A stretch of 64,000 nt of DNA from Alphaproteobacteria bacterium. Lineage in GTDB: Bacteria > Pseudomonadota > Alphaproteobacteria > Caulobacterales > Maricaulaceae. Positions 1 to 64,000 of this stretch are shown here, piece by piece. Each line of letters opens with the position of its first letter. Positions within the stretch are counted from its first letter, which is position 1. The stretch covers positions 1 through 64,000 of the forward strand of contig JAJRSJ010000038.1 in the NCBI GenBank assembly GCA_024278855.1. Direction: 5' to 3'. The position numbers and the translations under genes were made by a program. The notes beneath the pieces are model-generated. The model saw nothing but the letters and a program-made list of their open reading frames with translations, did not search any database and had not been told where the DNA came from.

Positions 1-72
1 AAAATCTGGCAAATAACGACAGCACAAGCCTTTACGAATCTATCTGTACAAGTCTATCTATACATGGGAGTT

Positions 73-100
73 AAGGCGTACTTAATGGTACGCCTTTTCT
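73..100 (+). terminator. Rho-independent terminator of an off-window upstream gene
   Basis: An 8-bp inverted repeat (73-80 pairing with 89-96, core GGCGTA/TACGCC) with an 8-nt loop runs directly into a T-rich tract (TTTTCTTTTC). This is the classic intrinsic terminator layout on the plus strand. It sits just ahead of the carboxypeptidase gene, so it probably ends a transcript that began left of the window. Bases 1-72 hold no recognisable gene. Confidence 0.7.
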
Positions 101-128
101 TTTCTGCATAAACCATTATGGGTTGATT

Positions 129-1301
129 ATGACAAGATATCTTTTTTCGCATTGCGTTGCCTTTTTCGTTTTATTTGCCGCTAGTTTGTGTGCGCCTACG
201 GCCTTTGCGCAAAGTAAACCCGAGTTTCAGACATCCGCACACAATTTGATTATTCTGGATTATCAAAGCGGGGAAATTCTGTTTGAGAAAAACGCCCGCA
301 CCCCCATGTATCCCGCCTCTATGACCAAAATCATGACGGCCATTATTGTGTTTGACCGTCTGAAATCCGGCGAATTGTCCTTGGACGACGAATTCACCGT
401 TAGCGAAGATGCGTGGCGGCGCGGCGGCGCGGCCTCTGGGTCTTCCACTATGTTTTTAGAGCCAAATTCCAAAGTTAAAATTCGTGATTTGTTACGTGGT
501 GTCATTATACAATCCGGCAATGACGCTTGTATTGTCTTGGCTCAAGGCATAGCCGGCAGCGAGGCCGCTTTCGCTGAATTGATGAATGTCAAAGCAAGAG
601 AATTGGGGTTGGAGAATGCGAATTTTGTCAACGCAACTGGGTGGCCCGACCCGAACCATAAAATCAGTGCCTATGAACTGGCATGGTTGGCCCGCCATTC
701 CATAGCCGCCCACACGGAAATGTTTAAAATCTATGCCCAGCGCGACTTTACCTGGAACGGCATTACCCAACAAAACCGCAATCCTCTCTACGGCTCGCGC
801 ATTGCAGGGGTTGACGGCATGAAAACCGGCCACACCAAAATATCAAAATACGGGTTTGTCGGGACCGGCATGCAAGACGGGATACGCCGAATATTTGTCA
901 TTAACGGGTTGGAGACAAATGCCGCCAGAAGATCCGAATCGCGGCGCGTTATGGCCAAGGCTTTTAAGGATTTTAAAGTGTATAATCTTATCAAGTCTGG
1001 TGAAAAAATCGGTACTGCGCCAGTCTTTATGGGTAAATCAGAGGTCGTGGATTTGGTCAGTAGTGAAGATATATCCGTAGGACTTTATGTGCCGGTCCGG
1101 AATGATTTAAAACTACAGATAAAATTTTTAGGCCCTATCCCTGCGCCAATTATGCGCGGTGATCATATTGCTGATCTGATTATAACGGCTCCGGGGCGCG
1201 AGGTCGAAACAATTGCCCTCTTGGCGGCAGATGACGTAAAAAGAAAATCTATTCCTGCGCGGATAACGGCCTCTTTGGTGCGCAAAATTCTTAAACAATA
1301 A
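129..1301 (+). CDS. D-alanyl-D-alanine carboxypeptidase (penicillin-binding protein 5/6 family)
   Basis: This is a periplasmic serine peptidase that trims the terminal D-Ala from peptidoglycan pentapeptides (MEROPS S11 family). All three family motifs are present: SxxK as S64-M-T-K67, SxN as S129-G-N131, and KTG at 232-234. Residues 1-28 form a signal peptide ending in TAFAQ. Residues from about 270 fit the C-terminal PBP5 domain, and the last ~15 residues are basic, as in the membrane-anchoring tail of the family. I start at ATG 129 because the only earlier in-frame start is a TTG at 123 with no better ribosome site. The length of 390 aa is normal. tmk follows after 24 bp, so the two may be co-transcribed. 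The exact paralogue (dacA, dacC or dacF) cannot be decided. Confidence 0.93.
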   Translation: MTRYLFSHCVAFFVLFAASLCAPTAFAQSKPEFQTSAHNLIILDYQSGEILFEKNARTPMYPASMTKIMTAIIVFDRLKSGELSLDDEFTVSEDAWRRGGAASGSSTMFLEPNSKVKIRDLLRGVIIQSGNDACIVLAQGIAGSEAAFAELMNVKARELGLENANFVNATGWPDPNHKISAYELAWLARHSIAAHTEMFKIYAQRDFTWNGITQQNRNPLYGSRIAGVDGMKTGHTKISKYGFVGTGMQDGIRRIFVINGLETNAARRSESRRVMAKAFKDFKVYNLIKSGEKIGTAPVFMGKSEVVDLVSSEDISVGLYVPVRNDLKLQIKFLGPIPAPIMRGDHIADLIITAPGREVETIALLAADDVKRKSIPARITASLVRKILKQ

Positions 1302-1325
1302 TGGATAAATACACGGAATTAGATA

Positions 1326-1967
1326 ATGGAAACTGGTAAATTCATAACCCTTGAAGGCGGCGAAGGCGCGGGAAAAACCACCCAGGCCACGCGCATTAAA
1401 TCAGCACTGGAAGCTGCCAATATCGAAGTTGTTGTGACCCGCGAACCTGGCGGTACATTCGGGGCCGAGGCTATTCGCGACCTTGTTCTTGGTGGCTCCC
1501 ATGAGCGTTGGTCCGGTTTAACCGAATTGCTGTTGATGTATGCGGCGCGGCTTGACCATGTGGAGAAATTGATCAAACCGGCTTTGGCGCGGGGTGTATG
1601 GGTGTTGTGTGACCGGTTTAACGATTCGTCTATGGGATATCAGGGCTATGCAAGAGGCCTGGGACGCGAACGTGTTGCCGCCATAGATCAAGTGGTTTTG
1701 GACGGTTTTAAACCGGATTTGACCATATTATTTGATATAGATCCAATTTTGGCCCAAAGGCGGGTGAAAACACGCGGCGAAGATTTATCCCGCTTTGACA
1801 CTGAAGAACTGGAATTTCACAAAACCTTGCGGGCCGCCTTTTTGGATATTGCCAAACGTAATGCGGAGCGGTTCGGTATTGTTGACGCCACCTTGTCACG
1901 AGATGCAATCGAGACCCAAATAAAGCATATTTTGATGCAAAAATTTACGGGGCTACGTCTTGGCTAA
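1326..1967 (+). CDS. tmk: Thymidylate kinase
   Basis: The enzyme phosphorylates dTMP to dTDP in the cytoplasm, an essential step of dTTP supply. The Walker A loop GGEGAGKTTQ lies at residues 11-20, the dTMP-binding DR pair at D96-R97 within CDRFNDSSMGYQG, and an Arg-rich lid region near 146-155. The length of 213 aa is typical. The stop overlaps the start of holB by 8 bp, which suggests translational coupling. A tmk-holB-tatD order is common in bacteria and strengthens all three calls. Confidence 0.96.
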   Translation: METGKFITLEGGEGAGKTTQATRIKSALEAANIEVVVTREPGGTFGAEAIRDLVLGGSHERWSGLTELLLMYAARLDHVEKLIKPALARGVWVLCDRFNDSSMGYQGYARGLGRERVAAIDQVVLDGFKPDLTILFDIDPILAQRRVKTRGEDLSRFDTEELEFHKTLRAAFLDIAKRNAERFGIVDATLSRDAIETQIKHILMQKFTGLRLG

Positions 1968-3018
1968 ACCGATTGAACAAACATACCCAGAAGCGGACAA
2001 GGCCAATGATTGCCCGCGGCCACGGGATGTATATTCGCTAATCGGCCACAGCAGCGGCGAAACCCGCTTTGCCAATATGCATGCCAATGACAGTTTGCAC
2101 CATGCTTGGCTTATTAGCGGCCCTTCGGGGATTGGAAAAGCGACTTTGGCTTACCGGATGATCCGTACAGTGCTTGGCGGTCAACCACAAACTGCGGGCA
2201 GACTTGATGTAGCGGCTAGCGATCCCGTTTCTAAACGCATACAGTCCCTTGGTCATGGAGATTTTTTGCTTATTCGGCGGCCCTACGACTTGAAAAGTAA
2301 AAAATTACGGGCAGAAATCCCCATTGCGGAGGCCCGAAAAATCGGGGACTTTTTCTCGCGCAAAGCCTCTGAAGGCGGGTGGCGGGTTTGTTTGATTGAC
2401 AATATTGACGACATGAACCGCAGCGCGACAAATGCTTTGTTAAAAATATTGGAGGAGCCACCCAAGCAGGCCTTGTTGATTTTATTGTCCAGTGCGCCGG
2501 GACGATTGTTGCCGACCATTCGTTCGCGCTGCATGGCATTGCCTCTGCGACCGGTACCAGAAACCGTGCTAAGAGACTGGTTGAGCACTCAGGTAAATGC
2601 ACCAGATACAGACATAGACGCGGCCGTGAAATTAGCAGGAGGGGCACCGGGCAAGGCGCTAGCCTATGTGCAAAATGCCGACACAGTTTTGCGTCCTTTG
2701 GCGCGGTTTATAGGCGGCTTCCCGGCCCAAAATGCGCGGCAATATCACAGTATTTCTGATACTTTATCTCTGGCAAAAAACGCTCCAAGCCATGATCTGT
2801 TTTGGGAAGGCCTGCAAGACATATTACACGCCCAGGCGGTTTATGCCGCAACCGGGGAATGGGGCGGCGCATTTGAACCGCTTGCCTTGCGCCGTGATGT
2901 TGATGAATGGGTCGCGGTTCGCGCCGAGCTTAACCAAATGCGTTGGGCCGGGGCGGGCCTCAATATGAACAAAAAAAACGTGCTTTTACAGGCCTTGATG
3001 CGTATTGGAGCAGCGTGA
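1960..3018 (+). CDS. holB: DNA polymerase III delta-prime subunit (clamp loader)
   Basis: This is the clamp-loader subunit that helps place the beta clamp on DNA. It carries an AAA+ P-loop (GPSGIGK, 54-60) and the arginine-finger SRC motif at S189-R190-C191 (PTIRSRC). A LLKILEEPP segment at about 160-168 is typical of the delta-prime/gamma family. The zinc-binding cysteine cluster of enteric relatives is not evident. Translation appears to start at TTG 1960, inside the end of tmk. The 3' end overlaps tatD in a TGATG junction. The first ~30 residues are poorly conserved in the family, so the start is slightly uncertain. Confidence 0.93.
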   Translation: MAKPIEQTYPEADKANDCPRPRDVYSLIGHSSGETRFANMHANDSLHHAWLISGPSGIGKATLAYRMIRTVLGGQPQTAGRLDVAASDPVSKRIQSLGHGDFLLIRRPYDLKSKKLRAEIPIAEARKIGDFFSRKASEGGWRVCLIDNIDDMNRSATNALLKILEEPPKQALLILLSSAPGRLLPTIRSRCMALPLRPVPETVLRDWLSTQVNAPDTDIDAAVKLAGGAPGKALAYVQNADTVLRPLARFIGGFPAQNARQYHSISDTLSLAKNAPSHDLFWEGLQDILHAQAVYAATGEWGGAFEPLALRRDVDEWVAVRAELNQMRWAGAGLNMNKKNVLLQALMRIGAA

Positions 3019-3806
3019 TGTTTTTAGTCGATAGTCATGTCAATTTGCACGGCGAGCAATTTACCGATGATTTAGAGCAAGTGGTCGCCCGCGCTCATGC
3101 AGCGGGTGTCGAAACCATGCTGAATATTTGCTGCAAAGTTTCTGAATTTGACATGGTTTTGTCCGCTGCGGAAAAATTTGATAATACGTATGCATCTGTC
3201 GGAACCCACCCCCACGAAGCACGGGAAAACCCTGATATAAAAGCCAGTAAAATCATAGAATTAAGTAAGCATCCCAAAGTGGTTGGCATTGGGGAGACAG
3301 GTTTGGATTTTCATTATAATTATTCAGGTGAAAACGACCAATATGCCAATTTTCTCGCCCATATTGAAGCGGCCCGCCAAACCCAATTACCCCTGATTAT
3401 CCATAGTAGAAATGCAGATAGCCAGATGGCTGATATGTTGGAAAGTGAAATGAAAAAAGGTGAGTTTCCGGCTTTGTTGCATTGCTATACTGGTGGGACG
3501 GAATTGGCCCGCCGGGCCGCTGATTTGGGGCTGTATTTCTCGCTTTCAGGCATATTGACCTTTAAAAACGCGCATGATCTACGGGCAATTGCTAAAAACC
3601 TACCCGAAGACAGATTGCTGATCGAAACCGATTGCCCATATTTAGCCCCTACACCGTACCGAGGGCGCCGCAATGAGCCTGCCTGGGTTGTGCGTGTGGC
3701 CGAAGATTTGGCGGCTCTCAAAGGCTGGAGTATCCCAGACACGGCCAAGCGCACAACAGATGCGTTTTTTGAGCTGTTTAGTAAGGCGAAAAGGCCCGTA
3801 TTATGA
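3018..3806 (+). CDS. tatD: TatD-family metal-dependent hydrolase (DNase)
   Basis: This is a TIM-barrel metallohydrolase of the TatD/YcfH family; characterised members have 3'-5' DNA exonuclease or related nuclease activity. The metal ligands E93 (GIGETGLDFHY), H129 (IIHSR), H155 (LLHCYTGG) and D205 (IETDCPYL) are visible. The N-terminal HxH motif reads H7-V-N9, so the second histidine is replaced by asparagine. From memory, E. coli TatD also lacks the full HxH motif, so activity is not excluded. I start at ATG 3018, which overlaps the holB stop. The frame is open further upstream, but that extension lies inside holB. The length is 262 aa. Confidence 0.9.
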   Translation: MFLVDSHVNLHGEQFTDDLEQVVARAHAAGVETMLNICCKVSEFDMVLSAAEKFDNTYASVGTHPHEARENPDIKASKIIELSKHPKVVGIGETGLDFHYNYSGENDQYANFLAHIEAARQTQLPLIIHSRNADSQMADMLESEMKKGEFPALLHCYTGGTELARRAADLGLYFSLSGILTFKNAHDLRAIAKNLPEDRLLIETDCPYLAPTPYRGRRNEPAWVVRVAEDLAALKGWSIPDTAKRTTDAFFELFSKAKRPVL

Positions 3807-4648
3807 GCAAGAAAACCACCCATAATTTGCAAATTACTATACTGGGATGCGGCTCTAGCGGCGGTGTGCCGCGTGTTGGTGGTGATTGGGGGGCGTGTGA
3901 CCCGTTTGAGCCTAAAAATGCCCGCAGCCGCTGTTCGATTTTGGTTGAATATTGGCAAAGTAAAGACGGGCAGGGGCATGCTTCTGAGCGCACTGTGGTT
4001 TTGGTGGATACCTCGCCGGACTTACGCCGGCAGTTACTGGACTGCAATATAGACCATATTGACGCGGTGATTTATACCCATGACCACGGCGATCAGACCA
4101 ACGGTGTTGATGATTTGCGGGCCGTAGCCTACGGTCAAGGGGCGCGGATACCCACCTATATGGGGGCTGAGACCAAGGAAACTTTATTGCAACGTTTTGG
4201 TTATTGCTTTGAAATGCCCAAAGGCCGCGTTCACGCGCCTATATTAGAGCTACAAGATTTAATTGCAGATACTGATAAATTTTCAATATCCGGCCCCGGC
4301 GGTGATTTACCCATTTCAGTTTTTGAGGTTGGCCACGGCAATACCAATGCATTTGGTTTCACATTTTGTGGTAAAATAGCGTATACGCCAGATGTGCATT
4401 CCGTCAGCACTGAAGTTTTAAACCGCCTTGAGGGTTTGGATATCTGGATTGTCGATGCGCTCCGCTATCATAAGCACCCAACGCATACCCATATGGATAA
4501 GACGCTTATTTGGGGTGCGCAAACAAAAACCAAACAATTGGTATTCACCAATATGCACATAGATATGGATTACAATACTTTATCATCAGAGCTGTTGGGC
4601 GCACATATATGCGCTTATGACGGCATGGTCATAAATTGGAAAAGCTAG
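3803..4648 (+). CDS. MBL-fold metal hydrolase, PhnP-like
   Basis: This is a cytoplasmic metallo-beta-lactamase-fold phosphodiesterase-like protein. It begins with the GCGSSGGVPR motif of PhnP-type proteins (15-24). The metal-binding signature reads H93-D-H95-G-D97-Q98, with glutamine where many relatives have the fourth-position histidine. Further candidate ligands are the His of FEVGHGN, the Asp of YTPDVHS and the His-rich stretch HKHPTHTH. The gene overlaps tatD by 4 bp (ATGA) and ends the operon. A gene of this type directly after tatD is common in alphaproteobacteria. The substrate is unknown. Confidence 0.85.
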   Translation: MSKKTTHNLQITILGCGSSGGVPRVGGDWGACDPFEPKNARSRCSILVEYWQSKDGQGHASERTVVLVDTSPDLRRQLLDCNIDHIDAVIYTHDHGDQTNGVDDLRAVAYGQGARIPTYMGAETKETLLQRFGYCFEMPKGRVHAPILELQDLIADTDKFSISGPGGDLPISVFEVGHGNTNAFGFTFCGKIAYTPDVHSVSTEVLNRLEGLDIWIVDALRYHKHPTHTHMDKTLIWGAQTKTKQLVFTNMHIDMDYNTLSSELLGAHICAYDGMVINWKS

Positions 4649-4680
4649 TAAAATTAGCATTGTATCGCATTTACTAGACC

Positions 4681-4716
4681 CGCATAGTTCTCATAATATA
4701 AATTATGCGCCTTTTT
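4681..4716 (+). terminator. Possible terminator after the tmk-holB-tatD operon
   Basis: CGCATA (4681-4686) can pair with TATGCG (4704-4709) and is followed by CCTTTTTG. The stem is short and the loop is long and AT-rich, so this is a weak candidate. Its position between two same-strand operons fits a terminator. Confidence 0.35.
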
Positions 4717-4732
4717 GATGGAGGGCATTATA

Positions 4733-4744
4733 TGACATATGTCA
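4733..4744. promoter_or_regulatory. 12-bp perfect palindrome upstream of the ABC exporter operon
   Basis: TGACATATGTCA is a perfect dyad 84 bp before the GTG start of the ABC ATPase. Response regulators and MarR-type repressors often bind such sites. The operon encodes its own NarL-type regulator, which makes autoregulation a reasonable guess. Nothing else in the sequence proves binding. Confidence 0.3.
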
Positions 4745-4827
4745 CCTCATTTAATTGCACTCTGTCAATTTCGTAAATAATATAACTGGGCTAGTTTTTT
4801 TTTGTAAATTAAGCAAAAGGTTTAAAC

Positions 4828-5742
4828 GTGCCAACAACTGGTGAAACCCCCATAAGCGCCACAGGCTTAACCAAGACATTTGGTAAGACAATTGCGCTAA
4901 ATTCAGTAAACCTTGTCGTCCCCAAAGGCGATATCACGGCAATTTTAGGTGAAAACGGTGCGGGGAAAACCACCCTCATCCATGTCTGTCTTGGCTTGAC
5001 TAAGCCGACCAGTGGCCAAATATCCATGTTTGGCCACTCCCCAGGCGCACACCCTGCCCGACTGCGTACAGGGGTGATGTTACAAGATGCAGACCTGCCG
5101 GATTTGTTGACGCCCCGTGAACATATTACGCTGTTCGCCAGTTATTACCAAGACCCGTTAAATTTGCCTGACGTAATAGACATGTGTAAATTAGCTAAAT
5201 TTGCGGATAAAAAATATAAAACCCTGTCCGGCGGCCAAAAACGCCGGGTTCAATTTGCTCTGGCTATTATTGGCAATCCTGATCTGGTCTTTTTAGACGA
5301 GCCAACCACAGGCCTGGATACGCAGACACGCAGAATGCTTTGGGGTGTGGTGCGAGAGCTTGCCAAAGACGGGCGTACGGTAATTCTGACGACCCATTAT
5401 TTAGAAGAAGCGGACGCCCTAGCCGATAGAATTGTGGTAATGCACGGCGGAAATATTATTGCCGACGCCCCTACCCCGCAAATTCGGGCAGTCGCCGGCG
5501 GCGCGGTGATTACATGCACCACGGTGTTAACCGTTGCGGCGCTCAAGAGCTTGCCTGATGTTAAATCTGTGCGCAAAACGGGTCGTTTCGTTCAGATAAA
5601 CACACAAAACCAGACGACAACCATGAAAAGCTTGTTGGCAGCAGACCCACAAGTATCGGAGCTTGTTATAAAGAAACCAAGTCTGGAAGAAGCGTTTGAC
5701 CGAATCGTCCAAACGCCACAGCAAAACCAAGAAAAGGCGTAA
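4828..5742 (+). CDS. ABC transporter ATP-binding protein (CcmA/drug-exporter type)
   Basis: This is the nucleotide-binding subunit of an ABC-2 type exporter. Walker A is GENGAGKTT at 41-49, the signature LSGGQKRR at 133-140, Walker B LVFLDEPTTGLD ends near 164, and the H-loop lies in TTHYLEEADAL. Translation starts at GTG 4828 behind an AAAAGG ribosome site. The C-terminal ~90 residues resemble the accessory domain seen in antibiotic and lipid exporters of this class. The permease gene begins 4 bp after the stop. The gene heads a run of five same-strand genes with overlaps or gaps of 15 bp or less. The exported compound is unknown. Confidence 0.92.
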   Translation: MPTTGETPISATGLTKTFGKTIALNSVNLVVPKGDITAILGENGAGKTTLIHVCLGLTKPTSGQISMFGHSPGAHPARLRTGVMLQDADLPDLLTPREHITLFASYYQDPLNLPDVIDMCKLAKFADKKYKTLSGGQKRRVQFALAIIGNPDLVFLDEPTTGLDTQTRRMLWGVVRELAKDGRTVILTTHYLEEADALADRIVVMHGGNIIADAPTPQIRAVAGGAVITCTTVLTVAALKSLPDVKSVRKTGRFVQINTQNQTTTMKSLLAADPQVSELVIKKPSLEEAFDRIVQTPQQNQEKA

Positions 5743-5745
5743 ATC

Positions 5746-6504
5746 ATGCAAACCTTGTCTCTAAATGCCTTTTTTAACGAATGCGGCGCAGAAATCCTAA
5801 AGGCGGTGCGCGCCCCTGAATATATATTACCGACCTTGATTTTACCCGTCGCCTTTTACGCCCTATTTGCATTTGCCATGCCAAATAGCGGCACTAGCGG
5901 CGCTCGGTATTTACTAGCGACCTACGGCGTTTTTGCCGTCATGGGGCCAGCTATATTCGGGTTTGGTGTTGGTGTCGCCAATGAACGCGATAGGGGTTGG
6001 CTCAAAATTAAACGCGCATCCCCTGCCCCGGCCATTTCCTATATTGGCGCAAAAATTATGGTGACACTTATTTTCGCGAGCCTGGCTCTCATTCCAATTT
6101 ACCTGCTTGCCGGCTTTAGAGCGCAAATTGTTTTGGCGCGCAGTGACTGGTTTTTGCTGTTTGGATTACACATGTTATCCGTTTTACCCTTTATCCTCAT
6201 CGGTTTGACACTTGGGTTTTCCTTTGGCTCGAACGGTGCGGTCGCAGTATCCAATATTGTTTTTCTGGGCATGGCCGCTCTTGGTGGTTTGTGGTTACCG
6301 GCCTTTTTATTCCCGGCCCCGCTACAAAAATTTGCCGCAACCCTGCCCTCCTATCAATTGGCCGAAATTGCCTTGGCGATTGTCGGGGCTTCGTCGCAAA
6401 CCGGCGCCGAACGTATACCCTTGCAAAACCTCAATATCGTCGCAATTATGACAATAATTTTGGCAGGTCTTGCCATTTGGGCTTGGCGCAGACAGCGCGA
6501 CTAG
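5746..6504 (+). CDS. ABC-2 type transporter permease
   Basis: This is an integral membrane protein of 252 aa with about six hydrophobic segments, including 27-45, 57-75, 103-126, 137-160 and a last one near 229-247. That is the fold of ABC-2 permeases. It lies 4 bp behind its ATPase and 15 bp ahead of the amidohydrolase start. The pair forms a half-transporter that should work as a dimer. Similar ATPase-permease-DesK-DesR groups are common in bacteria and are often tied to membrane stress or peptide antibiotics. Confidence 0.88.
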   Translation: MQTLSLNAFFNECGAEILKAVRAPEYILPTLILPVAFYALFAFAMPNSGTSGARYLLATYGVFAVMGPAIFGFGVGVANERDRGWLKIKRASPAPAISYIGAKIMVTLIFASLALIPIYLLAGFRAQIVLARSDWFLLFGLHMLSVLPFILIGLTLGFSFGSNGAVAVSNIVFLGMAALGGLWLPAFLFPAPLQKFAATLPSYQLAEIALAIVGASSQTGAERIPLQNLNIVAIMTIILAGLAIWAWRRQRD

Positions 6505-6519
6505 AAATTGGAGTTTCAC

Positions 6520-8343
6520 ATGTTAAAGAAAATATTTTTCATCACCATAACCGCCTTGGTCGGGTTTTTGATTTTCATGCTATTTGTATTGCCAACGACA
6601 AGCGATAAAGAAGCGGTGGTTTTTTCCGGTAATTCATTCGCGGTTAAAAGCATCCGCGTTTTTGATGGGCAGAAAATGCACGATAATTACAGCCTGATCA
6701 TAAAAGACGGTGTGATAACCCGTATGGGCGAACGGGTAAATATCCCGAAAGGCTTGCAAACTTATGACGGCGCGAACCAGACTTTGCTCCCCGGCCTTTT
6801 AGATGCACACACCCATATATTTGGACCTGCCTTAAAAGACAGTTTGGTTTTCGGGGTCACGACAAATTTTGATATGTTCACCCGCGCCCAAACCTTAAAA
6901 GGCATGCAGTTAAAACGAAACGGCATATTGGAAACTACTGAGGCTGATTTATGGAGTGCCGGGATAATGGCAACCGCCCCGGGCGGGCACGGCACCCAAT
7001 ATGGGTTTGCCATCGAGACTTTAACCCGGCCCGATGAGGCCAGTGCATGGGTGGCGCGGCGGATCGCGGAGGGTTCTGACTATATAAAACTGGGTTATAT
7101 GCCCGGCAGAGCCAACCTGAATAGTCTAGATTTGCAAACGGCAAGCTCCCTGATAAAAGCCGGCCATGAACAGGGCGTTTTGGTTGTTGCCCATATCTCC
7201 ACACTGGCCGCCGCCCAAGATATGTTGGACGCATGCATTGACGGGCTGGTGCATATATTTGCTGATATGCCCGCTTCGGAAGAATTTATCGCCCAAGCCG
7301 CCGCCGCCAATATTTTCATTATTCCGACACTTGCCGTGATGGCCAGTGTCGCTGGCGAAAAACCTGGCGGCGATTTATTGGCAAACGAGCTTGTAACCCC
7401 ATATTTAACAGCCGCGCAAAAACAAGGACTGGCAGCAGGTTTCGGCACGGCATGGCCAGATTTTAACTTGGACATTGCCCTTGAGAACACACAAAAATTA
7501 CACAAAGCGGGTGTGGCTATTCTGGCGGGTTCCGATGCACCAAACCCGGGTACTACCCACGGAGCTAGCTTGCACCAGGAAATGGCCTTGCTAGTCCGCG
7601 CCGGGTTAACCCCGCTTGAGGCTTTAAATGCAGCGACTAGCGCCCCTGCTCTGGCTTTTGGCCTTAAAGACCGGGGGCGGATTGAAGTTGGAACCCGTGC
7701 AGATTTTGTTGTCATAGGCGGCAATCCGGACGAAAATATATCCCTAAGTTTTGCCGTAGATAATATCTTTAAAAATGGCTATGCGGTGAAACGAGTGCGC
7801 CAAAGCATATCAAATACAGATACAAGCCCGCGCCTTGCTAACGCCAAGCTTGGTCATTTCGATACGGATTTAAACCCGCCTGAAGATTTAGCCGCGCAGG
7901 GCTTTGCCTGGAGTGCGACGGATGACAAAATAGCCAATGGTAAATCTGAAGCAAAAATTTCACACATAAATTTAGGCGCAGATAAAACCGGTGGTGCATT
8001 GCGGGTAAGCGCACAGGTGCGGCCCGGTTTTTTCTTTCCGTGGGCGGGGGCTTATTTTGGCCACCCGGCGCAAAAAGCCCATAATATCGAGGCTTACAAG
8101 ACCTTAAGCTTTCAAGTGCGCGGCACACCGGGCGTGTATACTGCCATGATATTCGTATCTGGCAGCGCGGGTGCGCCGCCAAGCCAAAATTTTAACATAA
8201 CCAACGATTGGCAAACTATCATCCTGAACATAGAAGACTTTCGCGGATTAAACCCAAAATTATTCGCCGGCCTTGCGATTACCGCCGGACCTACGCCGGG
8301 CGTATTTGACTATGAGATTGATACTGTTACTTTGGGTAAATGA
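6520..8343 (+). CDS. Membrane-anchored amidohydrolase with C-terminal CIA30-like domain
   Basis: This is a 607-residue protein with an N-terminal transmembrane or uncleaved signal segment (5-25). An imidazolonepropionase-type amidohydrolase domain follows (about 40-430). H97 and H99 in DAHTHI are metal ligands, with further histidines in VVAHIST and GLVHIF and the catalytic Asp in LAGSDAPNPG. The last ~160 residues resemble the CIA30/CBM11-like beta-sandwich (DWQTIILNIEDF). I choose ATG 6520, with GGAG at 6511-6514 seven bases ahead, over the TTG at 6508. The stop overlaps the histidine kinase start (ATGA). It probably acts in the periplasm on an amide or a cyclic substrate, but its real substrate is unknown. 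Confidence 0.85.
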   Translation: MLKKIFFITITALVGFLIFMLFVLPTTSDKEAVVFSGNSFAVKSIRVFDGQKMHDNYSLIIKDGVITRMGERVNIPKGLQTYDGANQTLLPGLLDAHTHIFGPALKDSLVFGVTTNFDMFTRAQTLKGMQLKRNGILETTEADLWSAGIMATAPGGHGTQYGFAIETLTRPDEASAWVARRIAEGSDYIKLGYMPGRANLNSLDLQTASSLIKAGHEQGVLVVAHISTLAAAQDMLDACIDGLVHIFADMPASEEFIAQAAAANIFIIPTLAVMASVAGEKPGGDLLANELVTPYLTAAQKQGLAAGFGTAWPDFNLDIALENTQKLHKAGVAILAGSDAPNPGTTHGASLHQEMALLVRAGLTPLEALNAATSAPALAFGLKDRGRIEVGTRADFVVIGGNPDENISLSFAVDNIFKNGYAVKRVRQSISNTDTSPRLANAKLGHFDTDLNPPEDLAAQGFAWSATDDKIANGKSEAKISHINLGADKTGGALRVSAQVRPGFFFPWAGAYFGHPAQKAHNIEAYKTLSFQVRGTPGVYTAMIFVSGSAGAPPSQNFNITNDWQTIILNIEDFRGLNPKLFAGLAITAGPTPGVFDYEIDTVTLGK

Positions 8344-9431
8344 TTGGCCCATCAAAATATGAGAATGCGGTAAAACGCAAGCGGAGCATTGCGTCGCATC
8401 CTGCGTTTTATCTTGTCTATATGTTGTTTTATTTTATTCCGTGGTTATTTCGGGCACCCACGCTAATAGATATTATTGCCTTTTTTATTGCGCTGTTATT
8501 GTTTCTGCCCATTCATTTTATCTCATTCAGCAAGCCGGACCCCAAATTCATCGGCGCAATTATTTTGACACAAGCCATCGGTTTTATCATTGCACCTTTT
8601 CACGGCATGGCAGGTGTTTTTCATATTTATGCGTCTTGTCAGGCCGGCTTTCAAAGGCCCGTAAAGCGGGCTGGCATTATAACCGTTTTATTGGCATTTA
8701 GTTTCATTGCTCAGTCAATATTTATTCATGTGAACTGGTTTGAAGTGGGGTTGGTTTTGTTCATCGGCGCAGTGTCAGGGATAACCTGTATGGCTGGTGC
8801 CGAAGACATAGAACATATGGAGTATCTGGAGCGGACAAGTGTTCTGGATAAACAGCATGCCGCCCTAGCCGAACGCGAACGTATTGCCGCCGATTTGCAC
8901 GATCTGCTTGGACATACATTAACAATGGTTGCGCTTAAATCTGAAGTGGCTGATAAATTTCTTGATAAGGACATCGAACGGGCCCGGCTTGAAATTCGCG
9001 AGATTAGAAATGAAGCCAGATCTGCCTTATCAGATGTACGCCTAGCCGTATCCGGAATGACCGCCACAACCATTAGTGCAGAAGTGGAGCGGGCCAGAGA
9101 GGCTCTGAAAGCGGCGGGTATTGCGTTAAAAATAGTCGGACAATCACCAGCGGTAAGTGCGCATCAAGATAAAGTTCTTGGTCTGGCCATTCGTGAGGCG
9201 GTAACCAATATTGTGCGCCATTCCAAAGCCGAAAATGCAGAACTTAGGTTTATTCAAGATAAAAACGGCCTTGATATTTCCATAAAAGACGACGGGGTTG
9301 GCGGTGTATTTGTGCCTGGTGCAGGGTTGACCGGACTGAAGAGGCGAATGGAAAGTCTGGGCGGCAGTCTGGACATTAACAATAAAAAGGGGGCATTTAT
9401 TAAATTATCTACGCCCAAAGCTTTACCGTGA
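8340..9431 (+). CDS. Sensor histidine kinase, DesK/NarX (HisKA_3) type
   Basis: This is an inner-membrane two-component sensor. Four to six hydrophobic helices fill residues 20-155, with almost no extracytoplasmic loop, so it probably senses the membrane itself or the partner transporter. The phospho-acceptor is H187 in ERIAADLHDLLGHTL, the DesK-type motif. The HATPase_c domain follows, with an N box (REAVTNIVRHS) and a G1 box (KDDGVGG). It overlaps the amidohydrolase upstream and the response regulator downstream by 4 bp each. Its presence inside the exporter operon suggests that it controls the exporter. Confidence 0.92.
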   Translation: MIGPSKYENAVKRKRSIASHPAFYLVYMLFYFIPWLFRAPTLIDIIAFFIALLLFLPIHFISFSKPDPKFIGAIILTQAIGFIIAPFHGMAGVFHIYASCQAGFQRPVKRAGIITVLLAFSFIAQSIFIHVNWFEVGLVLFIGAVSGITCMAGAEDIEHMEYLERTSVLDKQHAALAERERIAADLHDLLGHTLTMVALKSEVADKFLDKDIERARLEIREIRNEARSALSDVRLAVSGMTATTISAEVERAREALKAAGIALKIVGQSPAVSAHQDKVLGLAIREAVTNIVRHSKAENAELRFIQDKNGLDISIKDDGVGGVFVPGAGLTGLKRRMESLGGSLDINNKKGAFIKLSTPKALP

Positions 9432-10030
9432 TCCGGATTGTTATAGCCGAAGACCAAAAAATGCTGCGCGGGGCATTGGCGTCTTTACTCTCCCTTGAGG
9501 ACGATATTGTTGTTGTTGGCGAAGCCAAAGACGGGCGCGAAGCGTTGGATTTGGTTAAACGCCACAAACCTGATGTTCTGGTTACAGATATAGAAATGCC
9601 CGCATTTTCCGGCATTGAGGTGGCGCAAAAACTACAGCGGGACGGCAATCAAACCCGTATCCTTATCGTCACAACATTTGCCCGATCAGGTTATTTACAA
9701 CGGGCCAGAGATGCAGGCGTAACCGGATATATTCTCAAAGACACATCCAGTGATGAGCTTTCAGGTGCTGTGCGAACGGTAGCAAAGGGCGGCACAGTTA
9801 TTACGCTAGATTTGTACCAAGCAGCTTGGACAATTCCTGATCCGTTGACAGACACCGAGCGCAGGATTTTACGTCTGGTCGAGGCGGGTAAAACCAACAA
9901 ACAAATCAGCGCAGAGCTTAATTTAACCACCGGCACTATTCGCAATTATCTTGCCGGAGCGGCCCATAAGCTCGGGGCGTCTAACCGTATCGAAGCTTTT
10001 CGCGCTGCACGTGAAAATGGCTGGATGTAA
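9428..10030 (+). CDS. Response regulator, NarL/FixJ family (DesR-like)
   Basis: This is a cytoplasmic DNA-binding response regulator and partner of the kinase before it. The receiver domain (1-120) has the acidic pair E8-D9, the phospho-acceptor D54 in LVTDIEMPAF, and a conserved Lys in ILKDTSSDE. The LuxR-type helix-turn-helix spans about 138-195 (LTDTERRILRLVEAGKTNKQ). The start is GTG 9428, overlapping the kinase stop. It is the last gene of the exporter operon. The palindrome at 4733-4744 is a candidate target. Confidence 0.93.
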   Translation: MIRIVIAEDQKMLRGALASLLSLEDDIVVVGEAKDGREALDLVKRHKPDVLVTDIEMPAFSGIEVAQKLQRDGNQTRILIVTTFARSGYLQRARDAGVTGYILKDTSSDELSGAVRTVAKGGTVITLDLYQAAWTIPDPLTDTERRILRLVEAGKTNKQISAELNLTTGTIRNYLAGAAHKLGASNRIEAFRAARENGWM

Positions 10031-10159
10031 TTCTTCCTGTCAATGTATGCAATTGCATTTGTATTTGCGCCCATTATGAACACAAGCTGAATATTACTTT
10101 CAGTTTAGATTCAAAACCTATGTCCTAATAATAATAAAAACTTAGACGAGGAAACGGTA

Positions 10160-10837
10160 ATGTTAAAGAATGGGGCGCTAACAAGCTTTGCGGTTAAGCT
10201 TTGTATATCGGTCGCGGTTTCCACCCCTGCCCTCTTGCAAGCAACATTACTCAATGCTCACGAGCCAAAAATCCAAATCCCTCCAAATGCCAAGGTTTAT
10301 ATCAAACCTGAATACAGAAATAAAATTACCCAAAACCGCAGAAATGTGGTATTGCCAGACCGGGCCAATTTTTTGCAAACCGATAAACGTTGGTCCTATA
10401 AAACCATAGGCGGTTCCAACGAGACCATTGAAGACGATGGCTGTTTGGTAACCGCAGTTGCAATGGCTTTGGTGAATTTGGGCTACCCTACCGATCCGGG
10501 CGATTTATCCACGCGACTGAAAAACAATAACGGGTTTAACAGTCGTGGCTGGCTGATTTGGGACGGAATTGAACGGGCGACCGCTGGTCATGCCCACGCA
10601 CATTTTTTCCGTGACAAACATGACAACGTAATTCGGGCTTGTCTGTCCGAGGGCTATTACCCTGTGCTGAGATTTGATTTACCAACGCGGAAATCTACCC
10701 ATTGGGTTATGGTTGTGCGCGAAACTGCACAAGGGTTTGCGGTGCGCGATCCATTGATAAAATCCGAAAGACCCGTCTTGCTCAACACCCGCACCAAAAA
10801 AATTGATGCAGTGCGGTGTGTAGGCGGTAGACGGTAA
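10160..10837 (+). CDS. Exported C39-like cysteine peptidase domain protein
   Basis: The 225-residue protein starts with a signal peptide (1-33, ending LLNAHE). Its domain resembles Peptidase_C39_2 papain-like folds. The likely nucleophile is C95 in EDDGCLVTAVAMAL, with H181 in STHWVMV and D197 in FAVRDP completing a Cys-His-Asp triad. The segment DKRWSYKTIGG just before the Cys is typical of this group. The ribosome site is GAGGAAA. It stands alone, 130 bp after the two-component genes and convergent with the aldehyde dehydrogenase. Members of this domain family act on peptides or cell-wall material, and the target here is not known. Confidence 0.75.
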   Translation: MLKNGALTSFAVKLCISVAVSTPALLQATLLNAHEPKIQIPPNAKVYIKPEYRNKITQNRRNVVLPDRANFLQTDKRWSYKTIGGSNETIEDDGCLVTAVAMALVNLGYPTDPGDLSTRLKNNNGFNSRGWLIWDGIERATAGHAHAHFFRDKHDNVIRACLSEGYYPVLRFDLPTRKSTHWVMVVRETAQGFAVRDPLIKSERPVLLNTRTKKIDAVRCVGGRR

Positions 10838-10852
10838 ACGCCACCAACCAAG

Positions 10853-12265
10853 TCACATAAATTTACGCATCATGTTGAGGACTTTGCGGGTTTTATCCGT
10901 ATAGGGTGGGTACAGCATTTTACCGCCGCTAAACTTGCTTTGCAAAAACACGCCTTTCATATGAGAGAAAGTTTTAAATCCGTGTTCCCCGTGATAACCA
11001 CCCATGCCCGACGGGCCGACCCCGCCAAATGGAATATCCTCTTGCACCACATGCCATGCGGTTTCGTTAATGCTTACCCCGCCCGAAATGGTATTTGCTA
11101 AAACATAATCGCGTTTGGCGTTATCTTCGCCGAACCAATAGAGAGCCAAAGGCCGGTCACGTTTTTGAATATAATCCATGGAATCCGCTAAAGTCTCGCT
11201 AGCAACAATCGGTAAAAGCGGGCCAAATATTTCTTCTTGCATAATCTTCATCTCAGGCGTGGTATTGGTGACGACGGTGAGCGGAATTCGCCGCTCTTTT
11301 GCCATTCGTTGGCTATCATCATTGCCCGCGACACGAATGCTTGCCCCTTTGGTTTGAGCATCCTCTAGCAAGCCTTGCAGACGGGCATAATGGGCGTCTG
11401 CTATGATCGAGGTGTAGTCAGGATTGCCGGCAAATGTCGGATAGAATGTTTCCGCTTGTTCGATCAGCGAATGTGCAACCCCGTCAATCTTGTCTTCGGG
11501 CATAAGTAAATAATCAGGGGCGACACAAGTTTGCCCGGCATTGATCAATTTACCATTTGCAATGCGGGCAATGGTCAATTTCATATTGGCGCCATCATCG
11601 ATAATCACTGGAGATTTACCGCCGAGTTCTAGGGTTACGGGCGTCAGGTTTTGGGCCGCCGCACACGCAACAATGCGCCCGACATTGGTCGAACCTGTGA
11701 ACAAGAGATGATCAAACGGCAGTGCGGAAAACGCTTGGGCCACATCAACGTCGCCCGTAGCCACATAGACTTCATCATCTGAAAAAACCTCACCCAAGAC
11801 GGACTTTAGAAGCTTCGAAACCCTCGGCGTATATTCACTGGGTTTGAGCATAACCCGGTTCCCGGCCCCGATTGCACCAACCAAAGGCATAACGGCCAAT
11901 TGCAAAGGGTAATTCCACGGGCTGATAATACCGACAACGCCGAGAGGTTGAGGCACGATAACATTCTTAGCAGGCTTGAACTGTAGTGCCGTGGGCGCCT
12001 TTTTTGTCCGCATCCATTTGTATGTGTGTTTAAGCGCGTGTTTTATACCGGCTTGGACAATCGATAGCTCCGCCATAGTCGTTTCCACAAATGACCGATT
12101 GCCAAAATCCTTGGAAATAACCTCTTTAAATTTTTGCTCATTATCCGCAATAATTTTGCCAAGCTTGATCAACTTGCTTTTGCGCTCACCCCAAGCAGGG
12201 TTGGGCGCGGCATTAAAGGCGACCCGTTGCTTTTGGAGTACTTTATCTAAACTCTTACTGGTCAT
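10853..12265 (-). CDS. Aldehyde dehydrogenase, coniferyl-aldehyde dehydrogenase type
   Basis: This is an NAD(P)-dependent aldehyde dehydrogenase of 470 aa. Catalytic residues are N118 (PWNYP), E213 (TLELGGKSP) and C247 (NAGQTCVAPDY). The NAGQTC-APDY pattern with a short C-terminus fits the class 3/CalB-like branch that oxidises fatty or aromatic aldehydes. I use ATG 12265, preceded by GAGGGA at good distance, rather than the first in-frame Met at 12328. A TonB-dependent receptor gene diverges from it, and the 144-bp gap holds a palindrome. The substrate class is inferred only from the family. Confidence 0.9.
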   Translation of the reverse strand: MTSKSLDKVLQKQRVAFNAAPNPAWGERKSKLIKLGKIIADNEQKFKEVISKDFGNRSFVETTMAELSIVQAGIKHALKHTYKWMRTKKAPTALQFKPAKNVIVPQPLGVVGIISPWNYPLQLAVMPLVGAIGAGNRVMLKPSEYTPRVSKLLKSVLGEVFSDDEVYVATGDVDVAQAFSALPFDHLLFTGSTNVGRIVACAAAQNLTPVTLELGGKSPVIIDDGANMKLTIARIANGKLINAGQTCVAPDYLLMPEDKIDGVAHSLIEQAETFYPTFAGNPDYTSIIADAHYARLQGLLEDAQTKGASIRVAGNDDSQRMAKERRIPLTVVTNTTPEMKIMQEEIFGPLLPIVASETLADSMDYIQKRDRPLALYWFGEDNAKRDYVLANTISGGVSINETAWHVVQEDIPFGGVGPSGMGGYHGEHGFKTFSHMKGVFLQSKFSGGKMLYPPYTDKTRKVLNMMRKFM

Positions 12266-12328
12266 ATTTTTCCCTCTAAGCACAACGCGATTTTTAGGTT
12301 TGTTAACTCGCTTGCCTTGACATTTCAA

Positions 12329-12373
12329 TACAATTCCTTGACTTGTAGCTAGCTACATACAATTCCTCGACTT
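12329..12373. promoter_or_regulatory. Palindrome flanked by direct repeats between divergent genes
   Basis: A 14-bp perfect dyad TGTAGCTAGCTACA (12344-12357) lies between two 16-bp direct repeats (12329-12344 and 12358-12373, TACAATTCCTYGACTT, one mismatch, 29-bp period). The site is centred between the aldehyde dehydrogenase and the TonB receptor genes, where a shared operator would be expected. A dyad of this kind fits a TetR- or GntR-type repressor, but no regulator gene adjoins it. Confidence 0.5.
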
Positions 12374-12409
12374 AGGTTTTTTTAACATATTCCAAAATAG
12401 ATTTTTACA

Positions 12410-14434
12410 ATGAAATTTTACCGTATCCTTCCCCTCTTAGTCATTGGCCTTGCCCATAGCCCGCATAGCTTTGCTGGCGAAGATAAAGTTGATGATGAAA
12501 TTATTGTCACCGCCCGGCGTATTGCCGAGCCTGCCAAAGACTATGCGGGTAGTGTATCTGTGCTGAGCGAGCGGCGCTTGTTAGAGATTTCTCCCGTACA
12601 CCCTGCAGAAGCTTTAAACGAAATTGCCGGTGTAAATATTCACAGAGGCAGCGGGCAGGAACATCTGACCGCTATTCGTTCGCCCGTATTGACCGGCGGC
12701 GCGGGGGCGGGTTCGTTTCTTTACCTGGAGGACGGCGTGCCGTTACGGGCGGCTGGTTTTTCCAATGTTAACGGCCTGTTTGAAAGCATGCTGGAATTGG
12801 CCGGCAGTGTTGAAGTCACTAAAGGCCCGGGCAGCGTGCTTTACGGCTCCAATGCCGTACACGGCTTAATCAATATCTTGTCTCAAGACCCAAGCAAGTC
12901 CAAGCGTTATTCCCTTGATTTACTGGGTAATGAACTGGGCTATGCACGCTTGAAGACAAGCTTTAGCGGTGCGGCCTTCTCAGGTAAATATCGCCTGTCC
13001 GGCAGTTTTGCCAGTGACCCTGGCTTTCGGGCCAATTCCGGCTTTGACCAACAAAAAATTCAATTTCGCTACGACGGGCAAGTTGGGGATTGGGATGTAA
13101 AGACACTGGCCAGTTTTCAAAACCTCAATCAGGAAACCGCCGGGTTTATCAGAGGCGTAGACGCATTTAAAGATCCGGTACTTGCCGCCAGTAATCCCAA
13201 TCCAGAAGCGTTTCGCGACGGCAGGACGGCCCGCGTCGCCGTGCATTTCAACAAAAAAGCAAGCGAAACTGCCCGTGTCTCTTTCATCCCCTATGCTCGC
13301 TCGGTTGATTTGACCTTTTTGCGGCATTTCGTTCCGGGTCAAGCATTGGAAGAAGGCGGACACAAAAGCATTGGTCTGCTTAGTAGTTATGAAGTTTTAA
13401 GTAGTTTTGGCCGTTACACGTTCGGGTTTGACGCCGAATACACCCAAGGCTTTACCCGCGAATTTCAAGCAGGCCCAAGCAGATTTTCGTTTATCCAGGG
13501 TGAACATTATGATTATGAGGTAAATGCGCTTGTGCTGTCTCCTTATGTGCAAACCCGTTTCGCCCTTGGTGACAAGACGAAAATTAATATTGGCGCGCGT
13601 GCCGATTATACGGCCTATGATTATGACAATTTGATCGGCAATGGCAGCTTTGGCCGTTTCTTGCGGATTGCAGATCGCCGTGATGCGTATTTCACCGTCT
13701 CGCCAAAACTGGGGATTACCCACACACTGAACCCAAATATCACCCTGTTTGGCCGCCTGGCCCGTGGTAGCCGTGCCCCGCAAACCAGTGATGTCTATAG
13801 TTTGCAGATCAACCAGACGCCGGGTATGGTCAAACCTGAAACACTAGATAGTCTGGAGTTCGGCCTAAAAGGCAATGCAGGCAAGCTTAAAATAGAGGCG
13901 GCGGTTTTCGCCATGCAGAAAAACAATTTTTTCTTCAGAAACGCTAACGGCTTTAACGTGGAAAACGGCAAGACCAAACATGTGGGCATCGAAGTTGAAT
14001 TTGATCTGCCGATTGCTTCATATTTAGGTTATTCCGGCGGCCTAACCTTGGCCAATCACACCTATGATTTTACGGATATAGTTGGCTCGGCTTCTAGCTC
14101 TATCACCAAAGGCGATCAAGTGGATAGCGCCCCAAATACGACCGGGTTTATGCAACTCACTGCAAAACCTCTGGACGGGTTGAACCTGTCCATTAAGTGG
14201 CACCATGTGGGCAGTTATTTTACCGATCCGGGCAATACGGCTAAATATGCAGGCCACGACATATTCACACTGCGCGGCAATTATGATATCAGCCATAAAA
14301 TCAGCCTTTATAGCCGCATAGATAATATTTTCAACACCGCATATGCCAACCGGGCAGATTTTGCATTTGGCAGCAACCGCTTCTTCCCTGGCAGACCCAG
14401 AACGTTATTTTTCGGTATAAAAATCAAGAGTTAA
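12410..14434 (+). CDS. TonB-dependent outer-membrane receptor
   Basis: This is an outer-membrane active transporter of 674 aa powered by TonB-ExbBD. A signal peptide covers residues 1-22 (HSFAG). A TonB box DEIIVTARR follows directly, then a plug domain (about 40-150, with VEVTKGPGSVLYG) and a 22-strand barrel. The C-terminal block (about 630-674) has the usual NIFNTAYANRADF and GRPRTLFFGIKI segments, although it ends in KS rather than an aromatic residue. It diverges from the aldehyde dehydrogenase, which suggests that the receptor imports a compound whose aldehyde is then oxidised. The ligand cannot be told from sequence. Confidence 0.92.
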   Translation: MKFYRILPLLVIGLAHSPHSFAGEDKVDDEIIVTARRIAEPAKDYAGSVSVLSERRLLEISPVHPAEALNEIAGVNIHRGSGQEHLTAIRSPVLTGGAGAGSFLYLEDGVPLRAAGFSNVNGLFESMLELAGSVEVTKGPGSVLYGSNAVHGLINILSQDPSKSKRYSLDLLGNELGYARLKTSFSGAAFSGKYRLSGSFASDPGFRANSGFDQQKIQFRYDGQVGDWDVKTLASFQNLNQETAGFIRGVDAFKDPVLAASNPNPEAFRDGRTARVAVHFNKKASETARVSFIPYARSVDLTFLRHFVPGQALEEGGHKSIGLLSSYEVLSSFGRYTFGFDAEYTQGFTREFQAGPSRFSFIQGEHYDYEVNALVLSPYVQTRFALGDKTKINIGARADYTAYDYDNLIGNGSFGRFLRIADRRDAYFTVSPKLGITHTLNPNITLFGRLARGSRAPQTSDVYSLQINQTPGMVKPETLDSLEFGLKGNAGKLKIEAAVFAMQKNNFFFRNANGFNVENGKTKHVGIEVEFDLPIASYLGYSGGLTLANHTYDFTDIVGSASSSITKGDQVDSAPNTTGFMQLTAKPLDGLNLSIKWHHVGSYFTDPGNTAKYAGHDIFTLRGNYDISHKISLYSRIDNIFNTAYANRADFAFGSNRFFPGRPRTLFFGIKIKS

Positions 14435-14457
14435 AGACAGCATATTAAACCATAAGC

Positions 14458-14486
14458 AAAAAATGGGCGACTTTTGCAAGCCGCCC
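14458..14486 (-). terminator. Rho-independent terminator for the 14518-17691 gene
   Basis: Read on the minus strand, a GC-rich stem (GGGCGxCTT pairing with AAGxCGCCC, one A-C mismatch, 4-nt loop, 14465-14486) is followed by ATTTTTT (14464-14458). It begins 32 bp past the stop of the large outer-membrane protein gene. The same stem lies after the plus-strand TonB receptor stop but has no T-run on that side. Confidence 0.65.
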
Positions 14487-14517
14487 GAGTTGTGTGAATG
14501 AAGTTGGTAAGTCAGAC

Positions 14518-17500
14518 TTACGGCGCTGGATCATGGTTTAATATGTCCGGCGGCGGAATATCCACCTCACCTTCCTCTATCCTGCCCCCGAAACTATCGG
14601 GTGCAGAATTCTGTTGAGCCATTAGGACGTTTTTTGTCGAAATAGCCGCAATATTGATCCTGACCATGAGGTCTTCCGCCTCGGCCAGGTTAATAAGTAT
14701 TGGTTTTGCGCCCGGTTCACTGTCCGGCGCACCCGTTTTCTTGATCACAAGCTGGTATTTGCCTGCTGGCAGATCATCAAATGCGTATTGGCCAAAGCTT
14801 GTGGCATAGGCCTTGAAGTTGGCATCAGGGTTTTGCGTGTCGGTTAGCTCTAATTTGGCACCCTCAAGCCTGTGTTCGCCTTTATTATAGGCCCCGTCAC
14901 CATTGGCATCCACATAAGCAAAGCCCAAAATTTGTCCGCGCTGTACGATCGGCAAAGCGACATCCGTGATACTGCCGTCTTGAATGCTGGCTTTGGTGGA
15001 CACACTTGTATCAAGACTAAACCCAAGCGGCAGGCTGCGCCCATCAATTTGTAGCTCATGCAAGCCGGTTTTGATGTTTTGTATGGTGTAATACCCGCTT
15101 GCATCCGTGCGCAGGGCCAGTCTTGTACCTTTTACGCGCACCACCACACCGCCAATGCCAGGCTCATTATCTTGCCTGATCCCGTCGCGGTTTTTGTCCA
15201 CAAACGCCCTGCCCTTTAACACGCCGCTGCCGCTTTTGGCTTCGCGAAATTTTCGCTTTTCATTAAAGTTGAACTTGCCACGCAAAAACAATCCGAGCCG
15301 TTGCTGTCCTTGCAAATCATTGCGGTATGACAAACCTAGGGACAAGTTTTTGTTGATTTTTAAAGTTCTGCCAAGGGATACAGTCAAGAAAGTATCAGAT
15401 TTATCCTGCTCATTGCCTGAAAAGCTTTGTAACACACCCAGACTGGCTTTTAATTTGGTTTTTGCGCCGAGAATACGCCCGGAATCGAGATTAGCGACAA
15501 CACCACCGCGTATAAAATTACCTTTGGCGCTCCAAGACGCCGAGACAGATGGAGATATACGGACTTTAGCCGCCTTGGGTAGTTTCAATGTATAGGGCTT
15601 GGCCGTGAGTTGCGCGTCGATACGCTGCTCACGAGCGGAAGCGTCTTTGCGGGTTGATGTGTATTGGGCGCGAGCTGTCGCGTATTTTATGTCTTGAAAG
15701 ACGCGCACTGTAATTTGGTCGCCGGTCTCACGGCTACCGTCCGCCAGTTTTTGGGTATAGGCGGCAAAGTCGGCAGAAATATTAGTGCCGATTTTGCGCA
15801 AAGATGTATTCAGTGCGGCGCCGTAATTATTGGTTGTTGTGCTGTTGTCGCCTTTAACCAAAAACCCGCTTTTGGTCTGGCTGTAACGTGCGGAAAAAGC
15901 AGGCCGTTCAAACGGGCCTAATATTTGACCGGCGCTCAACTGCAGAGCCGCTCCATAAGTAGCGAAATCTTGCCCGCGTTTGCGCGTATCTGGGACCAAT
16001 TGCGTGTCCTGGGTATTGGGGTCTTGTTCTATCAAACCTTCAGCATCCAGATCTGAGCGCAAGAATTCCGCGCCGTCGTATTGGGCAAATGCTTCCACAT
16101 TTATTTTTTTGTTTGGCGTATAGCGAGCATTGACACTGACGCGGGTATCTACGGATTTTTCTCTAGCCTGGCCGTTGAAATAGCCAATGTCCGCCCGTGC
16201 ATCCCAATTTAGTTTCTTGTCGTGCTTGCGCCCCAGACGGCCACTAATGGCAGATAATACCGCCATTTTATCATCGCTAAGTCCGTCAGCTTTGTAAGAA
16301 AGCCCAGCCTCCCAGCCGTCCTGTGATGCATAGCGTGCGCCTGCGGCCAGACCCGAGAATTTCAAGCGGCTTTGATCTTCGCTGATTTTTGTGGAGCCAG
16401 ATGTCGGCATACCCGCCGCCAAAGCCCATCTGCCTTTGTCGCTATCTTTGGCATAACTAATGCCTCTAATACGGCGAAGGCCGACCCCGTCGAGTTCACG
16501 AAGGTCGGCTGAATAATCGCCAAGAGAGCCATAACCGCCCTTGACATGGGCGTAATCGAGCGAAAGCCATGACGGTTCCGCTTCGCTAATACTGGAGGGT
16601 AAATCCGGTATTTCGTAGCGCAATCTTCCGTTAAAGCCTTTGACCCTGAAGTCCATTTGCACGGTATTCAGGGTATCCGTTCCGACATTTAATTCAATAG
16701 TTTCAAAGGTTAGCGGCGTGTTCTTAGAGACATCAGTGATTTTAGCATTTGGCTTAATTACATCCTTAAGTCGGCCATCAAGATTGATATTTATACGCGA
16801 CGCCCCGCCCTCGACATCAATATTTGTCCCGGTCAAGGTTTCAATCGTGCCGAGCGGCAAGAGCAGATTAACATGGTCGATATAGGTAACATCCTGGGTC
16901 ACGCCGACCGGGCGGTCATTTAATTTTACCAGTCCAGTATCCAGATTTAACTCAAAAACCGCGCTATCTTGGGAACGTTCCACCCGAATACTTGTGCCGC
17001 CGTCTATGATTTGCACACTATGGCCAAGTTCTTTGGCGATTGGGCGTAATGGTAACAACATCACCGAACCAATCGCCTTTGGCCCCGGCTCTACATTGCC
17101 GAGCGGAATGTCATTGACAAACATCTCGAACCCCGTAGCCACCTTTAAGCGCGGGTCGAGTTCAAAGTTAATCCGTTTTTCGTCCGTGTTGATCTTGCCA
17201 ATGGCCCCCGATAAAACCGCGATAGCATTGGGCGTCAGGTTGATTTTGGTCGCACCAACCTCGCCGTAATGGTTGAGCTTGCCAAGTGTACGGCCATTGG
17301 CTTTGATAATCCCGGTTTCGGTATGAAGTTCCATAACCGCACCGTCTTGGGAACGATGAACGACCAACACCCCGTCCTCAGTGTCATAGGCAAATTCATT
17401 ATCAAGTGCCGTGAATATGGCTTCGGCCCTGACATAGAACTTGCCGTCTTCTCCGGTACTTACATCGGCTTTCAGCACTTTACCTTCAAGTTTAACCTGA

Positions 17501-17691
17501 AACTCCGGGGCTAATTCGGCCATTAAAACAGGGATTTCCTGGGCAATCTCTTCAACAACTTCCTCGGCAACCTCGTTTCCATAAGCCACTGGTGAAGCAA
17601 ATAGGAACAAGCAAGCGAACAGGCTGACTAAGAAAACACCCAGTTTTTTCAGGCAATTAGCGCCGTTATGTGTGAAAGCGCCCCCTAGCAC
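14518..17691 (-). CDS. Large putative outer-membrane protein with stalk-like repeats, barrel and SdrD-type domains
   Basis: This is an exported 1057-residue protein of unknown function. A signal peptide covers about 1-39 (VAYGNE). Residues about 60-310 hold two or three repeats that resemble copper-amine-oxidase-N/stalk domains (VLVVHRSQDGAVMEL and IRVERSQDSAVFEL are parallel segments). The middle (~350-830) is full of alternating beta-strand patterns, as in outer-membrane barrels. Two SdrD-B/carboxypeptidase-regulatory-like domains follow (from about 845: GRAFVDKNRDGIRQDNEPGI, then FAYVDANGDGAYNKGEHRL), with D-N-DG loops. The start is GTG 17691, overlapping the upstream gene by 7 bp. It might be an usher- or adhesin-like surface protein, but no chaperone or pilin gene is near. 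Confidence 0.7.
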   Translation of the reverse strand: MLGGAFTHNGANCLKKLGVFLVSLFACLFLFASPVAYGNEVAEEVVEEIAQEIPVLMAELAPEFQVKLEGKVLKADVSTGEDGKFYVRAEAIFTALDNEFAYDTEDGVLVVHRSQDGAVMELHTETGIIKANGRTLGKLNHYGEVGATKINLTPNAIAVLSGAIGKINTDEKRINFELDPRLKVATGFEMFVNDIPLGNVEPGPKAIGSVMLLPLRPIAKELGHSVQIIDGGTSIRVERSQDSAVFELNLDTGLVKLNDRPVGVTQDVTYIDHVNLLLPLGTIETLTGTNIDVEGGASRININLDGRLKDVIKPNAKITDVSKNTPLTFETIELNVGTDTLNTVQMDFRVKGFNGRLRYEIPDLPSSISEAEPSWLSLDYAHVKGGYGSLGDYSADLRELDGVGLRRIRGISYAKDSDKGRWALAAGMPTSGSTKISEDQSRLKFSGLAAGARYASQDGWEAGLSYKADGLSDDKMAVLSAISGRLGRKHDKKLNWDARADIGYFNGQAREKSVDTRVSVNARYTPNKKINVEAFAQYDGAEFLRSDLDAEGLIEQDPNTQDTQLVPDTRKRGQDFATYGAALQLSAGQILGPFERPAFSARYSQTKSGFLVKGDNSTTTNNYGAALNTSLRKIGTNISADFAAYTQKLADGSRETGDQITVRVFQDIKYATARAQYTSTRKDASAREQRIDAQLTAKPYTLKLPKAAKVRISPSVSASWSAKGNFIRGGVVANLDSGRILGAKTKLKASLGVLQSFSGNEQDKSDTFLTVSLGRTLKINKNLSLGLSYRNDLQGQQRLGLFLRGKFNFNEKRKFREAKSGSGVLKGRAFVDKNRDGIRQDNEPGIGGVVVRVKGTRLALRTDASGYYTIQNIKTGLHELQIDGRSLPLGFSLDTSVSTKASIQDGSITDVALPIVQRGQILGFAYVDANGDGAYNKGEHRLEGAKLELTDTQNPDANFKAYATSFGQYAFDDLPAGKYQLVIKKTGAPDSEPGAKPILINLAEAEDLMVRINIAAISTKNVLMAQQNSAPDSFGGRIEEGEVDIPPPDILNHDPAP

Positions 17692-18161
17692 TCGGGGGCT
17701 TCCATGCGCTGGCGGCAGGTCGCATCATACGCACATTGGGCTTTTTGCCTAACGGGTACTTGTGACCAACCACCGCGCAAGGAATTATATACCTCGACGG
17801 TTATTGGCCCGGAAGGAGCATCTGCCAGTGTAAAGCGAAACTGTTGTTTCAGTACAATCTGGCGATTTCCAATCCGGGTATTGTTACGGATAATCTTGGA
17901 TGTCATTGTTTTAGTTGATTTATTTTGTGATCCATTCTTTATAGAGCTTTGAGGTTCCACAGGGATGGGGCGTCGGCATTGGCCAACCACCCACCACGCA
18001 GCATTGTTAGTCTTATCGACAACAAATGCGGTGTCACCGTCTATTATCTCCAGTAGGACAGCAGATCCGGACGGTTTCGCATAACTTAAATGCGCTCCAG
18101 ATACCGCCAGAATCCCGGCAGAGATCAGATATAAAATCCGATAGTTCACAATATTTTCCAT
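17685..18161 (-). CDS. Small exported protein of unknown function, partner of the large outer-membrane protein
   Basis: This 158-residue protein has an N-terminal hydrophobic signal (about 9-28, ending SYAKP). I recognise no family. The sequence carries four cysteines (C82 and three in the tail: KAQCAYDATCRQRMEAPEC), so disulfides in the periplasm are likely. The middle is Ser/Lys/Asn-rich and resembles a linker. The stop overlaps the GTG of the 1057-residue gene, so the two are almost certainly made together. The start ATG 18161 has only a weak ribosome site (CTGGTGA). A role as a secreted subunit or assembly factor for the large protein is a guess from position. Confidence 0.65.
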   Translation of the reverse strand: MENIVNYRILYLISAGILAVSGAHLSYAKPSGSAVLLEIIDGDTAFVVDKTNNAAWWVVGQCRRPIPVEPQSSIKNGSQNKSTKTMTSKIIRNNTRIGNRQIVLKQQFRFTLADAPSGPITVEVYNSLRGGWSQVPVRQKAQCAYDATCRQRMEAPEC

Positions 18162-18297
18162 TCACCAGTTGGCGTTCTTTGACGCTTGTGATGAATATAC
18201 CCCAACGAGGTTTATAACCCTTAAACCGACCGGTAAGACTTATATCAAAAAACCTCGACAACAGGCGGGGAAAAGTTAACTGGGCAAATTAAACGCT

Positions 18298-19860
18298 TCA
18301 TTCCCACTCAATTGTACCCGGTGGTTTGGAGGTTATGTCGTAGACCACCCGGTTGACGCCCTGGACTTCATTGATGATCCGGGTCGCGGTTTCGCCCAGA
18401 AATTCATGGCTAAACGGGTAATAATCAGCCGTCATACCATCAGATGATGTGACGGCCCTAAGCGCCAATACATGTTCATAGGTGCGGCCATCCCCCATTA
18501 CACCCACGGTTTTTACAGGTAAAATTACTGCAAAAGCTTGCCATATTTCATTGTAAAGATTGTGTTTTTTAATTTGGTCGAGATAAATAGCATCCGCTTC
18601 TCGCAGTAAATCCAGTTTTTCTTTGGTAATTTCTCCCGGACAGCGAATAGCCAAGCCTGGCCCCGGAAACGGGTGACGCTCCACGAATGCCGGGTCTAGC
18701 CCTAGCTCCCGGCCCAAATCCCGAACCTCGTCCTTAAAAAGCTCCCGTAAAGGCTCCACCAAGGCCATATCCATACGCTCTGGCAGACCGCCCACATTAT
18801 GGTGGGATTTAATGGTGACAGATGGTCCGCCGTCAAATGAAACGCTTTCGATCACATCCGGGTAAAGCGTACCCTGGGCTAAAAATTTAGCGCCGCCAAT
18901 ATTTTTCGCTTGTATTTCAAAGAGATCAATGAATGTCTTACCTATTATTTTTCGCTTTTTTTCGGGATCTGACACGCCTTCGAGAAGATTTAAGAACTGA
19001 TCTTCCGCGTCAACATGAATTAAGTTTATATTGTAATGCGTTGAAAACAAAGAAATAACTTCCTCGGCCTCATTTTTACGCATCATACCGGTATCGACAA
19101 ACACACAGGTCAATTGGTTGCCTATGGCTTCATTAAGTAGCACGGCAACCACTGAGCTATCTACCCCGCCTGACAATCCGCAGATAACTTTTCCGTCTCC
19201 AACCTGTTTGCGCACGGCTGCAATGGCCTCGTCCTTAAACGCGGCCATTGTCCAGTCACCTTTGAGGCCAGCAATTTTGTGGGTGAAATTACGCAAGAGC
19301 TGCGCGCCGATTGGCGTATGCGCAACTTCGGGGTGGAACATGACATTATAGAATTTACGGCTCGCGTCCTCACTTGCTGCAAATGGCGCGTTTGGAGATT
19401 TGGCAATAATCTCGAAACCATCCGGTAATTTATTGACCCGGTCACCGTGGCTCATCCAAACCGTGTGCTTGCTGCCAACATCGCCAATGTCTTCAAATAA
19501 CGGACTGTCTTTGACAATCTCCAACTCAGCCCGACCAAATTCCCGCTCATCTGCCGCTTCGGCAGAACCACCAAGTTGATCAACCATAGCCATCTGGCCA
19601 TAACAAATTCCGAGGATTGGTACACCAAGTTTAAACACACTATCGTGAACACGCGGGCTTTTGGCCTCGCCGACACTGCTCGGCCCGCCGGACAATATAA
19701 TTGCTCCGGGCGCAAAATCCGCCAACAAGGCGTCCGTGATTTTGTTAAACGGATGCACTTCGGAATATACCCCGCTTTCGCGCACCCGCCGCGCGATCAG
19801 TTTTGTGACCTGGGAACCAAAATCAATGATCAAAACCCGTTCATGGTGACCGGTTGTCAT
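18298..19860 (-). CDS. guaA: GMP synthase (glutamine-hydrolysing)
   Basis: The enzyme converts XMP to GMP using ATP and glutamine. The N-terminal class I glutamine amidotransferase has C86 (GICYGQ) and the His/Glu pair of FHPEVAHT. The ATP-pyrophosphatase domain has the PP-loop SGGVDSS ([13 protein letters not shown]). The C-terminal dimerisation domain ends with the family-typical [11 protein letters not shown] start at ATG 19860, which overlaps the stop of the methyltransferase gene (ATGA), and not at the longer in-frame Met at 19953. This gives 520 aa, the usual length. It is the last gene of the guaB-rsmB-guaA operon. Confidence 0.97.
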
Positions 19861-21182
19861 GATGCCGTCTTTCTTTGCAGTACGGCGAAAAAGAAACCGT
19901 CCGTATTGGTTGACGCCGGGCTCAGTGTCAGGGTGCAGCCGTCCTCCGACCAAGGCATGGGCTTGTCAACACCGATTTTGTCCTCCCAAACTTCGCCAGC
20001 CGATAAAAGTTCGAAATCAGGATTGTCTTCAAGGAAGGGGTAAATCTGCCCCTCATTTTCCTCGGCCAAGAGTGAACAAGTCACATAGAACAATAGCCCG
20101 CCGAGGCGCACATATTGCTTTGCCTGCTCAAGCACGGTTTTTTGTTCAGCGAGACGGACTTCCAGTGTTGCCAGCGACAAGCGCCATTTCGCGTCCGGTT
20201 TTCTGCGCCAAGTGCCAGACCCCGTACACGGCGCATCCACAAGAACCCTGTCCATAGTACCGCGTAATTTGCCTAGCCCTGGCTTTTCCCCCTTCTGGGA
20301 TGGCTGAATGATTTCCACATTGTTGGCCCCTGCCCGCGCAGCTCTTGCATAGAGCGGTGCTAATCTGCGTTTGTCGATATCATAGGCGTAAATCGTGCCT
20401 TCGTTGTTCATATCAGCTACAAGCGCCAATGTCTTGCCGCCGCCGCCCGCGCAGTAATCAAGTACCCGTTCGCCCGGCTTGGCGTCCACGAGCAGCGAGA
20501 CGATTTGCGATCCCTCGTCCTGTATCTCGACCTCGCCGGTCAGAAACACCGGATCCGCCTGAATATTGGGTAAGCGGTCAAGCCCGGTACCGGCCTTGAT
20601 GCGAACACCATGAGGCGACAGCTCGCAAGCCGTCCCGCCAATGTTTTTTAGCTTGGCAAGGACATTGGCGCGATCAGATTTAAGCCCGTTTACCCGTAAA
20701 TCTAGCGGCGGTCGTGCCAGTAGTGCGCGGCCTTCCGCCACGGCATTCTCGGCAAAATTATTTTCAAAGGCGGGCCATAGCCATTCAGGAATATCGGCCC
20801 GTATCCAATCCGGGGCCATGGATAAATCCCGCGCCCCGGACAAAGATGTTTTTTCAGCCTTGGTCAACGGCACGGGGCTATGCCCGTCGTCGGCAAATGC
20901 AGCCTCCAACGTTTCTACAGTTTCGCCCCAGCCCCAAACCATGGTTCCCAACACTAATGGACGCCCCAAACCAGTATCTGTGCCTGCGTCCATACGCCAT
21001 AATGTCGAGGACTTCCTGCGCAAAGCATCAAAAACAATGCCGCCAATTGCAGCCCGGTCTTTGGAGCCTGCGAACCTATGGGCCTTGCCCCAATCGCGCA
21101 GGGCATGGGCGGCAGGCGTGTGCTGCTCCAATATATCGTCCAAGACCTCAATCGCGGCCTGTATGCGTCCACCTAGTTTCAT
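19857..21182 (-). CDS. rsmB: RsmB/NOP-family RNA (cytosine-5) methyltransferase
   Basis: This is a SAM-dependent enzyme that methylates cytosine in RNA, probably 16S rRNA. The SAM site is [13 protein letters not shown]. The two catalytic cysteines of m5C RNA methyltransferases are visible, the TC cysteine in [14 protein letters not shown] and the PC cysteine in [15 protein letters not shown]. An N-terminal NusB-like half is weak. I choose ATG 21182 (441 aa), 8 bp after the guaB stop, because the longer frame runs into guaB. A methyltransferase between guaB and guaA is common in alphaproteobacteria. The exact target base is not shown by the sequence, so the symbol is a family-level assignment. 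Confidence 0.88.
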
Positions 21183-21189
21183 ATGCTGG

Positions 21190-22647
21190 TTATTTCTGTT
21201 CTGAATAATTTGGAGATTCCCGCGCAATTGCCACATCATGGACATGGCTTTCCCGCAGGCCGGAATTGGTAATGCGGACGAATTCCGCATTGGTGTGAAA
21301 ATTCTTTATTGTCGGAGAGCCAGTATAGCCCATGGCCGCGCGAACACCGCCTAACAATTGGTGGATGATTGGCCCTACCGGACCCTTAAACCCGATGCGG
21401 CCTTCAATGCCTTCGGGTACGAGTTTCATATCGTCGGTAACGTCCATCTGGAAATACCGGTCAGCCGAACCCCGCGCCATAGCGCCGACAGAGCCCATAC
21501 CTCGGTAAGATTTATAGGAGCGACCCTTATAAAGAAACACATCGCCCGGCGTCTCGCTAGCCCCTGCAAACAGGGAGCCGATCATGACGCTTTGCGCGCC
21601 AACCGCCAAAGCCTTGGCCATATCGCCTGAATATTTAATGCCACCGTCAGAGATCACAGGAACCCCCGCTTTATTGGCCGCCTTGCACACGTCGATCAAC
21701 GCTGTAAGTTGCGGTACCCCGACCCCGGCGACAATACGGGTTGTACAGATAGACCCCGGCCCAATCCCGACTTTAAGCGCGTCCGCTCCCGCCTTGATCA
21801 ATGCCGTGGCCGCATCTTGCGTGGCAATATTTCCGGCGATAATTTGTGTGTCCGGATGGTGCTTTTTAAAGCGCTTAACTTGCAAGATAACTTTGGCTGA
21901 ATGACCGTGGGCCGTATCAATTATCAGTACATCCACGCCCGCTTCTATCAATGCAGTACCGCGCTCAAAACCTGTGTCCCCGACCGTCGTTGCCGCACCG
22001 ACACGAAGCCGTCCGTGTTCGTCTTTGCAGGCATTGGGGAAATCCAATGCTTTCTCCATATCCTTGACGGTAATCAAGCCGACACACCGCCCGCCCTTAT
22101 CAACCACAACCACCTGTTCAATACGGTGTTTGTGCAAGAGAGCACGGGCCGTTTTTTCGCTTGTACCCTCGTCCACCGTAATCAAGTCGCGGGTCATCAT
22201 ATCGGCGACCTTATCATTTGCACCGTGAGCAAAGCGCGTATCGCGGTTGGTGATAATGCCGATGACTTTTCCGGATTTATCAACGACAGGGAAGCTGGAA
22301 AACAAATGCTTTTTTGCCATCATCAAAAGTTCGCTCAATGTGGCGTCCGGGCCAATGGTCACGGGGCTAACCACCATACCGGATTCGTAACGCTTGACCT
22401 TGCGCACTTCCTCGGCTTGTTCCCCGGTCGATAAATTACGGTGAATAATGCCGATACCGCCGTTTTGCGCCATAGCAATAGCCAAAGGCGCCTCGGTCAC
22501 CGTATCCATAGCGGCCGACAATAATGGCACGTTCAGCCTGATAGTTTTGGTCAGGCGCGTGGATAAATCCGCCTCGCCCGGCAATATGTTTGAAGCTTTT
22601 GGTAGCAAAAGCACATCATCAAATGTGAGACCTTCACGAATCATCAT
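21190..22647 (-). CDS. guaB: IMP dehydrogenase
   Basis: The enzyme oxidises IMP to XMP with NAD, the rate-limiting step of GMP synthesis. The barrel carries the catalytic loop [17 protein letters not shown] with its cysteine. The phosphate-binding segments DGGIKYSGD and [13 protein letters not shown] are present. Two CBS domains are inserted at about 90-210 ([17 protein letters not shown]). The start ATG 22647 is set by a strong AGGAGG at 22654-22659 on the minus strand, six bases upstream. An earlier in-frame ATG at 22653 touches that ribosome site and is unlikely. The length is 485 aa. The gene heads the gua operon and diverges from thrC. Confidence 0.96.
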
Positions 22648-22827
22648 GAGCATCCTCCTTTGCGGGTGTCCAATATCAGGGATGGCCAAAAGGTGCCAGA
22701 ATTATTTTTGGATTATTTTTGGTTTTGTGTGCATACACAAGTTAAGTTCGAAAGTTCCGGCATAAATTATTGCCCCAATTCGCGAATTCGGATTGTATTA
22801 TTGTTTTGGCGGGCATAATCAGGGTTT

Positions 22828-24177
22828 ATGAAATATCATTCTTTGAAAAACCCTGACTATAAAGTTGATTTTAGCGAAGCTTTGTTGTCTAGCCTAGCTC
22901 CGGACGGCGGGCTTTATATGCCGGATAGCCTGCCGCGCTTTGGGGACGGGGAGTTAGCGCGGCTTGGTGCCATGCCATTCCACGCTTGCGCGGCGCATTT
23001 GTCTCGGTTTTTCGTGGATGATAATTTTTCGGATGCTGATTTGCGGGATGTGTGTGCTGATGCTTATGATTTTCCCTTACCGCTCAAGACTTTAGACGGC
23101 GTAATTCTCGACCCGGCTACGCCTGAACCTGGCGATGCATATATCATGGAGATGTGGCACGGGCCGACTTTGGCCTTTAAGGATTTCGCGGCGCGGTTTA
23201 TGGGCCGTACGGTGTCGCATTTGTTGAGCCGTTCCGGCGAAACACGCACCATATTGGTGGCTACATCCGGGGATACGGGCGGAGCTATTGGACATGCGTT
23301 TTTGAACCTTCCGGGGATTAGAGTGTTCATCTTGTTTCCTGAAGGCGGGGTTAGTTCGGTGCAAGAGCATCAACTCACATCTATGGGCAAAAATTCCAAT
23401 GTCAAAGCCATAGCCGTCGAAGGCAACTTTGATGATTGTCAGGCTTTGGTCAAGCAAGCATTCGCCGACAAAGACATGAGCGACGCTCATAATTTGATGT
23501 CAGCCAATTCAATCAATGTTGGCCGGGTTATTCCGCAAAGTTTTTATTATTTCTGGACAAGTCTGCAAATAAAGGGCGCTTTCCCCCACAGACCCATTGC
23601 TTACGCCGTACCGTCGGGCAATCTGGGCAATCTTACGGGCGGATTGATTGCTCGTAAAATGGGTGCGCCCATTGATAAATTTGTCATTGGCAACAATGCC
23701 AATCATCCATTTGTCGATTATCTGGATACGGGCGTTTATCGTCCGCGAAATTCTGTGGCTACTCTCTCAAACGCTATGGACATAGGCAGACCAAATAACT
23801 TCCCACGCATTTTGGGTTTATTTGACGGAGACCACGCCCAGATTACAAAAGTCTGCACAGGTAGCCATTACACGGACGCGCAAACCGAGCGGCATTTGCG
23901 CAAAATCTATAGTCGGAGCGGCTATCTAATGTGCCCACATACTGCGGTCGGGCATATGGCTATGCAGGGTTTTACTGAGGCGACCGACAAAAAATACACC
24001 AAAATTACCGTATCGACCGCCCATCCGGCCAAGTTCAAGGATGAAGTTGAGCGGGTTATTCGGGCTAATATACCCCTGCCCGCCTCTCTTAAGCGCAGTG
24101 TAAAAGCCAAATCCCACAAGCATTTGATGGCCCCCTCCTTGGCGGATTTGGACGTATATATCAGGGATAATGCCTGA
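22828..24177 (+). CDS. thrC: Threonine synthase
   Basis: This is a PLP enzyme that converts O-phosphohomoserine to threonine. K118 in HGPTLAFKDFAARF is the Schiff-base lysine, and TSGDTGGA is the phosphate-binding loop for PLP. The N-terminal block LAPDGGLYMPD is typical of the long class II threonine synthases, and 449 aa fits. The gene is divergent from guaB across 180 bp. Its stop overlaps the start of the following kinase-like gene in a TGATG junction, so the two are coupled. Confidence 0.96.
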   Translation: MKYHSLKNPDYKVDFSEALLSSLAPDGGLYMPDSLPRFGDGELARLGAMPFHACAAHLSRFFVDDNFSDADLRDVCADAYDFPLPLKTLDGVILDPATPEPGDAYIMEMWHGPTLAFKDFAARFMGRTVSHLLSRSGETRTILVATSGDTGGAIGHAFLNLPGIRVFILFPEGGVSSVQEHQLTSMGKNSNVKAIAVEGNFDDCQALVKQAFADKDMSDAHNLMSANSINVGRVIPQSFYYFWTSLQIKGAFPHRPIAYAVPSGNLGNLTGGLIARKMGAPIDKFVIGNNANHPFVDYLDTGVYRPRNSVATLSNAMDIGRPNNFPRILGLFDGDHAQITKVCTGSHYTDAQTERHLRKIYSRSGYLMCPHTAVGHMAMQGFTEATDKKYTKITVSTAHPAKFKDEVERVIRANIPLPASLKRSVKAKSHKHLMAPSLADLDVYIRDNA

Positions 24178-24818
24178 TGTTGTTGTCAGGTACGGAATTT
24201 GACGCAAGATTGGCGAGTGGTGATTTGTCCATAGCACTAATCGGTATGTCAAATATTGGCAAAAGCTATACGGCGCGCAGAATAGCCAAAACAAATAGTT
24301 TCGCCCATTATGATGTTGACGTCCGGATCCAGAAGAAAATGGGTAATCCGTCAATGGAGGCTATGGCGAAATGGATGGGGCAACCTTACGCCGACGGGTA
24401 CGCGCAAAGAGCGACAGCGTATTTGGCGTTGGAAGCTGAGTTGACATCGGCGGCTAGCCAAACGGGTGATAACCAAATTTTGGACACTACAGGGAGCGTA
24501 ATACATATTCCTGATGACGCAATTAAATCAATAAAAGACAATCATTTAATTATATATATTAAAGCGGAGATTGCTGATATTGACATGCTTATCAAACGGT
24601 ATTTCGAACACCCAAAACCAACAATATGGGGGGACAGCTTTCATCATCGCCCTGAGTTGCCCAAGCAAGAAAATGTGTTAAATTGCTACCCGGATTTACT
24701 CAAAACCCGTGCCGCATTATATGCGGCGTTTGCGGATATTACCATAGAGGCTAAGAATCTACTGAACCCAAGTCTGGCGGACACAGATATTTTGCCGATG
24801 TTTCGCAGTTTGTTATAG
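24177..24818 (+). CDS. P-loop kinase-like protein (shikimate-kinase fold)
   Basis: A 213-residue cytoplasmic protein with a Walker A motif GMSNIGKS at 23-30. A LDTTGS segment at about residues 101-106 is like the shikimate-kinase Walker B/GGG region but altered. HYDVDVRIQKKMG at about 46-58 lines up with the D-x-D-x-x-I substrate strand of shikimate kinases, but the GGG and lid arginine motifs I would expect are missing. It is therefore probably not aroK. It is translationally coupled to thrC and lies 75 bp ahead of tatA. The substrate is unknown. Confidence 0.72.
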   Translation: MLLSGTEFDARLASGDLSIALIGMSNIGKSYTARRIAKTNSFAHYDVDVRIQKKMGNPSMEAMAKWMGQPYADGYAQRATAYLALEAELTSAASQTGDNQILDTTGSVIHIPDDAIKSIKDNHLIIYIKAEIADIDMLIKRYFEHPKPTIWGDSFHHRPELPKQENVLNCYPDLLKTRAALYAAFADITIEAKNLLNPSLADTDILPMFRSLL

Positions 24819-24893
24819 GCTGAATTTAATCTTAGCAACCGCTTGTACAATATCCACCAAAGGCTTATGTTGATACAAAATTAGGAGAATATT

Positions 24894-25127
24894 ATGGCCC
24901 TTGGCCCAGTTCAATTATTAATCGTTGCTATTCTTGCTGTACTGTTATTTGGCGGACGCGGTAAAATATCGTCAATTATGGGCGATGTAGCTAAAGGCAT
25001 TACCAGCTTCAAAAAAGGCCTGAAGGACGATCCGGACTCTGATGATGACGCCAAGGCCGACGAGGCCATTGATGTCACCCCGCCTAGTGCGCAGTCTCCC
25101 TCTCGGAAAAAAGACGAGAAGAAATAG
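24894..25127 (+). CDS. tatA: Sec-independent protein translocase subunit TatA
   Basis: This is a pore-forming subunit of the twin-arginine pathway, which exports folded proteins. The 77-residue sequence has one transmembrane helix (about 5-21) followed by the hinge [18 protein letters not shown] and an amphipathic helix with the F-KKGLKDD segment. The tail is acidic and then basic. It begins the tatA-tatB-tatC operon, with 28 bp to tatB. Confidence 0.93.
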
Positions 25128-25155
25128 CCCCCTACCTCCCTGACAGGTTACAAAC

Positions 25156-25524
25156 ATGATCCCCCAGCTTGGTCTCGCAGAAATGCTGATAATTGCCGTT
25201 TTGGCACTGGTTGTGGTTGGCCCAAAAGACTTGCCCAAAATGATGCGCACGGCCGGGCGTTTTATGGCCCGCGTCAAATCTATGGGCCAGGAGTTTAAAG
25301 ACGCATTTACCCAGATTGGTGAAGACGCCGAACTGGCCAATTTGCGCAAGGAAATCGACGAGCTAAAAGCTATGGGGCAGCTCTCCAACTTGTCCGACGA
25401 AGCATTTGAGGAAGACATGCGGGCCTTGAGTGAGGATTTGGATCAGGGTTTAAGCGAAGACACTGCGTCACAAGAAAGTGCGGCAGCGAAAACTGACAAG
25501 GCGGATGATGACAGCCAAGCTTGA
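25156..25524 (+). CDS. tatB: Sec-independent protein translocase subunit TatB
   Basis: This subunit binds Tat substrates together with TatC. Its start MIPQLGLAEMLIIAVLALV is typical for TatB, followed by the VVGPKDLPKMMRT hinge and a long amphipathic helix. The C-terminal half is acidic and variable, as usual. The length is 122 aa. Its last 20 bp overlap the tatC start region. Confidence 0.93.
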   Translation: MIPQLGLAEMLIIAVLALVVVGPKDLPKMMRTAGRFMARVKSMGQEFKDAFTQIGEDAELANLRKEIDELKAMGQLSNLSDEAFEEDMRALSEDLDQGLSEDTASQESAAAKTDKADDDSQA

Positions 25525-26341
25525 AAATAAAGACGACGACGGCAGTACAGATGATCTGGAATCCAGTCGCGCACCCTTGCTTGACCATTTGTATGAACTG
25601 CGCAGACGTCTGATTTATTCTATTTTGGCGGTTATTATCGGTTTTACCATTTGTCTGTTTTTCGTGCGCCCGATCTTTGATTTTCTGGTTTTGCCGTTCG
25701 AGGTCGCAATTGCCAATGTCAGTGCGGATTTAATTGCCGAGGGCAAGCCGGGATTGACCGGGGATTTAATTTATACGCAGGTGCTTGAGTTTTTCTTCGT
25801 CAAATTAAAATTGGCATTGTTCGGCGGGTTGATTTTGGCATTTCCGGTCATTGCCTATCAGGTTTACCGCTTTGTTGCGCCGGGGCTGTACAAGAACGAA
25901 CGCGGAGCGTTTCTGCCCTATTTAATCATGTCGCCACTGTTGTTTATTGCAGGCGCGTCTATGGTGTTTTTCTATATTTTTCCGTTCGTCTTGGAGTTTG
26001 GCCTGCGCCAGCAACAAGAGTTTTCCACCGGGGCCAGTGTCTCCTTACTGCCAAAAGTTAGTGAATATCTCGGCCTTGCCACAACCATGTTCCTTGCCTT
26101 TGGATTGTCGTTTCAACTGCCTGTCGTCCTGAGCTTGCTTGGTCGGGCCGGAATTGTGTCTGCAAATGCCCTCAGGAAAGGCCGCAGATACGCTATAGTT
26201 GGCATAGCTTTGTTCGCGGCTTTCGTCACTCCGCCTGACCCGATAACCCAAATTGCCTTGGGCGGCGCCATATACCTCTTGTATGAAATATCCATTTTAA
26301 GCGTCAGAATGATCGAGAAAAAACGTCCAAAAGCCTCCTAG
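25505..26341 (+). CDS. tatC: Sec-independent protein translocase subunit TatC
   Basis: This is the six-helix receptor for twin-arginine signal peptides. The cytoplasmic N-terminus carries the LLDHLYELRRRLIYS motif that is diagnostic for TatC. Six hydrophobic segments follow, with FVTPPDPITQIALG near the C-terminus as in the family. The frame opens at 25478 within tatB. I choose the ATG pair at 25505/25508, which overlaps tatB by 17-20 bp and follows AAGGCGG. The length is about 278 aa. It is the last gene of the operon and converges with the symporter gene 5 bp away. Confidence 0.94.
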   Translation: MMTAKLENKDDDGSTDDLESSRAPLLDHLYELRRRLIYSILAVIIGFTICLFFVRPIFDFLVLPFEVAIANVSADLIAEGKPGLTGDLIYTQVLEFFFVKLKLALFGGLILAFPVIAYQVYRFVAPGLYKNERGAFLPYLIMSPLLFIAGASMVFFYIFPFVLEFGLRQQQEFSTGASVSLLPKVSEYLGLATTMFLAFGLSFQLPVVLSLLGRAGIVSANALRKGRRYAIVGIALFAAFVTPPDPITQIALGGAIYLLYEISILSVRMIEKKRPKAS

Positions 26342-26346
26342 CACCT

Positions 26347-28029
26347 CTAGTGCTTAGCCGCTTCGTCAGCACCAATCCCCGTTTCGGAACGCAGATATTG
26401 CGCATCAAATCTGGATTTTTCCGTTGTCGAATTTTGGCTCTTGTCTAAAATCGAGAACAGCCAAACTAGCACAAACCCGGTCGGCATTGTAAACACGGTT
26501 GGGTACACATAAGGGAATATTGCCTTGTCATATCCCAAAACCTGCACCCAGATGCTATCGCTTAAGATAATAATAATAATCGTAAACAAAAACGTCAAAC
26601 TCCCTCCAATTACAGCGCCGCGTGATGTCATACCGCGCCAATACATAGACAATAACAAGAGAGGAAAATTGACGCTGGCGGCAATCGCCAAAGCAAATGC
26701 CGTAATCACAGCAATATTTTGCGATTCGAATATCAGCCCTAGAACGACACTTAACACGCCAACAACAATGACGGCAATTTTCGATAACCGCAGTTCTTTT
26801 GCCGGGTCTGGCTTGCCCTTTTTAAGTACGAGCGCATAAAGATCATGAGCAACAGCGGCGGAGGCCGCCAAAGTTAAGCCCGCCACCACTGCCAATATTG
26901 TTGCAAAGGCAACCGCCGACATAAAGCCGAGCAACAAATCTCCGCCCAATGCTTTTGCGGCATGAAGGGCGACCATATTGCTACCGCCTGCCAGTTTTTC
27001 CGCCTCGTCATAAAATTCAGCCTGCCCCCATATAATCGCAACAGACCCCAGACCAATAACCAAAATGAAAATATAAAAAACCGACATGATCAAGGTAGCA
27101 TAAGCTACAGACTTACGCGCATCCGCAGCATTTTTGACCGTGAAAAACCGCATCAAAATATGCGGTAATCCCATAATGCCGAAACACATGGTCAGCCCAA
27201 CCGTCCACACATTGAGCCAGCTTTTGCCTAACCACCCCCCTGGCTCCAGCAGTGCCTGGCCTTTTGGGTGGATGTTGACGCTGGCTTCCATCATGGCATT
27301 AAAACTAAAACCGAATTTGGAAAACAGTGCGAAAGAGATAAATGCGCCGCCGCATAACAGCAAGATTGCCTTAATAATTTGCACCCATGTCGTAGCCAAC
27401 ATGCCGCCAAAAGTGACGTATAGCACCATCAAAACGGATACGGTGATAATTGAATACAAGTAATCAAGTCCGAATAAAAGCTGGATCAATTTACCCGCGC
27501 CGACCATTTGCCCAATCAGGTAAAAGACGATCACAACCAAAGAACAAAGCGCCATAAGCACCCGAACCGAATTGCCTTCAAGGCGGTAGGTAATCACGTC
27601 CACGAAAGTGAAACGGCCTAAATTGCGAAATCTCTCCGCAATAATCATCAACATTATCGCCCAACCGACAATAATCCCGAAGCTAAGAATATAACCGTCA
27701 TAGCCCCTAAAAAACATCAACCCCGTAATGCCGAGCAATGTCGCTGCGGACATGAAGTCCCCGGCTATGGCCAGCGCATTTTGGATGGGAGATATCCCTC
27801 CCGAAGCCGTATAAAACGCCGCTTGGCTTTTAGTGCGCTTTGCAGACCACCAAGTAATCCCCAATGTCGAGAGCGCAAATGCGAGAAATATACCGATTGC
27901 GAAAATATTTGTTTCTTGGTTTTGTGCTTCACTTTCAAGTGTGTTTGCAAAGGCCAATGCAGGAGCCGTAAAGGCCAAAACTAACATCATGAGGCCCGCC
28001 CACAGAGCCGTGCGCTTAACAATTACCAT
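26347..28029 (-). CDS. Sodium:solute symporter, ActP-like (acetate/monocarboxylate type)
   Basis: This is an inner-membrane SSS-family cotransporter with about 13 hydrophobic segments and 560 aa. An extra hydrophobic N-terminal segment (9-27, ALAFA) is probably cleaved, as in ActP. The conserved patterns DFMSAATLLGITG, AFATILAVVAGLTLAASAAVAHD and ALAIAASVNFP match cation/acetate symporters. It overlaps the DUF485-like gene upstream by 1 bp. Such pairs import acetate or other short carboxylates. Which one is transported here is not shown. Confidence 0.9.
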   Translation of the reverse strand: MVIVKRTALWAGLMMLVLAFTAPALAFANTLESEAQNQETNIFAIGIFLAFALSTLGITWWSAKRTKSQAAFYTASGGISPIQNALAIAGDFMSAATLLGITGLMFFRGYDGYILSFGIIVGWAIMLMIIAERFRNLGRFTFVDVITYRLEGNSVRVLMALCSLVVIVFYLIGQMVGAGKLIQLLFGLDYLYSIITVSVLMVLYVTFGGMLATTWVQIIKAILLLCGGAFISFALFSKFGFSFNAMMEASVNIHPKGQALLEPGGWLGKSWLNVWTVGLTMCFGIMGLPHILMRFFTVKNAADARKSVAYATLIMSVFYIFILVIGLGSVAIIWGQAEFYDEAEKLAGGSNMVALHAAKALGGDLLLGFMSAVAFATILAVVAGLTLAASAAVAHDLYALVLKKGKPDPAKELRLSKIAVIVVGVLSVVLGLIFESQNIAVITAFALAIAASVNFPLLLLSMYWRGMTSRGAVIGGSLTFLFTIIIIILSDSIWVQVLGYDKAIFPYVYPTVFTMPTGFVLVWLFSILDKSQNSTTEKSRFDAQYLRSETGIGADEAAKH

Positions 28030-28349
28030 TACTCTTTACCCTTTAATGCGGAAATTTCGCGCCTAACTTCTTCCGTAAGAGGGTCGAGTTTTTTATTGGC
28101 CCACCACACATAAAACCCGGCGATACTTGCGCCCGTAAAAATCAATAAGACTGAATACGCCAAGGCAATCGTCACTGCGCCGTCCGGTGATATCTTCTTG
28201 GCCCCAAGGCTCGCGCCTGACGACATAAGATACAAATTTCCAGCCAGAGCCAACAGCAAAAATATACTTAAAGGCCAAATCATTCGCGCCCGCATTTTAA
28301 CAAGTTTTTTGAATATCTCTAAATGATGCGCTTGATTTAAGTCTGTCAT
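28029..28349 (-). CDS. DUF485-like small membrane protein, symporter partner
   Basis: A 106-residue protein with two transmembrane helices (about 24-42 and 62-84) and a charged C-terminus (WWANKKLDPLTEEVRREI). This layout fits DUF485/YjcH-type or related DUF4212 subunits found next to ActP-like symporters. Its stop shares a base with the symporter start (TAATG-like junction), so the two proteins are probably made in fixed ratio. Its function in transport is not established. Confidence 0.82.
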   Translation of the reverse strand: MTDLNQAHHLEIFKKLVKMRARMIWPLSIFLLLALAGNLYLMSSGASLGAKKISPDGAVTIALAYSVLLIFTGASIAGFYVWWANKKLDPLTEEVRREISALKGKE

Positions 28350-28404
28350 AATTCACCTGATTTATCTGGTTGTTCAATTTTGTTTCAAAATAAGTTTTGA
28401 GTTT

Positions 28405-29865
28405 TTAATCGGTATTTATGCTGTTTGGGGGGGGGGCTAGAGAGCCAAACAAAGCCTCAATAGCAATGGCAATTTCCAAAACCCTTTCGTCCTGGCCCGG
28501 TAGTCCGTCAAGTTCCAACCCAACTGGAAGCCCTGATTTGGTCAAACCTATTGGCAGGCTAATCCCTGGCAAGCCTGCATTGCTGCCCGGATCCGTGTTT
28601 TGAATATAGGTCGTAAATGTCGGCACTTGTTGCCCATTGTGCAATACCGTTTCTTCGCTATCCTCTATGAGACCCGCAGGCAGTATAGTTGTCGGAAACA
28701 CAAGCGCATCTATAGTGTTGGATTTGAAATAATCCGTGTACAAAGCAATCATAGCCTTGCGGTGAATGTTGACTGCATCTTCATATACATGCTTTGGGAT
28801 TAGGCCGTCAGGTCGCCCGTCTCCATTTTTATCGCTAGCCAAGTCTGCGAATAGTCCTTTGACATCAGGGCTTTGCGCCGCGCTAGCGACTTCGAAAAAA
28901 CTTTTCCCGGTATTGTGTTCTTCAAGATAGGCTTCCAAATCATATGTGCCTTCATAAAGCGCAATGGGAAAACTGGTTTTCTCGTTTAAACCAGACAGTT
29001 TTGGCAAATCTATTTCCACTAAAACCACACCGGCCGCTCGCAGTTTTTCAAGGGCGGCGTTCATAAGCCGGTCTGTTTCCGGGTCAAGGTTTATATAAAA
29101 TGGATTTCGCGCAACCCCTAACCGCACCGTTTTTAAATTCGCAGCTTTGGTAACTTGCGGGCGGTCTGCCATAACACTGTCAAGCAAAGTGATTGTTGCC
29201 ATTGTCAATGCCATAGGCCCGGGAACATCCCGCGTATGGGATATAGGGGTGATGCCTCCGCTTGGGTATCTGCCCAGGCTAGGACGAAAGCCGATTATGC
29301 CTGTGAGGGCTGCCGGCAGGCGCAGCGAACCCCCTGTATCAGTTCCGATGGCAGCAGGAACAATCCGAGCAGCGACAGCAACCGCAGAGCCGCCGCTGCT
29401 TCCCCCGGGAAACCTTTTCAGGTCATAGGGGTTTTTAACCGTACCAAAGCGTTTGTTATTACTGGTAATCCCGAAAGCCAATTCATGCATATTGGCTTTG
29501 CCTAATATGAGCGCGCCTTCATCTCTCAAGAGCGCTATGATCGGCGCATCTGTTTGGGGAACGAACCGAGCCAGCGCGTCCGTACCAGCCGTGTTGGGCA
29601 GGCCCGCAACATGGATATTGTCCTTAACGGCCAAAACCATGCTGGATAAACGGCCGTCTAAACTGCCCTTGGCATTAACCGCTGCATCAAAATCAGAATT
29701 CATTGTGATGAATACATTAAGTTTTGAAAATTGCTCAGCCTTGGCAAGGCTATGATCAAAGCTTTTCCGTGCTTGAGAAGTCATATGTTTTTCGTCCACT
29801 AGTTCAGAAGAACACCCATTCAATAGTGTGCACACAAGCGCAACTGCTAAATAAAATTTGACCAT
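28405..29865 (-). CDS. Lipoprotein amidase (amidase-signature family)
   Basis: The 486-residue protein starts with a lipoprotein signal (lipobox LLNGC, Cys at 18), so it is likely anchored in the periplasm. The Ser-Ser-Lys catalytic set is complete: Lys in VLAVKDNIHV, cis-Ser in PGGSSGGSAVA and the nucleophile in GTDTGGSLRLPA. It should hydrolyse an amide bond in a small molecule or peptide. A run of ten Gs (28427-28436) encodes prolines near the C-terminus (LAPPPNS), where slippage would change about the last ten residues. The TonB receptor lies just upstream, with a hairpin between. Confidence 0.88.
   Translation of the reverse strand: MVKFYLAVALVCTLLNGCSSELVDEKHMTSQARKSFDHSLAKAEQFSKLNVFITMNSDFDAAVNAKGSLDGRLSSMVLAVKDNIHVAGLPNTAGTDALARFVPQTDAPIIALLRDEGALILGKANMHELAFGITSNNKRFGTVKNPYDLKRFPGGSSGGSAVAVAARIVPAAIGTDTGGSLRLPAALTGIIGFRPSLGRYPSGGITPISHTRDVPGPMALTMATITLLDSVMADRPQVTKAANLKTVRLGVARNPFYINLDPETDRLMNAALEKLRAAGVVLVEIDLPKLSGLNEKTSFPIALYEGTYDLEAYLEEHNTGKSFFEVASAAQSPDVKGLFADLASDKNGDGRPDGLIPKHVYEDAVNIHRKAMIALYTDYFKSNTIDALVFPTTILPAGLIEDSEETVLHNGQQVPTFTTYIQNTDPGSNAGLPGISLPIGLTKSGLPVGLELDGLPGQDERVLEIAIAIEALFGSLAPPPNSINTD
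28427..28436. repeat. Homopolymer G10 tract near the 3' end of the amidase gene
   Basis: Ten consecutive G residues on the plus strand fall in the last 12 codons of the minus-strand amidase, where they encode prolines. Long G/C runs mispair readily during replication. A one-base change here would alter only the final ~10 residues, so the effect on the enzyme may be small. Confidence 0.85.
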
Positions 29866-29888
29866 ATTACGCCCAGTGCTTTTTACTA

Positions 29889-29916
29889 AATAGCCCAGTC
29901 ATTTGACTGGGCTATT
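29889..29916 (-). terminator. Strong hairpin after the TonB receptor gene
   Basis: A 13-bp perfect inverted repeat (29889-29901 with 29904-29916, core TAGCCCAGTCA) with a 2-nt loop lies 12 bp past the TonB receptor stop and 24 bp before the amidase start. The downstream minus-strand run is TAGTAAAA, not a clean T-tract. It may terminate, stabilise or attenuate read-through into the amidase gene. Confidence 0.55.
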
Positions 29917-29928
29917 AGCAATACCGAT

Positions 29929-32199
29929 TTAGAAATTTGCTGTCGCCGTTATGCCGTAGGTACGCGGCGCACCCCAAACCCCAATACTGCCGGGCCCAAT
30001 AAAGTATGAGTGGGCCACATAGTCCGTGTCGGCCAAGTTTTTACCCCATAGGGCTAGATTGTATTTCCCGCTTGCGGTTGTCCAGCTTATGCGTGCATCC
30101 AAAAGTGTTTTAGCTTCGCTTAGAGTTTGGGCCGCTGTTGCAAAGTCGTTGTGAGCTGCATCAGTATGACTGAGTTGTGCATTAAAGTTCAGATCGCCTC
30201 TATTGTTTTGTAATGGCAAATCATAATCAGCAACAACATTAAATGAATTTTTGGGTGCTTGGCGCAATGGCAAATCGGAAAAATCCGTCCCGTTTATAAG
30301 CAATTGTTTTGCTTCTGTATCCAAATAGGCATAGCTACCGCTAAGCGTAAATTGATCTGTAATTGCCCAGTCAAGCTCAACCTCTAGCCCAAAAATATCG
30401 GCAGACCCAATATTTGTTGTTAAAAACGAACCAAATGCTGACCCAGGAACTGGGCCGAAGCGAACAATCTGCAAATCTCTATAGTCCATAAAGAACCCAG
30501 TTGCATTAACCCGAACGCTACCATCTGCCAGTGCGCTCTTGAAACCAATTTCATAATTTGTCACTTGTTCTGGTAGAACCGGTGTTGTAGCGGCGGACGC
30601 AACACCCTGCGACCCTGCAAACCCGCCGGATTTGTATCCGGTAGCAATTGTTGCGAACAGCATAACGTCATCTTTGGGACGGAATTGAAGGGAAGCCATG
30701 GGTGAGAAATCATCAAAACTGACAGTTGCCGAGCGCTCAAACGTTTCATTCACAATTGATAATGACCCGCCGACTCCTTGGCAATTTGGGAAATTTGCAA
30801 ACCCGGCAGCGGCGCGCTGCGCTTCGGTTTGCCCGCAATCGACGGCGGTTGCCGTATAATCCTTTTTGTCTTGGGAGAACCGACCACCAACAAGCATTGA
30901 CCACCGATCCGCAAAGTCCCACTGGGCTTGGCCATAAGCAGCGTAGGAAGTTGATTTGTTTTGCGTGCGGGTATACTCATTACCAAGAGTGTTTTGGCCC
31001 GCCGTTGAATTTATCTGCAATTTAAATTCCTCAACGCGGTCCGTATCCTCTGTGAAATAATAAAGACCCGCAACGAATTCCAGTGGTTCGCCCAGTTCGG
31101 ATGTCCAACGTAATTCTTGCGAAAACGTGTCTATTGCTTCTACGATATCATCATTAACGCCAACCCCAAAACTACCAGCGGCCAAATTTAACCCGCCAAG
31201 AGGTACACCGACAGACGGCATTTCCCAGTCCGTTTCAACATTTCGCAATGCCGAAATTGAGGTCAACATGCCTTTGCCAAACTTTATATTCCCCGTTAAG
31301 CTAATCCCCTTGGCTTCCCGGTTTGAAAATCCTTCTAATGGCTCAGCCGTTGTTTGCGGGTTCACTCTGCCCGACCCCAAAGATATTGCTAAACCTTGTA
31401 GGCCGCCAGTGGTCGTTCCGTCGCCGTTCACATATTGAAACCGTCCAGCATCCTGCGTCTCGTCCTGCATCCAATCCGCCGATACAATCCATTCGCTACG
31501 GCCAGCATCAAGCTTTACTTGTCCACGAACGGATGTGCGGCTTTCGTCGTTAACATCTTTCCCTAACAATACATTGCGGACAAATCCGTCGCGCTGGCGA
31601 TGGCTGACGGCAAGTTTTGCAGAAATATTTTCAGAAATGGGGCCGCTGATTAGTCCTTGCGCTCGTAATATGCCTTCATTGCCACCGGTTACAGCAAGTT
31701 TACCCGTAAACTCATCAGACGGCTGCGCTGTTACGACCGATATGGCGCCGCCAATGGTATTTCGCCCAAACAATGCCCCTTGTGGTCCTTTAAGAACCTC
31801 AATTCTCTCAAGGTCAAACATATCGAAATCAACCCCCGCACCGCGTCCTATATAGACGCCATCTAAAAACAGGGCGACAGAATTGTCTAGGCCAGCACCG
31901 TCATCCGCAGAACCAACGCCGCGAATTGCAAATAAATTCTGCCCTGCCGAAAAACTGGCGAAATGCAAACCTGGAACGCTGTTAGCAATTCCGTCGCCGC
32001 CGTGAATATCCGCTTTGGCAATTTCCTGCGCACTTAGAACGGCAACAGTCACAGGTACATCCTGAACATTTTTCTCGCGCCGCGTGGATGTTACAACGAT
32101 TTCGTCTAATACTTGTGCCTGAACAATTGCGTTATCCATCATGATCATGCTCGCCGCCGCCACACCACACGCAAGTTTAACCTTAAAACTGGTATTCAT
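29929..32199 (-). CDS. TonB-dependent receptor
   Basis: This is an outer-membrane receptor of 756 aa. The signal peptide (1-28, AIVQAQ) is followed by the TonB box LDEIVVTSTRREKNVQDVP. The plug segment RIEVLKGPQGALFGRNTIGG is the pattern of the FyuA/iron-complex-like oligomer branch common in sphingomonads and Hyphomonadaceae. The barrel ends in GAPRTYGITATANF with the C-terminal Phe needed for assembly. Nearby amidases and amidohydrolases suggest uptake of an amide-containing nutrient rather than iron, but the ligand is unknown. A 307-bp region upstream holds its promoter. Confidence 0.93.
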   Translation of the reverse strand: MNTSFKVKLACGVAAASMIMMDNAIVQAQVLDEIVVTSTRREKNVQDVPVTVAVLSAQEIAKADIHGGDGIANSVPGLHFASFSAGQNLFAIRGVGSADDGAGLDNSVALFLDGVYIGRGAGVDFDMFDLERIEVLKGPQGALFGRNTIGGAISVVTAQPSDEFTGKLAVTGGNEGILRAQGLISGPISENISAKLAVSHRQRDGFVRNVLLGKDVNDESRTSVRGQVKLDAGRSEWIVSADWMQDETQDAGRFQYVNGDGTTTGGLQGLAISLGSGRVNPQTTAEPLEGFSNREAKGISLTGNIKFGKGMLTSISALRNVETDWEMPSVGVPLGGLNLAAGSFGVGVNDDIVEAIDTFSQELRWTSELGEPLEFVAGLYYFTEDTDRVEEFKLQINSTAGQNTLGNEYTRTQNKSTSYAAYGQAQWDFADRWSMLVGGRFSQDKKDYTATAVDCGQTEAQRAAAGFANFPNCQGVGGSLSIVNETFERSATVSFDDFSPMASLQFRPKDDVMLFATIATGYKSGGFAGSQGVASAATTPVLPEQVTNYEIGFKSALADGSVRVNATGFFMDYRDLQIVRFGPVPGSAFGSFLTTNIGSADIFGLEVELDWAITDQFTLSGSYAYLDTEAKQLLINGTDFSDLPLRQAPKNSFNVVADYDLPLQNNRGDLNFNAQLSHTDAAHNDFATAAQTLSEAKTLLDARISWTTASGKYNLALWGKNLADTDYVAHSYFIGPGSIGVWGAPRTYGITATANF

Positions 32200-32506
32200 T
32201 TTATTCCCCTAAATTTATTTTTTATATGAGCCACCATACTAAATAATATTTTGAACGGACGGTCAATAGTAAATCCAAATTTAATTGAATTTTCAATGAA
32301 TTATGCAATTAAATATAATCAATATAACAATCAAAGCTTTAGAGAAATTTTAGGCGTAAGGGTTTGCGGAAGAATTAAAAACCACCATTGTTGATAAAGG
32401 CGCAGAGTTCTATTCAACACGAATCGAGGCCGTATATAATGTTAGGTTAAGCTAACAGAATAATAATTTTAAAGGTCTTGAACCAATACGAGCCAGAGAA
32501 AAAAAT
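32200..32506. other. Intergenic region, AT-rich with a short gene-like remnant
   Basis: The first ~130 bp are very AT-rich and should hold the TonB receptor promoter. A 31-codon open stretch on the plus strand (32360-32455, reading EELKTTIVDKGAEFY and ending in NVRLS) looks coding-like but has no start codon. It may be the tail of a lost gene. No RNA gene is recognisable here. Confidence 0.35.
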
Positions 32507-33973
32507 CTAGCTGCCGTCACCACCAAAAAATGCAGGAACACTGTCACCGAAACCGCTTTTCTTATTTGTAGGCAGGTCGCCTCTTCTACTTTTGCGCGGG
32601 TTTTTCTGATGGGGCGCAGTAGTTTGTTGCGGCGATTTTTGATCTTGTTTTTCAGGTTTTTGGCTTTGTAGTTTTGGCTTTTCCAGTTTTGCGGTATCTG
32701 GTTTGGCTTTGGCAGTTTTATCTTCACTTCGGCCACGGTTTTCATGATTGCGCCGCTTTGGTTTGGCAGAAGAGCGATCGCCGCGCCCCCGAGATTTATG
32801 CCCACCAGATTTGTTATAAGGTTTCCCCCCTTTGCCCCGGCTGGAACCGGTCGCAAAGTCTTCAATGCCTGGAATTTTATATTCCTCCAGCTCTTTGAAA
32901 TTGATCAGGTTCAATATATCTTTAAGATATTTTCTGTCGCTAGGGGTGACAAACATAATTGCCTCGCCTTTGCGCCCTGCCCTACCGGTACGGCCAATAC
33001 GGTGAACATAGTCCTCGCTATGGGTCGGGACATCAAAGTTAAGCACATGTGAAACCGCCGGAATATCAAGCCCGCGCGCCGCCACATCCGAGGCGACAAG
33101 AAACTCAATCTCACCGTTTTTAAACTTGGCAAGGGTTTCCATACGTTGGCTTTGGCGTAAATCTCCGTGGATAGGCGCGGCGTTATGGCCATGCACGGCA
33201 AGAGATTTGGCCACAATATCCACATCTTTCTTGCGGTTACAAAATACGATGCCACTCTTGATGTCATTATTGTCAATGATATGGCGCAGGGCTGTACGTT
33301 TTTGCTTGAAATCATTGCTCGGCATACGGACAATCATTTGCTTGACCGTTTTGGCCGTAATGTTTTTGCGTGCAATCTGTACTTCAAATGGCTGGTGCAG
33401 GAACTGATCAACCAGGCGCTGGATTTCCGGTGGCATAGTCGCAGAGAAAAACAAAACTTGGCGCGTAAACGGCGTCAATTTAAAAATTTGCTCAATGTCC
33501 GGGATAAAACCCATGTCAAGCATCCGGTCGGCTTCATCAACCACCAAGGCCTGCACCCCACCGAGCATCACCTTGCCGCGTCCGAAATGGTCAAGTAAAC
33601 GCCCAGGTGTCGCGATAAGAATATCGACCCCCCGGTTTAGCTTCATCTCTTGCTTGGCAAAGGATACGCCGCCAATCAGCAGCGCCATGTCAATTTTTAG
33701 ATATTTGCTATATTGCTCGACATTTTCCGCCACTTGCGCCGCCAATTCGCGGGTTGGGCAAACAATGAGGCAGCGCGGCATCCGCGCTCGCGCCCGGCCT
33801 TTGGCCATGCTTTGTAATATGGGCAAAGTAAACGCCCCGGTTTTACCCGTACCAGTCTGGGCAATACCGAGTACATCTTGACGTTTCAAAGCGGCCGGTA
33901 TGGCTTGTTCTTGGATTGGCGTTGGATGGGTATACCCCACATCACCAAGAGCGCGCAAAATTTCCGGCATCAA
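32507..33973 (-). CDS. DEAD-box ATP-dependent RNA helicase, RhlE-like
   Basis: This is an RNA helicase with the Q-motif (PTPIQEQAIP), motif I AQTGTGKT, motif II VVDEADRMLD, motif III SAT (FFSATMP), and the C-terminal motifs RGLDIP and HRIGRTGRAG. The tail (about 370-488) is basic and Lys/Arg/Gly-rich, as in RhlE and other RNA-binding DEAD proteins. The start is uncertain. The first usable codons are TTG 33973 and ATG 33970, but the conserved SFKDLGL part of the Q-motif lies just upstream in the same open frame (open to 34075). A CTG at 34054 would give a natural N-terminus (TKKDDTGVKD). Either a rare start or a lost base is possible. Confidence 0.9.
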   Translation of the reverse strand: MMPEILRALGDVGYTHPTPIQEQAIPAALKRQDVLGIAQTGTGKTGAFTLPILQSMAKGRARARMPRCLIVCPTRELAAQVAENVEQYSKYLKIDMALLIGGVSFAKQEMKLNRGVDILIATPGRLLDHFGRGKVMLGGVQALVVDEADRMLDMGFIPDIEQIFKLTPFTRQVLFFSATMPPEIQRLVDQFLHQPFEVQIARKNITAKTVKQMIVRMPSNDFKQKRTALRHIIDNNDIKSGIVFCNRKKDVDIVAKSLAVHGHNAAPIHGDLRQSQRMETLAKFKNGEIEFLVASDVAARGLDIPAVSHVLNFDVPTHSEDYVHRIGRTGRAGRKGEAIMFVTPSDRKYLKDILNLINFKELEEYKIPGIEDFATGSSRGKGGKPYNKSGGHKSRGRGDRSSAKPKRRNHENRGRSEDKTAKAKPDTAKLEKPKLQSQKPEKQDQKSPQQTTAPHQKNPRKSRRGDLPTNKKSGFGDSVPAFFGGDGS

Positions 33974-34127
33974 GCCTAAATCTTTAAAGCTCAGCTTTGG
34001 CGTTTCGTCTTTTTGCGGTGTATCTTTGACACCTGTGTCATCTTTTTTAGTCAGCGTCTTACATTCCGGCCATTCTTATGGCCTCTAAGTTGAATTTCGC
34101 AGCACCATAACCATCAATAGACCTAGG

Positions 34128-35408
34128 TCAAGGCTGATATCCATAGGTGGGTTTATCTGTTTTGGCGGGATTATAGCGGTCGCGCAGTTTGGTTTGGCGG
34201 CTGTGCATGGGTTGAAGTTTGCCGTCTATGAACACCGCGACGGGGGCGCTAGTCGCCTCAAGCGGATCGCCGTCCCAAACCACGAGATTGGCTGTTTGTC
34301 CAATGCGGATTTGGCCCAGTTCTGGTTGGCCGAACATGGTGGCCGGGGTCAGACTGATCGCCTTGAACGCTTGTTGCCATGTCAGGCCCGCCGCTACGGC
34401 ATTGCCTGCATGTTGGGTGATGAGGCGTAGATTATGGGCCGTACCGCCCGTGGCAGACTGGCTCATGATTGCGGTTGTTACGCCTGCGTCCATGAGGTGC
34501 TTAACATTACCCAGACGTGTGGCGATCTGGTCAAAAGAAGACGGCAGGTTTTCCAACGGGTCTACAATAACGCCAACTTTAGCTTCAGTTAATTTATCCG
34601 CCACCATCCAGGCTTCTGCAGCCCCGACGATGATCATCTTAAGCCTTGGATAGTCAGACTTAAGTTTAAGCAGGTTAAGGATATCAATGGCTTGGTCTGC
34701 ACCGACCAATAAAGGTATGCGTCCGCTTAAAACTGGGCGCAAAGCATCGGCGTCGGCCCGGCGAAGCGCATCACCATCATTAGTTTCTTCAAAACGGGCA
34801 TTAAAATTGGCAGCATCGGAAAGGGCTGCGCGCAAAAACGCCATTGCCGCCCCCTTGGTGCTGCCGGTTTGGGCTGAACTACCGTAATAATTGAGATATA
34901 TAAAGGCGGCCTCGTCAACGACCGAGCTAAATTCGCCGCTTGTGGAGACAATCATACCCAAGCCGCCAAATAAATCAGTGCGCGCACCGGGCACCACGGC
35001 AGTGTGGGTGACCCCGCCAAGTCTTGATATAGGAACAATAGTAGATTTGGGGTTAAAACTGTCGGCGGCGCGGATGCTCACCGTAGCGGATTTATTGGCA
35101 GAGCTGATATTATTGGTTGCACTTTCGCCGCTGACCTCGACCAAGCCAAGGGTTGAATACGGCGCGAAAATGCCGGGCGTGATCCAAAGGTCATCGCCCG
35201 GAATTGAGGCTTGACTGCCGTCCGGACTTTTACCGATCTGCTCGACAATGCCGTCCACGATAATCACCACATCACTGCCCGGCGAAACCTGCCCGTTATT
35301 GCTAATGATATGGGCCCCTTTCAGAACAAAGGTTTTGGATTGGGAACTGGCCGCAACCCCGTGAACGAATACAGCAACTATAACCGCTATTGTAAAAAGT
35401 TTACGCAT
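34128..35408 (-). CDS. Exported amidohydrolase-like protein lacking metal ligands
   Basis: A 426-residue periplasmic protein with a signal peptide (1-20, HGVAASSQ). The fold is that of the amidohydrolase family (ITPGIFAPYSTLG; C-terminal NLVVWDGDPLEATSAPVAVF). The expected HxH after strand 1 is replaced by APYST, and the later His and Asp ligand positions read VGADQAID, IIVGAAEAW and AIMSQSATG. It is probably catalytically inactive. The start is ATG 35408 with GGAG seven bases upstream, placed within the end of the neighbouring full-length amidohydrolase gene. It may form a hetero-complex with that protein. Partial activity with a different mechanism cannot be excluded. Confidence 0.82.
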   Translation of the reverse strand: MRKLFTIAVIVAVFVHGVAASSQSKTFVLKGAHIISNNGQVSPGSDVVIIVDGIVEQIGKSPDGSQASIPGDDLWITPGIFAPYSTLGLVEVSGESATNNISSANKSATVSIRAADSFNPKSTIVPISRLGGVTHTAVVPGARTDLFGGLGMIVSTSGEFSSVVDEAAFIYLNYYGSSAQTGSTKGAAMAFLRAALSDAANFNARFEETNDGDALRRADADALRPVLSGRIPLLVGADQAIDILNLLKLKSDYPRLKMIIVGAAEAWMVADKLTEAKVGVIVDPLENLPSSFDQIATRLGNVKHLMDAGVTTAIMSQSATGGTAHNLRLITQHAGNAVAAGLTWQQAFKAISLTPATMFGQPELGQIRIGQTANLVVWDGDPLEATSAPVAVFIDGKLQPMHSRQTKLRDRYNPAKTDKPTYGYQP

Positions 35409-35409
35409 A

Positions 35410-36798
35410 TTATTCTCCACTTCCCGGTTGGCCGAGCCTGAAATCACTCATGGGTTTTAGGCCTGTGCTTCGGTCGAACATCAATGCCCCGTCAATATAA
35501 ACCTGATCGGCTTTGGTATAAGTCGAGAACGGATCGCCGCTCCAAATCACAATATCGGCCCGTTTGCCAGCTTCTAAAGAGCCCGTTGTTTTCGCGATAC
35601 CTATCGCTTTAGCCGGGTTGGAAGATATCCATTTCCAGGCATCAGCCTTGCTAATCTCCAGTCCGGCGCGATTGCCGTGCCCCCAGGCTTTGGCGATTTC
35701 TTGGTTGAGCCTTTGGATGTTTAAGGAGCTGTCAGAATGCACCAAAGCGCAAGCCCCGCCCGCATGAACAAAGGGGATGTTCTCGCGAATACCGTCATAG
35801 CTTTCCATTTTAAAGCCCCACCAGTCCGACCACATAGCGGCGCATGTATCGGCCTCTTTCAGGTAATCTGCAATTTTATAGGCCTCGACCGCATGGTGGA
35901 AGGTGCTGACTTTATAACCAAATTCTTTGGCTAGATCTAACACCTGCACCATCTCGTCGGCCCGGTAGCAATGCATTTGCACCAAAATGTCGCCGCTCAA
36001 AACCCCAGCCAGAGTTTCCAGTTGCAAATTACGATCCCCGGGTTTCATTTCGCCCTTATCTAGTTTGGCCTTATAACCTTTGGCTTTGACCCAGTTTTTG
36101 CGGTAATGGGCGAAATTGCCCATGCGCGAGGCCGGGCCGCCCCTTTGGCCGTAAACCCGTTTGGGGTTTTCCCCGCACGCCATTTTAAGGGTATAGGGCG
36201 CACCTGGGAATTTCATGCCTTGCACGGAGCGAGACGGTACATTGCGCAAGGTCACACCGCGCCCGCCAAATAAATTGGCCGAGCCGGGCAAAACATGCAA
36301 AGTGGTCACACCGCCCGCCAAGCTTTCCGCAAATCCCGGATCTTGAGGCCAGACACCATGTTCAGCGTGGACTTCTGATGTGATCGGGCTGGTAGCATCA
36401 TTGCCGTCAGAATGAGCGCGCACACCGGGCGTGGCATAAACGCCCAAATGGGAATGCACATCAATAACGCCGGGCGTAACCCATCTCCCCTTGGCGTCAA
36501 TAATGGTCGCGCCTTGGGCCAGCTCGGCTTTGAAATCCCCGACTTGGAAATCCCCGACTTGGGAAATTTTGCCGTTTTCAATCAGCAAGTTTCCTTTTTC
36601 AAATTCCCCGCCTATACCGTCAAGAATATGGGCATTGGTAATATAGACCGTACCGCTGTCCAACGGTTTATAAGTAGACGCAAAGGCGGCAGGCGTGTCC
36701 CCGGCGTCTTTTTTCTTGCTTGCGTGAAAATATGAAAGACCGAGCAAAGCCAACGCAGACGCGGCAATGATCCAAAATGCGTTTTGTGTTTTTATCAT
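35410..36798 (-). CDS. Exported amidohydrolase with complete metal site
   Basis: A 462-residue protein with an N-terminal membrane or signal segment (about 7-24). The metal motif VHSHLGVYATPG supplies HxH, followed by QMHCYRADE, STFHHAVEAY and the Asp of LVHSDSS, so the binuclear or mononuclear site is intact. The C-terminal strand motif ADIVIWSGDPFSTY is shared with imidazolonepropionase-type enzymes. Start ATG 36798 is the first Met followed by a signal sequence. The ribosome site is poor. The degenerate paralogue starts 1 bp after its stop. A role in degrading cyclic or N-acyl amides in the periplasm is inferred. Confidence 0.85.
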   Translation of the reverse strand: MIKTQNAFWIIAASALALLGLSYFHASKKKDAGDTPAAFASTYKPLDSGTVYITNAHILDGIGGEFEKGNLLIENGKISQVGDFQVGDFKAELAQGATIIDAKGRWVTPGVIDVHSHLGVYATPGVRAHSDGNDATSPITSEVHAEHGVWPQDPGFAESLAGGVTTLHVLPGSANLFGGRGVTLRNVPSRSVQGMKFPGAPYTLKMACGENPKRVYGQRGGPASRMGNFAHYRKNWVKAKGYKAKLDKGEMKPGDRNLQLETLAGVLSGDILVQMHCYRADEMVQVLDLAKEFGYKVSTFHHAVEAYKIADYLKEADTCAAMWSDWWGFKMESYDGIRENIPFVHAGGACALVHSDSSLNIQRLNQEIAKAWGHGNRAGLEISKADAWKWISSNPAKAIGIAKTTGSLEAGKRADIVIWSGDPFSTYTKADQVYIDGALMFDRSTGLKPMSDFRLGQPGSGE

Positions 36799-36905
36799 GT
36801 TGTGTATGTAATCTCGACAAACAATAAAATGCAAGGGCTTTTCGGCCTTGTCATCAAGAATTGTGACGGATAGAATATTCTAACAAGCTGGGTTCATCCA
36901 CTTTT

Positions 36906-36927
36906 CTTCCTCCGCTTGCGGGGGAAG
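36906..36927. repeat. REP-like GC-rich palindrome
   Basis: CTTCCTCCGC (36906-36915) pairs with GCGGGGGAAG (36918-36927), one wobble pair and a 2-nt loop. The hairpin lies 20 bp ahead of the amidase start in the gap between divergent genes. Its look, a C/T-rich arm with a CGC-NN-GCG top, matches extragenic palindromes that are scattered in many alphaproteobacterial genomes. I cannot confirm other copies from this window. Confidence 0.5.
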
Positions 36928-36946
36928 GAGATAGACGGAGAGTTTT

Positions 36947-38494
36947 ATGTTTAAATTATTGATTGGCGTAGTGGGCTTGGCTTTGTTGGGAGCTTGCGGA
37001 CAAAAATCTGGGCACATACCTGACGGCATGGCATATGCGCGTAGTGCGGTAGTTGAAGGTACGATCACCTCCATACAATCAGGTGTCATATATCGAAAAA
37101 TGAACTGCATAGACGTGGTCAATGCCTATATCGAGCGCATTGAAAACTATGACCTAACAACAAGTTTGAATGCAATTACTTATAAAAATTACGACGAGGC
37201 GCGGCAATTGGCCAATAAACTAGACAAACGCTGGGGGCCATCAAGTATTGAATCTGATATATTACCTCTTCATTGTGTCCCCATACTGGTCAAGGACAAT
37301 ATGGACGTCAAAGGCTTCCCAACCACAGCGGGCTCCAAAATGCTTGCAGACAATATGCCGCCGGATGATGCCAACATAATCGCCAAACTCAAAGACCAGG
37401 GCGCAATCGTCCTGGCCAAGACCAATATGGCGGAATGGGCATTTTCACCGAGGCAAACCAACAGCACCAGCGCAGGCATAACCAAAAACGCTTATAATTT
37501 GGCGCATGTACCCGCCGGTTCGTCGGGCGGGACAGCGTCCGGGATTGCGGCTAGCTTTGCCCTCGTTGGCCTCGGAACGGATACGGGTAATTCCGTGCGC
37601 GGGCCGTCTTCGCATCTGTCACTGGTCGGCATGCGTTCAACCCACGGACTTTTGGATTTAGACGGGATTGTTCCCCTGGTCCTCACCGGCGATGTGGTTG
37701 GCCCCATGACCCGCCCGGTTACCGATAATGTCCTTATGTTTGCCGCGTTGGGTGGAGAGAACTATGCCCCTGATCTGAACAAGGGTGCGCTTAAAGATGC
37801 GCGCATTGGTATTGTTCGTGAACTGGCCAAGCCTGACGATATGGACGCGGACATAGCCGAACTGTTTGATGTCGCCGTAAATGACTTGAAATCCCAGGGC
37901 GCGACCGTCATAGATGCTATAAAAATCAAAGATATAAATGCGCATATTAACGCATCATGGGGCTGTAGATCCTTCCGCAAAGACGTCCATGAATACCTGA
38001 CTGGGCCCGGAATGAGTGCTAAAATCAGCGATCCATATGAAGCGTTTGAAGCGGGCGTATTCGCCCCTTACACAAAGGGCGCATGGGGATATTTCGAAGG
38101 CGGTGCCATTGAGGTTGCAACCAAAGCAGACGGTACGGTTTGCGGTGATTTATCCAAAGATGTGATGCGTCAAACCATCAAAAAAGACATTTTGGACGCT
38201 ATGGGACGCGAAAATCTTGACGCGCTCATCTACCCAAGTTGGCGTTACCCTGCGGCGCGGCTTGACCTAGCGGAGGCGGATTATAAAGGTGATAACTCCC
38301 AAACTCTGGCTCCGCCCACAGGTCTACCGGCCATAACTGTGCCGATGGGTTTCGCCGCCAAAGATTTGCCGACTGGCCTGCAATTTTTGGGGCGATCAAA
38401 TAGCGAGAAAACGCTCTACAACTTGGCCTACGCTTATGAACAAGCTACAAAACACCGCCGCGCACCCGTTAAATTCCCAATCATCAAGAAATAA
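36947..38494 (+). CDS. Lipoprotein amidase of the GTDTGNS subgroup
   Basis: A 515-residue amidase-signature enzyme with a lipoprotein signal (lipobox LLGAC, Cys at 17). The catalytic Lys lies in VPILVKDNMDV, the cis-Ser in PAGSSGGTASG and the nucleophilic Ser in GTDTGNSVRGPSSH. The GNSVRGPSSH variant defines a subgroup different from the amidase at 28405. It should cleave an amide on the periplasmic side. The ribosome site is GGAGAG. The gene diverges from the amidohydrolase pair, so the three enzymes may share a regulator and a pathway. Confidence 0.88.
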   Translation: MFKLLIGVVGLALLGACGQKSGHIPDGMAYARSAVVEGTITSIQSGVIYRKMNCIDVVNAYIERIENYDLTTSLNAITYKNYDEARQLANKLDKRWGPSSIESDILPLHCVPILVKDNMDVKGFPTTAGSKMLADNMPPDDANIIAKLKDQGAIVLAKTNMAEWAFSPRQTNSTSAGITKNAYNLAHVPAGSSGGTASGIAASFALVGLGTDTGNSVRGPSSHLSLVGMRSTHGLLDLDGIVPLVLTGDVVGPMTRPVTDNVLMFAALGGENYAPDLNKGALKDARIGIVRELAKPDDMDADIAELFDVAVNDLKSQGATVIDAIKIKDINAHINASWGCRSFRKDVHEYLTGPGMSAKISDPYEAFEAGVFAPYTKGAWGYFEGGAIEVATKADGTVCGDLSKDVMRQTIKKDILDAMGRENLDALIYPSWRYPAARLDLAEADYKGDNSQTLAPPTGLPAITVPMGFAAKDLPTGLQFLGRSNSEKTLYNLAYAYEQATKHRRAPVKFPIIKK

Positions 38495-38628
38495 GCCCGA
38501 ATATTGGCAAATTCTTTGCATATTGTAATCAATAAGCTATCGACGCAGTGCTTATAACTGGTTAGAACCTGTTTGAATCAATGCGGGCTATTGTATGGTG
38601 CGCAAAGTAATAAAAATTTGGGACGTTT

Positions 38629-41600
38629 ATGAAAATTCGCCATTTATTTGTATCCACGGCCATTCCTGCATTGATTGCAGCATTACCTGCATCCGTATAT
38701 GCGCAAGTGGAAATTACCGACGAACGCACAACCGGCATTGCAACATCAACGGCAGACGGCGGAGCGCCAGCGAATGTAACCATTACTGCAAGTGGCACCA
38801 TAACCGTTACGACAGGCGCGGCGGCAACACTAGACTCGGATAACGACCTGACCAATGCTGGCACAATTACAACCACGGACGCGGACGATACAACCGGTGT
38901 TTTAATCACAGGTGTAACAGGCAATTTCACCAATAGCGGTACTATTTCGCTTACGGGCGCTGCCCCCACGGACGGCATTACCCCAACCAGCGATATCGTC
39001 ACAGGTACTGGCCGCACGGGCATATTGATATCTGGTGCCAGCCCGTTTACCGGCAATGTGAATAATGAAGGCACGATCACTGTTCGCGGCCAAAATTCAG
39101 CAGGCATGCGTCTGGCAAATATGACGACCATGACAGGCGACTTTCTACAAGGCGGCGTCATGACAGTTTTTGGCGCCAATAGCGTTGGTGTTGATATTGC
39201 CGGGGATGTGATTGGGAATTTAGCCATTAGCGGCACAGTCAGCGCTACGGGAGAAAACACCCAAGCCGTCAATGTATCCGGCGATATATCCGGAGCCATG
39301 ACGCTCACCAATGCTATATCCACGTCTGGTTTCGTAAGCTTTACAGGCGGCATTCTAACGGCCCGCCCCGGATTGGACGGGCGCCAAACATTGACAGATA
39401 CGGCAAACCTTCGCCAAGCAGGCTCTGCCATACAAATTAACGGTAATATCGGCGGCGGTATCCATATTGCTGAAAACCGGGATGCAGATACCAACGAATT
39501 GGTCAGTATTGGCGGCGTGAATATGGTAGGCAGTGCGCCGGCTATTTTGATCGACGGAAACGGTACGCCTATTGCGATTGGTATCGTTGCGCAAATTACC
39601 GACCCGGCTGACGAAAATTTTGATGCAGAATTGCAATATGCTTTCATAAACCAAGGCCAACTCGTTAGTGACGGTTTTTTGGACGACATGAATGCCACAA
39701 CTTTTTCCCTAAGCGATGCACGTCTTGAGGGCGGGCTGAACAATTCAGGGACCATGCGCTCCAATGCATACCGCTCCGGTATTGACCCGCTCGCCGCAGG
39801 GCCAACCCCTAACGCCATAGCCAGAGTGATCATCATTGGCGGCGGCGGTATTGCGGAGCGGATTAACAATTCAGGGACGATTATAGCCCAGGGCATAGAA
39901 GCCGGTGACGCCGTTTACGCTGACCGGGACAATATTCTCGCGCCCAATATGATTTTTGCGACTGCCATTGAAGTTTTAGCGGGCGGCTCAATGGAGCGTT
40001 TGTCAAATATTGGTTCAATTTCAGCTATTATCACTGGTCGCAATGGTGAAGCTGTAGCAATTCGTGATGGATCGGGCACCTTAATTGCCCTCGACAATAG
40101 CGGCACTATTGGTGCGTTTGGCGTAAATTCAGATATTCTGGGCGAACAAAATACAAATTTCACTCTTATTGCCATTGATGTGTCGTTTAACACGACTGGT
40201 TTTACCTTAAACCAGACCGTGTTTACTGACCCTGTAACAGAGACAGATACCGTACCAGCCATCACTGGCGACATATTGTTGGGCAGTGGTGATGATGTTA
40301 TCAATATTGCGGGCGGGACTGTCAATAGCCGCATAGTTTTTGGGGCGGGCGCAGATAGAGTATTGGTTTCTGGCGGTTCTGCTGTTACAGGCTCACTGGT
40401 TGACAGTGATGGCCAGCTTGAAATTATGGTTACAGACGGCAGCTCTTTGACCATTAATAATGCTAATGATTTCAACATCACCACGGCTAATTTTGACGGT
40501 ACGTCTACCTATGCACCATTTGTCAATCCCGCAACCGGAGAAGCATCCGTAATGATCGCATCTGGGGAAGTGGCGTTCGCAGACGGCGCGACAATTGACC
40601 CGCGCTTGGCCACGGTTTTGGACAACCCCTCCACCTCGTTCACAATCGTCCGGGCGGGCACACTAACCACTAGCGCCGATTTTGGGACGGTGCGCGGGGA
40701 AAACTCACCTTATCTTTACAATACCGTATTTTCAAGAGATCCAACCGACCCTAACACATTGATTATGACGTTGGACTTGCGTTCCGCAGAGGAACTTGGT
40801 CTGGATACGACCCAGGCGGCAGCGTTTGAATCCGCTTTTGAGGCATTGCAAAATTCTGGCAGCTTAGGCGGGGCTTTTGTTGGCCTTACGGATCAACAGA
40901 GCTTTAACGCGGCATACAACCAACTCTTGCCAGAATTTGCATCTGCGGCGCGGCAATTTGTGATGGCAAATGTTGACGGCGTATCGGGTGCAATCGGGTC
41001 GCATTTGAATAATGCCCGGCGTTCGCAAGATAAAACTGGCGGCTTATGGATTCAGGAATTTGCTTATTTTGTCGATAGAAGTCTAGCCGGACAGTCTGAA
41101 CCGTTCCGGGGTTATGGTTTTGGGATGACAGGCGGGTTTGATACGGCTTTCGGGCCTTTCCACACGGCTGGCGTAAATGTCGGCTTTGCGACCACGCAAA
41201 TTGAAAATGTTCTCGGTAATAATGAGCCTCTTGACGTATTGACGCTCCAAGCGGGCCTATACGGCGGGTTGGAATTTGGCAAAGTTGGTATCGATTTATA
41301 TGCAGGCGGCGGCTATAATGATAATGAGTCCAAACGTAGGGTTCAAGGTAGAGATTTCGACCAAACCGCCGCAGGCAATTGGTCCGGCACGCACCTTAAT
41401 GCGTCTGCAAATGCTGGATATAATATAAATTTCGGCAAATATTATATGCGCCCAACTCTTGGGATGACATATCTAAGAATGTCTGAAAAAGCTTTTGTGG
41501 AAACAGGTGGCCCTGATATCAATCTCGCTATTGATGCGCGCACCTCTGATATTGGTACGGCGAGCGGTATTTTAGAGATTGATGCCAATTTTGAACGCAA

Positions 41601-41862
41601 CCGTTCATGGATGTCACCCTCTATGCGGTTTGGCTACAGGAATGATTTTATCGGTTCCGGTATCGTCACTACAGGCCAATTTGCAAACGGTACGATACCA
41701 TTTTCACTACAATCACAGGACTTCCCCGAAAGTGGCATTTTGCTTGGTGTAACCTTTGCTTCTGGCAGTAGATATGCATCATTTTCCTTTGATTATGATA
41801 CAGATATTCGTAGCGGCTTTATTCGCCATACCGCCAGACTTGTCTTGCGCCTGATTTTTTAA
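38629..41862 (+). CDS. Autotransporter (type Va) with a passenger of beta-helix repeats
   Basis: A 1077-residue surface protein. The signal peptide ends at about 26 (SVYAQ). The passenger (27 to about 800) is rich in Asn-Ser-Gly-Thr turns such as FTNSGTISLTGA and GGLNNSGTM, typical of right-handed beta-helix autotransporters. A short GDDVINIAGGTV stretch near 565 has a glycine/aspartate pattern like calcium-binding turns. The translocator barrel (about 805-1077) ends in TARLVLRLIF with the aromatic terminal residue required for insertion. A long open frame on the opposite strand is a by-product of base composition. The gene stands alone ahead of parE. Its role (adhesion or other) is unknown. 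Confidence 0.9.
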   Translation: MKIRHLFVSTAIPALIAALPASVYAQVEITDERTTGIATSTADGGAPANVTITASGTITVTTGAAATLDSDNDLTNAGTITTTDADDTTGVLITGVTGNFTNSGTISLTGAAPTDGITPTSDIVTGTGRTGILISGASPFTGNVNNEGTITVRGQNSAGMRLANMTTMTGDFLQGGVMTVFGANSVGVDIAGDVIGNLAISGTVSATGENTQAVNVSGDISGAMTLTNAISTSGFVSFTGGILTARPGLDGRQTLTDTANLRQAGSAIQINGNIGGGIHIAENRDADTNELVSIGGVNMVGSAPAILIDGNGTPIAIGIVAQITDPADENFDAELQYAFINQGQLVSDGFLDDMNATTFSLSDARLEGGLNNSGTMRSNAYRSGIDPLAAGPTPNAIARVIIIGGGGIAERINNSGTIIAQGIEAGDAVYADRDNILAPNMIFATAIEVLAGGSMERLSNIGSISAIITGRNGEAVAIRDGSGTLIALDNSGTIGAFGVNSDILGEQNTNFTLIAIDVSFNTTGFTLNQTVFTDPVTETDTVPAITGDILLGSGDDVINIAGGTVNSRIVFGAGADRVLVSGGSAVTGSLVDSDGQLEIMVTDGSSLTINNANDFNITTANFDGTSTYAPFVNPATGEASVMIASGEVAFADGATIDPRLATVLDNPSTSFTIVRAGTLTTSADFGTVRGENSPYLYNTVFSRDPTDPNTLIMTLDLRSAEELGLDTTQAAAFESAFEALQNSGSLGGAFVGLTDQQSFNAAYNQLLPEFASAARQFVMANVDGVSGAIGSHLNNARRSQDKTGGLWIQEFAYFVDRSLAGQSEPFRGYGFGMTGGFDTAFGPFHTAGVNVGFATTQIENVLGNNEPLDVLTLQAGLYGGLEFGKVGIDLYAGGGYNDNESKRRVQGRDFDQTAAGNWSGTHLNASANAGYNINFGKYYMRPTLGMTYLRMSEKAFVETGGPDINLAIDARTSDIGTASGILEIDANFERNRSWMSPSMRFGYRNDFIGSGIVTTGQFANGTIPFSLQSQDFPESGILLGVTFASGSRYASFSFDYDTDIRSGFIRHTARLVLRLIF

Positions 41863-41927
41863 TTCTGTTAACAGTTATTACTTAGAAATATCTGGCGTTT
41901 TAGGCGGGTTTCAGACAGGGTATCTCT

Positions 41928-43937
41928 ATGGCAAAAGCGAATCAAAACGAGCTGTTTGGTAGTTCATCCAAAGCAAAAGCGAAGGCAGAAGCTGCGTATT
42001 CTGCAAAAGACATTCAAGTCCTTGAAGGGCTTGAGCCAGTACGCTTGCGCCCGGGCATGTATATTGGCGGCACGGATGCCCGCGCCCTACACCATTTATT
42101 CGCCGAGGTTCTGGACAATTCTATGGACGAAGCCGTGGCCGGACATGCAAACCGCATCGAGGTTGAGCTCGACACAGGTGGTTATCTTTCAGTGAGTGAT
42201 AATGGGCGCGGTATTCCCATTGACCCGCATCCGAAATACAAAAATAAATCTGCCCTGGAAGTGATTATGACCACCTTGCACGCGGGCGGTAAATTTGATG
42301 ATAAAGCTTACCAAACTTCCGGTGGGTTGCACGGAGTTGGTGTTTCCGTGGTCAACGCATTGTCTGATCATCTGATTGTCGAAGTGGCGCGGGGACGTAA
42401 ATTATACCGGCAAAGCTTCAAGCGCGGCAAAGCCATAGGCAAGCTCGAACATCTGGGCGATATTCCCAACCGGCGCGGCACGAGAGTTTCCTTTCATCCT
42501 GACCCTGAGATATTCGGGCCTAAAGCTCACTTCTCCCCTGCCCGCTTGTTTCGTATGGCGAGGGCCAAAGCCTATCTCCAGCCCGGCGTTGAAATACGTT
42601 GGAAATGTGCGCCGGAGCTTGTGGCCAATTTGGAAACCATTCCCGCCGAGGCCGTGTTTTTGTTCCCCGGCGGCCTGTCTGATTTTCTCAAAGAAACGCT
42701 CGGCAATAAAGTCACCGTCACCCCTGAAATATTTCGGGGCCGCAGCAAATCAGAAACGGGTCACGGCCGGGTTGAGTGGGCCGTAAGTTGGTCACCCCAA
42801 GGTTTTGGCGATGCGGATAGTGTTGTGCGCTCCTATTGCAACACCATCCCGACTTTGGGCGGCGGCACCCATGAGCAAGGTTTTCGTTCGGCTTTGACCA
42901 AAGGCTTGCGGGCTTACGCCGACATATCCGGCATGGCCACAAAGGCTTCCAATATTACGCCCGATGATGTCATGAACAGTGCCGGGGCTTTGGTGTCGGT
43001 GTTTTTGTCCGCGCCTGAGTTTCAAGGCCAGACCAAAGACCGTTTGTCCAATTCAGAAGCCGTGCGCATTGTCGAAACGTCCGTCCGTGACCCCTTTGAT
43101 CATTGGTTAGCCGGTTCGCCCAAAGATGCGACCAAGCTTTTGGAATATGTTATAGAGCAAGCCGATGACCGGATGCGCCGCCGCAAGGCACGTGATGTCA
43201 AACGCAAAGCGGCAACCCGTAAATTACGCCTGCCCGGCAAGTTGGCGGACTGTTCTAACAAATCGGCTGAAAACACCGAAATATTTATCGTCGAAGGCGA
43301 AAGTGCCGGCGGTTCTGCCAAGCAAGCGCGCAACCGCAAGACCCAGGCTATCTTGCCGCTCAAAGGTAAAATCCTCAATGTAGAAAGCGCTAGCCACGCC
43401 AAAATCGCTGCCAATAAAGAGATTAACGACCTGGCCACGGCGCTCGGCGTCGGGATCGGCAAGAAATTTAACCCGGACGATTTGCGCTATGAGCGAGTGA
43501 TTATTATGACTGACGCCGATGTGGACGGGGCTCATATTGCGGCTTTGCTGATTACATTTTTCTATCGCTATATGCCGAACCTGCTCCATGAAGGCCGTCT
43601 CTATATGGCTATGCCGCCATTGTTTCGCCTGACCCAAGGCGGAAAATCCATGTATGCAAACGACGAAGATCATAAACAGCATTTGCTCGATACCGAATTT
43701 ACCGGCCGCGGTAAAATTGAGATTGGACGTTTTAAGGGCCTAGGCGAAATGATGCCGGCCCAGCTAAAAATCACAACCATGAACCCTGATACCCGCACAT
43801 TGGCCCGCATCACAGTAGACGAGGATAATCTCCCGACCACCGAAGCCTTGGTCGAAACCCTCATGGGTAAACGCGCTGATTTACGCTATCAATACATTCA
43901 GGAACACGCGCAATATGTCGATGATTTGGATGTTTAG
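41928..43937 (+). CDS. parE: DNA topoisomerase IV subunit B
   Basis: This is the ATPase subunit of topoisomerase IV, which unlinks daughter chromosomes. The GHKL ATP site is seen in VLDNSMDEA, VSDNGRGIP and TSGGLHGVGVSVVNALS. The TOPRIM domain has EGESAGG and the metal-binding MTDADVDGAHI. The length of 669 aa and the PLKGKILNVE segment fit ParE rather than the longer GyrB of Gram-negatives. The gene is transcribed alone, 65 bp after the autotransporter, and converges with scpB. Confidence 0.94.
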   Translation: MAKANQNELFGSSSKAKAKAEAAYSAKDIQVLEGLEPVRLRPGMYIGGTDARALHHLFAEVLDNSMDEAVAGHANRIEVELDTGGYLSVSDNGRGIPIDPHPKYKNKSALEVIMTTLHAGGKFDDKAYQTSGGLHGVGVSVVNALSDHLIVEVARGRKLYRQSFKRGKAIGKLEHLGDIPNRRGTRVSFHPDPEIFGPKAHFSPARLFRMARAKAYLQPGVEIRWKCAPELVANLETIPAEAVFLFPGGLSDFLKETLGNKVTVTPEIFRGRSKSETGHGRVEWAVSWSPQGFGDADSVVRSYCNTIPTLGGGTHEQGFRSALTKGLRAYADISGMATKASNITPDDVMNSAGALVSVFLSAPEFQGQTKDRLSNSEAVRIVETSVRDPFDHWLAGSPKDATKLLEYVIEQADDRMRRRKARDVKRKAATRKLRLPGKLADCSNKSAENTEIFIVEGESAGGSAKQARNRKTQAILPLKGKILNVESASHAKIAANKEINDLATALGVGIGKKFNPDDLRYERVIIMTDADVDGAHIAALLITFFYRYMPNLLHEGRLYMAMPPLFRLTQGGKSMYANDEDHKQHLLDTEFTGRGKIEIGRFKGLGEMMPAQLKITTMNPDTRTLARITVDEDNLPTTEALVETLMGKRADLRYQYIQEHAQYVDDLDV

Positions 43938-44002
43938 AATAATGCGTTAAACAGCTAATCCACCCTACAAATTTTGGTATTTTTCTACCCGGAATTTTCC
44001 CA

Positions 44003-44767
44003 TTACCCGTCCAGACCCGGTTTTTCGTCTGCTTCCATGAAATCCATCATGAACTCGCTGTCGTCTTCGTCCTCGATCGGGTCTTCGTCTATATCCATGG
44101 ACAGCATGGGAGTTGGGACTTCAAAGTCTTTGGGCAGGCGAGCGTCGAGTAGTCCGGCGGCTTTGAGGTCGTCGCGGCCCGGTAGATCGGTGACTTGCTC
44201 AAGATTAAAGTGCGCCAAGAAATTCTCCGTTGTACCGTAAGTCACCGGACGGCCCGGCGTACGTCGGCGACCGCGAATGCGGACCCAGCCAAGTTCCATC
44301 AACACATCTATAGTGCCGCCCGATACGGATACACCGCGAATATCTTCGATTTCCGGGCGGGTGACGGGTTGGTGATAAGCGATAATGGCCAGAGTTTCCA
44401 AGGCCGCCTTGGACAATTTGCGCGGGGTTTCGCGAATATCCACCAAATCATGCTCCAAATCCACGGCAGTTTGAAACCGCCATCTATCGGCTACGCGGAT
44501 TAAATTTATACCGCGCCCAGCATAATCTCGGGCCAATTTAGCCAGTAATGCCCCCACATCACAGCCCTTTGGTAATCGCTCACGCAAGGTTTCAATGTCA
44601 ATCGGTTCTACGGCAGCAAATAACAGGGCTTCCAACAAACGCAAATCATCCGCCATAGCCTCACCGTCCGCCCGCGTCAGCAATCGTTCATTGAGATTGA
44701 TAATATCGTCCTCTATTCCGGCGGCGGCGGTTTCCACACGAGACGCCGGTTTGTTAGGTTCAGTCAT
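44003..44767 (-). CDS. scpB: Segregation and condensation protein B
   Basis: This is a partner of SMC and ScpA in chromosome condensation. It is a 254-residue protein with paired winged-helix domains (LLEALLFAAVEPID at the start; LETLAIIAYHQPVTRPEIEDIRGVS is the family signature). The C-terminus is very acidic (DIDEDPIEDEDDSEF). The start overlaps the scpA stop (ATGA). Confidence 0.94.
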   Translation of the reverse strand: MTEPNKPASRVETAAAGIEDDIINLNERLLTRADGEAMADDLRLLEALLFAAVEPIDIETLRERLPKGCDVGALLAKLARDYAGRGINLIRVADRWRFQTAVDLEHDLVDIRETPRKLSKAALETLAIIAYHQPVTRPEIEDIRGVSVSGGTIDVLMELGWVRIRGRRRTPGRPVTYGTTENFLAHFNLEQVTDLPGRDDLKAAGLLDARLPKDFEVPTPMLSMDIDEDPIEDEDDSEFMMDFMEADEKPGLDG

Positions 44768-45582
44768 GACGGTTTCCTGTTGTCTGGTTGGGGTTTGGCC
44801 CGCAAATAAATGGTTGAAAAAGCTTTGGATTGTTTGATTTCCAGGCGGCCTTCTTTAGCCAATTCCAGTCCGGCCAATAATGAACTGGCGCGAATACTCC
44901 GGCTGGGCAATGTCTGCTCAAAATCACTGCCGTCGGGCAAAAGTTCGTCAAACGTAAGCCATTCAAGGCTAAGCCCAACCACACGTTCAAGCCTGCGGCG
45001 AGCCTCATCCAAAGCCCATATTAACGGTTTGGGCAGTTTATGATGGCGCATAGCGGCTTGGGAACGGGTTTCGCCGTAAGCCTTGATCATGTCAAATAGC
45101 TCGGCTTGGTAAAGCGGCGTTGTCCGAGAGCGCAGACCTTCGGGGGCGCCGCGAACAAAAATACTTTGGCCGGTAATTTTCAGTTTGAACAAACCTTCCG
45201 CCGCCCGGCGCATACCGTCAAGCCTTTGCAGACGAAATGCAAGATGTGCCGCCAGTTCTTCAGCTTCTGGGAGCTGTTCTTCACCTTCGGTTTTTGGCAA
45301 GATCAACCGCGATTTTAAATAGGCTAACCATGATGCCATCACCAAATAATCCGCCGCAAGTTCAATGCGTAAGTCTTTGGCGTTTTTAATGAAATCCACA
45401 TATTGGTCAGCCAGTTCCAGTATAGATATGCGGGCCAGATCAACCTTTTGCCGTCGAGCCAACTCGAGGAGCAAATGCAACGGGCCTTCAAACCCGTCAA
45501 TGTCCAGCACCAGACCACGGCCTTCTTCCTGCGCGTCATCTGCCGCTTCAAATTCAAGCTCGTCGTGGAAATCCGTACTCAT
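44764..45582 (-). CDS. scpA: Segregation and condensation protein A
   Basis: This is the kleisin subunit that bridges the SMC heads. FEGPLHLLLELARRQKVDL, the start signature of ScpA, is at residues 29-47, and the winged-helix C-terminus (STIYLRAKPQP) is short. The length of 272 aa is typical. Its start is 1 bp after the nagZ stop and its end overlaps scpB, giving a tight nagZ-scpA-scpB operon. Confidence 0.94.
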   Translation of the reverse strand: MSTDFHDELEFEAADDAQEEGRGLVLDIDGFEGPLHLLLELARRQKVDLARISILELADQYVDFIKNAKDLRIELAADYLVMASWLAYLKSRLILPKTEGEEQLPEAEELAAHLAFRLQRLDGMRRAAEGLFKLKITGQSIFVRGAPEGLRSRTTPLYQAELFDMIKAYGETRSQAAMRHHKLPKPLIWALDEARRRLERVVGLSLEWLTFDELLPDGSDFEQTLPSRSIRASSLLAGLELAKEGRLEIKQSKAFSTIYLRAKPQPDNRKPS

Positions 45583-45583
45583 A

Positions 45584-46639
45584 CTAACTATCCAACTGGG
45601 TCATAAGAGCTGTATATTCTTCTAATCCGGCATTGACGTCAAATTCTTCTTGAAGTTCAGCTGTAGTTTCGGCCAGTTTTGCCCGGCGTAAACTGTCCCC
45701 GCCAAGCGGCCTTAGGCCCTTGGCAACTTGCACCATATCCGCCAAACTTCCATTACATTGCAAAACAATGTCGCAACCTGCCGCCAAAGACCTTCGGGTC
45801 AGTTCCGTAAGCTCGCCGTCCAACGCCTTCATATCCAGATCATCACTCATCACCAAACCGTCATAACCTATATGACCGCGTATGATGTCATCAAATACAA
45901 TTTTTGAGACCGTAACCGGGTGTATATCATCAATATCGCTTAAAACAATATGGGCTGTCATGGCCATTGCTACAGATGCTACAGTTGAAGACTTACCCGC
46001 CGCGCCAAAGGCTTTAAAGGGCAAAAAATCGGTTTTAGATAAGTCTTCAATCCCATCAGCTATAACTGGAAGCGCTTTGTGACTGTCCACACTGGCCCGA
46101 CCATGTCCGGGAATATGTTTGATCACAGGCGCAACACCGCCCGCAATCAGTCCAGAAATACAGGCTTGGGCCATGTCTATCATCTTTGCCGGGTCACGGG
46201 AAAATGCCCGATCAGAAATTATTGGATCAGCACCAATTACCGGCAAATCCAAGACCGGGGCGCAGTTAGCCGTGATGCCAACCGCTCTTAGATCTTCCGC
46301 AATAAGGCGGAAATTAAGCCAAATAGCGCGCAATGCATATTCAGGATTGATCCGGTATAATTCCCCAAAATCAAAGGCATAGGCGGCTTTTCGCCAGTGG
46401 GGCGGCCCTAATCTTTGCACCCGACCGCCTTCCTGGTCGACAAATATTAGCGCATTGCGGCCAACAGTATTTCGCAAATCTGTACATAATTTTCTGACCT
46501 GTTCCGGCGTTTCAATATTGCGGGAGAATAAAATAAAGCCCCACGGATTACAGTCCCGGAAAAACACCGCCTCTGCGGCACGCAATTCCGGGCCTTCCAG
46601 ACCAAATATTGCGGCGTTTATCGGTGGCTCCCTCGTCAT
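45584..46639 (-). CDS. nagZ: Beta-N-acetylhexosaminidase, peptidoglycan recycling
   Basis: This is a GH3-family glycosidase that removes GlcNAc from cytoplasmic anhydromuropeptides. The catalytic dyad loop KHIPGHGRASVDSHKALP and the nucleophile Asp in MSDDLDMKAL are present. The segment FVDQEGGRVQRL is a signature of NagZ. The length of 351 aa is usual. The start overlaps the SPOR-protein stop (ATGA). Confidence 0.95.
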   Translation of the reverse strand: MTREPPINAAIFGLEGPELRAAEAVFFRDCNPWGFILFSRNIETPEQVRKLCTDLRNTVGRNALIFVDQEGGRVQRLGPPHWRKAAYAFDFGELYRINPEYALRAIWLNFRLIAEDLRAVGITANCAPVLDLPVIGADPIISDRAFSRDPAKMIDMAQACISGLIAGGVAPVIKHIPGHGRASVDSHKALPVIADGIEDLSKTDFLPFKAFGAAGKSSTVASVAMAMTAHIVLSDIDDIHPVTVSKIVFDDIIRGHIGYDGLVMSDDLDMKALDGELTELTRRSLAAGCDIVLQCNGSLADMVQVAKGLRPLGGDSLRRAKLAETTAELQEEFDVNAGLEEYTALMTQLDS

Positions 46640-47382
46640 TCTTTCGTAACAATACAGTTTTGTTGTCTCGATTTAAATTGCGCACATAGTTTTCTTGCCG
46701 ATGCCTTATCGGCCAGACCGTTCACACGTAAACGATAATAAATCCCCCGCGTGCCGAGATCAACTCGTTTTATATCAGCATAATGACTACCTGTCAGTAT
46801 ATCCTCCATACTAACGGCAAGTTTTTCCCAGGTCTGTTCCGCCAGAGCCGCAGAGCGCAAAGATGCGACCTGTACCACATAACCTCCTGCCAACAATGAG
46901 GGGGATGTACTTACTGGTTTGGACCTAGTTTGACTTGAACTAGTTGGCGGTGCGGTTTCATTTGCTGAATTATTTGCACTTTGGGTTTCTGTGCGCTTGA
47001 TAATCACATTTGCGACAGGACGAGATCTTGGCTTTGGCAAGGGTTCTTCGGCTATTGGCGTTGTTTTTATAGCCGGTTGTGTTTTGTTTTCGTTTGAAAC
47101 TTCGAATATTTCTTTGTCCTGATTGGGGGTATTCGCGCCTCCAGGTTCCAAAGGGATTTCTTTATAGGGCGTATTATCGGCCAAAATACTCGGCAATTGA
47201 TTTCTGTCGCGGGTTCCAGAGGCAAATAATTTCATAACCACCAAAACCACTATTAAAATAAAAGCCAGTACAGCAACAAATTTTATCATGCCCATGCGCC
47301 CGGATTGAGCCCGGACATCAAATGGGTGAAGTGCTTCCGTATCAGAAGCGGGCAAATACGCGTTTTGTGGCTCGTTTTCCAT
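46636..47382 (-). CDS. SPOR-domain membrane protein
   Basis: This is an inner-membrane protein of 248 aa with a short cytoplasmic N-terminus, one transmembrane helix (about 32-50), a Pro/Ser/Thr/Lys-rich periplasmic linker (55-165) and a SPOR domain (about 168-248; YVVQVASLRSAALAEQTWEKL). SPOR domains bind denuded glycan strands at the division site. It lies in the conserved position between dgt and nagZ in alphaproteobacteria. Confidence 0.88.
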   Translation of the reverse strand: MENEPQNAYLPASDTEALHPFDVRAQSGRMGMIKFVAVLAFILIVVLVVMKLFASGTRDRNQLPSILADNTPYKEIPLEPGGANTPNQDKEIFEVSNENKTQPAIKTTPIAEEPLPKPRSRPVANVIIKRTETQSANNSANETAPPTSSSQTRSKPVSTSPSLLAGGYVVQVASLRSAALAEQTWEKLAVSMEDILTGSHYADIKRVDLGTRGIYYRLRVNGLADKASARKLCAQFKSRQQNCIVTKE

Positions 47383-47440
47383 ATTACAGTCTCTTGTTTT
47401 GTTCTATTCCTGTTTTGCCACTTCTTAGGTTAATGAAAGG

Positions 47441-48673
47441 TTACAAATAGCCAGTGACAGAAAACAGTTTTCTATGTTCCTCAATGGCGAAACGGTCTGT
47501 CATACCGGCAATATAATCACAAATAACCCGTGCGGTTTTTAGTGTCTCCACATCCCTGCACTGGGCGTAAATTTCTGTGGGCAACAGGCTTGGGTCGTCC
47601 ATAAATAGTCCGAATAATTCCTCGACTACCCGCACCGCCTGCCCCATCATACGGTTGACCTTGTAATGGCGATACATATTTTCAAACAAAAATGCCCTTA
47701 AGGGTTTTTCCTCAGCCCGGAAAGGTTCGGAAAACGCAATAATAGGGCGGTTTAACTTACGTATATCATCTGCACTGTTTGGGCTATGTTCGGCGAGGCG
47801 CGAACGGCTTTCCTTGAGCAAATCTGCAACCATATAGCCGATTAAGTCCCGGATAACCTCATGGATTAGTCTGTCGCGGGCAATGTCGGGATAGCGGGCT
47901 TTAACGTCCCTAAATGCCCGGCCAACAATCGGCACCTGACAAACATCCTCAATGCTAAAAAGCCCTGCCCCCAGACCGTCGTCAATATCATGGTTGTTAT
48001 AGGCAATATCGTCCGCCAACGCTGCAACTTGTGCCTCAGGTCCGGCGTAACTGTCTAGCTCTAACCTGCGCCAGTCCTCTAGGGCGCGCATGGCCCAAGG
48101 CAAGTCGTCCTGAGTGCGCGTACTATCAATGAGTGGCCCGTTATGTTTGGCAATGCCCTCCAGGGTTTCCCAGCACAAATTAAGCCCGTCAAACTCTGCA
48201 TACCGCCCCTCTAATGTCTCGACAATGCGCAGAGTTTGCGCATTGTGATCAAAGCCCCCGTATGGTTCCATGACCTTTTGCAAAGCCGTTTCGCCGCTAT
48301 GACCAAATGGCGGATGCCCCAAATCATGGGCCAATGCCAAACATTCAGCCAAGTCTTCGTCCAAGCCTAAAACCCGGGCAATAGACCTGGCAATTTGCGC
48401 CACTTCCAAAGAATGGGTCAAGCGGGTGCGGTAGGTGTCGCCTTCATGAGCGACAAATACTTGAGTTTTGCCCTTAAGGCGGCGAAAGGCGCTTGAATGG
48501 ATTATCCGGTCTTTGTCATGTTGAAATATAGTGCGCTCGGACTTTCCGACCTGGCCGATCCGGCGACCACGGGAATTATCCGGGTCGCTCGCATATATTG
48601 CTCTTTCTCTTTTGGGAGAAAATTTGGCTCTTTTGGGAGAAAATGCGTCCTGCTTTGGAGAAAACTTTGTCAA
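47441..48673 (-). CDS. dgt: Deoxyguanosinetriphosphate triphosphohydrolase-like protein (HD domain)
   Basis: This enzyme hydrolyses dNTPs, as in the Dgt/SAMHD1 family, and has the HD metal site: H87 (RLTHSLEVAQIARS), H116-D117 (LAHDLGHPPFGHSG) and the later Asp of ADDIAYNNHDIDDG. The length is 410 aa. The start is TTG 48673 behind AAAGGTGAA. The first 21 residues carry a 7-residue repeat (FSPKQDA-FSPKRAK-FSPKRER) absent from the usual family start, which begins near YASDPDNSRGR. It is divergent from erpA, a neighbour pair conserved in alphaproteobacteria. Confidence 0.92.
   Translation of the reverse strand: MTKFSPKQDAFSPKRAKFSPKRERAIYASDPDNSRGRRIGQVGKSERTIFQHDKDRIIHSSAFRRLKGKTQVFVAHEGDTYRTRLTHSLEVAQIARSIARVLGLDEDLAECLALAHDLGHPPFGHSGETALQKVMEPYGGFDHNAQTLRIVETLEGRYAEFDGLNLCWETLEGIAKHNGPLIDSTRTQDDLPWAMRALEDWRRLELDSYAGPEAQVAALADDIAYNNHDIDDGLGAGLFSIEDVCQVPIVGRAFRDVKARYPDIARDRLIHEVIRDLIGYMVADLLKESRSRLAEHSPNSADDIRKLNRPIIAFSEPFRAEEKPLRAFLFENMYRHYKVNRMMGQAVRVVEELFGLFMDDPSLLPTEIYAQCRDVETLKTARVICDYIAGMTDRFAIEEHRKLFSVTGYL
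48609..48666. repeat. Threefold 21-bp repeat encoding FSPKxxx at the dgt N-terminus
   Basis: Two copies of CTTTTGGGAGAAAAT (48609-48623, 48630-48644) are exactly 21 bp apart, and a third diverged copy is at 48653-48666. They encode three FSPK-heptads right after the TTG start of dgt. The unit could expand or contract without a frameshift. Confidence 0.75.
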
Positions 48674-48737
48674 ATCACTTCACCTTTTTGTAACATTGCT
48701 TATATAGTAGAAATAACAAACAAATAGCGATAGTTAA

Positions 48738-49076
48738 ATGACCAATATAGCCCCCAATATTTCAATGAGCCAATCTGCGGCCAAACAGATCAATGCGATT
48801 ATGGCCAAACAGACTGGCGGCAAGTTTTTGCGCGTGGCTGTCAACGGTGGCGGCTGTTCCGGGTTTCAATATGCCTTTGATTTTGCCGATGCGCCCAATA
48901 TGGACGATTTAATCATAGAACTGGACGGGGCGCGCATATTGATCGACGAAATATCCCAGGAATTCCTCAAAGACAGCCAGATTGACTATGTTCAGGAATT
49001 GATTGGCTCGGCCTTTAAAATCCATAACCCAAACGCCAAGGCGGCGTGTGGGTGTGGCACCAGTTTTTCTATGTAG
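48738..49076 (+). CDS. erpA: Iron-sulfur cluster insertion protein (A-type carrier)
   Basis: This is an A-type carrier that delivers Fe-S clusters to apoproteins. The three conserved cysteines are C40 (NGGGCSGFQYAF), C104 and C106 (AACGCGTSF). The length is 112 aa. Being divergent from dgt fits the ErpA/HesB gene found at this locus in alphaproteobacteria, although sequence alone cannot separate it from IscA or SufA. Confidence 0.9.
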   Translation: MTNIAPNISMSQSAAKQINAIMAKQTGGKFLRVAVNGGGCSGFQYAFDFADAPNMDDLIIELDGARILIDEISQEFLKDSQIDYVQELIGSAFKIHNPNAKAACGCGTSFSM

Positions 49077-49165
49077 CCTTTTTGGCACCTGCGACACTTT
49101 TGTCCTTGTAGTCTTATCGCAATCGCCTATATCAACATTAGAATCATTCTAATATGGAGAAAATT

Positions 49166-49690
49166 ATGCCGACCCACGTCCCAAATGTAACCTTTATGAC
49201 CCGTGTACGCGACGAAAGTGCCGACGGTGACAATCCGTTCAAATGGTTGCCCGTCACGTCTGACGATCTGTTTAAAGGTAAAAAAGTAATTTTATTCGCC
49301 CTGCCCGGCGCATTTACACCCACATGTTCAACATCACATCTACCGCGCTATGAAGAACTTTACGACGAGTTCAAAGCCCAAGGCATTGACGAAATTATTT
49401 GTCTGTCCGTCAATGATGCATTTGTCATGTATCAATGGGGTTTAAGCCAAAACCGTAAAAATGTATATTTGCTACCAGACGGAAGCGGCACATTTACCCG
49501 CCATATGGGCGCACTTGTGGATAAAAACAATGTTGGTTTTGGCGCACGCTCATGGCGTTATTCCATGCTGGTTGAGGACACAAAAATCACCAAAATGTTT
49601 TCGGAAGAAGGCTTTTCTGATGATTGCCCAACCGACCCGTTTGAAGTGTCAGACGCAGACACCATGCTTGACTACTTGAAATCAAAATAA
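49166..49690 (+). CDS. Peroxiredoxin, Prx5/type II family
   Basis: This is a thiol peroxidase that reduces hydrogen peroxide and alkyl peroxides. The peroxidatic C54 lies in PGAFTPTCSTSHLP with T51, the PxxxTxxC motif. No obvious resolving cysteine is visible, so it is probably a one-Cys or glutaredoxin/glutathione-dependent enzyme. I start at ATG 49166 because GGAG at 49156-49159 sits seven bases ahead and includes part of the alternative ATG 49154. The length is 174 aa. The gene converges with the acyl-CoA ligase-like gene. Confidence 0.9.
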   Translation: MPTHVPNVTFMTRVRDESADGDNPFKWLPVTSDDLFKGKKVILFALPGAFTPTCSTSHLPRYEELYDEFKAQGIDEIICLSVNDAFVMYQWGLSQNRKNVYLLPDGSGTFTRHMGALVDKNNVGFGARSWRYSMLVEDTKITKMFSEEGFSDDCPTDPFEVSDADTMLDYLKSK

Positions 49691-49705
49691 AGCAAATAAA
49701 TCTGT

Positions 49706-49736
49706 GGGCGGCTTAGGTTTTTTGCCTAATCCGCCC
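49706..49736. terminator. Shared hairpin terminator between convergent genes
   Basis: GGGCGG and TTAGG (49706-49717) pair with CCTAA and CCGCCC (49725-49736), with one C-T mismatch and a T-rich loop. It lies between the stops of the plus-strand peroxiredoxin and the minus-strand ligase. Neither side has a long T-run after the stem, so its strength is uncertain. Confidence 0.5.
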
Positions 49737-49743
49737 GACAGAA

Positions 49744-51294
49744 TTATAACAACTTATCCAGTTTTTTGGCTGAACCCGCATAGTCAACCTTCCCTGTCCC
49801 CAATAGCGGGATGTCGTCGGTAATTACGACTTTTCTCGGCAAGGACAGTTCTGATACACCGTGACTTTGCGCCCAGGTGCGTAAATCTGTACGGTTTGCC
49901 GCCGGGCAATCGGACAGCAAGACAATTTGCTCGCCCTTTTTTGGATCCGGCCTAATGAGAGCCACATGTTGGTTATCTGGCCAGACGGCACAGGCACAAT
50001 TTTCAACCACAGCCAGTGAAACCGTTTCGCCGCCTATATTGGCAAAGCGTTTCACTCGCCCGCGAATGGCCACATAACCGTCCTCGTCAATTTCCACAAC
50101 ATCGCCCGTATCGTGCCATTCATCCTCAACGGGTTGAATGACGCCGGGATTGTCAGTGGTAATATAGCCCATCATCACATTAGGCCCGCGCACAAATAAA
50201 CGCCCGCCGCGCTCAATGCCCGGCACCGGGTCAATACGGTGTTCCATAGCCGGTAAAAAATGCCCGACCGTGCCTTTACGGTTGGCGCTTGGTTGATTAA
50301 CCGCAATGACGGGCGCGGTCTCGGTGACGCCGTAGCCCTCAAGAATAAGCATGTCGGATTTTTTGCGCACAAGGTTGCGGGTTTCGTCGCGGACTTGCTC
50401 GGCACCGCAGACGGCAAATCTTATGGTTTTGAAATCGCCGTCCGAACTGGAGCGGATATAACGGCTTAGGAAGGTATCCGTGGCAAATAATATAGTCGTG
50501 CCGACTTTTTTGATACGCTCCGGTATGATTTTCACATGTAAGGGCGACGGGTATAAGGCGACCTTTAGCCCGGCAAAGAGCGGAAATAATGCGCCGCCGG
50601 TTAACCCGAAGCAATGAAAGGTCGGCAAGGGGTTAAACACCACGTCGGTTTTTGGGTATAATTCGTCAATATGGGCGATGATTTGCTCTACATTGGCCAC
50701 CAGATTGCCGTGGGAAAGCGCCACACCCTTTGGGTCGCCCTCGGTTCCGGACGTAAACAAAATCACGGCCGGTTTCTTCCATGACGTTTTTGCCATAAAC
50801 AGAGACGGAAAAGCGGAGCCTAGCACGGCGGCGATTTTATTTTTAGTAGTCATTGCGTCGCGCACGTCTTCCAGAAAGATAAATTCCACATGGGGGGACA
50901 GTTTTTCTATCAATGGCTCCAACTGCCCGATTTTGATAAATCTGTGGGCGGTGATGACTTTGGTAATTTGCGCAGCTTTGAAGGCAGCCAGGAGATTATG
51001 AGCACCTGCGGTGAAATTGAGCATGGCCGGGACGCGCCCCGTCGCTTGCAAGGCAAAGAATGACAGAATACTGCCCGCCCCGGTCGGCAACAACACCCCT
51101 ATTCTTTCGCGGGCTTTGGTTGCGGGTTTCATGGCGCTGCCCAATGCAAAGGAAGCACGAACAATGTCCGTATAGGTTAAAACACGGTCATCCGCGTCAA
51201 TAATAGCGTCACGTTTGCCGCCAAATTTGCGCCGGGCGCGTATGAGTGCGCCAAATACTGATATATGTGCGCGGCTTGCTCTAAACTTCCCCAT
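49744..51294 (-). CDS. AMP-dependent synthetase/ligase (acyl-CoA or acyl-ACP synthetase-like)
   Basis: A 516-residue adenylate-forming enzyme. The P-loop signature is AVILFTSGTEGDPKGVALSHG, and YGVTETAPVIA (A5 motif) and DEWHDTGDVVEIDEDGY (A7) are present, with GRVKRFANIGGE (A8) and a C-terminal Lys in LGTGKVDYAG (A10). The set resembles the synthetase half of Aas (2-acylglycerophosphoethanolamine acyltransferase/acyl-ACP synthetase), so acyl chains are the likely substrate. The acyltransferase half is absent. It stands alone on the minus strand. The exact substrate is unknown. Confidence 0.85.
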   Translation of the reverse strand: MGKFRASRAHISVFGALIRARRKFGGKRDAIIDADDRVLTYTDIVRASFALGSAMKPATKARERIGVLLPTGAGSILSFFALQATGRVPAMLNFTAGAHNLLAAFKAAQITKVITAHRFIKIGQLEPLIEKLSPHVEFIFLEDVRDAMTTKNKIAAVLGSAFPSLFMAKTSWKKPAVILFTSGTEGDPKGVALSHGNLVANVEQIIAHIDELYPKTDVVFNPLPTFHCFGLTGGALFPLFAGLKVALYPSPLHVKIIPERIKKVGTTILFATDTFLSRYIRSSSDGDFKTIRFAVCGAEQVRDETRNLVRKKSDMLILEGYGVTETAPVIAVNQPSANRKGTVGHFLPAMEHRIDPVPGIERGGRLFVRGPNVMMGYITTDNPGVIQPVEDEWHDTGDVVEIDEDGYVAIRGRVKRFANIGGETVSLAVVENCACAVWPDNQHVALIRPDPKKGEQIVLLSDCPAANRTDLRTWAQSHGVSELSLPRKVVITDDIPLLGTGKVDYAGSAKKLDKLL

Positions 51295-51340
51295 GAAAGC
51301 TCCTTGTTTTTATCCAGTTTAGGTTTTGTGTAACTTAAGC

Positions 51341-51715
51341 CTAAGAGCGCATAGACGCAAGGGTTTGACGATATTCCCAGCGACCTATTTCGATCAATAC
51401 TTTTTCGGTGCAAAACTGGACATCATGTATATGGGCTTTGCGGGTTTCCATGCCTGAATTTGCCCCGATCATGGTTTCGCCTTTTTCGCACATTGCTGAC
51501 AAATTATGGGCACCTACGGCTCTGGCAGAGCCTTTTAAGGAGTGCATAACCGCACTCCAACTTTCGTCATCTGCCTGTGCATCCATGGCCCGTGACCACA
51601 TTTCGACCTGGTTTTTAAACAAGCCAAACACTTCTTTGGTCAGCTCTAAATCGTCGCCCACATATTGCTTGATATGTTCAAAATCAATTTCTGTTTGTGT
51701 ATTCGAAGCACTCAT
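51341..51715 (-). CDS. Hpt-domain phosphotransfer protein
   Basis: A 124-residue cytoplasmic protein that passes a phosphoryl group between two-component proteins. The phospho-acceptor is H58 in AVMHSLKGSARAVGAHNL, the standard HxxKG-SxxxGA motif. The rest is predicted to be a four-helix bundle. No sensor kinase or receiver gene adjoins it. In Caulobacterales the ChpT and ShpA phosphotransferases play comparable roles, but this is a simple Hpt and I cannot assign a partner. Confidence 0.85.
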   Translation of the reverse strand: MSASNTQTEIDFEHIKQYVGDDLELTKEVFGLFKNQVEMWSRAMDAQADDESWSAVMHSLKGSARAVGAHNLSAMCEKGETMIGANSGMETRKAHIHDVQFCTEKVLIEIGRWEYRQTLASMRS

Positions 51716-51817
51716 AAATACAGCCTAGCAAAATTAACGGCAGATGAATAGCCCTTTCAGGCAGCTTTCAATATTGATTGGCTATATCTGGGTGAACGTT
51801 AAATAAAGGAGTTCAAA

Positions 51818-52591
51818 ATGCAAAATTCAATCATACTATCCAGCATATCCAAGCCGCTTATTATTGCTTTGATGTCTGCGGTTGCCGCACCCGTATTGGT
51901 GTTCGCACCTGATGCATTTGCGACGAAACCCAGCTTTACCCGTGACATTGATGGTGATGACGCTCGCGAAAATCGACGCCGGGATAACACAAGACCCAAC
52001 CAACGCCGCAGAGACCATGCAAGGCCCAACCAAAACCGTAGGGATCATGCGCGGGCTAATCAGAACCGTAGAGATCATGCGCGGCCTAACCGACACCGTA
52101 GAGATCACGCACGGCCTAACCGACACCGTAGAGATCACGCCAGACAGGACAGGCACCGTAGAGATAATTGGCGCCCAGATCGTCACCGGCGTGACCATGC
52201 GAGACGGGATCGTCACCGCAGAGATCACTGGCGTGCAGATCGTCACCGCCGTGACCACGCTAGGCGCAACGCGCACTGGAGCCACTGGAGCAACAGGCAC
52301 AACGGCTACCGCTCACATTACCGCAGCTCCATAGGCATTAATTTCAGCTTTGGGCAGCCGGGGTATAGCCGCTACCGTTGGGCAAGTTCACCCTATAGTT
52401 TTTATCAACCGCGTTATTCTTCCTATTGGGCTTATACAGCTACGACCTATTGTGAGCGCGTCTTGATCGAGGCTAATCACCACGGGCATAGAGAGCTGAT
52501 TAGTGTCAAGCAATGCTCCAATCCCTATGACGGCACTTATATCATCCAAGGCAGTGAGCAAATCGTAAACTGTACCTATCGGGGATATTAA
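51818..52591 (+). CDS. Exported protein with ten 10-residue Arg/His/Asp/Asn repeats
   Basis: A 257-residue protein of unknown function. The signal peptide ends near 36 (DAFAT). Residues 53-152 are ten units of a 10-residue repeat of the form RRDHARPNxx, dense in Arg, His, Asp and Asn. Then comes a Trp/His/Ser stretch (HWSHWSNRHNGYRSHYRSS) and a Tyr/Ser-rich region. A C-terminal part has three cysteines (YCERV, VKQCSNP, VNCTYRGY) and may be folded. The mature domain should bind anions, metals or nucleic acid; that is inference. The ribosome site is AAAGGAG. Confidence 0.8.
   Translation: MQNSIILSSISKPLIIALMSAVAAPVLVFAPDAFATKPSFTRDIDGDDARENRRRDNTRPNQRRRDHARPNQNRRDHARANQNRRDHARPNRHRRDHARPNRHRRDHARQDRHRRDNWRPDRHRRDHARRDRHRRDHWRADRHRRDHARRNAHWSHWSNRHNGYRSHYRSSIGINFSFGQPGYSRYRWASSPYSFYQPRYSSYWAYTATTYCERVLIEANHHGHRELISVKQCSNPYDGTYIIQGSEQIVNCTYRGY
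51974..52273. repeat. 30-bp coding tandem repeat, ten units
   Basis: Ten in-frame 30-bp units encode the RRDHARPN-type decapeptide array of the exported protein. Units 4 and 5 are almost identical at DNA level (CGACACCGTAGAGATCACGC recurs), while outer units differ. The period of 30 bp means that gain or loss of units keeps the reading frame. Confidence 0.85.
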
Positions 52592-52734
52592 GGCAAAACT
52601 AGTCCAAAAGACAAAGTGTGATACGAGGTGCACCGCCGTTCCAAGCATCGGCTCGGGACGGCGGTTTAGCTATTGATGCAGGGCGATTTCCCCTTTATTG
52701 CCTACAGTCTAAGAAAACCATTTCAGGGATTCCC

Positions 52735-53940
52735 ATGCAGGCTCGCACGCCCATTATTGCTTTTTTTTCACAAACCGCTGACAGCAATACAAAATGGTGG
52801 ACATGGCTAGCCGTGTTCTGGTTCGCTATTATGATCTGGTTTTACGGGCAGATTTTTTTTAGCGTCCTTATGGGTACTGTTATGTATATTTCAGACCCCG
52901 CTAGCATACAAGCCGTGATGGAGGGGCAATCTAGCACCGCTGATATATTGCAAGCATCTAGGTACAGGCTTGCGGCGCGCCTTATTTTTGCCGGCTCTTT
53001 GATTTCTTTTTTTCTGTATTTACTGCGTAATAAATTTTCCGACAAACCCCGTAAAACGGTCGTGACCATCGCTTCTATTTCTGCGGTTGTTTCATTTGCG
53101 GCTTTAATATACTTAAACATTGCAGGCTCCAGTCCCGAAGACATGAATATGTTAAACGACTGGATGTCCAAAAGTCCTTTGGTCTATTTATTCATGCTTA
53201 TGATGTTCCCCCCCATGGCTATTGGTTTGTGGCTCGGGGTTAAATATGTGCAAAAGCGGACAGTTTTATCCCTGCACACGGCCCATTTCACATTTCGTTG
53301 GGGCCGCATGATGTTCGCTATGCTTGTCGTTTGGGCCATTGCTTCCATCATCACTTACGGTTCACATATTACAGGTGCGAGCCCGGTAAAACTGGTGTTT
53401 GATCCGACAAAGTTTTGGATGTATTTACCTGTGACCTTGTTGTTTATTCCCATGCAGTCCGCCACCGAGGAAATCGCCTTACGCGGCTATCTAAATCAAG
53501 GCTTGGGTAAATATATTAAAAATCCGTGGGCCGTTTTTGTCATAACCAGTGCCGCCTTCGCCTCGTTGCATCTTGGCAATCCAGAAGTGGCCGAAACCGT
53601 AAAACGGCATTCCGTTTTCGTGGCATTATCCGGGTATTTTTTCTTTGGGCTATTTGCCTGCATTTTGACCTATATTGACGGCGGGTTAGAATCCGCCATC
53701 GGCATGCATGTGGCCAATAATATTTTCGCGGCAGCAATCGTCGGCTATGACAATTCTGCCCTGCCCGTTCCGACCGTGTTTAAGGTCGGGCTAAATACTG
53801 GGTTGGACAGTCTATTGCTGATTGTCAGCCTGTCACTGGTGTGTCTGATCATGTATTTAACCCGCCGACCGCTAATTCTCGCTCGGCCAACACCGGATAC
53901 ATTTCCCGGAGACATTTACCGGAGACATTTAAATGAGTAA
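52735..53940 (+). CDS. CPBP-family intramembrane metalloprotease
   Basis: A 401-residue protein with about eight hydrophobic segments. The CPBP (Abi) motifs are E245-E246 with R250 (ATEEIALRG), H279 (FASLHLGN) and H325 with N329 (MHVANN). Enzymes of this family, such as Rce1, cleave CAAX-like or membrane peptides, and bacterial ones are often linked to bacteriocin immunity or maturation. I start at ATG 52735, with AGGGA five bases before it, rather than the upstream in-frame Met at 52618. The last 8 bp overlap the next membrane protein gene. Confidence 0.88.
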   Translation: MQARTPIIAFFSQTADSNTKWWTWLAVFWFAIMIWFYGQIFFSVLMGTVMYISDPASIQAVMEGQSSTADILQASRYRLAARLIFAGSLISFFLYLLRNKFSDKPRKTVVTIASISAVVSFAALIYLNIAGSSPEDMNMLNDWMSKSPLVYLFMLMMFPPMAIGLWLGVKYVQKRTVLSLHTAHFTFRWGRMMFAMLVVWAIASIITYGSHITGASPVKLVFDPTKFWMYLPVTLLFIPMQSATEEIALRGYLNQGLGKYIKNPWAVFVITSAAFASLHLGNPEVAETVKRHSVFVALSGYFFFGLFACILTYIDGGLESAIGMHVANNIFAAAIVGYDNSALPVPTVFKVGLNTGLDSLLLIVSLSLVCLIMYLTRRPLILARPTPDTFPGDIYRRHLNE

Positions 53941-55753
53941 ATCACCACCAAAACCATCCGGCGAATTATCAGCCCGTTCGCAATATTTGATTGAACGCCA
54001 CGGCAGTGTATTTCTGGTCTGGATTTTGCTGTTGTTCGTTGGTTGGAGCCGTACCGGCGCCCAATTATTGCGCGGTGAATTGATTGGTAATGATGATTAT
54101 ATGCGTATGGCAGAAATCCGTGACTGGCTAGGGGGGCAAAGCTGGTTTGATTTGCATCAATACCGGCTCAACCCGGTTGAGCCGCTAAACTCACACTGGT
54201 CGCGCATTTCAGATATACTGATTGGCGGGCCAATTAAAATTTTGACCCCCATATTGGGTCAAGCCAAAGCGGAATTGGTCGTGGTTATTGCTTATCCGAG
54301 CATTTTAATGCTGCTTTATCTTTATCTGGCCACAGCCATAGCCAGAAAACTCTCAAACCATAGAGCTACGCCAATCATTGCCGCTTTCATGGCGGCGTTG
54401 TCATTTGGTCTTTTCGCGCAATTCGGCATGGGGCGGATTGATCATCACGGCCTGCAAATTGTTGTGGCTCTAACCATTACCTGGTTTATCATCACGTCAA
54501 TAAACAAGCCTAACACCATGATAATCACAGGTATTTTGTGCGGAATAGGTTTGTATATCGGTATTGAAAGCGCACCTTATGTGGCTGCCGCCTGTATTGC
54601 GGTTGTTTTGATTTGGGTATTATCCGAGGAAAACTCAGCACAAAAACTTCGGTTTTTTGGACTAGCTCTGGCTTTGACGACCCTCCTAAGCCTGCTCGTC
54701 AGTACACCGCCAAATGCTTGGTTTACACCGAAATGCGACGCCCTGTCTGTGGTGTACACACAACTTGCATTGCTTGTTGCTGTTGTTTTATGGGCTTTAA
54801 GTTATGTGGATCATAAACTTAAAACGCCTATTACGCGCCTGCTGGTCGCGGGATTTTTGGGTGGTAGCGCCTTGTTTGCGACCATTGCCCTTTACCCGCA
54901 ATGTTTAAGCGGGCCTTATGCAAATTTAGACGACCGCCTAATAGAAGTCTGGCTCTCCAATGTAGCGGAAGCAGGAAATTTTCTCCAATTTTTCCGCGTA
55001 GATATGGCCACCAGTATAGGCGCATTGATATTACCAATTCTTGCCATTTTCGGGTATGTATTTGTGGGACGGCGCGAAAACAATTTATTAGGTTTACCTC
55101 ATAGAACTTTGATATTATTCGTTATATTGTCTTTATTAGCGGGCATGTTACAAGCTAGGTTATTATTTTTCGCCACAGCTTTTTCAATTCCCTTGGCAAC
55201 ATTATTATTGGTTAGCACCTTGAAATGGGCCGGACGGTTTAAGCCTGCGCCTGTCAGACTATTGGTACAATCTGCATTGATTGTTAGCATGGCCCCCATC
55301 ACTATTCCGCTGATAATGGGGGCAACTATAAAGCAAGATGCTGAAATAGATACTACGGATAGCAACCGGCCATGTATAAGTCAGCCCGTATTGTCGGCTC
55401 TGAACAGCCTGCCAATAGGAACTGCATTGACCCAAATTGATTTGGGCGCACCGGTTTTGCATTTCACCAAGCTTAGCGTCACATCTGCACCCTATCACCG
55501 CAATGCAAGCGGCATATTATCCGCCGTTGACGTGTTCATTGAAAATGAAGCCATGGCAAAGCAAGCGGTGATCAATATGAAAGCCGATTATGTGATTGCG
55601 TGCCGAGACAGCAATGAGACGAATTTGATGTTAAAGTTCGGGCCAAATGGCATGTTGGCAAAGCTATTAGCTGATAATCCGCCAGATTGGTTAAAACCCA
55701 TTGAAATTAAAAATGGCCATGAATTGCTTATTTATCAGGTCGTCATTCCCTAA
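53933..55753 (+). CDS. Multi-spanning membrane protein, GT-C-like
   Basis: A 606-residue integral membrane protein with about ten to twelve hydrophobic helices and a soluble C-terminal part (about 460-606). Near the N-terminus it has NDDYMRMAEIRDWLGG-x-SWFDLHQY (53-76), where the first extracytoplasmic loop with paired acids resembles the GT-C glycosyltransferase site seen in STT3 or ArnT-like enzymes. I do not recognise a named family. It is translationally linked to the CPBP protease upstream. A role in cell-surface glycan or lipid modification is a guess. Confidence 0.7.
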   Translation: MSKSPPKPSGELSARSQYLIERHGSVFLVWILLLFVGWSRTGAQLLRGELIGNDDYMRMAEIRDWLGGQSWFDLHQYRLNPVEPLNSHWSRISDILIGGPIKILTPILGQAKAELVVVIAYPSILMLLYLYLATAIARKLSNHRATPIIAAFMAALSFGLFAQFGMGRIDHHGLQIVVALTITWFIITSINKPNTMIITGILCGIGLYIGIESAPYVAAACIAVVLIWVLSEENSAQKLRFFGLALALTTLLSLLVSTPPNAWFTPKCDALSVVYTQLALLVAVVLWALSYVDHKLKTPITRLLVAGFLGGSALFATIALYPQCLSGPYANLDDRLIEVWLSNVAEAGNFLQFFRVDMATSIGALILPILAIFGYVFVGRRENNLLGLPHRTLILFVILSLLAGMLQARLLFFATAFSIPLATLLLVSTLKWAGRFKPAPVRLLVQSALIVSMAPITIPLIMGATIKQDAEIDTTDSNRPCISQPVLSALNSLPIGTALTQIDLGAPVLHFTKLSVTSAPYHRNASGILSAVDVFIENEAMAKQAVINMKADYVIACRDSNETNLMLKFGPNGMLAKLLADNPPDWLKPIEIKNGHELLIYQVVIP

Positions 55754-55882
55754 CCTTAACAAGAATTCATTTAAATCCGCAAAATTCAGGCTGGCTCGCC
55801 TTGATTATAGGGTAAACGCGCGCTATATATACGACGAATATCGTAATGATGATTCATTATGCTGAATTTTATAGGGGAAAAT

Positions 55883-56023
55883 ATGGACAAGTTTATTAAA
55901 TGGTTGCTCAGCGTCACTTTGTTGCTTGCCTTCATATTTCTTGGCCTGAAAACCCAACCTAAGTCCGATGACCCCGAAGAGAACAAGCCTAAAAAACCTG
56001 TAATTTTGCGTATTTTGGGCTAA
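55883..56023 (+). CDS. Small single-pass membrane protein
   Basis: A 46-residue open frame starting at ATG 55883 behind a good ribosome site (AGGGGAA, six bases ahead). The N-terminal helix KWLLSVTLLLAFIFLGL is hydrophobic. The tail is Lys/Pro/Asp/Glu-rich (KSDDPEENKPKKPVILRI). Both the ribosome site and the TM-plus-charged-tail layout argue for a real small protein. There is no known homologue that I can name. It stands between the GT-C-like gene and a minus-strand gene. Confidence 0.55.
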   Translation: MDKFIKWLLSVTLLLAFIFLGLKTQPKSDDPEENKPKKPVILRILG

Positions 56024-56026
56024 TAT

Positions 56027-56263
56027 CTAAGCTTTTACAGCTGCGCGCCCGGTGTTTGTAAGGCGGCAAACTAACCATTCCGGTTTTAGGGGATTGGCAA
56101 ACCATTTCTCCGCATAGCCTTTTTCAAGACATGCTTTAATAGTCCTGCGGCTAATTTCTCCGCCATTACCGTCAAATAATGGTAATTTACCGCCGGGCTG
56201 GTTCAGCCCCAAACGCAAATATGACTGTTCCGTTGCGCTGATGCGCAGCTTAGCTTTGGCCAT
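56027..56263 (-). CDS. Small conserved-looking protein of unknown function
   Basis: A 78-residue protein with a G-rich ribosome site (AGGGGGG) ahead of ATG 56263. It reads as a compact mixed alpha/beta domain (SRRTIKACLEKGYAEKWF and PEWLVCRLTNTGRAAV), which resembles small winged-helix folds, but I see no diagnostic motif. It converges with the 46-residue gene, 3 bp away. Its function is unknown. Confidence 0.6.
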   Translation of the reverse strand: MAKAKLRISATEQSYLRLGLNQPGGKLPLFDGNGGEISRRTIKACLEKGYAEKWFANPLKPEWLVCRLTNTGRAAVKA

Positions 56264-56406
56264 AAGACCCCCCTATTCATTTCACCGCAGGGTGGTTAAA
56301 TACATTGTTTAACCTTTTCCCTTGCGCCACTATATAGTATAAATTCACAACTATTTCCTTAACGGGCGACATAAAGCGCAAAAGGCAAAATAATAAAGGG
56401 CAGACA

Positions 56407-58701
56407 GTGGTCGATAAAAAAATCAATATAACTAGCATTGAAGACGGAGAAACACCTAAGCAACCTGATTTGAGTGTTGATAGCCTTGATCTGGTAGATG
56501 TTATAAAACCTCAAACGGCGGCACACAACAATGCCCCCTCGCCTGATTTCGTTGACAAAGTTGATTTTGGCTGGATCAACCGGCTCGTAATTGGCGCAAG
56601 TTTAATCTGGCTTATCATTGTCAGTGCTTTGCTTTTTGGCGTGCTAGACATCATCAATGCTTGGCAAGCTTATTCACCGTTACAATGGGCCTCTATAGCT
56701 GCATTGGTTTTGGGGCCGATTTTACTCATTATTGTCACGGCATATGGTCTTAAGCAATTGGCGAAACTGTCAAGGCAAGCCCATATGCTCAACCGGGCCG
56801 CAGCCGCGCTCACCACCCCAGATAAAACCGTTATTGGCAAAAGTAAAATCATGGCAGAGGCCATTGCGGCGCAAATTGACCATGTTGACACCAAATTAGA
56901 CACGAGCCTTGCCCGCCTTGGCACTATGGATAAGGCGGTTCAAATCCAGGCGAATACCTTGCAAGCCGCCAATGAAGATGTGCGCGAAACCGTTGGCGCA
57001 ATCAACGACAGCGTTCAAGTTCAAAAACAAACCCTCCTTGATATGACTGAAACTTTGGACTTAAGCATGGTAAATCTGTCTAATACTTTAATCATGCATA
57101 CGGACAATCTTGCCAAGGCCGTACAAATCGCCGAACAAAAAATCAAAGAAGCCCGGATCAGCGTTGAGGGCGCCACCGCCAAGATCAATTCCGCCTCCGA
57201 CATCGTGCGCTCCAACACGGTACAAGCCGCCTCGACGCTCAGTGCCAGCCATGAGGACATCAAGAGCCTAGGGGATATTATTCGCCAGCGTTCAGAGGAA
57301 TTGGACACAGTTTACAAGAAACATGCCGGAGAGTTAACGGCGATGATTGAGCATTTGCGCGACGAGCAAACGTCTCTTGGTGCGAGCATGCAGGAGCGTT
57401 TAACTAAAATGCGTGATTTATCCTTGTCGGCGCAAGCTAGCGCAGAAAGCCTGACGGAAGCCTCGCGCTCGGGCAAGGAAACCATCGAAGCTTTGGCCGA
57501 GTCTGCATCGCTGGCCGATAGCGCCGTCAAAGCCCGGTTCGCAGAAATGCGCGATATGGTGCAATACTCAACTGAACACGCCCAAAGTATCAGCGATATG
57601 GCGGCCCAGCGTGTGCAGGACAGTCTTGAGCTGACCCGTAAGGAAATCACCCGTATTGAACGGGAAATGGCAGGGTTACAAAGCCGGATTGGTAATGAAC
57701 AACACAAATCCCTTGAAACACATAAAACACATGAAACACATGAAACACATAATTCGCCTAAGGCACATAAATCCCTGGAGCTTGTACCTGATGACAGCGA
57801 GATGCAGGCCGAACCACCTAACCAAAACAACCCAACAAAACCGAGAAAGCCAAGGCGGACACGCTTGAAGCTTAAACCCGTTGTTGAAATTGTGGAAGAT
57901 TTGCCAAGGGCTAATCTGTTGCCGACACACAGCGACCCTACCTCAAATACAAAGATTGATCTTGATGAAAAAATCAATCCAGAACTAGAAGAACGACCGC
58001 TACTGGAACTCGGCGGCGGCCTGATTGACCCGGATGTATTGCGGCAGAACATTGAAAAGATCCCGCCTGACCCACAAGCACCAGTGCGACAAGCATCAGT
58101 GCCACAAATACCAGATCCACAAATTAAAGAGCAAACTACACCACATCCAGACGAAGCAACAATCCGCCGCAGCGTGCCAATTGACGCAGGGCGTAAAACC
58201 AAATCTAAATCCGGCGGTTTTTTGCGTAATATTTTCAAATCAAAAAATCAAACAGATACGCCTTCTAGCCTTGATATTGTAACACCGCCAAACCGCACAC
58301 CAGGTGCCAAAAACTCGACCAGAAACCCCGCCAGAAACCCAGATGATGCGGCAGGTGAAGACGAGGATATTTTGGCCGATTTGGCGCAATTGGGATTATC
58401 CGTAAATGCGGTTGTCGATGATGGCTGCATCATTGAAGCAAGCAATGCGCGGGCAACACAAGGTCACGAGGCCATGAGCAAATGCGTAGCTATGCGGCTT
58501 AAAAACCCGGTAGAGCATCTGGTCAGATCATTGGCCGTCAATGATGAGCTGAGTGATAAAGCTATCAATTTTGCCACCCGTTTTAACCAATCCGTAGAAG
58601 CATTGGCACAAAACCGAGAGGCCGTTCGGACAAAGTTGGAAAGCGAAACCGGACGCGCCTATCTTCTTTGCGACGCGGCGTTGAATTATGGACGCGGGTA
58701 A
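56407..58701 (+). CDS. TipN-like membrane coiled-coil protein
   Basis: A 764-residue protein with two transmembrane helices (58-80 and 94-115) and a long predicted coiled coil (about 150-440, heptad-rich, ADKAVQIQAN style). A low-complexity part follows with a His/Thr/Glu repeat (HKTHETHETHN) and Pro/Gln-rich linkers, then a compact C-terminal domain (about 660-764; GRAYLLCDAAL). Two N-terminal helices plus a large coiled coil is the layout of the polarity marker TipN of Caulobacter. That match is by architecture only. The start is GTG 56407 behind AAAGGG. The length is below the ~880 aa I recall for Caulobacter TipN. Confidence 0.65.
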   Translation: MVDKKINITSIEDGETPKQPDLSVDSLDLVDVIKPQTAAHNNAPSPDFVDKVDFGWINRLVIGASLIWLIIVSALLFGVLDIINAWQAYSPLQWASIAALVLGPILLIIVTAYGLKQLAKLSRQAHMLNRAAAALTTPDKTVIGKSKIMAEAIAAQIDHVDTKLDTSLARLGTMDKAVQIQANTLQAANEDVRETVGAINDSVQVQKQTLLDMTETLDLSMVNLSNTLIMHTDNLAKAVQIAEQKIKEARISVEGATAKINSASDIVRSNTVQAASTLSASHEDIKSLGDIIRQRSEELDTVYKKHAGELTAMIEHLRDEQTSLGASMQERLTKMRDLSLSAQASAESLTEASRSGKETIEALAESASLADSAVKARFAEMRDMVQYSTEHAQSISDMAAQRVQDSLELTRKEITRIEREMAGLQSRIGNEQHKSLETHKTHETHETHNSPKAHKSLELVPDDSEMQAEPPNQNNPTKPRKPRRTRLKLKPVVEIVEDLPRANLLPTHSDPTSNTKIDLDEKINPELEERPLLELGGGLIDPDVLRQNIEKIPPDPQAPVRQASVPQIPDPQIKEQTTPHPDEATIRRSVPIDAGRKTKSKSGGFLRNIFKSKNQTDTPSSLDIVTPPNRTPGAKNSTRNPARNPDDAAGEDEDILADLAQLGLSVNAVVDDGCIIEASNARATQGHEAMSKCVAMRLKNPVEHLVRSLAVNDELSDKAINFATRFNQSVEALAQNREAVRTKLESETGRAYLLCDAALNYGRG
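57715..57750. repeat. 9-bp tandem repeat in the TipN-like gene
   Basis: Four copies of [G/A]AAACACAT (57715-57723, 57724-57732, 57733-57741, 57742-57750) encode ETH/KTH units. A 9-bp in-frame unit can vary without breaking the gene. Confidence 0.7.
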
Positions 58702-58735
58702 ATCAAATTTTTGAGTGTCAAATATTTGTGATTAA

Positions 58736-58997
58736 GGTCAGGCCCAATTAAATACATCAATTCTGCTCTTGTTATGTGTTTTCTGAGCAGGCGTAAGACC
58801 GCAGGACGTGCCGCTCACATCCAAGGGCTTGCAACGCACTCAGGAAACACATAACAAGAGCCCAAAGGGTTGGCCCTATCCGCCCTTGGCGCTACGAAAA
58901 CCTGTCTGGAGTTAGCTATGGCTAGTCCTGCGACAGGTTTCCTTGCTCCAAGAACGGATAGAGCCAACAGAATTGATGTATTTAATTGGGCCTGACC
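58736..58997. repeat. 262-bp nested inverted-repeat element (MITE/REP-like)
   Basis: The ends are 30-bp perfect inverted repeats (58736-58765 and 58968-58997; terminal GGTCAGGCCC / GGGCCTGACC). Inside are two arms. Arm A pairs 58765-58787 with 58839-58861 (23 bp, one G-T wobble). Arm B pairs 58869-58882 with 58955-58968 (one mismatch), then 58885-58889 with 58948-58952, then 58898-58906 with 58932-58940 (9 bp perfect). No long ORF fits inside. A multibranched structure with GGTCAG-type ends resembles non-autonomous elements moved by IS200/RAYT-type Y1 transposases. It lies between the TipN-like gene and cysK, and 58702-59065 holds nothing else recognisable apart from the cysK leader. Confidence 0.75.
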
Positions 58998-59065
58998 CTA
59001 GTTCTAAAACCACTTGAAGGTTAGGCTTGGAAACTCTAGGCGTGAAAGCAAGGAGAATTGCTAGA

Positions 59066-60061
59066 ATGACGGCCCAAAACATAATCGACCTGATTGGCAA
59101 TACGCCGCTTATTCGCTTAAACGCAGCATCCGAGATTACGGGTTGTGAGATTTTAGGCAAAGCCGAATTTCTCAACCCCGGCCAGTCTGTCAAAGACAGG
59201 GCCGCCCTGTATATTATCCGGGCGGCTGAAGCTGCAGGCACGTTAAAGCCCGGCGGTACAGTCGTAGAGGGTACGGCGGGCAATACCGGTATCGGACTGG
59301 CTATGGTGTGTTCGGCCTTGGGGTATACGTGTAAAATCGTCATTCCGCGCACCCAGTCCAAAGAAAAAAAAGATGCCATCCGCCTCATGGGAGCGGAATT
59401 GATTGAAGTGGACGCTGTGCCCTATTCCGACCCGGGCAATTACGTGCATTATTCCGAGCGTCTGGCCAAAGAAATCGGGGCGGTATGGGCCAATCAATTT
59501 GATAATACGGCCAATAGAGACGCCCATATTCGCGGCACAGCTAAGGAAATATTCGCACAAACGGGCGGTAAAGTTGACGGGTTTATATGCTCGGTTGGCT
59601 CCGGAGGGACATTGGGCGGTGTATCGCTTGGCCTAAAAAGCAAAAACCCAAATATTCAAATCGGTATTGCCGATCCGGGCGGCTCGAAGCTGTATTCTTA
59701 TTACCAAGACGGTGTCCTTAAATCCGAAGGTGGTTCCGTGACCGAAGGCATTGGCCAAGGCCGCATTACCGCTAATCTTGAGGGCATATGTGTGGACCGG
59801 GCTTACCGGGTAAAGGATGCCGAGGCGCTGAAAATACTGTTCGGGTTGACGCAAAACGAAGGCATGTGCTTGGGCGGGTCATCTGGTATCAATATTGCCG
59901 GGGCCATTGCTATGGCCAAAGCTATGGCCAAGGAAAAAGGGCCGGGCCAAACAATCGTTACCATGTTGTGCGATTATGGGGCGCGCTACCAGTCCAAGCT
60001 TTATAACCCGGCGTTCTTACGCGAGAAAAACCTGCCGATACCGCCGTGGATGTCCGCATGA
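59066..60061 (+). CDS. cysK: Cysteine synthase
   Basis: This is a PLP enzyme that makes cysteine from O-acetylserine and sulfide. K43 in PGQSVKDRAAL is the PLP lysine, and GTAGNTGIGLA and SVGSGGTLGGVS are the PLP-phosphate and substrate loops. The length is 331 aa. I choose ATG 59066 with AAGGAG ten bases before it. The TTG at 59027 is not needed for the conserved NIIDLIGNTPLIRL start. It overlaps metC by 4 bp (ATGA). Confidence 0.94.
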   Translation: MTAQNIIDLIGNTPLIRLNAASEITGCEILGKAEFLNPGQSVKDRAALYIIRAAEAAGTLKPGGTVVEGTAGNTGIGLAMVCSALGYTCKIVIPRTQSKEKKDAIRLMGAELIEVDAVPYSDPGNYVHYSERLAKEIGAVWANQFDNTANRDAHIRGTAKEIFAQTGGKVDGFICSVGSGGTLGGVSLGLKSKNPNIQIGIADPGGSKLYSYYQDGVLKSEGGSVTEGIGQGRITANLEGICVDRAYRVKDAEALKILFGLTQNEGMCLGGSSGINIAGAIAMAKAMAKEKGPGQTIVTMLCDYGARYQSKLYNPAFLREKNLPIPPWMSA

Positions 60062-61197
60062 AAAAATCAACCAAATTCGCCCATATTGGTCGCCCGCCCA
60101 TTAAAGCTGGGGCCGGTGTCAATCCGTCCGTTATGCGTGCTTCGACGCTCTTGTTCGACAAAGCCGATGATCTTTATAACGGCAAGCACCGTATCTATGG
60201 CCGCCACGGTTCGCCCGTACATGATGCGCTTAGCCAAGCGTTTTGCGCACTGGAGAACGGAGCTGGTTGCACCTTGACCCCGAGCGGTCTGTCGGCCAAC
60301 ACATTATCCGTATTGGCCAATGTCATGACAGGCGACCATATTTTGGTGTCCGATAGTAGTTACGGCCCGGTGCGGCATTTTTGCGATACTGTATTGGTGA
60401 AATTTGGCGTGGAAACCGAATATTATCCGCCGGATATTGGCGAGGGTATTGGGCGGCTTATTCGAAATAATACGTCTTGTATTTTACTGGAAAGTCCCGG
60501 CTCGCTCAGCCTAGAAATTCAAGATCTGCCGGCAATTGTCAAAGCGGCTGCGGCCCATGATATTACTACCATTGTCGACAATACATGGTCAGCCGGACTG
60601 GTTTACGCGCCTCTTGATTTAGGGGCCGACATATCTGTTCATGCCGCCACCAAGTATTTTGGCGGCCATAGTGATGTCTTGTTTGGCGCGGTCATATCGC
60701 GAACGAAGAAGCAGGCCAGAAAAGTCGAAAAAGTGGCTATTGCTTTGGGCAATTCCACATCTCCAGATGACGCCTATCAGATCTTGCGCGGATTTCGTAC
60801 TTTGGTGACACGCTGCGACCAGCAGGAACAAACCGCGCTAAGTTTGGCAAAATGGTTTGCAAAGCATGACAAGATTAAACGGGTCATCCACCCTGCCCTA
60901 AGCTCCCACCCCAACCACGACTTATGGCAGCGGGATTTTACCGGCTCAGCCTGTTTGTTCAGTATTGTATTAAAACCATGCTCGGAGCAGGACGTTTTAA
61001 AGCTACTCGATAATTTAAAACTATTTGCCAAAGGGTTTTCATTTGGCGGTTTTGAAAGCCTAGTCATTCACTGTGACCCGCAATTGACCCGTAACCATGA
61101 TCCCAAATTCGGCGGGCCATTGATCCGCATAGCCTGTGGTTTGGAGGATATAGAAGATATGAAAAACGATTGGGCGCAGGCTCTAAAAACCCTCTAA
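60058..61197 (+). CDS. metC: Cystathionine beta-lyase
   Basis: This is a PLP enzyme of the Cys/Met-metabolism family. K199 in SVHAATKYFGGHSDV binds PLP, with D174 in TIVDNTWSAG as the pyridine-nitrogen partner. YGRHGSPVHDAL supplies the conserved Tyr. Features such as DNTWSAGLVYAPLDLGADI fit the beta-lyase branch, which converts cystathionine to homocysteine. It is coupled to cysK, giving a cysteine-to-homocysteine operon. The length is 379 aa. Confidence 0.9.
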   Translation: MKKSTKFAHIGRPPIKAGAGVNPSVMRASTLLFDKADDLYNGKHRIYGRHGSPVHDALSQAFCALENGAGCTLTPSGLSANTLSVLANVMTGDHILVSDSSYGPVRHFCDTVLVKFGVETEYYPPDIGEGIGRLIRNNTSCILLESPGSLSLEIQDLPAIVKAAAAHDITTIVDNTWSAGLVYAPLDLGADISVHAATKYFGGHSDVLFGAVISRTKKQARKVEKVAIALGNSTSPDDAYQILRGFRTLVTRCDQQEQTALSLAKWFAKHDKIKRVIHPALSSHPNHDLWQRDFTGSACLFSIVLKPCSEQDVLKLLDNLKLFAKGFSFGGFESLVIHCDPQLTRNHDPKFGGPLIRIACGLEDIEDMKNDWAQALKTL

Positions 61198-61210
61198 AAC
61201 CCACAATAAA

Positions 61211-61287
<77 letters not shown>

Positions 61288-61359
61288 GTTTGCGAAGTTT
61301 ATATAGAACGGAGTTCTCGCGTCTACCCTTTAATGCGCCCTTTTTAATGGGTTTACTCT

Positions 61360-61665
61360 TTAATGAGTCCAGGGAAATTTCCGCTCAAACGCAAAATTTT
61401 CACTGTAGGAACGCCCAATAGGTTTATGCTGACTGCGCTCCAGAACTTTAAAAGCAATACTGTTGCTTTTGGCATAGCTAATTGCATCTTCTTTGCTGTC
61501 AAAGCTGAGTTTGACTTCCTGCATCATATCTGCACTCCCAGTCGTACCGGTCAGGGGATCAAGGGTGATTTTACCGTCACTGGGAAACTCCAACACCCAT
61601 TTTTCTTGTCTCTGTCCGCCAGATTGCAAAGCATCTGGTGCCGGACGCCGAATGATCGCATACAT
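61360..61665 (-). CDS. NADH:ubiquinone oxidoreductase NDUFS4-family accessory subunit
   Basis: A 101-residue protein of the ETC complex I NDUFS4/AQDQ family, an accessory subunit of respiratory complex I in alphaproteobacteria and mitochondria. The pattern YAIIRRPAPDALQSGGQRQE-KWVLEF and the later IDPLTG-like LDPLTGTTGSADMM match the family. SFDSKEDAISYAKSNSIAFKV and the terminal NFAFERKFPWTH also fit. The ribosome site is AAAGGTG. It stands apart from the nuo operon, as is usual. Confidence 0.9.
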   Translation of the reverse strand: MYAIIRRPAPDALQSGGQRQEKWVLEFPSDGKITLDPLTGTTGSADMMQEVKLSFDSKEDAISYAKSNSIAFKVLERSQHKPIGRSYSENFAFERKFPWTH

Positions 61666-61749
61666 ATATTCACCTTTGTTAAAGCCTGAATAGACCTACA
61701 CCCAAATGCTGGGTGAGTAAATTCTAAATATTGTTATGAAAGGCTCTGT

Positions 61750-63753
61750 TCAGCATTTTTTTACATTGAGACCGCTTTTCTCTTGTTGTTGCTCAGCAGT
61801 GGCAAAATGCGGTTGAGGTGAGTTTTGTTGCGGCGAATGAGGAGGATGTGAAGGATTAAGGCGTGCAGGATGTTGCCCGATGTTTTGCCCGCCGTGCATT
61901 TGAGCTTGGGCTTGGGCTTGGGCTTGGGCTTGGGCTTGGGCTTGGGCTTGAGACTGAGTCTGGGCTTGAGTTTGGCGAACAGGTTGGTTTAAATTCGCTT
62001 GCTGATGTGATGTTTGTAAAACAGGAGAGGCCCTTTGGGGTTCTACCTTTGTGCGTGTTCGCCAGCTCTCGAACACACCCGCCATGAATTCCGGTGAAAC
62101 ATCACCTTCGTTCCACAATTGGGTAAATTCGGCGCTAGAGCTGTGTGGTCGGCGTTCTTCGGCCAAGTTGTCTAGCACCACCCGCATAGGTAAATTTACG
62201 CTTTCCCCAAACACCATAGTTTCTGCCGTACCTAAGGAAGGGAGAAACGATAATAAATCCGCAGCACCGTCCGGAATAGCGGCGCGGACAAAGTTTTGGT
62301 CGCGTGCATTTCCCAGACGCATTGAAAAAATTGTACTGCACTGGGAGAGTGTTGACGGTTCAAGCTCCGATGGCCGTTGAGATATAATGGCAAGGGATAC
62401 ACCGTATTTACGGCCCTCCTTGGCAATGCGCGAAATAGACCGCCTTGTGGCGGCAAACCCTAGTGATTTATCCGCCGGAATATATCTATGGGCTTCCTCG
62501 CACACCAACAAAATAGGAATTTTTCTCTGACTCCACATGGCAAGTTCAAATGCGAGACGGCTAACTACCGACACGACAATATTCATGGTCCCGGAAGGAA
62601 TACCGGAAAAATCAAGAATACACATTGGTTTACCCGCTACCGGTATGCGAAATATGGTTCCGGTAATATCTTGAATAGAGCGCGGTGCGGCTTGGTTTCT
62701 AAAAATAAACTGATAACGCGGGTCAGCCATCAGGCTGTTAACCCGGCGTTTTAAGCGCTTATAGGGGCCAATATTGCCGGAATTTTCCAACCTGCCCATA
62801 TAAAAGTCCAATAATTTAATCACATCTTGCATTTTGTAGGGAACTGGCGAATCCAGTGATATATGTGCGGCAGCGCGGTGCAATTCCTGTTCAAGGTTTT
62901 CCATTTTAGCATGGGGGCTACTTAAACCACCGGACTGCCTTGAGCGGTCATAAAGTTGTTTCGCCTTGAGAATGACATCATTTAAAACTTCTATTTCTTC
63001 GCGTTTATGATCCAAAATTTCCGAGGTCAAAAGCTCAGCCGTTTCTTCAAAGTCAAATAGCCATATGGGCAGGTCAAATTCTTTAGGCCCGATCACACTG
63101 GCAAGATTTCCGAAACTTTTGCTGTATTCATTATGTGGGTCAAACAAGACCATATGGGCATTTGGGTTCTCGTCCAAAATTGCCTGTAATACCAGTGCAA
63201 CCGTACAGGATTTACCCGAACCGGTTGAGCCGATAATGGCGAAATGTTTTGATAACAAATCATTGGGTTTTACGCGCGCCACAATATTATCATCCTGTTG
63301 CATACGCCCGACGGCAATGCTCGGCGAGTTCCCGGTTGAAAAAATCAATTCAAGTTCATTGGTTTTCATGGTTAGTGCAGGTTGGTTAAGCACAGGAAAC
63401 GTCCGCACCCCTCTAAAAAACTTGGTTTCGCGGGTGGTTTTATTGGTTGATATTTCGCCGAGAATGCTGAGATGGGCAATACAGCCATCACTCATGCCCT
63501 CGTCGTCAGCCGCCCCCACCTTCAAATTTGACACCATAGCCACAACCAAAGAGCTATTTGTCACAATTTTCAAAACCGTACCAAGCTCTAGCAAATGCAA
63601 TTGGTTATTGCTGATGATGGTTTTGTTGACCGCGATAATAACTTGGGACGATCCAACCGACATGATCCGCCCAACCTCCACATGTTTCAGCGCTAGCTTG
63701 GCCGTAATAACAGGCTTAGGCTTTCTATCAGTATATTCATTTGAAGTCAGCAT
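61750..63753 (-). CDS. HerA/DUF87-type ATPase
   Basis: A 667-residue protein with an N-terminal HAS-barrel-like domain (about 20-160), Walker A GSTGSGKS at 175-182 and Walker B ILLVCEEAHRYIP near 417, then ARISQRPSEL-type sensor motifs (AIISQRPSELEPSTLSQC). This is the HerA-FtsK hexameric pump/helicase class. The last ~100 residues are Gln/Ala/Pro/His-rich, with an expandable Gln-Ala repeat. No NurA nuclease, SIR2 or Duf4297 partner gene is in view, so a role in DNA processing or defence cannot be assigned. It lies between two tRNA genes. Confidence 0.88.
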   Translation of the reverse strand: MLTSNEYTDRKPKPVITAKLALKHVEVGRIMSVGSSQVIIAVNKTIISNNQLHLLELGTVLKIVTNSSLVVAMVSNLKVGAADDEGMSDGCIAHLSILGEISTNKTTRETKFFRGVRTFPVLNQPALTMKTNELELIFSTGNSPSIAVGRMQQDDNIVARVKPNDLLSKHFAIIGSTGSGKSCTVALVLQAILDENPNAHMVLFDPHNEYSKSFGNLASVIGPKEFDLPIWLFDFEETAELLTSEILDHKREEIEVLNDVILKAKQLYDRSRQSGGLSSPHAKMENLEQELHRAAAHISLDSPVPYKMQDVIKLLDFYMGRLENSGNIGPYKRLKRRVNSLMADPRYQFIFRNQAAPRSIQDITGTIFRIPVAGKPMCILDFSGIPSGTMNIVVSVVSRLAFELAMWSQRKIPILLVCEEAHRYIPADKSLGFAATRRSISRIAKEGRKYGVSLAIISQRPSELEPSTLSQCSTIFSMRLGNARDQNFVRAAIPDGAADLLSFLPSLGTAETMVFGESVNLPMRVVLDNLAEERRPHSSSAEFTQLWNEGDVSPEFMAGVFESWRTRTKVEPQRASPVLQTSHQQANLNQPVRQTQAQTQSQAQAQAQAQAQAQAQAQMHGGQNIGQHPARLNPSHPPHSPQQNSPQPHFATAEQQQEKSGLNVKKC
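61904..61951. repeat. Hexanucleotide tandem repeat in the HerA-like gene
   Basis: Seven perfect GCTTGG units and one GCTTGA follow each other and code for a Gln-Ala string on the minus strand. Length changes in steps of 6 bp would keep the reading frame. Confidence 0.85.
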
Positions 63754-63889
63754 ATAGGGTTCCAGTCTCGAATCAGCTAAGTCATAGCCGCTACAGGGTT
63801 AGGAAATGCTTACTAAAGGGAATGTTTGGCGGTTATTGCGCCTATTCGCCTCAATACAGGCATATTTACCGCAAAAACAAAGAATAAAA

Positions 63890-63966
<77 letters not shown>

Positions 63967-64000
63967 ACGGGTTTTTACTGGTAAGATGGGTGCTTTATAC

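Follow-up and report, generated by a model that had tools for sequence, protein, structure and literature searches.

A probable MITE family of Alphaproteobacteria with a body of two head-to-head hairpins predicted to act as RNA

The 264-bp repeat described here is very probably a MITE that inserts at YTAR, duplicates TA and is likely moved by IS5-type enzymes, and whose body consists of two head-to-head covarying hairpins predicted to act as RNA. The common view of MITEs is that they are what is left of a decayed IS, with a middle that has no features of its own. The present element is ordinary in its genomic placement and unusual in its conserved twin-hairpin middle. It lies in a window of 64,000 nucleotides (the whole stretch of DNA that was analysed), upstream of a cysteine synthase gene.

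The element and its fold

The features of the locus, in window coordinates, are as follows.

58735-58998, no strand: whole mobile element, 264 bp, its limits taken from the empty sites and from the ends YTAGG...CCTAR that most other copies have
58733-58734, no strand: left target-site duplicate TA in a YTAR context, from the empty site and a spacing check
58999-59000, no strand: right target-site duplicate TA, from the empty site
58736-58765, plus strand: left terminal inverted repeat, 30 bp, the outer part of which matches the ends of IS5-family (IS427-like) IS elements
58968-58997, minus strand: right terminal inverted repeat, 30 bp
58765-58861, plus strand: arm 1, with an outer stem (58765-58787/58839-58861), internal loops and an inner hairpin
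58862-58868, no strand: short linker between the arms, a weak mini-hairpin
58869-58968, minus strand: arm 2, the hairpin motif of arm 1 on the opposite strand
58718-58731, plus strand: box TCAAATATTTGTGA, upstream half of the conserved cysteine-synthase upstream region, in 8 of 12 relatives
59066-60061, plus strand: cysteine synthase A gene, downstream of the element (NCBIfam NF007989, 519.8 bits, cut-off 387)

An earlier note, made from the letters of the window, had described a 262-bp inverted-repeat structure at 58736-58997. That stretch stands, and comparison with the empty site and with the ends of the copies places the true ends one base further out on each side. The first base of the element is A here and G in most other copies. 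The anatomy that the note had read was confirmed: the two 30-bp terminal repeats are perfect (30 of 30 positions on the minus strand), the 23-bp arm around a 51-nt loop is 96% complementary, and a second, interrupted arm is present at about 58869-58968. There is no gene-like ORF within the element; a mechanical ORF on the minus strand, 58912-59388, overlaps its right part.

The fold of the element is far better than chance. As single-stranded DNA it reaches -88.5 kcal/mol against -32.9 +/- 3.4 for shuffled sequences (z -16.4), and none of 200 shuffles was as good. The multibranched fold takes the form of a three-way junction of the terminal stem, arm 1 and arm 2. The suggestion that the structure might be an intrinsic terminator had to be given up, as no terminator-like site was found in 58600-59150.

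Two other repeats were seen in the window, an imperfect tandem array of ~30-bp repeats at 51998-52260 and a run of the 6-bp unit TTGGGC (61900-61950, 8.5 copies) in the C-terminal part of the ORF 61750-63753.

Insertion sites

The ends read YTAGG...CCTAR in most copies, and occupied and empty states of the same site were found in relatives at two loci. At the window locus the site is empty in genomes G006 and G011, where the upstream region runs continuously across the point at which the window has TA-element-TA. On its other side the element is flanked by an ORF of 764 codons for which NCBIfam gave no match. In 8 of 12 relatives from the genus, a box TCAAAC(N4)GTGA precedes CTTG(A/T)A by 15 nt (six genomes) or 14 nt (two). 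The gap in the window is 281, that is, 15 + 266 (the element and one TA). The element splits the conserved cysteine-synthase upstream region (58718-59030) and pushes the box away. The TCAAAC-N4-GTGA / CTTG(A/T)A region looks like a regulatory site, and its splitting may have changed the control of the cysteine synthase gene.

The second locus, for which 5 of the 16 listed rows were read, is empty in G036, G077 and G080 and occupied in G020 and G079. The empty sites are CTAG, which is formed by the overlapping TAG stop codons of two convergent genes; in the occupied sites the element lies inside the CTAG, with the TA doubled. At each end of the element the TA is followed by G, and in this way both convergent genes keep a TAG stop. 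Insertion within overlapping stop codons with the loss of neither is a tidy and harmless way of inserting.

This is not confined to one site. Of 110 usable ends, 32 supply with their TAG the stop codon of an ORF of at least 100 codons, whereas the other two frames give 5 and 8. These ends come from 70 copies, with 30 of the 140 ends set aside for having no TAGG; nor do the copies count as independent, since G020 and G079 share one insertion. A general bias to gene 3' ends was considered and rejected: no excess of 3' ends near the copies was seen by a crude ORF method (67 against 58; 10 further ends had no ORF and 5 were too short to tell), although the exact coincidences with stop codons are enriched. 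In the absence of a general excess, these coincidences are read as the YTAR target preference combined with tolerance at stop codons, rather than as a sign that the element serves at 3' ends.

Solo 20-bp element ends, YTAGGGTCAGG..., with no second end nearby, also occur, in genome G005 (L128-L132) and in the own genome (L133:1025-1044, contig C57); a 319-codon ORF of the own genome ends in the TAG of a solo element end. Could these solo ends be deletion scars?

Copies and distribution

The own genome holds four full copies of the element, plus fragments. They are the window copy (contig C45), one on C24 (97% identity), one on C34 (77% over the aligned part) and a diverged one on C58 that was found by a covariance model. 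The gene beside the C34 copy has a long GGTGGAGGT-type repeat (L003:1201-1273, read by eye). By blastn a match was found in 6 of 61 genomes, the own included, one of them being a 24-base match that may be due to chance. The covariance model R1, built from eight copies of the element, extends this range, some of its matches in the family, order and class being one-arm or partial elements. Within the own genus it matches 8 genomes of 14; at the level of the family the matches come from 28 of 137 genomes (5 of 19 genera), and at that of the order from 30 of 398, spread over 12 of 59 genera and four families. In the class it matches 6 of 385 genomes, the own included, and among the five others the match in G688 (E 1.5e-4) is weak and open to doubt. 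Contigs of three Robiginitomaculum metagenome genomes also contain an exact pattern taken from the element body. Thus, the copy check proposed in the earlier note came out in favour of a mobile family: dispersed copies with the same kind of ends are present in the own and related genomes.

A length filter of 255-290 nt was passed by 78 of 82 copies, which measure 262-285 nt; since it removed four copies (181, 224, 303 and 328 nt), the near-constant length is partly a product of selection. These 78 copies were used for the analyses of strand folding, loop position, GANTC and ends described below. No blastn match to plasmids and phages was found at E <= 0.01, and at the gathering score the Rfam searches gave only tRNAs. 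Two sub-threshold mir-4520 matches on copy L013 (22.5 and 21 bits against 90; E 0.61 and 1.6) were taken as chance. No literature describing this element was found, as judged by titles and the beginnings of abstracts.

It is most improbable that the host itself encodes the repeat, as a regulatory RNA or a 3'-end element whose position simply varies. The conservation of the structure across families of the class and the frequent use of its TAG as a stop codon would fit such an RNA. The clean empty sites at two loci already disfavour it, as do the lack of a 3'-end excess and the patchy presence of the element among the genomes of the family, order and class.

The hairpin arms of the body

When arm 2 is reverse-complemented it aligns with arm 1, and the two make up a single hairpin motif of ~100 nt with the approximate layout AAGG(A/C)G - stem - GCAGGAA - hairpin - TTTCAAGG - stem - C(A/G)ACG. 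The arm model R2 was built from 27 arm sequences, among them both arms of the window, and finds arm 1 at 58765-58864 on the plus strand (84.9 bits) and arm 2 at 58866-58967 on the minus strand (70.4 bits). Covariation, which the earlier note had named as the support to be expected of a structured RNA, is present in the arms: in the 27 arms, 29 of 31 pairs have changed on both sides, where shuffling gives a mean of 25.3. Pairing holds in 86.1% of 836 cells, against 56.8 after shuffling and 34.7-51.4 after sliding, and two-sided changes are found in 266 cells against a shuffled mean of 89.6. In the eight copies from the own genus, 38 of 107 pairs show double changes; both of these analyses used MAFFT alignments, the structures being predicted from the same alignments. 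In a model-fitted alignment of 66 copies (the best-strand rows kept from 112 matches) the number is 105 of 107. Of the 27 arms, 22 retain a particular G-U pair.

The internal loops of the arms are conserved and unpaired. The loop could be located in 49 of 78 arm-1 sequences and in only 4 arm-2 sequences; in the 49, one non-canonical pair is A.G in 26 and C.A in 20.

Each arm has its own preferred strand. Folded as RNA, arm 1 is better in the sense strand in 73 of 78 copies (4 opposite) and in 23 of 23 clusters, and arm 2 is better in the antisense strand in 74 of 78 copies (4 opposite) and in 22 of 23 clusters, these clusters sharing ancestry and so not being independent trials. The whole element has no preference (34 sense and 41 antisense of 78 copies). 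The choice of strand by the model cannot create this bias, because turning the element swaps both arm and strand. Mispairs of the G-T kind outnumber those of the A-C kind in arm 1 (179 to 38) and are about as frequent in arm 2 (87 to 84).

The head-to-head arrangement is the common one. At 13 of 15 further loci the arms stand head to head, the motif reading inward from each side; of the remaining two, one has a single arm and one has two arms in the same orientation. In every one of 20 genomes picked for having an R1 match the arm model found arms, from 2 to 65 matches in each, with 65 in G154 and 10 in the own genome. One-arm elements were recognized by the arm model at L106, L137 and L089. 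L127, of 165 bp, appears by eye to be another, and R2 has no match in it.

The pairing in the terminal repeats changes in a different manner from that in the arms. Copies were compared two by two at an identity of 88% or more (33 pairs). Double changes in the outer terminal repeat preserve the pairing in 30 cases and break it in 7, against 89 single changes, whereas arm 1 has 1 pair-keeping double change against 108 single, and arm 2 has 5 against 81. G-T and A-C mispairs in the terminal repeat are about equal, 66 and 70. At least in part, then, the covariation of the terminal repeats is a concerted change at the DNA level or a coevolution with the transposase; being partly concerted, it is weak evidence and was discounted as support for RNA. 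Swapping of terminal repeats between bodies is only suggested, for example by one pair of copies with arm 1 at 0.88 identity and the ends at 11/18.

These terminal-repeat changes are what would be expected if correction of the palindrome at the DNA level, by template switching between arms, kept the pairing, so that covariation would reflect repair and the fold would have no function. For the arms this explanation is improbable and already disfavoured. Their double changes are rare between close copies and abundant at depth, which is the mark of stepwise change; their internal loops, which correction would erase, stay unpaired and conserved; and their folding is strand-specific. For these reasons the arms were counted as evidence for RNA.

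Strand-specific folding, changes on both sides of the pairs and conserved loops together suggest that the arms have a single-strand function, probably as RNA. Of the earlier suggestion of a structured RNA, the structural part is borne out by covariation and strand-specific folding, and a counterpart in Rfam at gathering score was not found. A single-copy sequence, without covariation and without an empty site, had been named as the case against the earlier reading; the findings are the reverse on all three counts.

A candidate transposase

A search with the ends of the element found an IS of 845 bp in G005 (C32:17514-18358), which measures 851 bp from CTAG to CTAG and 845 bp between the TA duplicates. 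Its ends, CTAGGCTCAGGACCTATTAAAT and CTAGGCTCAGGACTCATTAAAT, are of the same kind as those of the element. It has two ORFs in different frames, orfA matching PF13340 (DUF4096) and orfB matching PF01609 (DDE_Tnp_1). With the IS5-family model NF033580 (cut-off 110), orfB scores 133.6 bits and orfA 103.2, below the cut-off when taken alone. This IS thus belongs to the IS5 family, with an IS427-like layout, and its apparent 2-bp duplication was read from its ends. The IS427-group elements of Paracoccus are described as 832-865 bp long, with two overlapping ORFs and a frameshift motif, and nearly all have 2-bp duplicates, one listed member having 4 bp (PMC3281130).

Other relatives of this transposase carry other types of ends, which resemble those of other subfamilies of the element; in G146, the IS and the element have the common end GG(C/T)CGTGAAC(C/T)CATAAA. 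In the end-matching analysis, which covered 73 of the 78 copies, 54 of these 73 TAGG-ended copies agree in at least 14 of 18 positions with an end from a set of 14 IS ends, a level reached by 4 of 3650 shuffled ends with the GG kept. Of 19 IS loci inspected for ends, 7 were readable and 12 were not. The shared ends and the duplication make it likely that the element is moved in trans by IS5-family (IS427-like) transposases.

Relatives of OrfB (E <= 1e-20) are present in 23 of 137 genomes of the family. With a single OrfB query at the same threshold, no close relative was found in the own genome, so that either transposition here is past or the partner was missed by the single-query search. An IS630-like transposase, considered on account of the TA duplication, was rejected for want of a PF13358 match in the own genome. 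In G155, a fragment of an IS5-type transposase and a right half of the element occur together in a 1.9-kb stretch (L119:992-2906), with element-type ends at its limits and other sequence between them, as read by eye.

R2 gives no match in L118, where arms inside the IS were looked for. As the IS is without hairpin arms, the element is not a simple internal deletion of it. The idea of a MITE-like mobile family, which the earlier note had offered as one of several, is therefore supported: many copies have the same ends, empty sites exist, and relatives carry a transposase-bearing IS with matching ends. The element is short and without a transposase gene, has terminal inverted repeats and a TA target-site duplication with an empty site, and has its ends in common with an autonomous IS, in relatives and not in the own genome.

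Proposed mode of action

By combining these observations, it is possible to propose how the element may move and act. An IS5-family (IS427-like) transposase would act on the ends of the element in trans, and the body would hitch-hike with the mobilised ends. Each arm would be in its folding orientation on the strand that is read from its own side. Since each arm folds on that strand, a transcript entering from the neighbourhood on either side would meet a functional hairpin first. With less certainty, this hairpin may shield the element or tune the incoming transcript.

The arms might instead work as folded single-stranded DNA that is bound by the transposase or a host protein in transposition or replication, in the manner of REP/RAYT or IS200 elements. 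This is rather doubtful. The paired inverted hairpins do resemble REP dimers, strand-specific folding and tolerance of G-T fit single-stranded DNA as well as they fit RNA, and neighbouring ORFs often receive a TAG stop from GTAG REPs too (PMC3733652). However, the IS has the same kind of ends and no arms, so its transposase does not need arms to move the IS. A TA duplication is characteristic of DDE-type reactions, and the own genome has no Y1 transposase. Function at the level of RNA is thus judged more likely than function as single-stranded DNA.

If the hairpins act as RNA, a wider reading may be tentatively put forward, namely that the element belongs to a mobile structured-RNA family, in which head-to-head strand-specific hairpins ride on the ends of several IS5-type transposons across the Alphaproteobacteria and present a working RNA hairpin from either side. 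Structural constraint falls here on the middle of the element, across several families of the class and behind several kinds of IS ends. The element thus lends itself to testing whether a transposon passenger can do its work through nucleic-acid structure.

Comparison with known systems

The link to REP/RAYT or IS200-related elements that the earlier note had inferred from the ends did not hold. There are 0 matches to PF01797 (Y1) in the own genome, and a TA duplication and a DDE-type IS5 partner were found instead. Membership among the REP/RAYT elements (a 20-40 bp palindrome, a GTAG or CGTC tag, Y1) was rejected, the arms being ~100 nt. The GTAG-15 REP dimers of Anabaena variabilis are similar in having paired hairpins nested in a longer palindrome, and REP ends can likewise supply TAG stops; REPs differ in being described as 20-40 bp sequences with a GTAG or CGTC tag, against arms of ~100 nt here (PMC3733652).

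The IS427 group shares with the element the kind of ends and the 2-bp (TA) duplication, and with the matching IS its size and ORF layout, 845 bp and two frames (PMC3281130). The element differs in being without an ORF, and the IS in being without hairpin arms.

The CIR elements of Caulobacter and its relatives resemble the element in having two arms and in being alphaproteobacterial and intergenic. They differ, in the description given in PMC2229807, by a length of ~110 bp, the lack of terminal repeats and a conserved GANTC, and on that description the element was set apart from CIR. GANTC is about five times rarer than expected in the 78 copies (16 observed against 81 in shuffled copies); the depleted GANTC is the CcrM methylation site.

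The Correia/NEMIS, ERIC and RUP elements, which are MITEs of other bacteria, are like the present one in being short and non-autonomous, with terminal inverted repeats, TA at the termini and transcripts predicted to be highly base-paired (PMC2229807). They are described there as measuring about 100-200 bp and having long stem-loops, whereas the present element has 264 bp, a three-way junction, two inverted copies of one motif and conserved internal loops, and is found in several families of a class.
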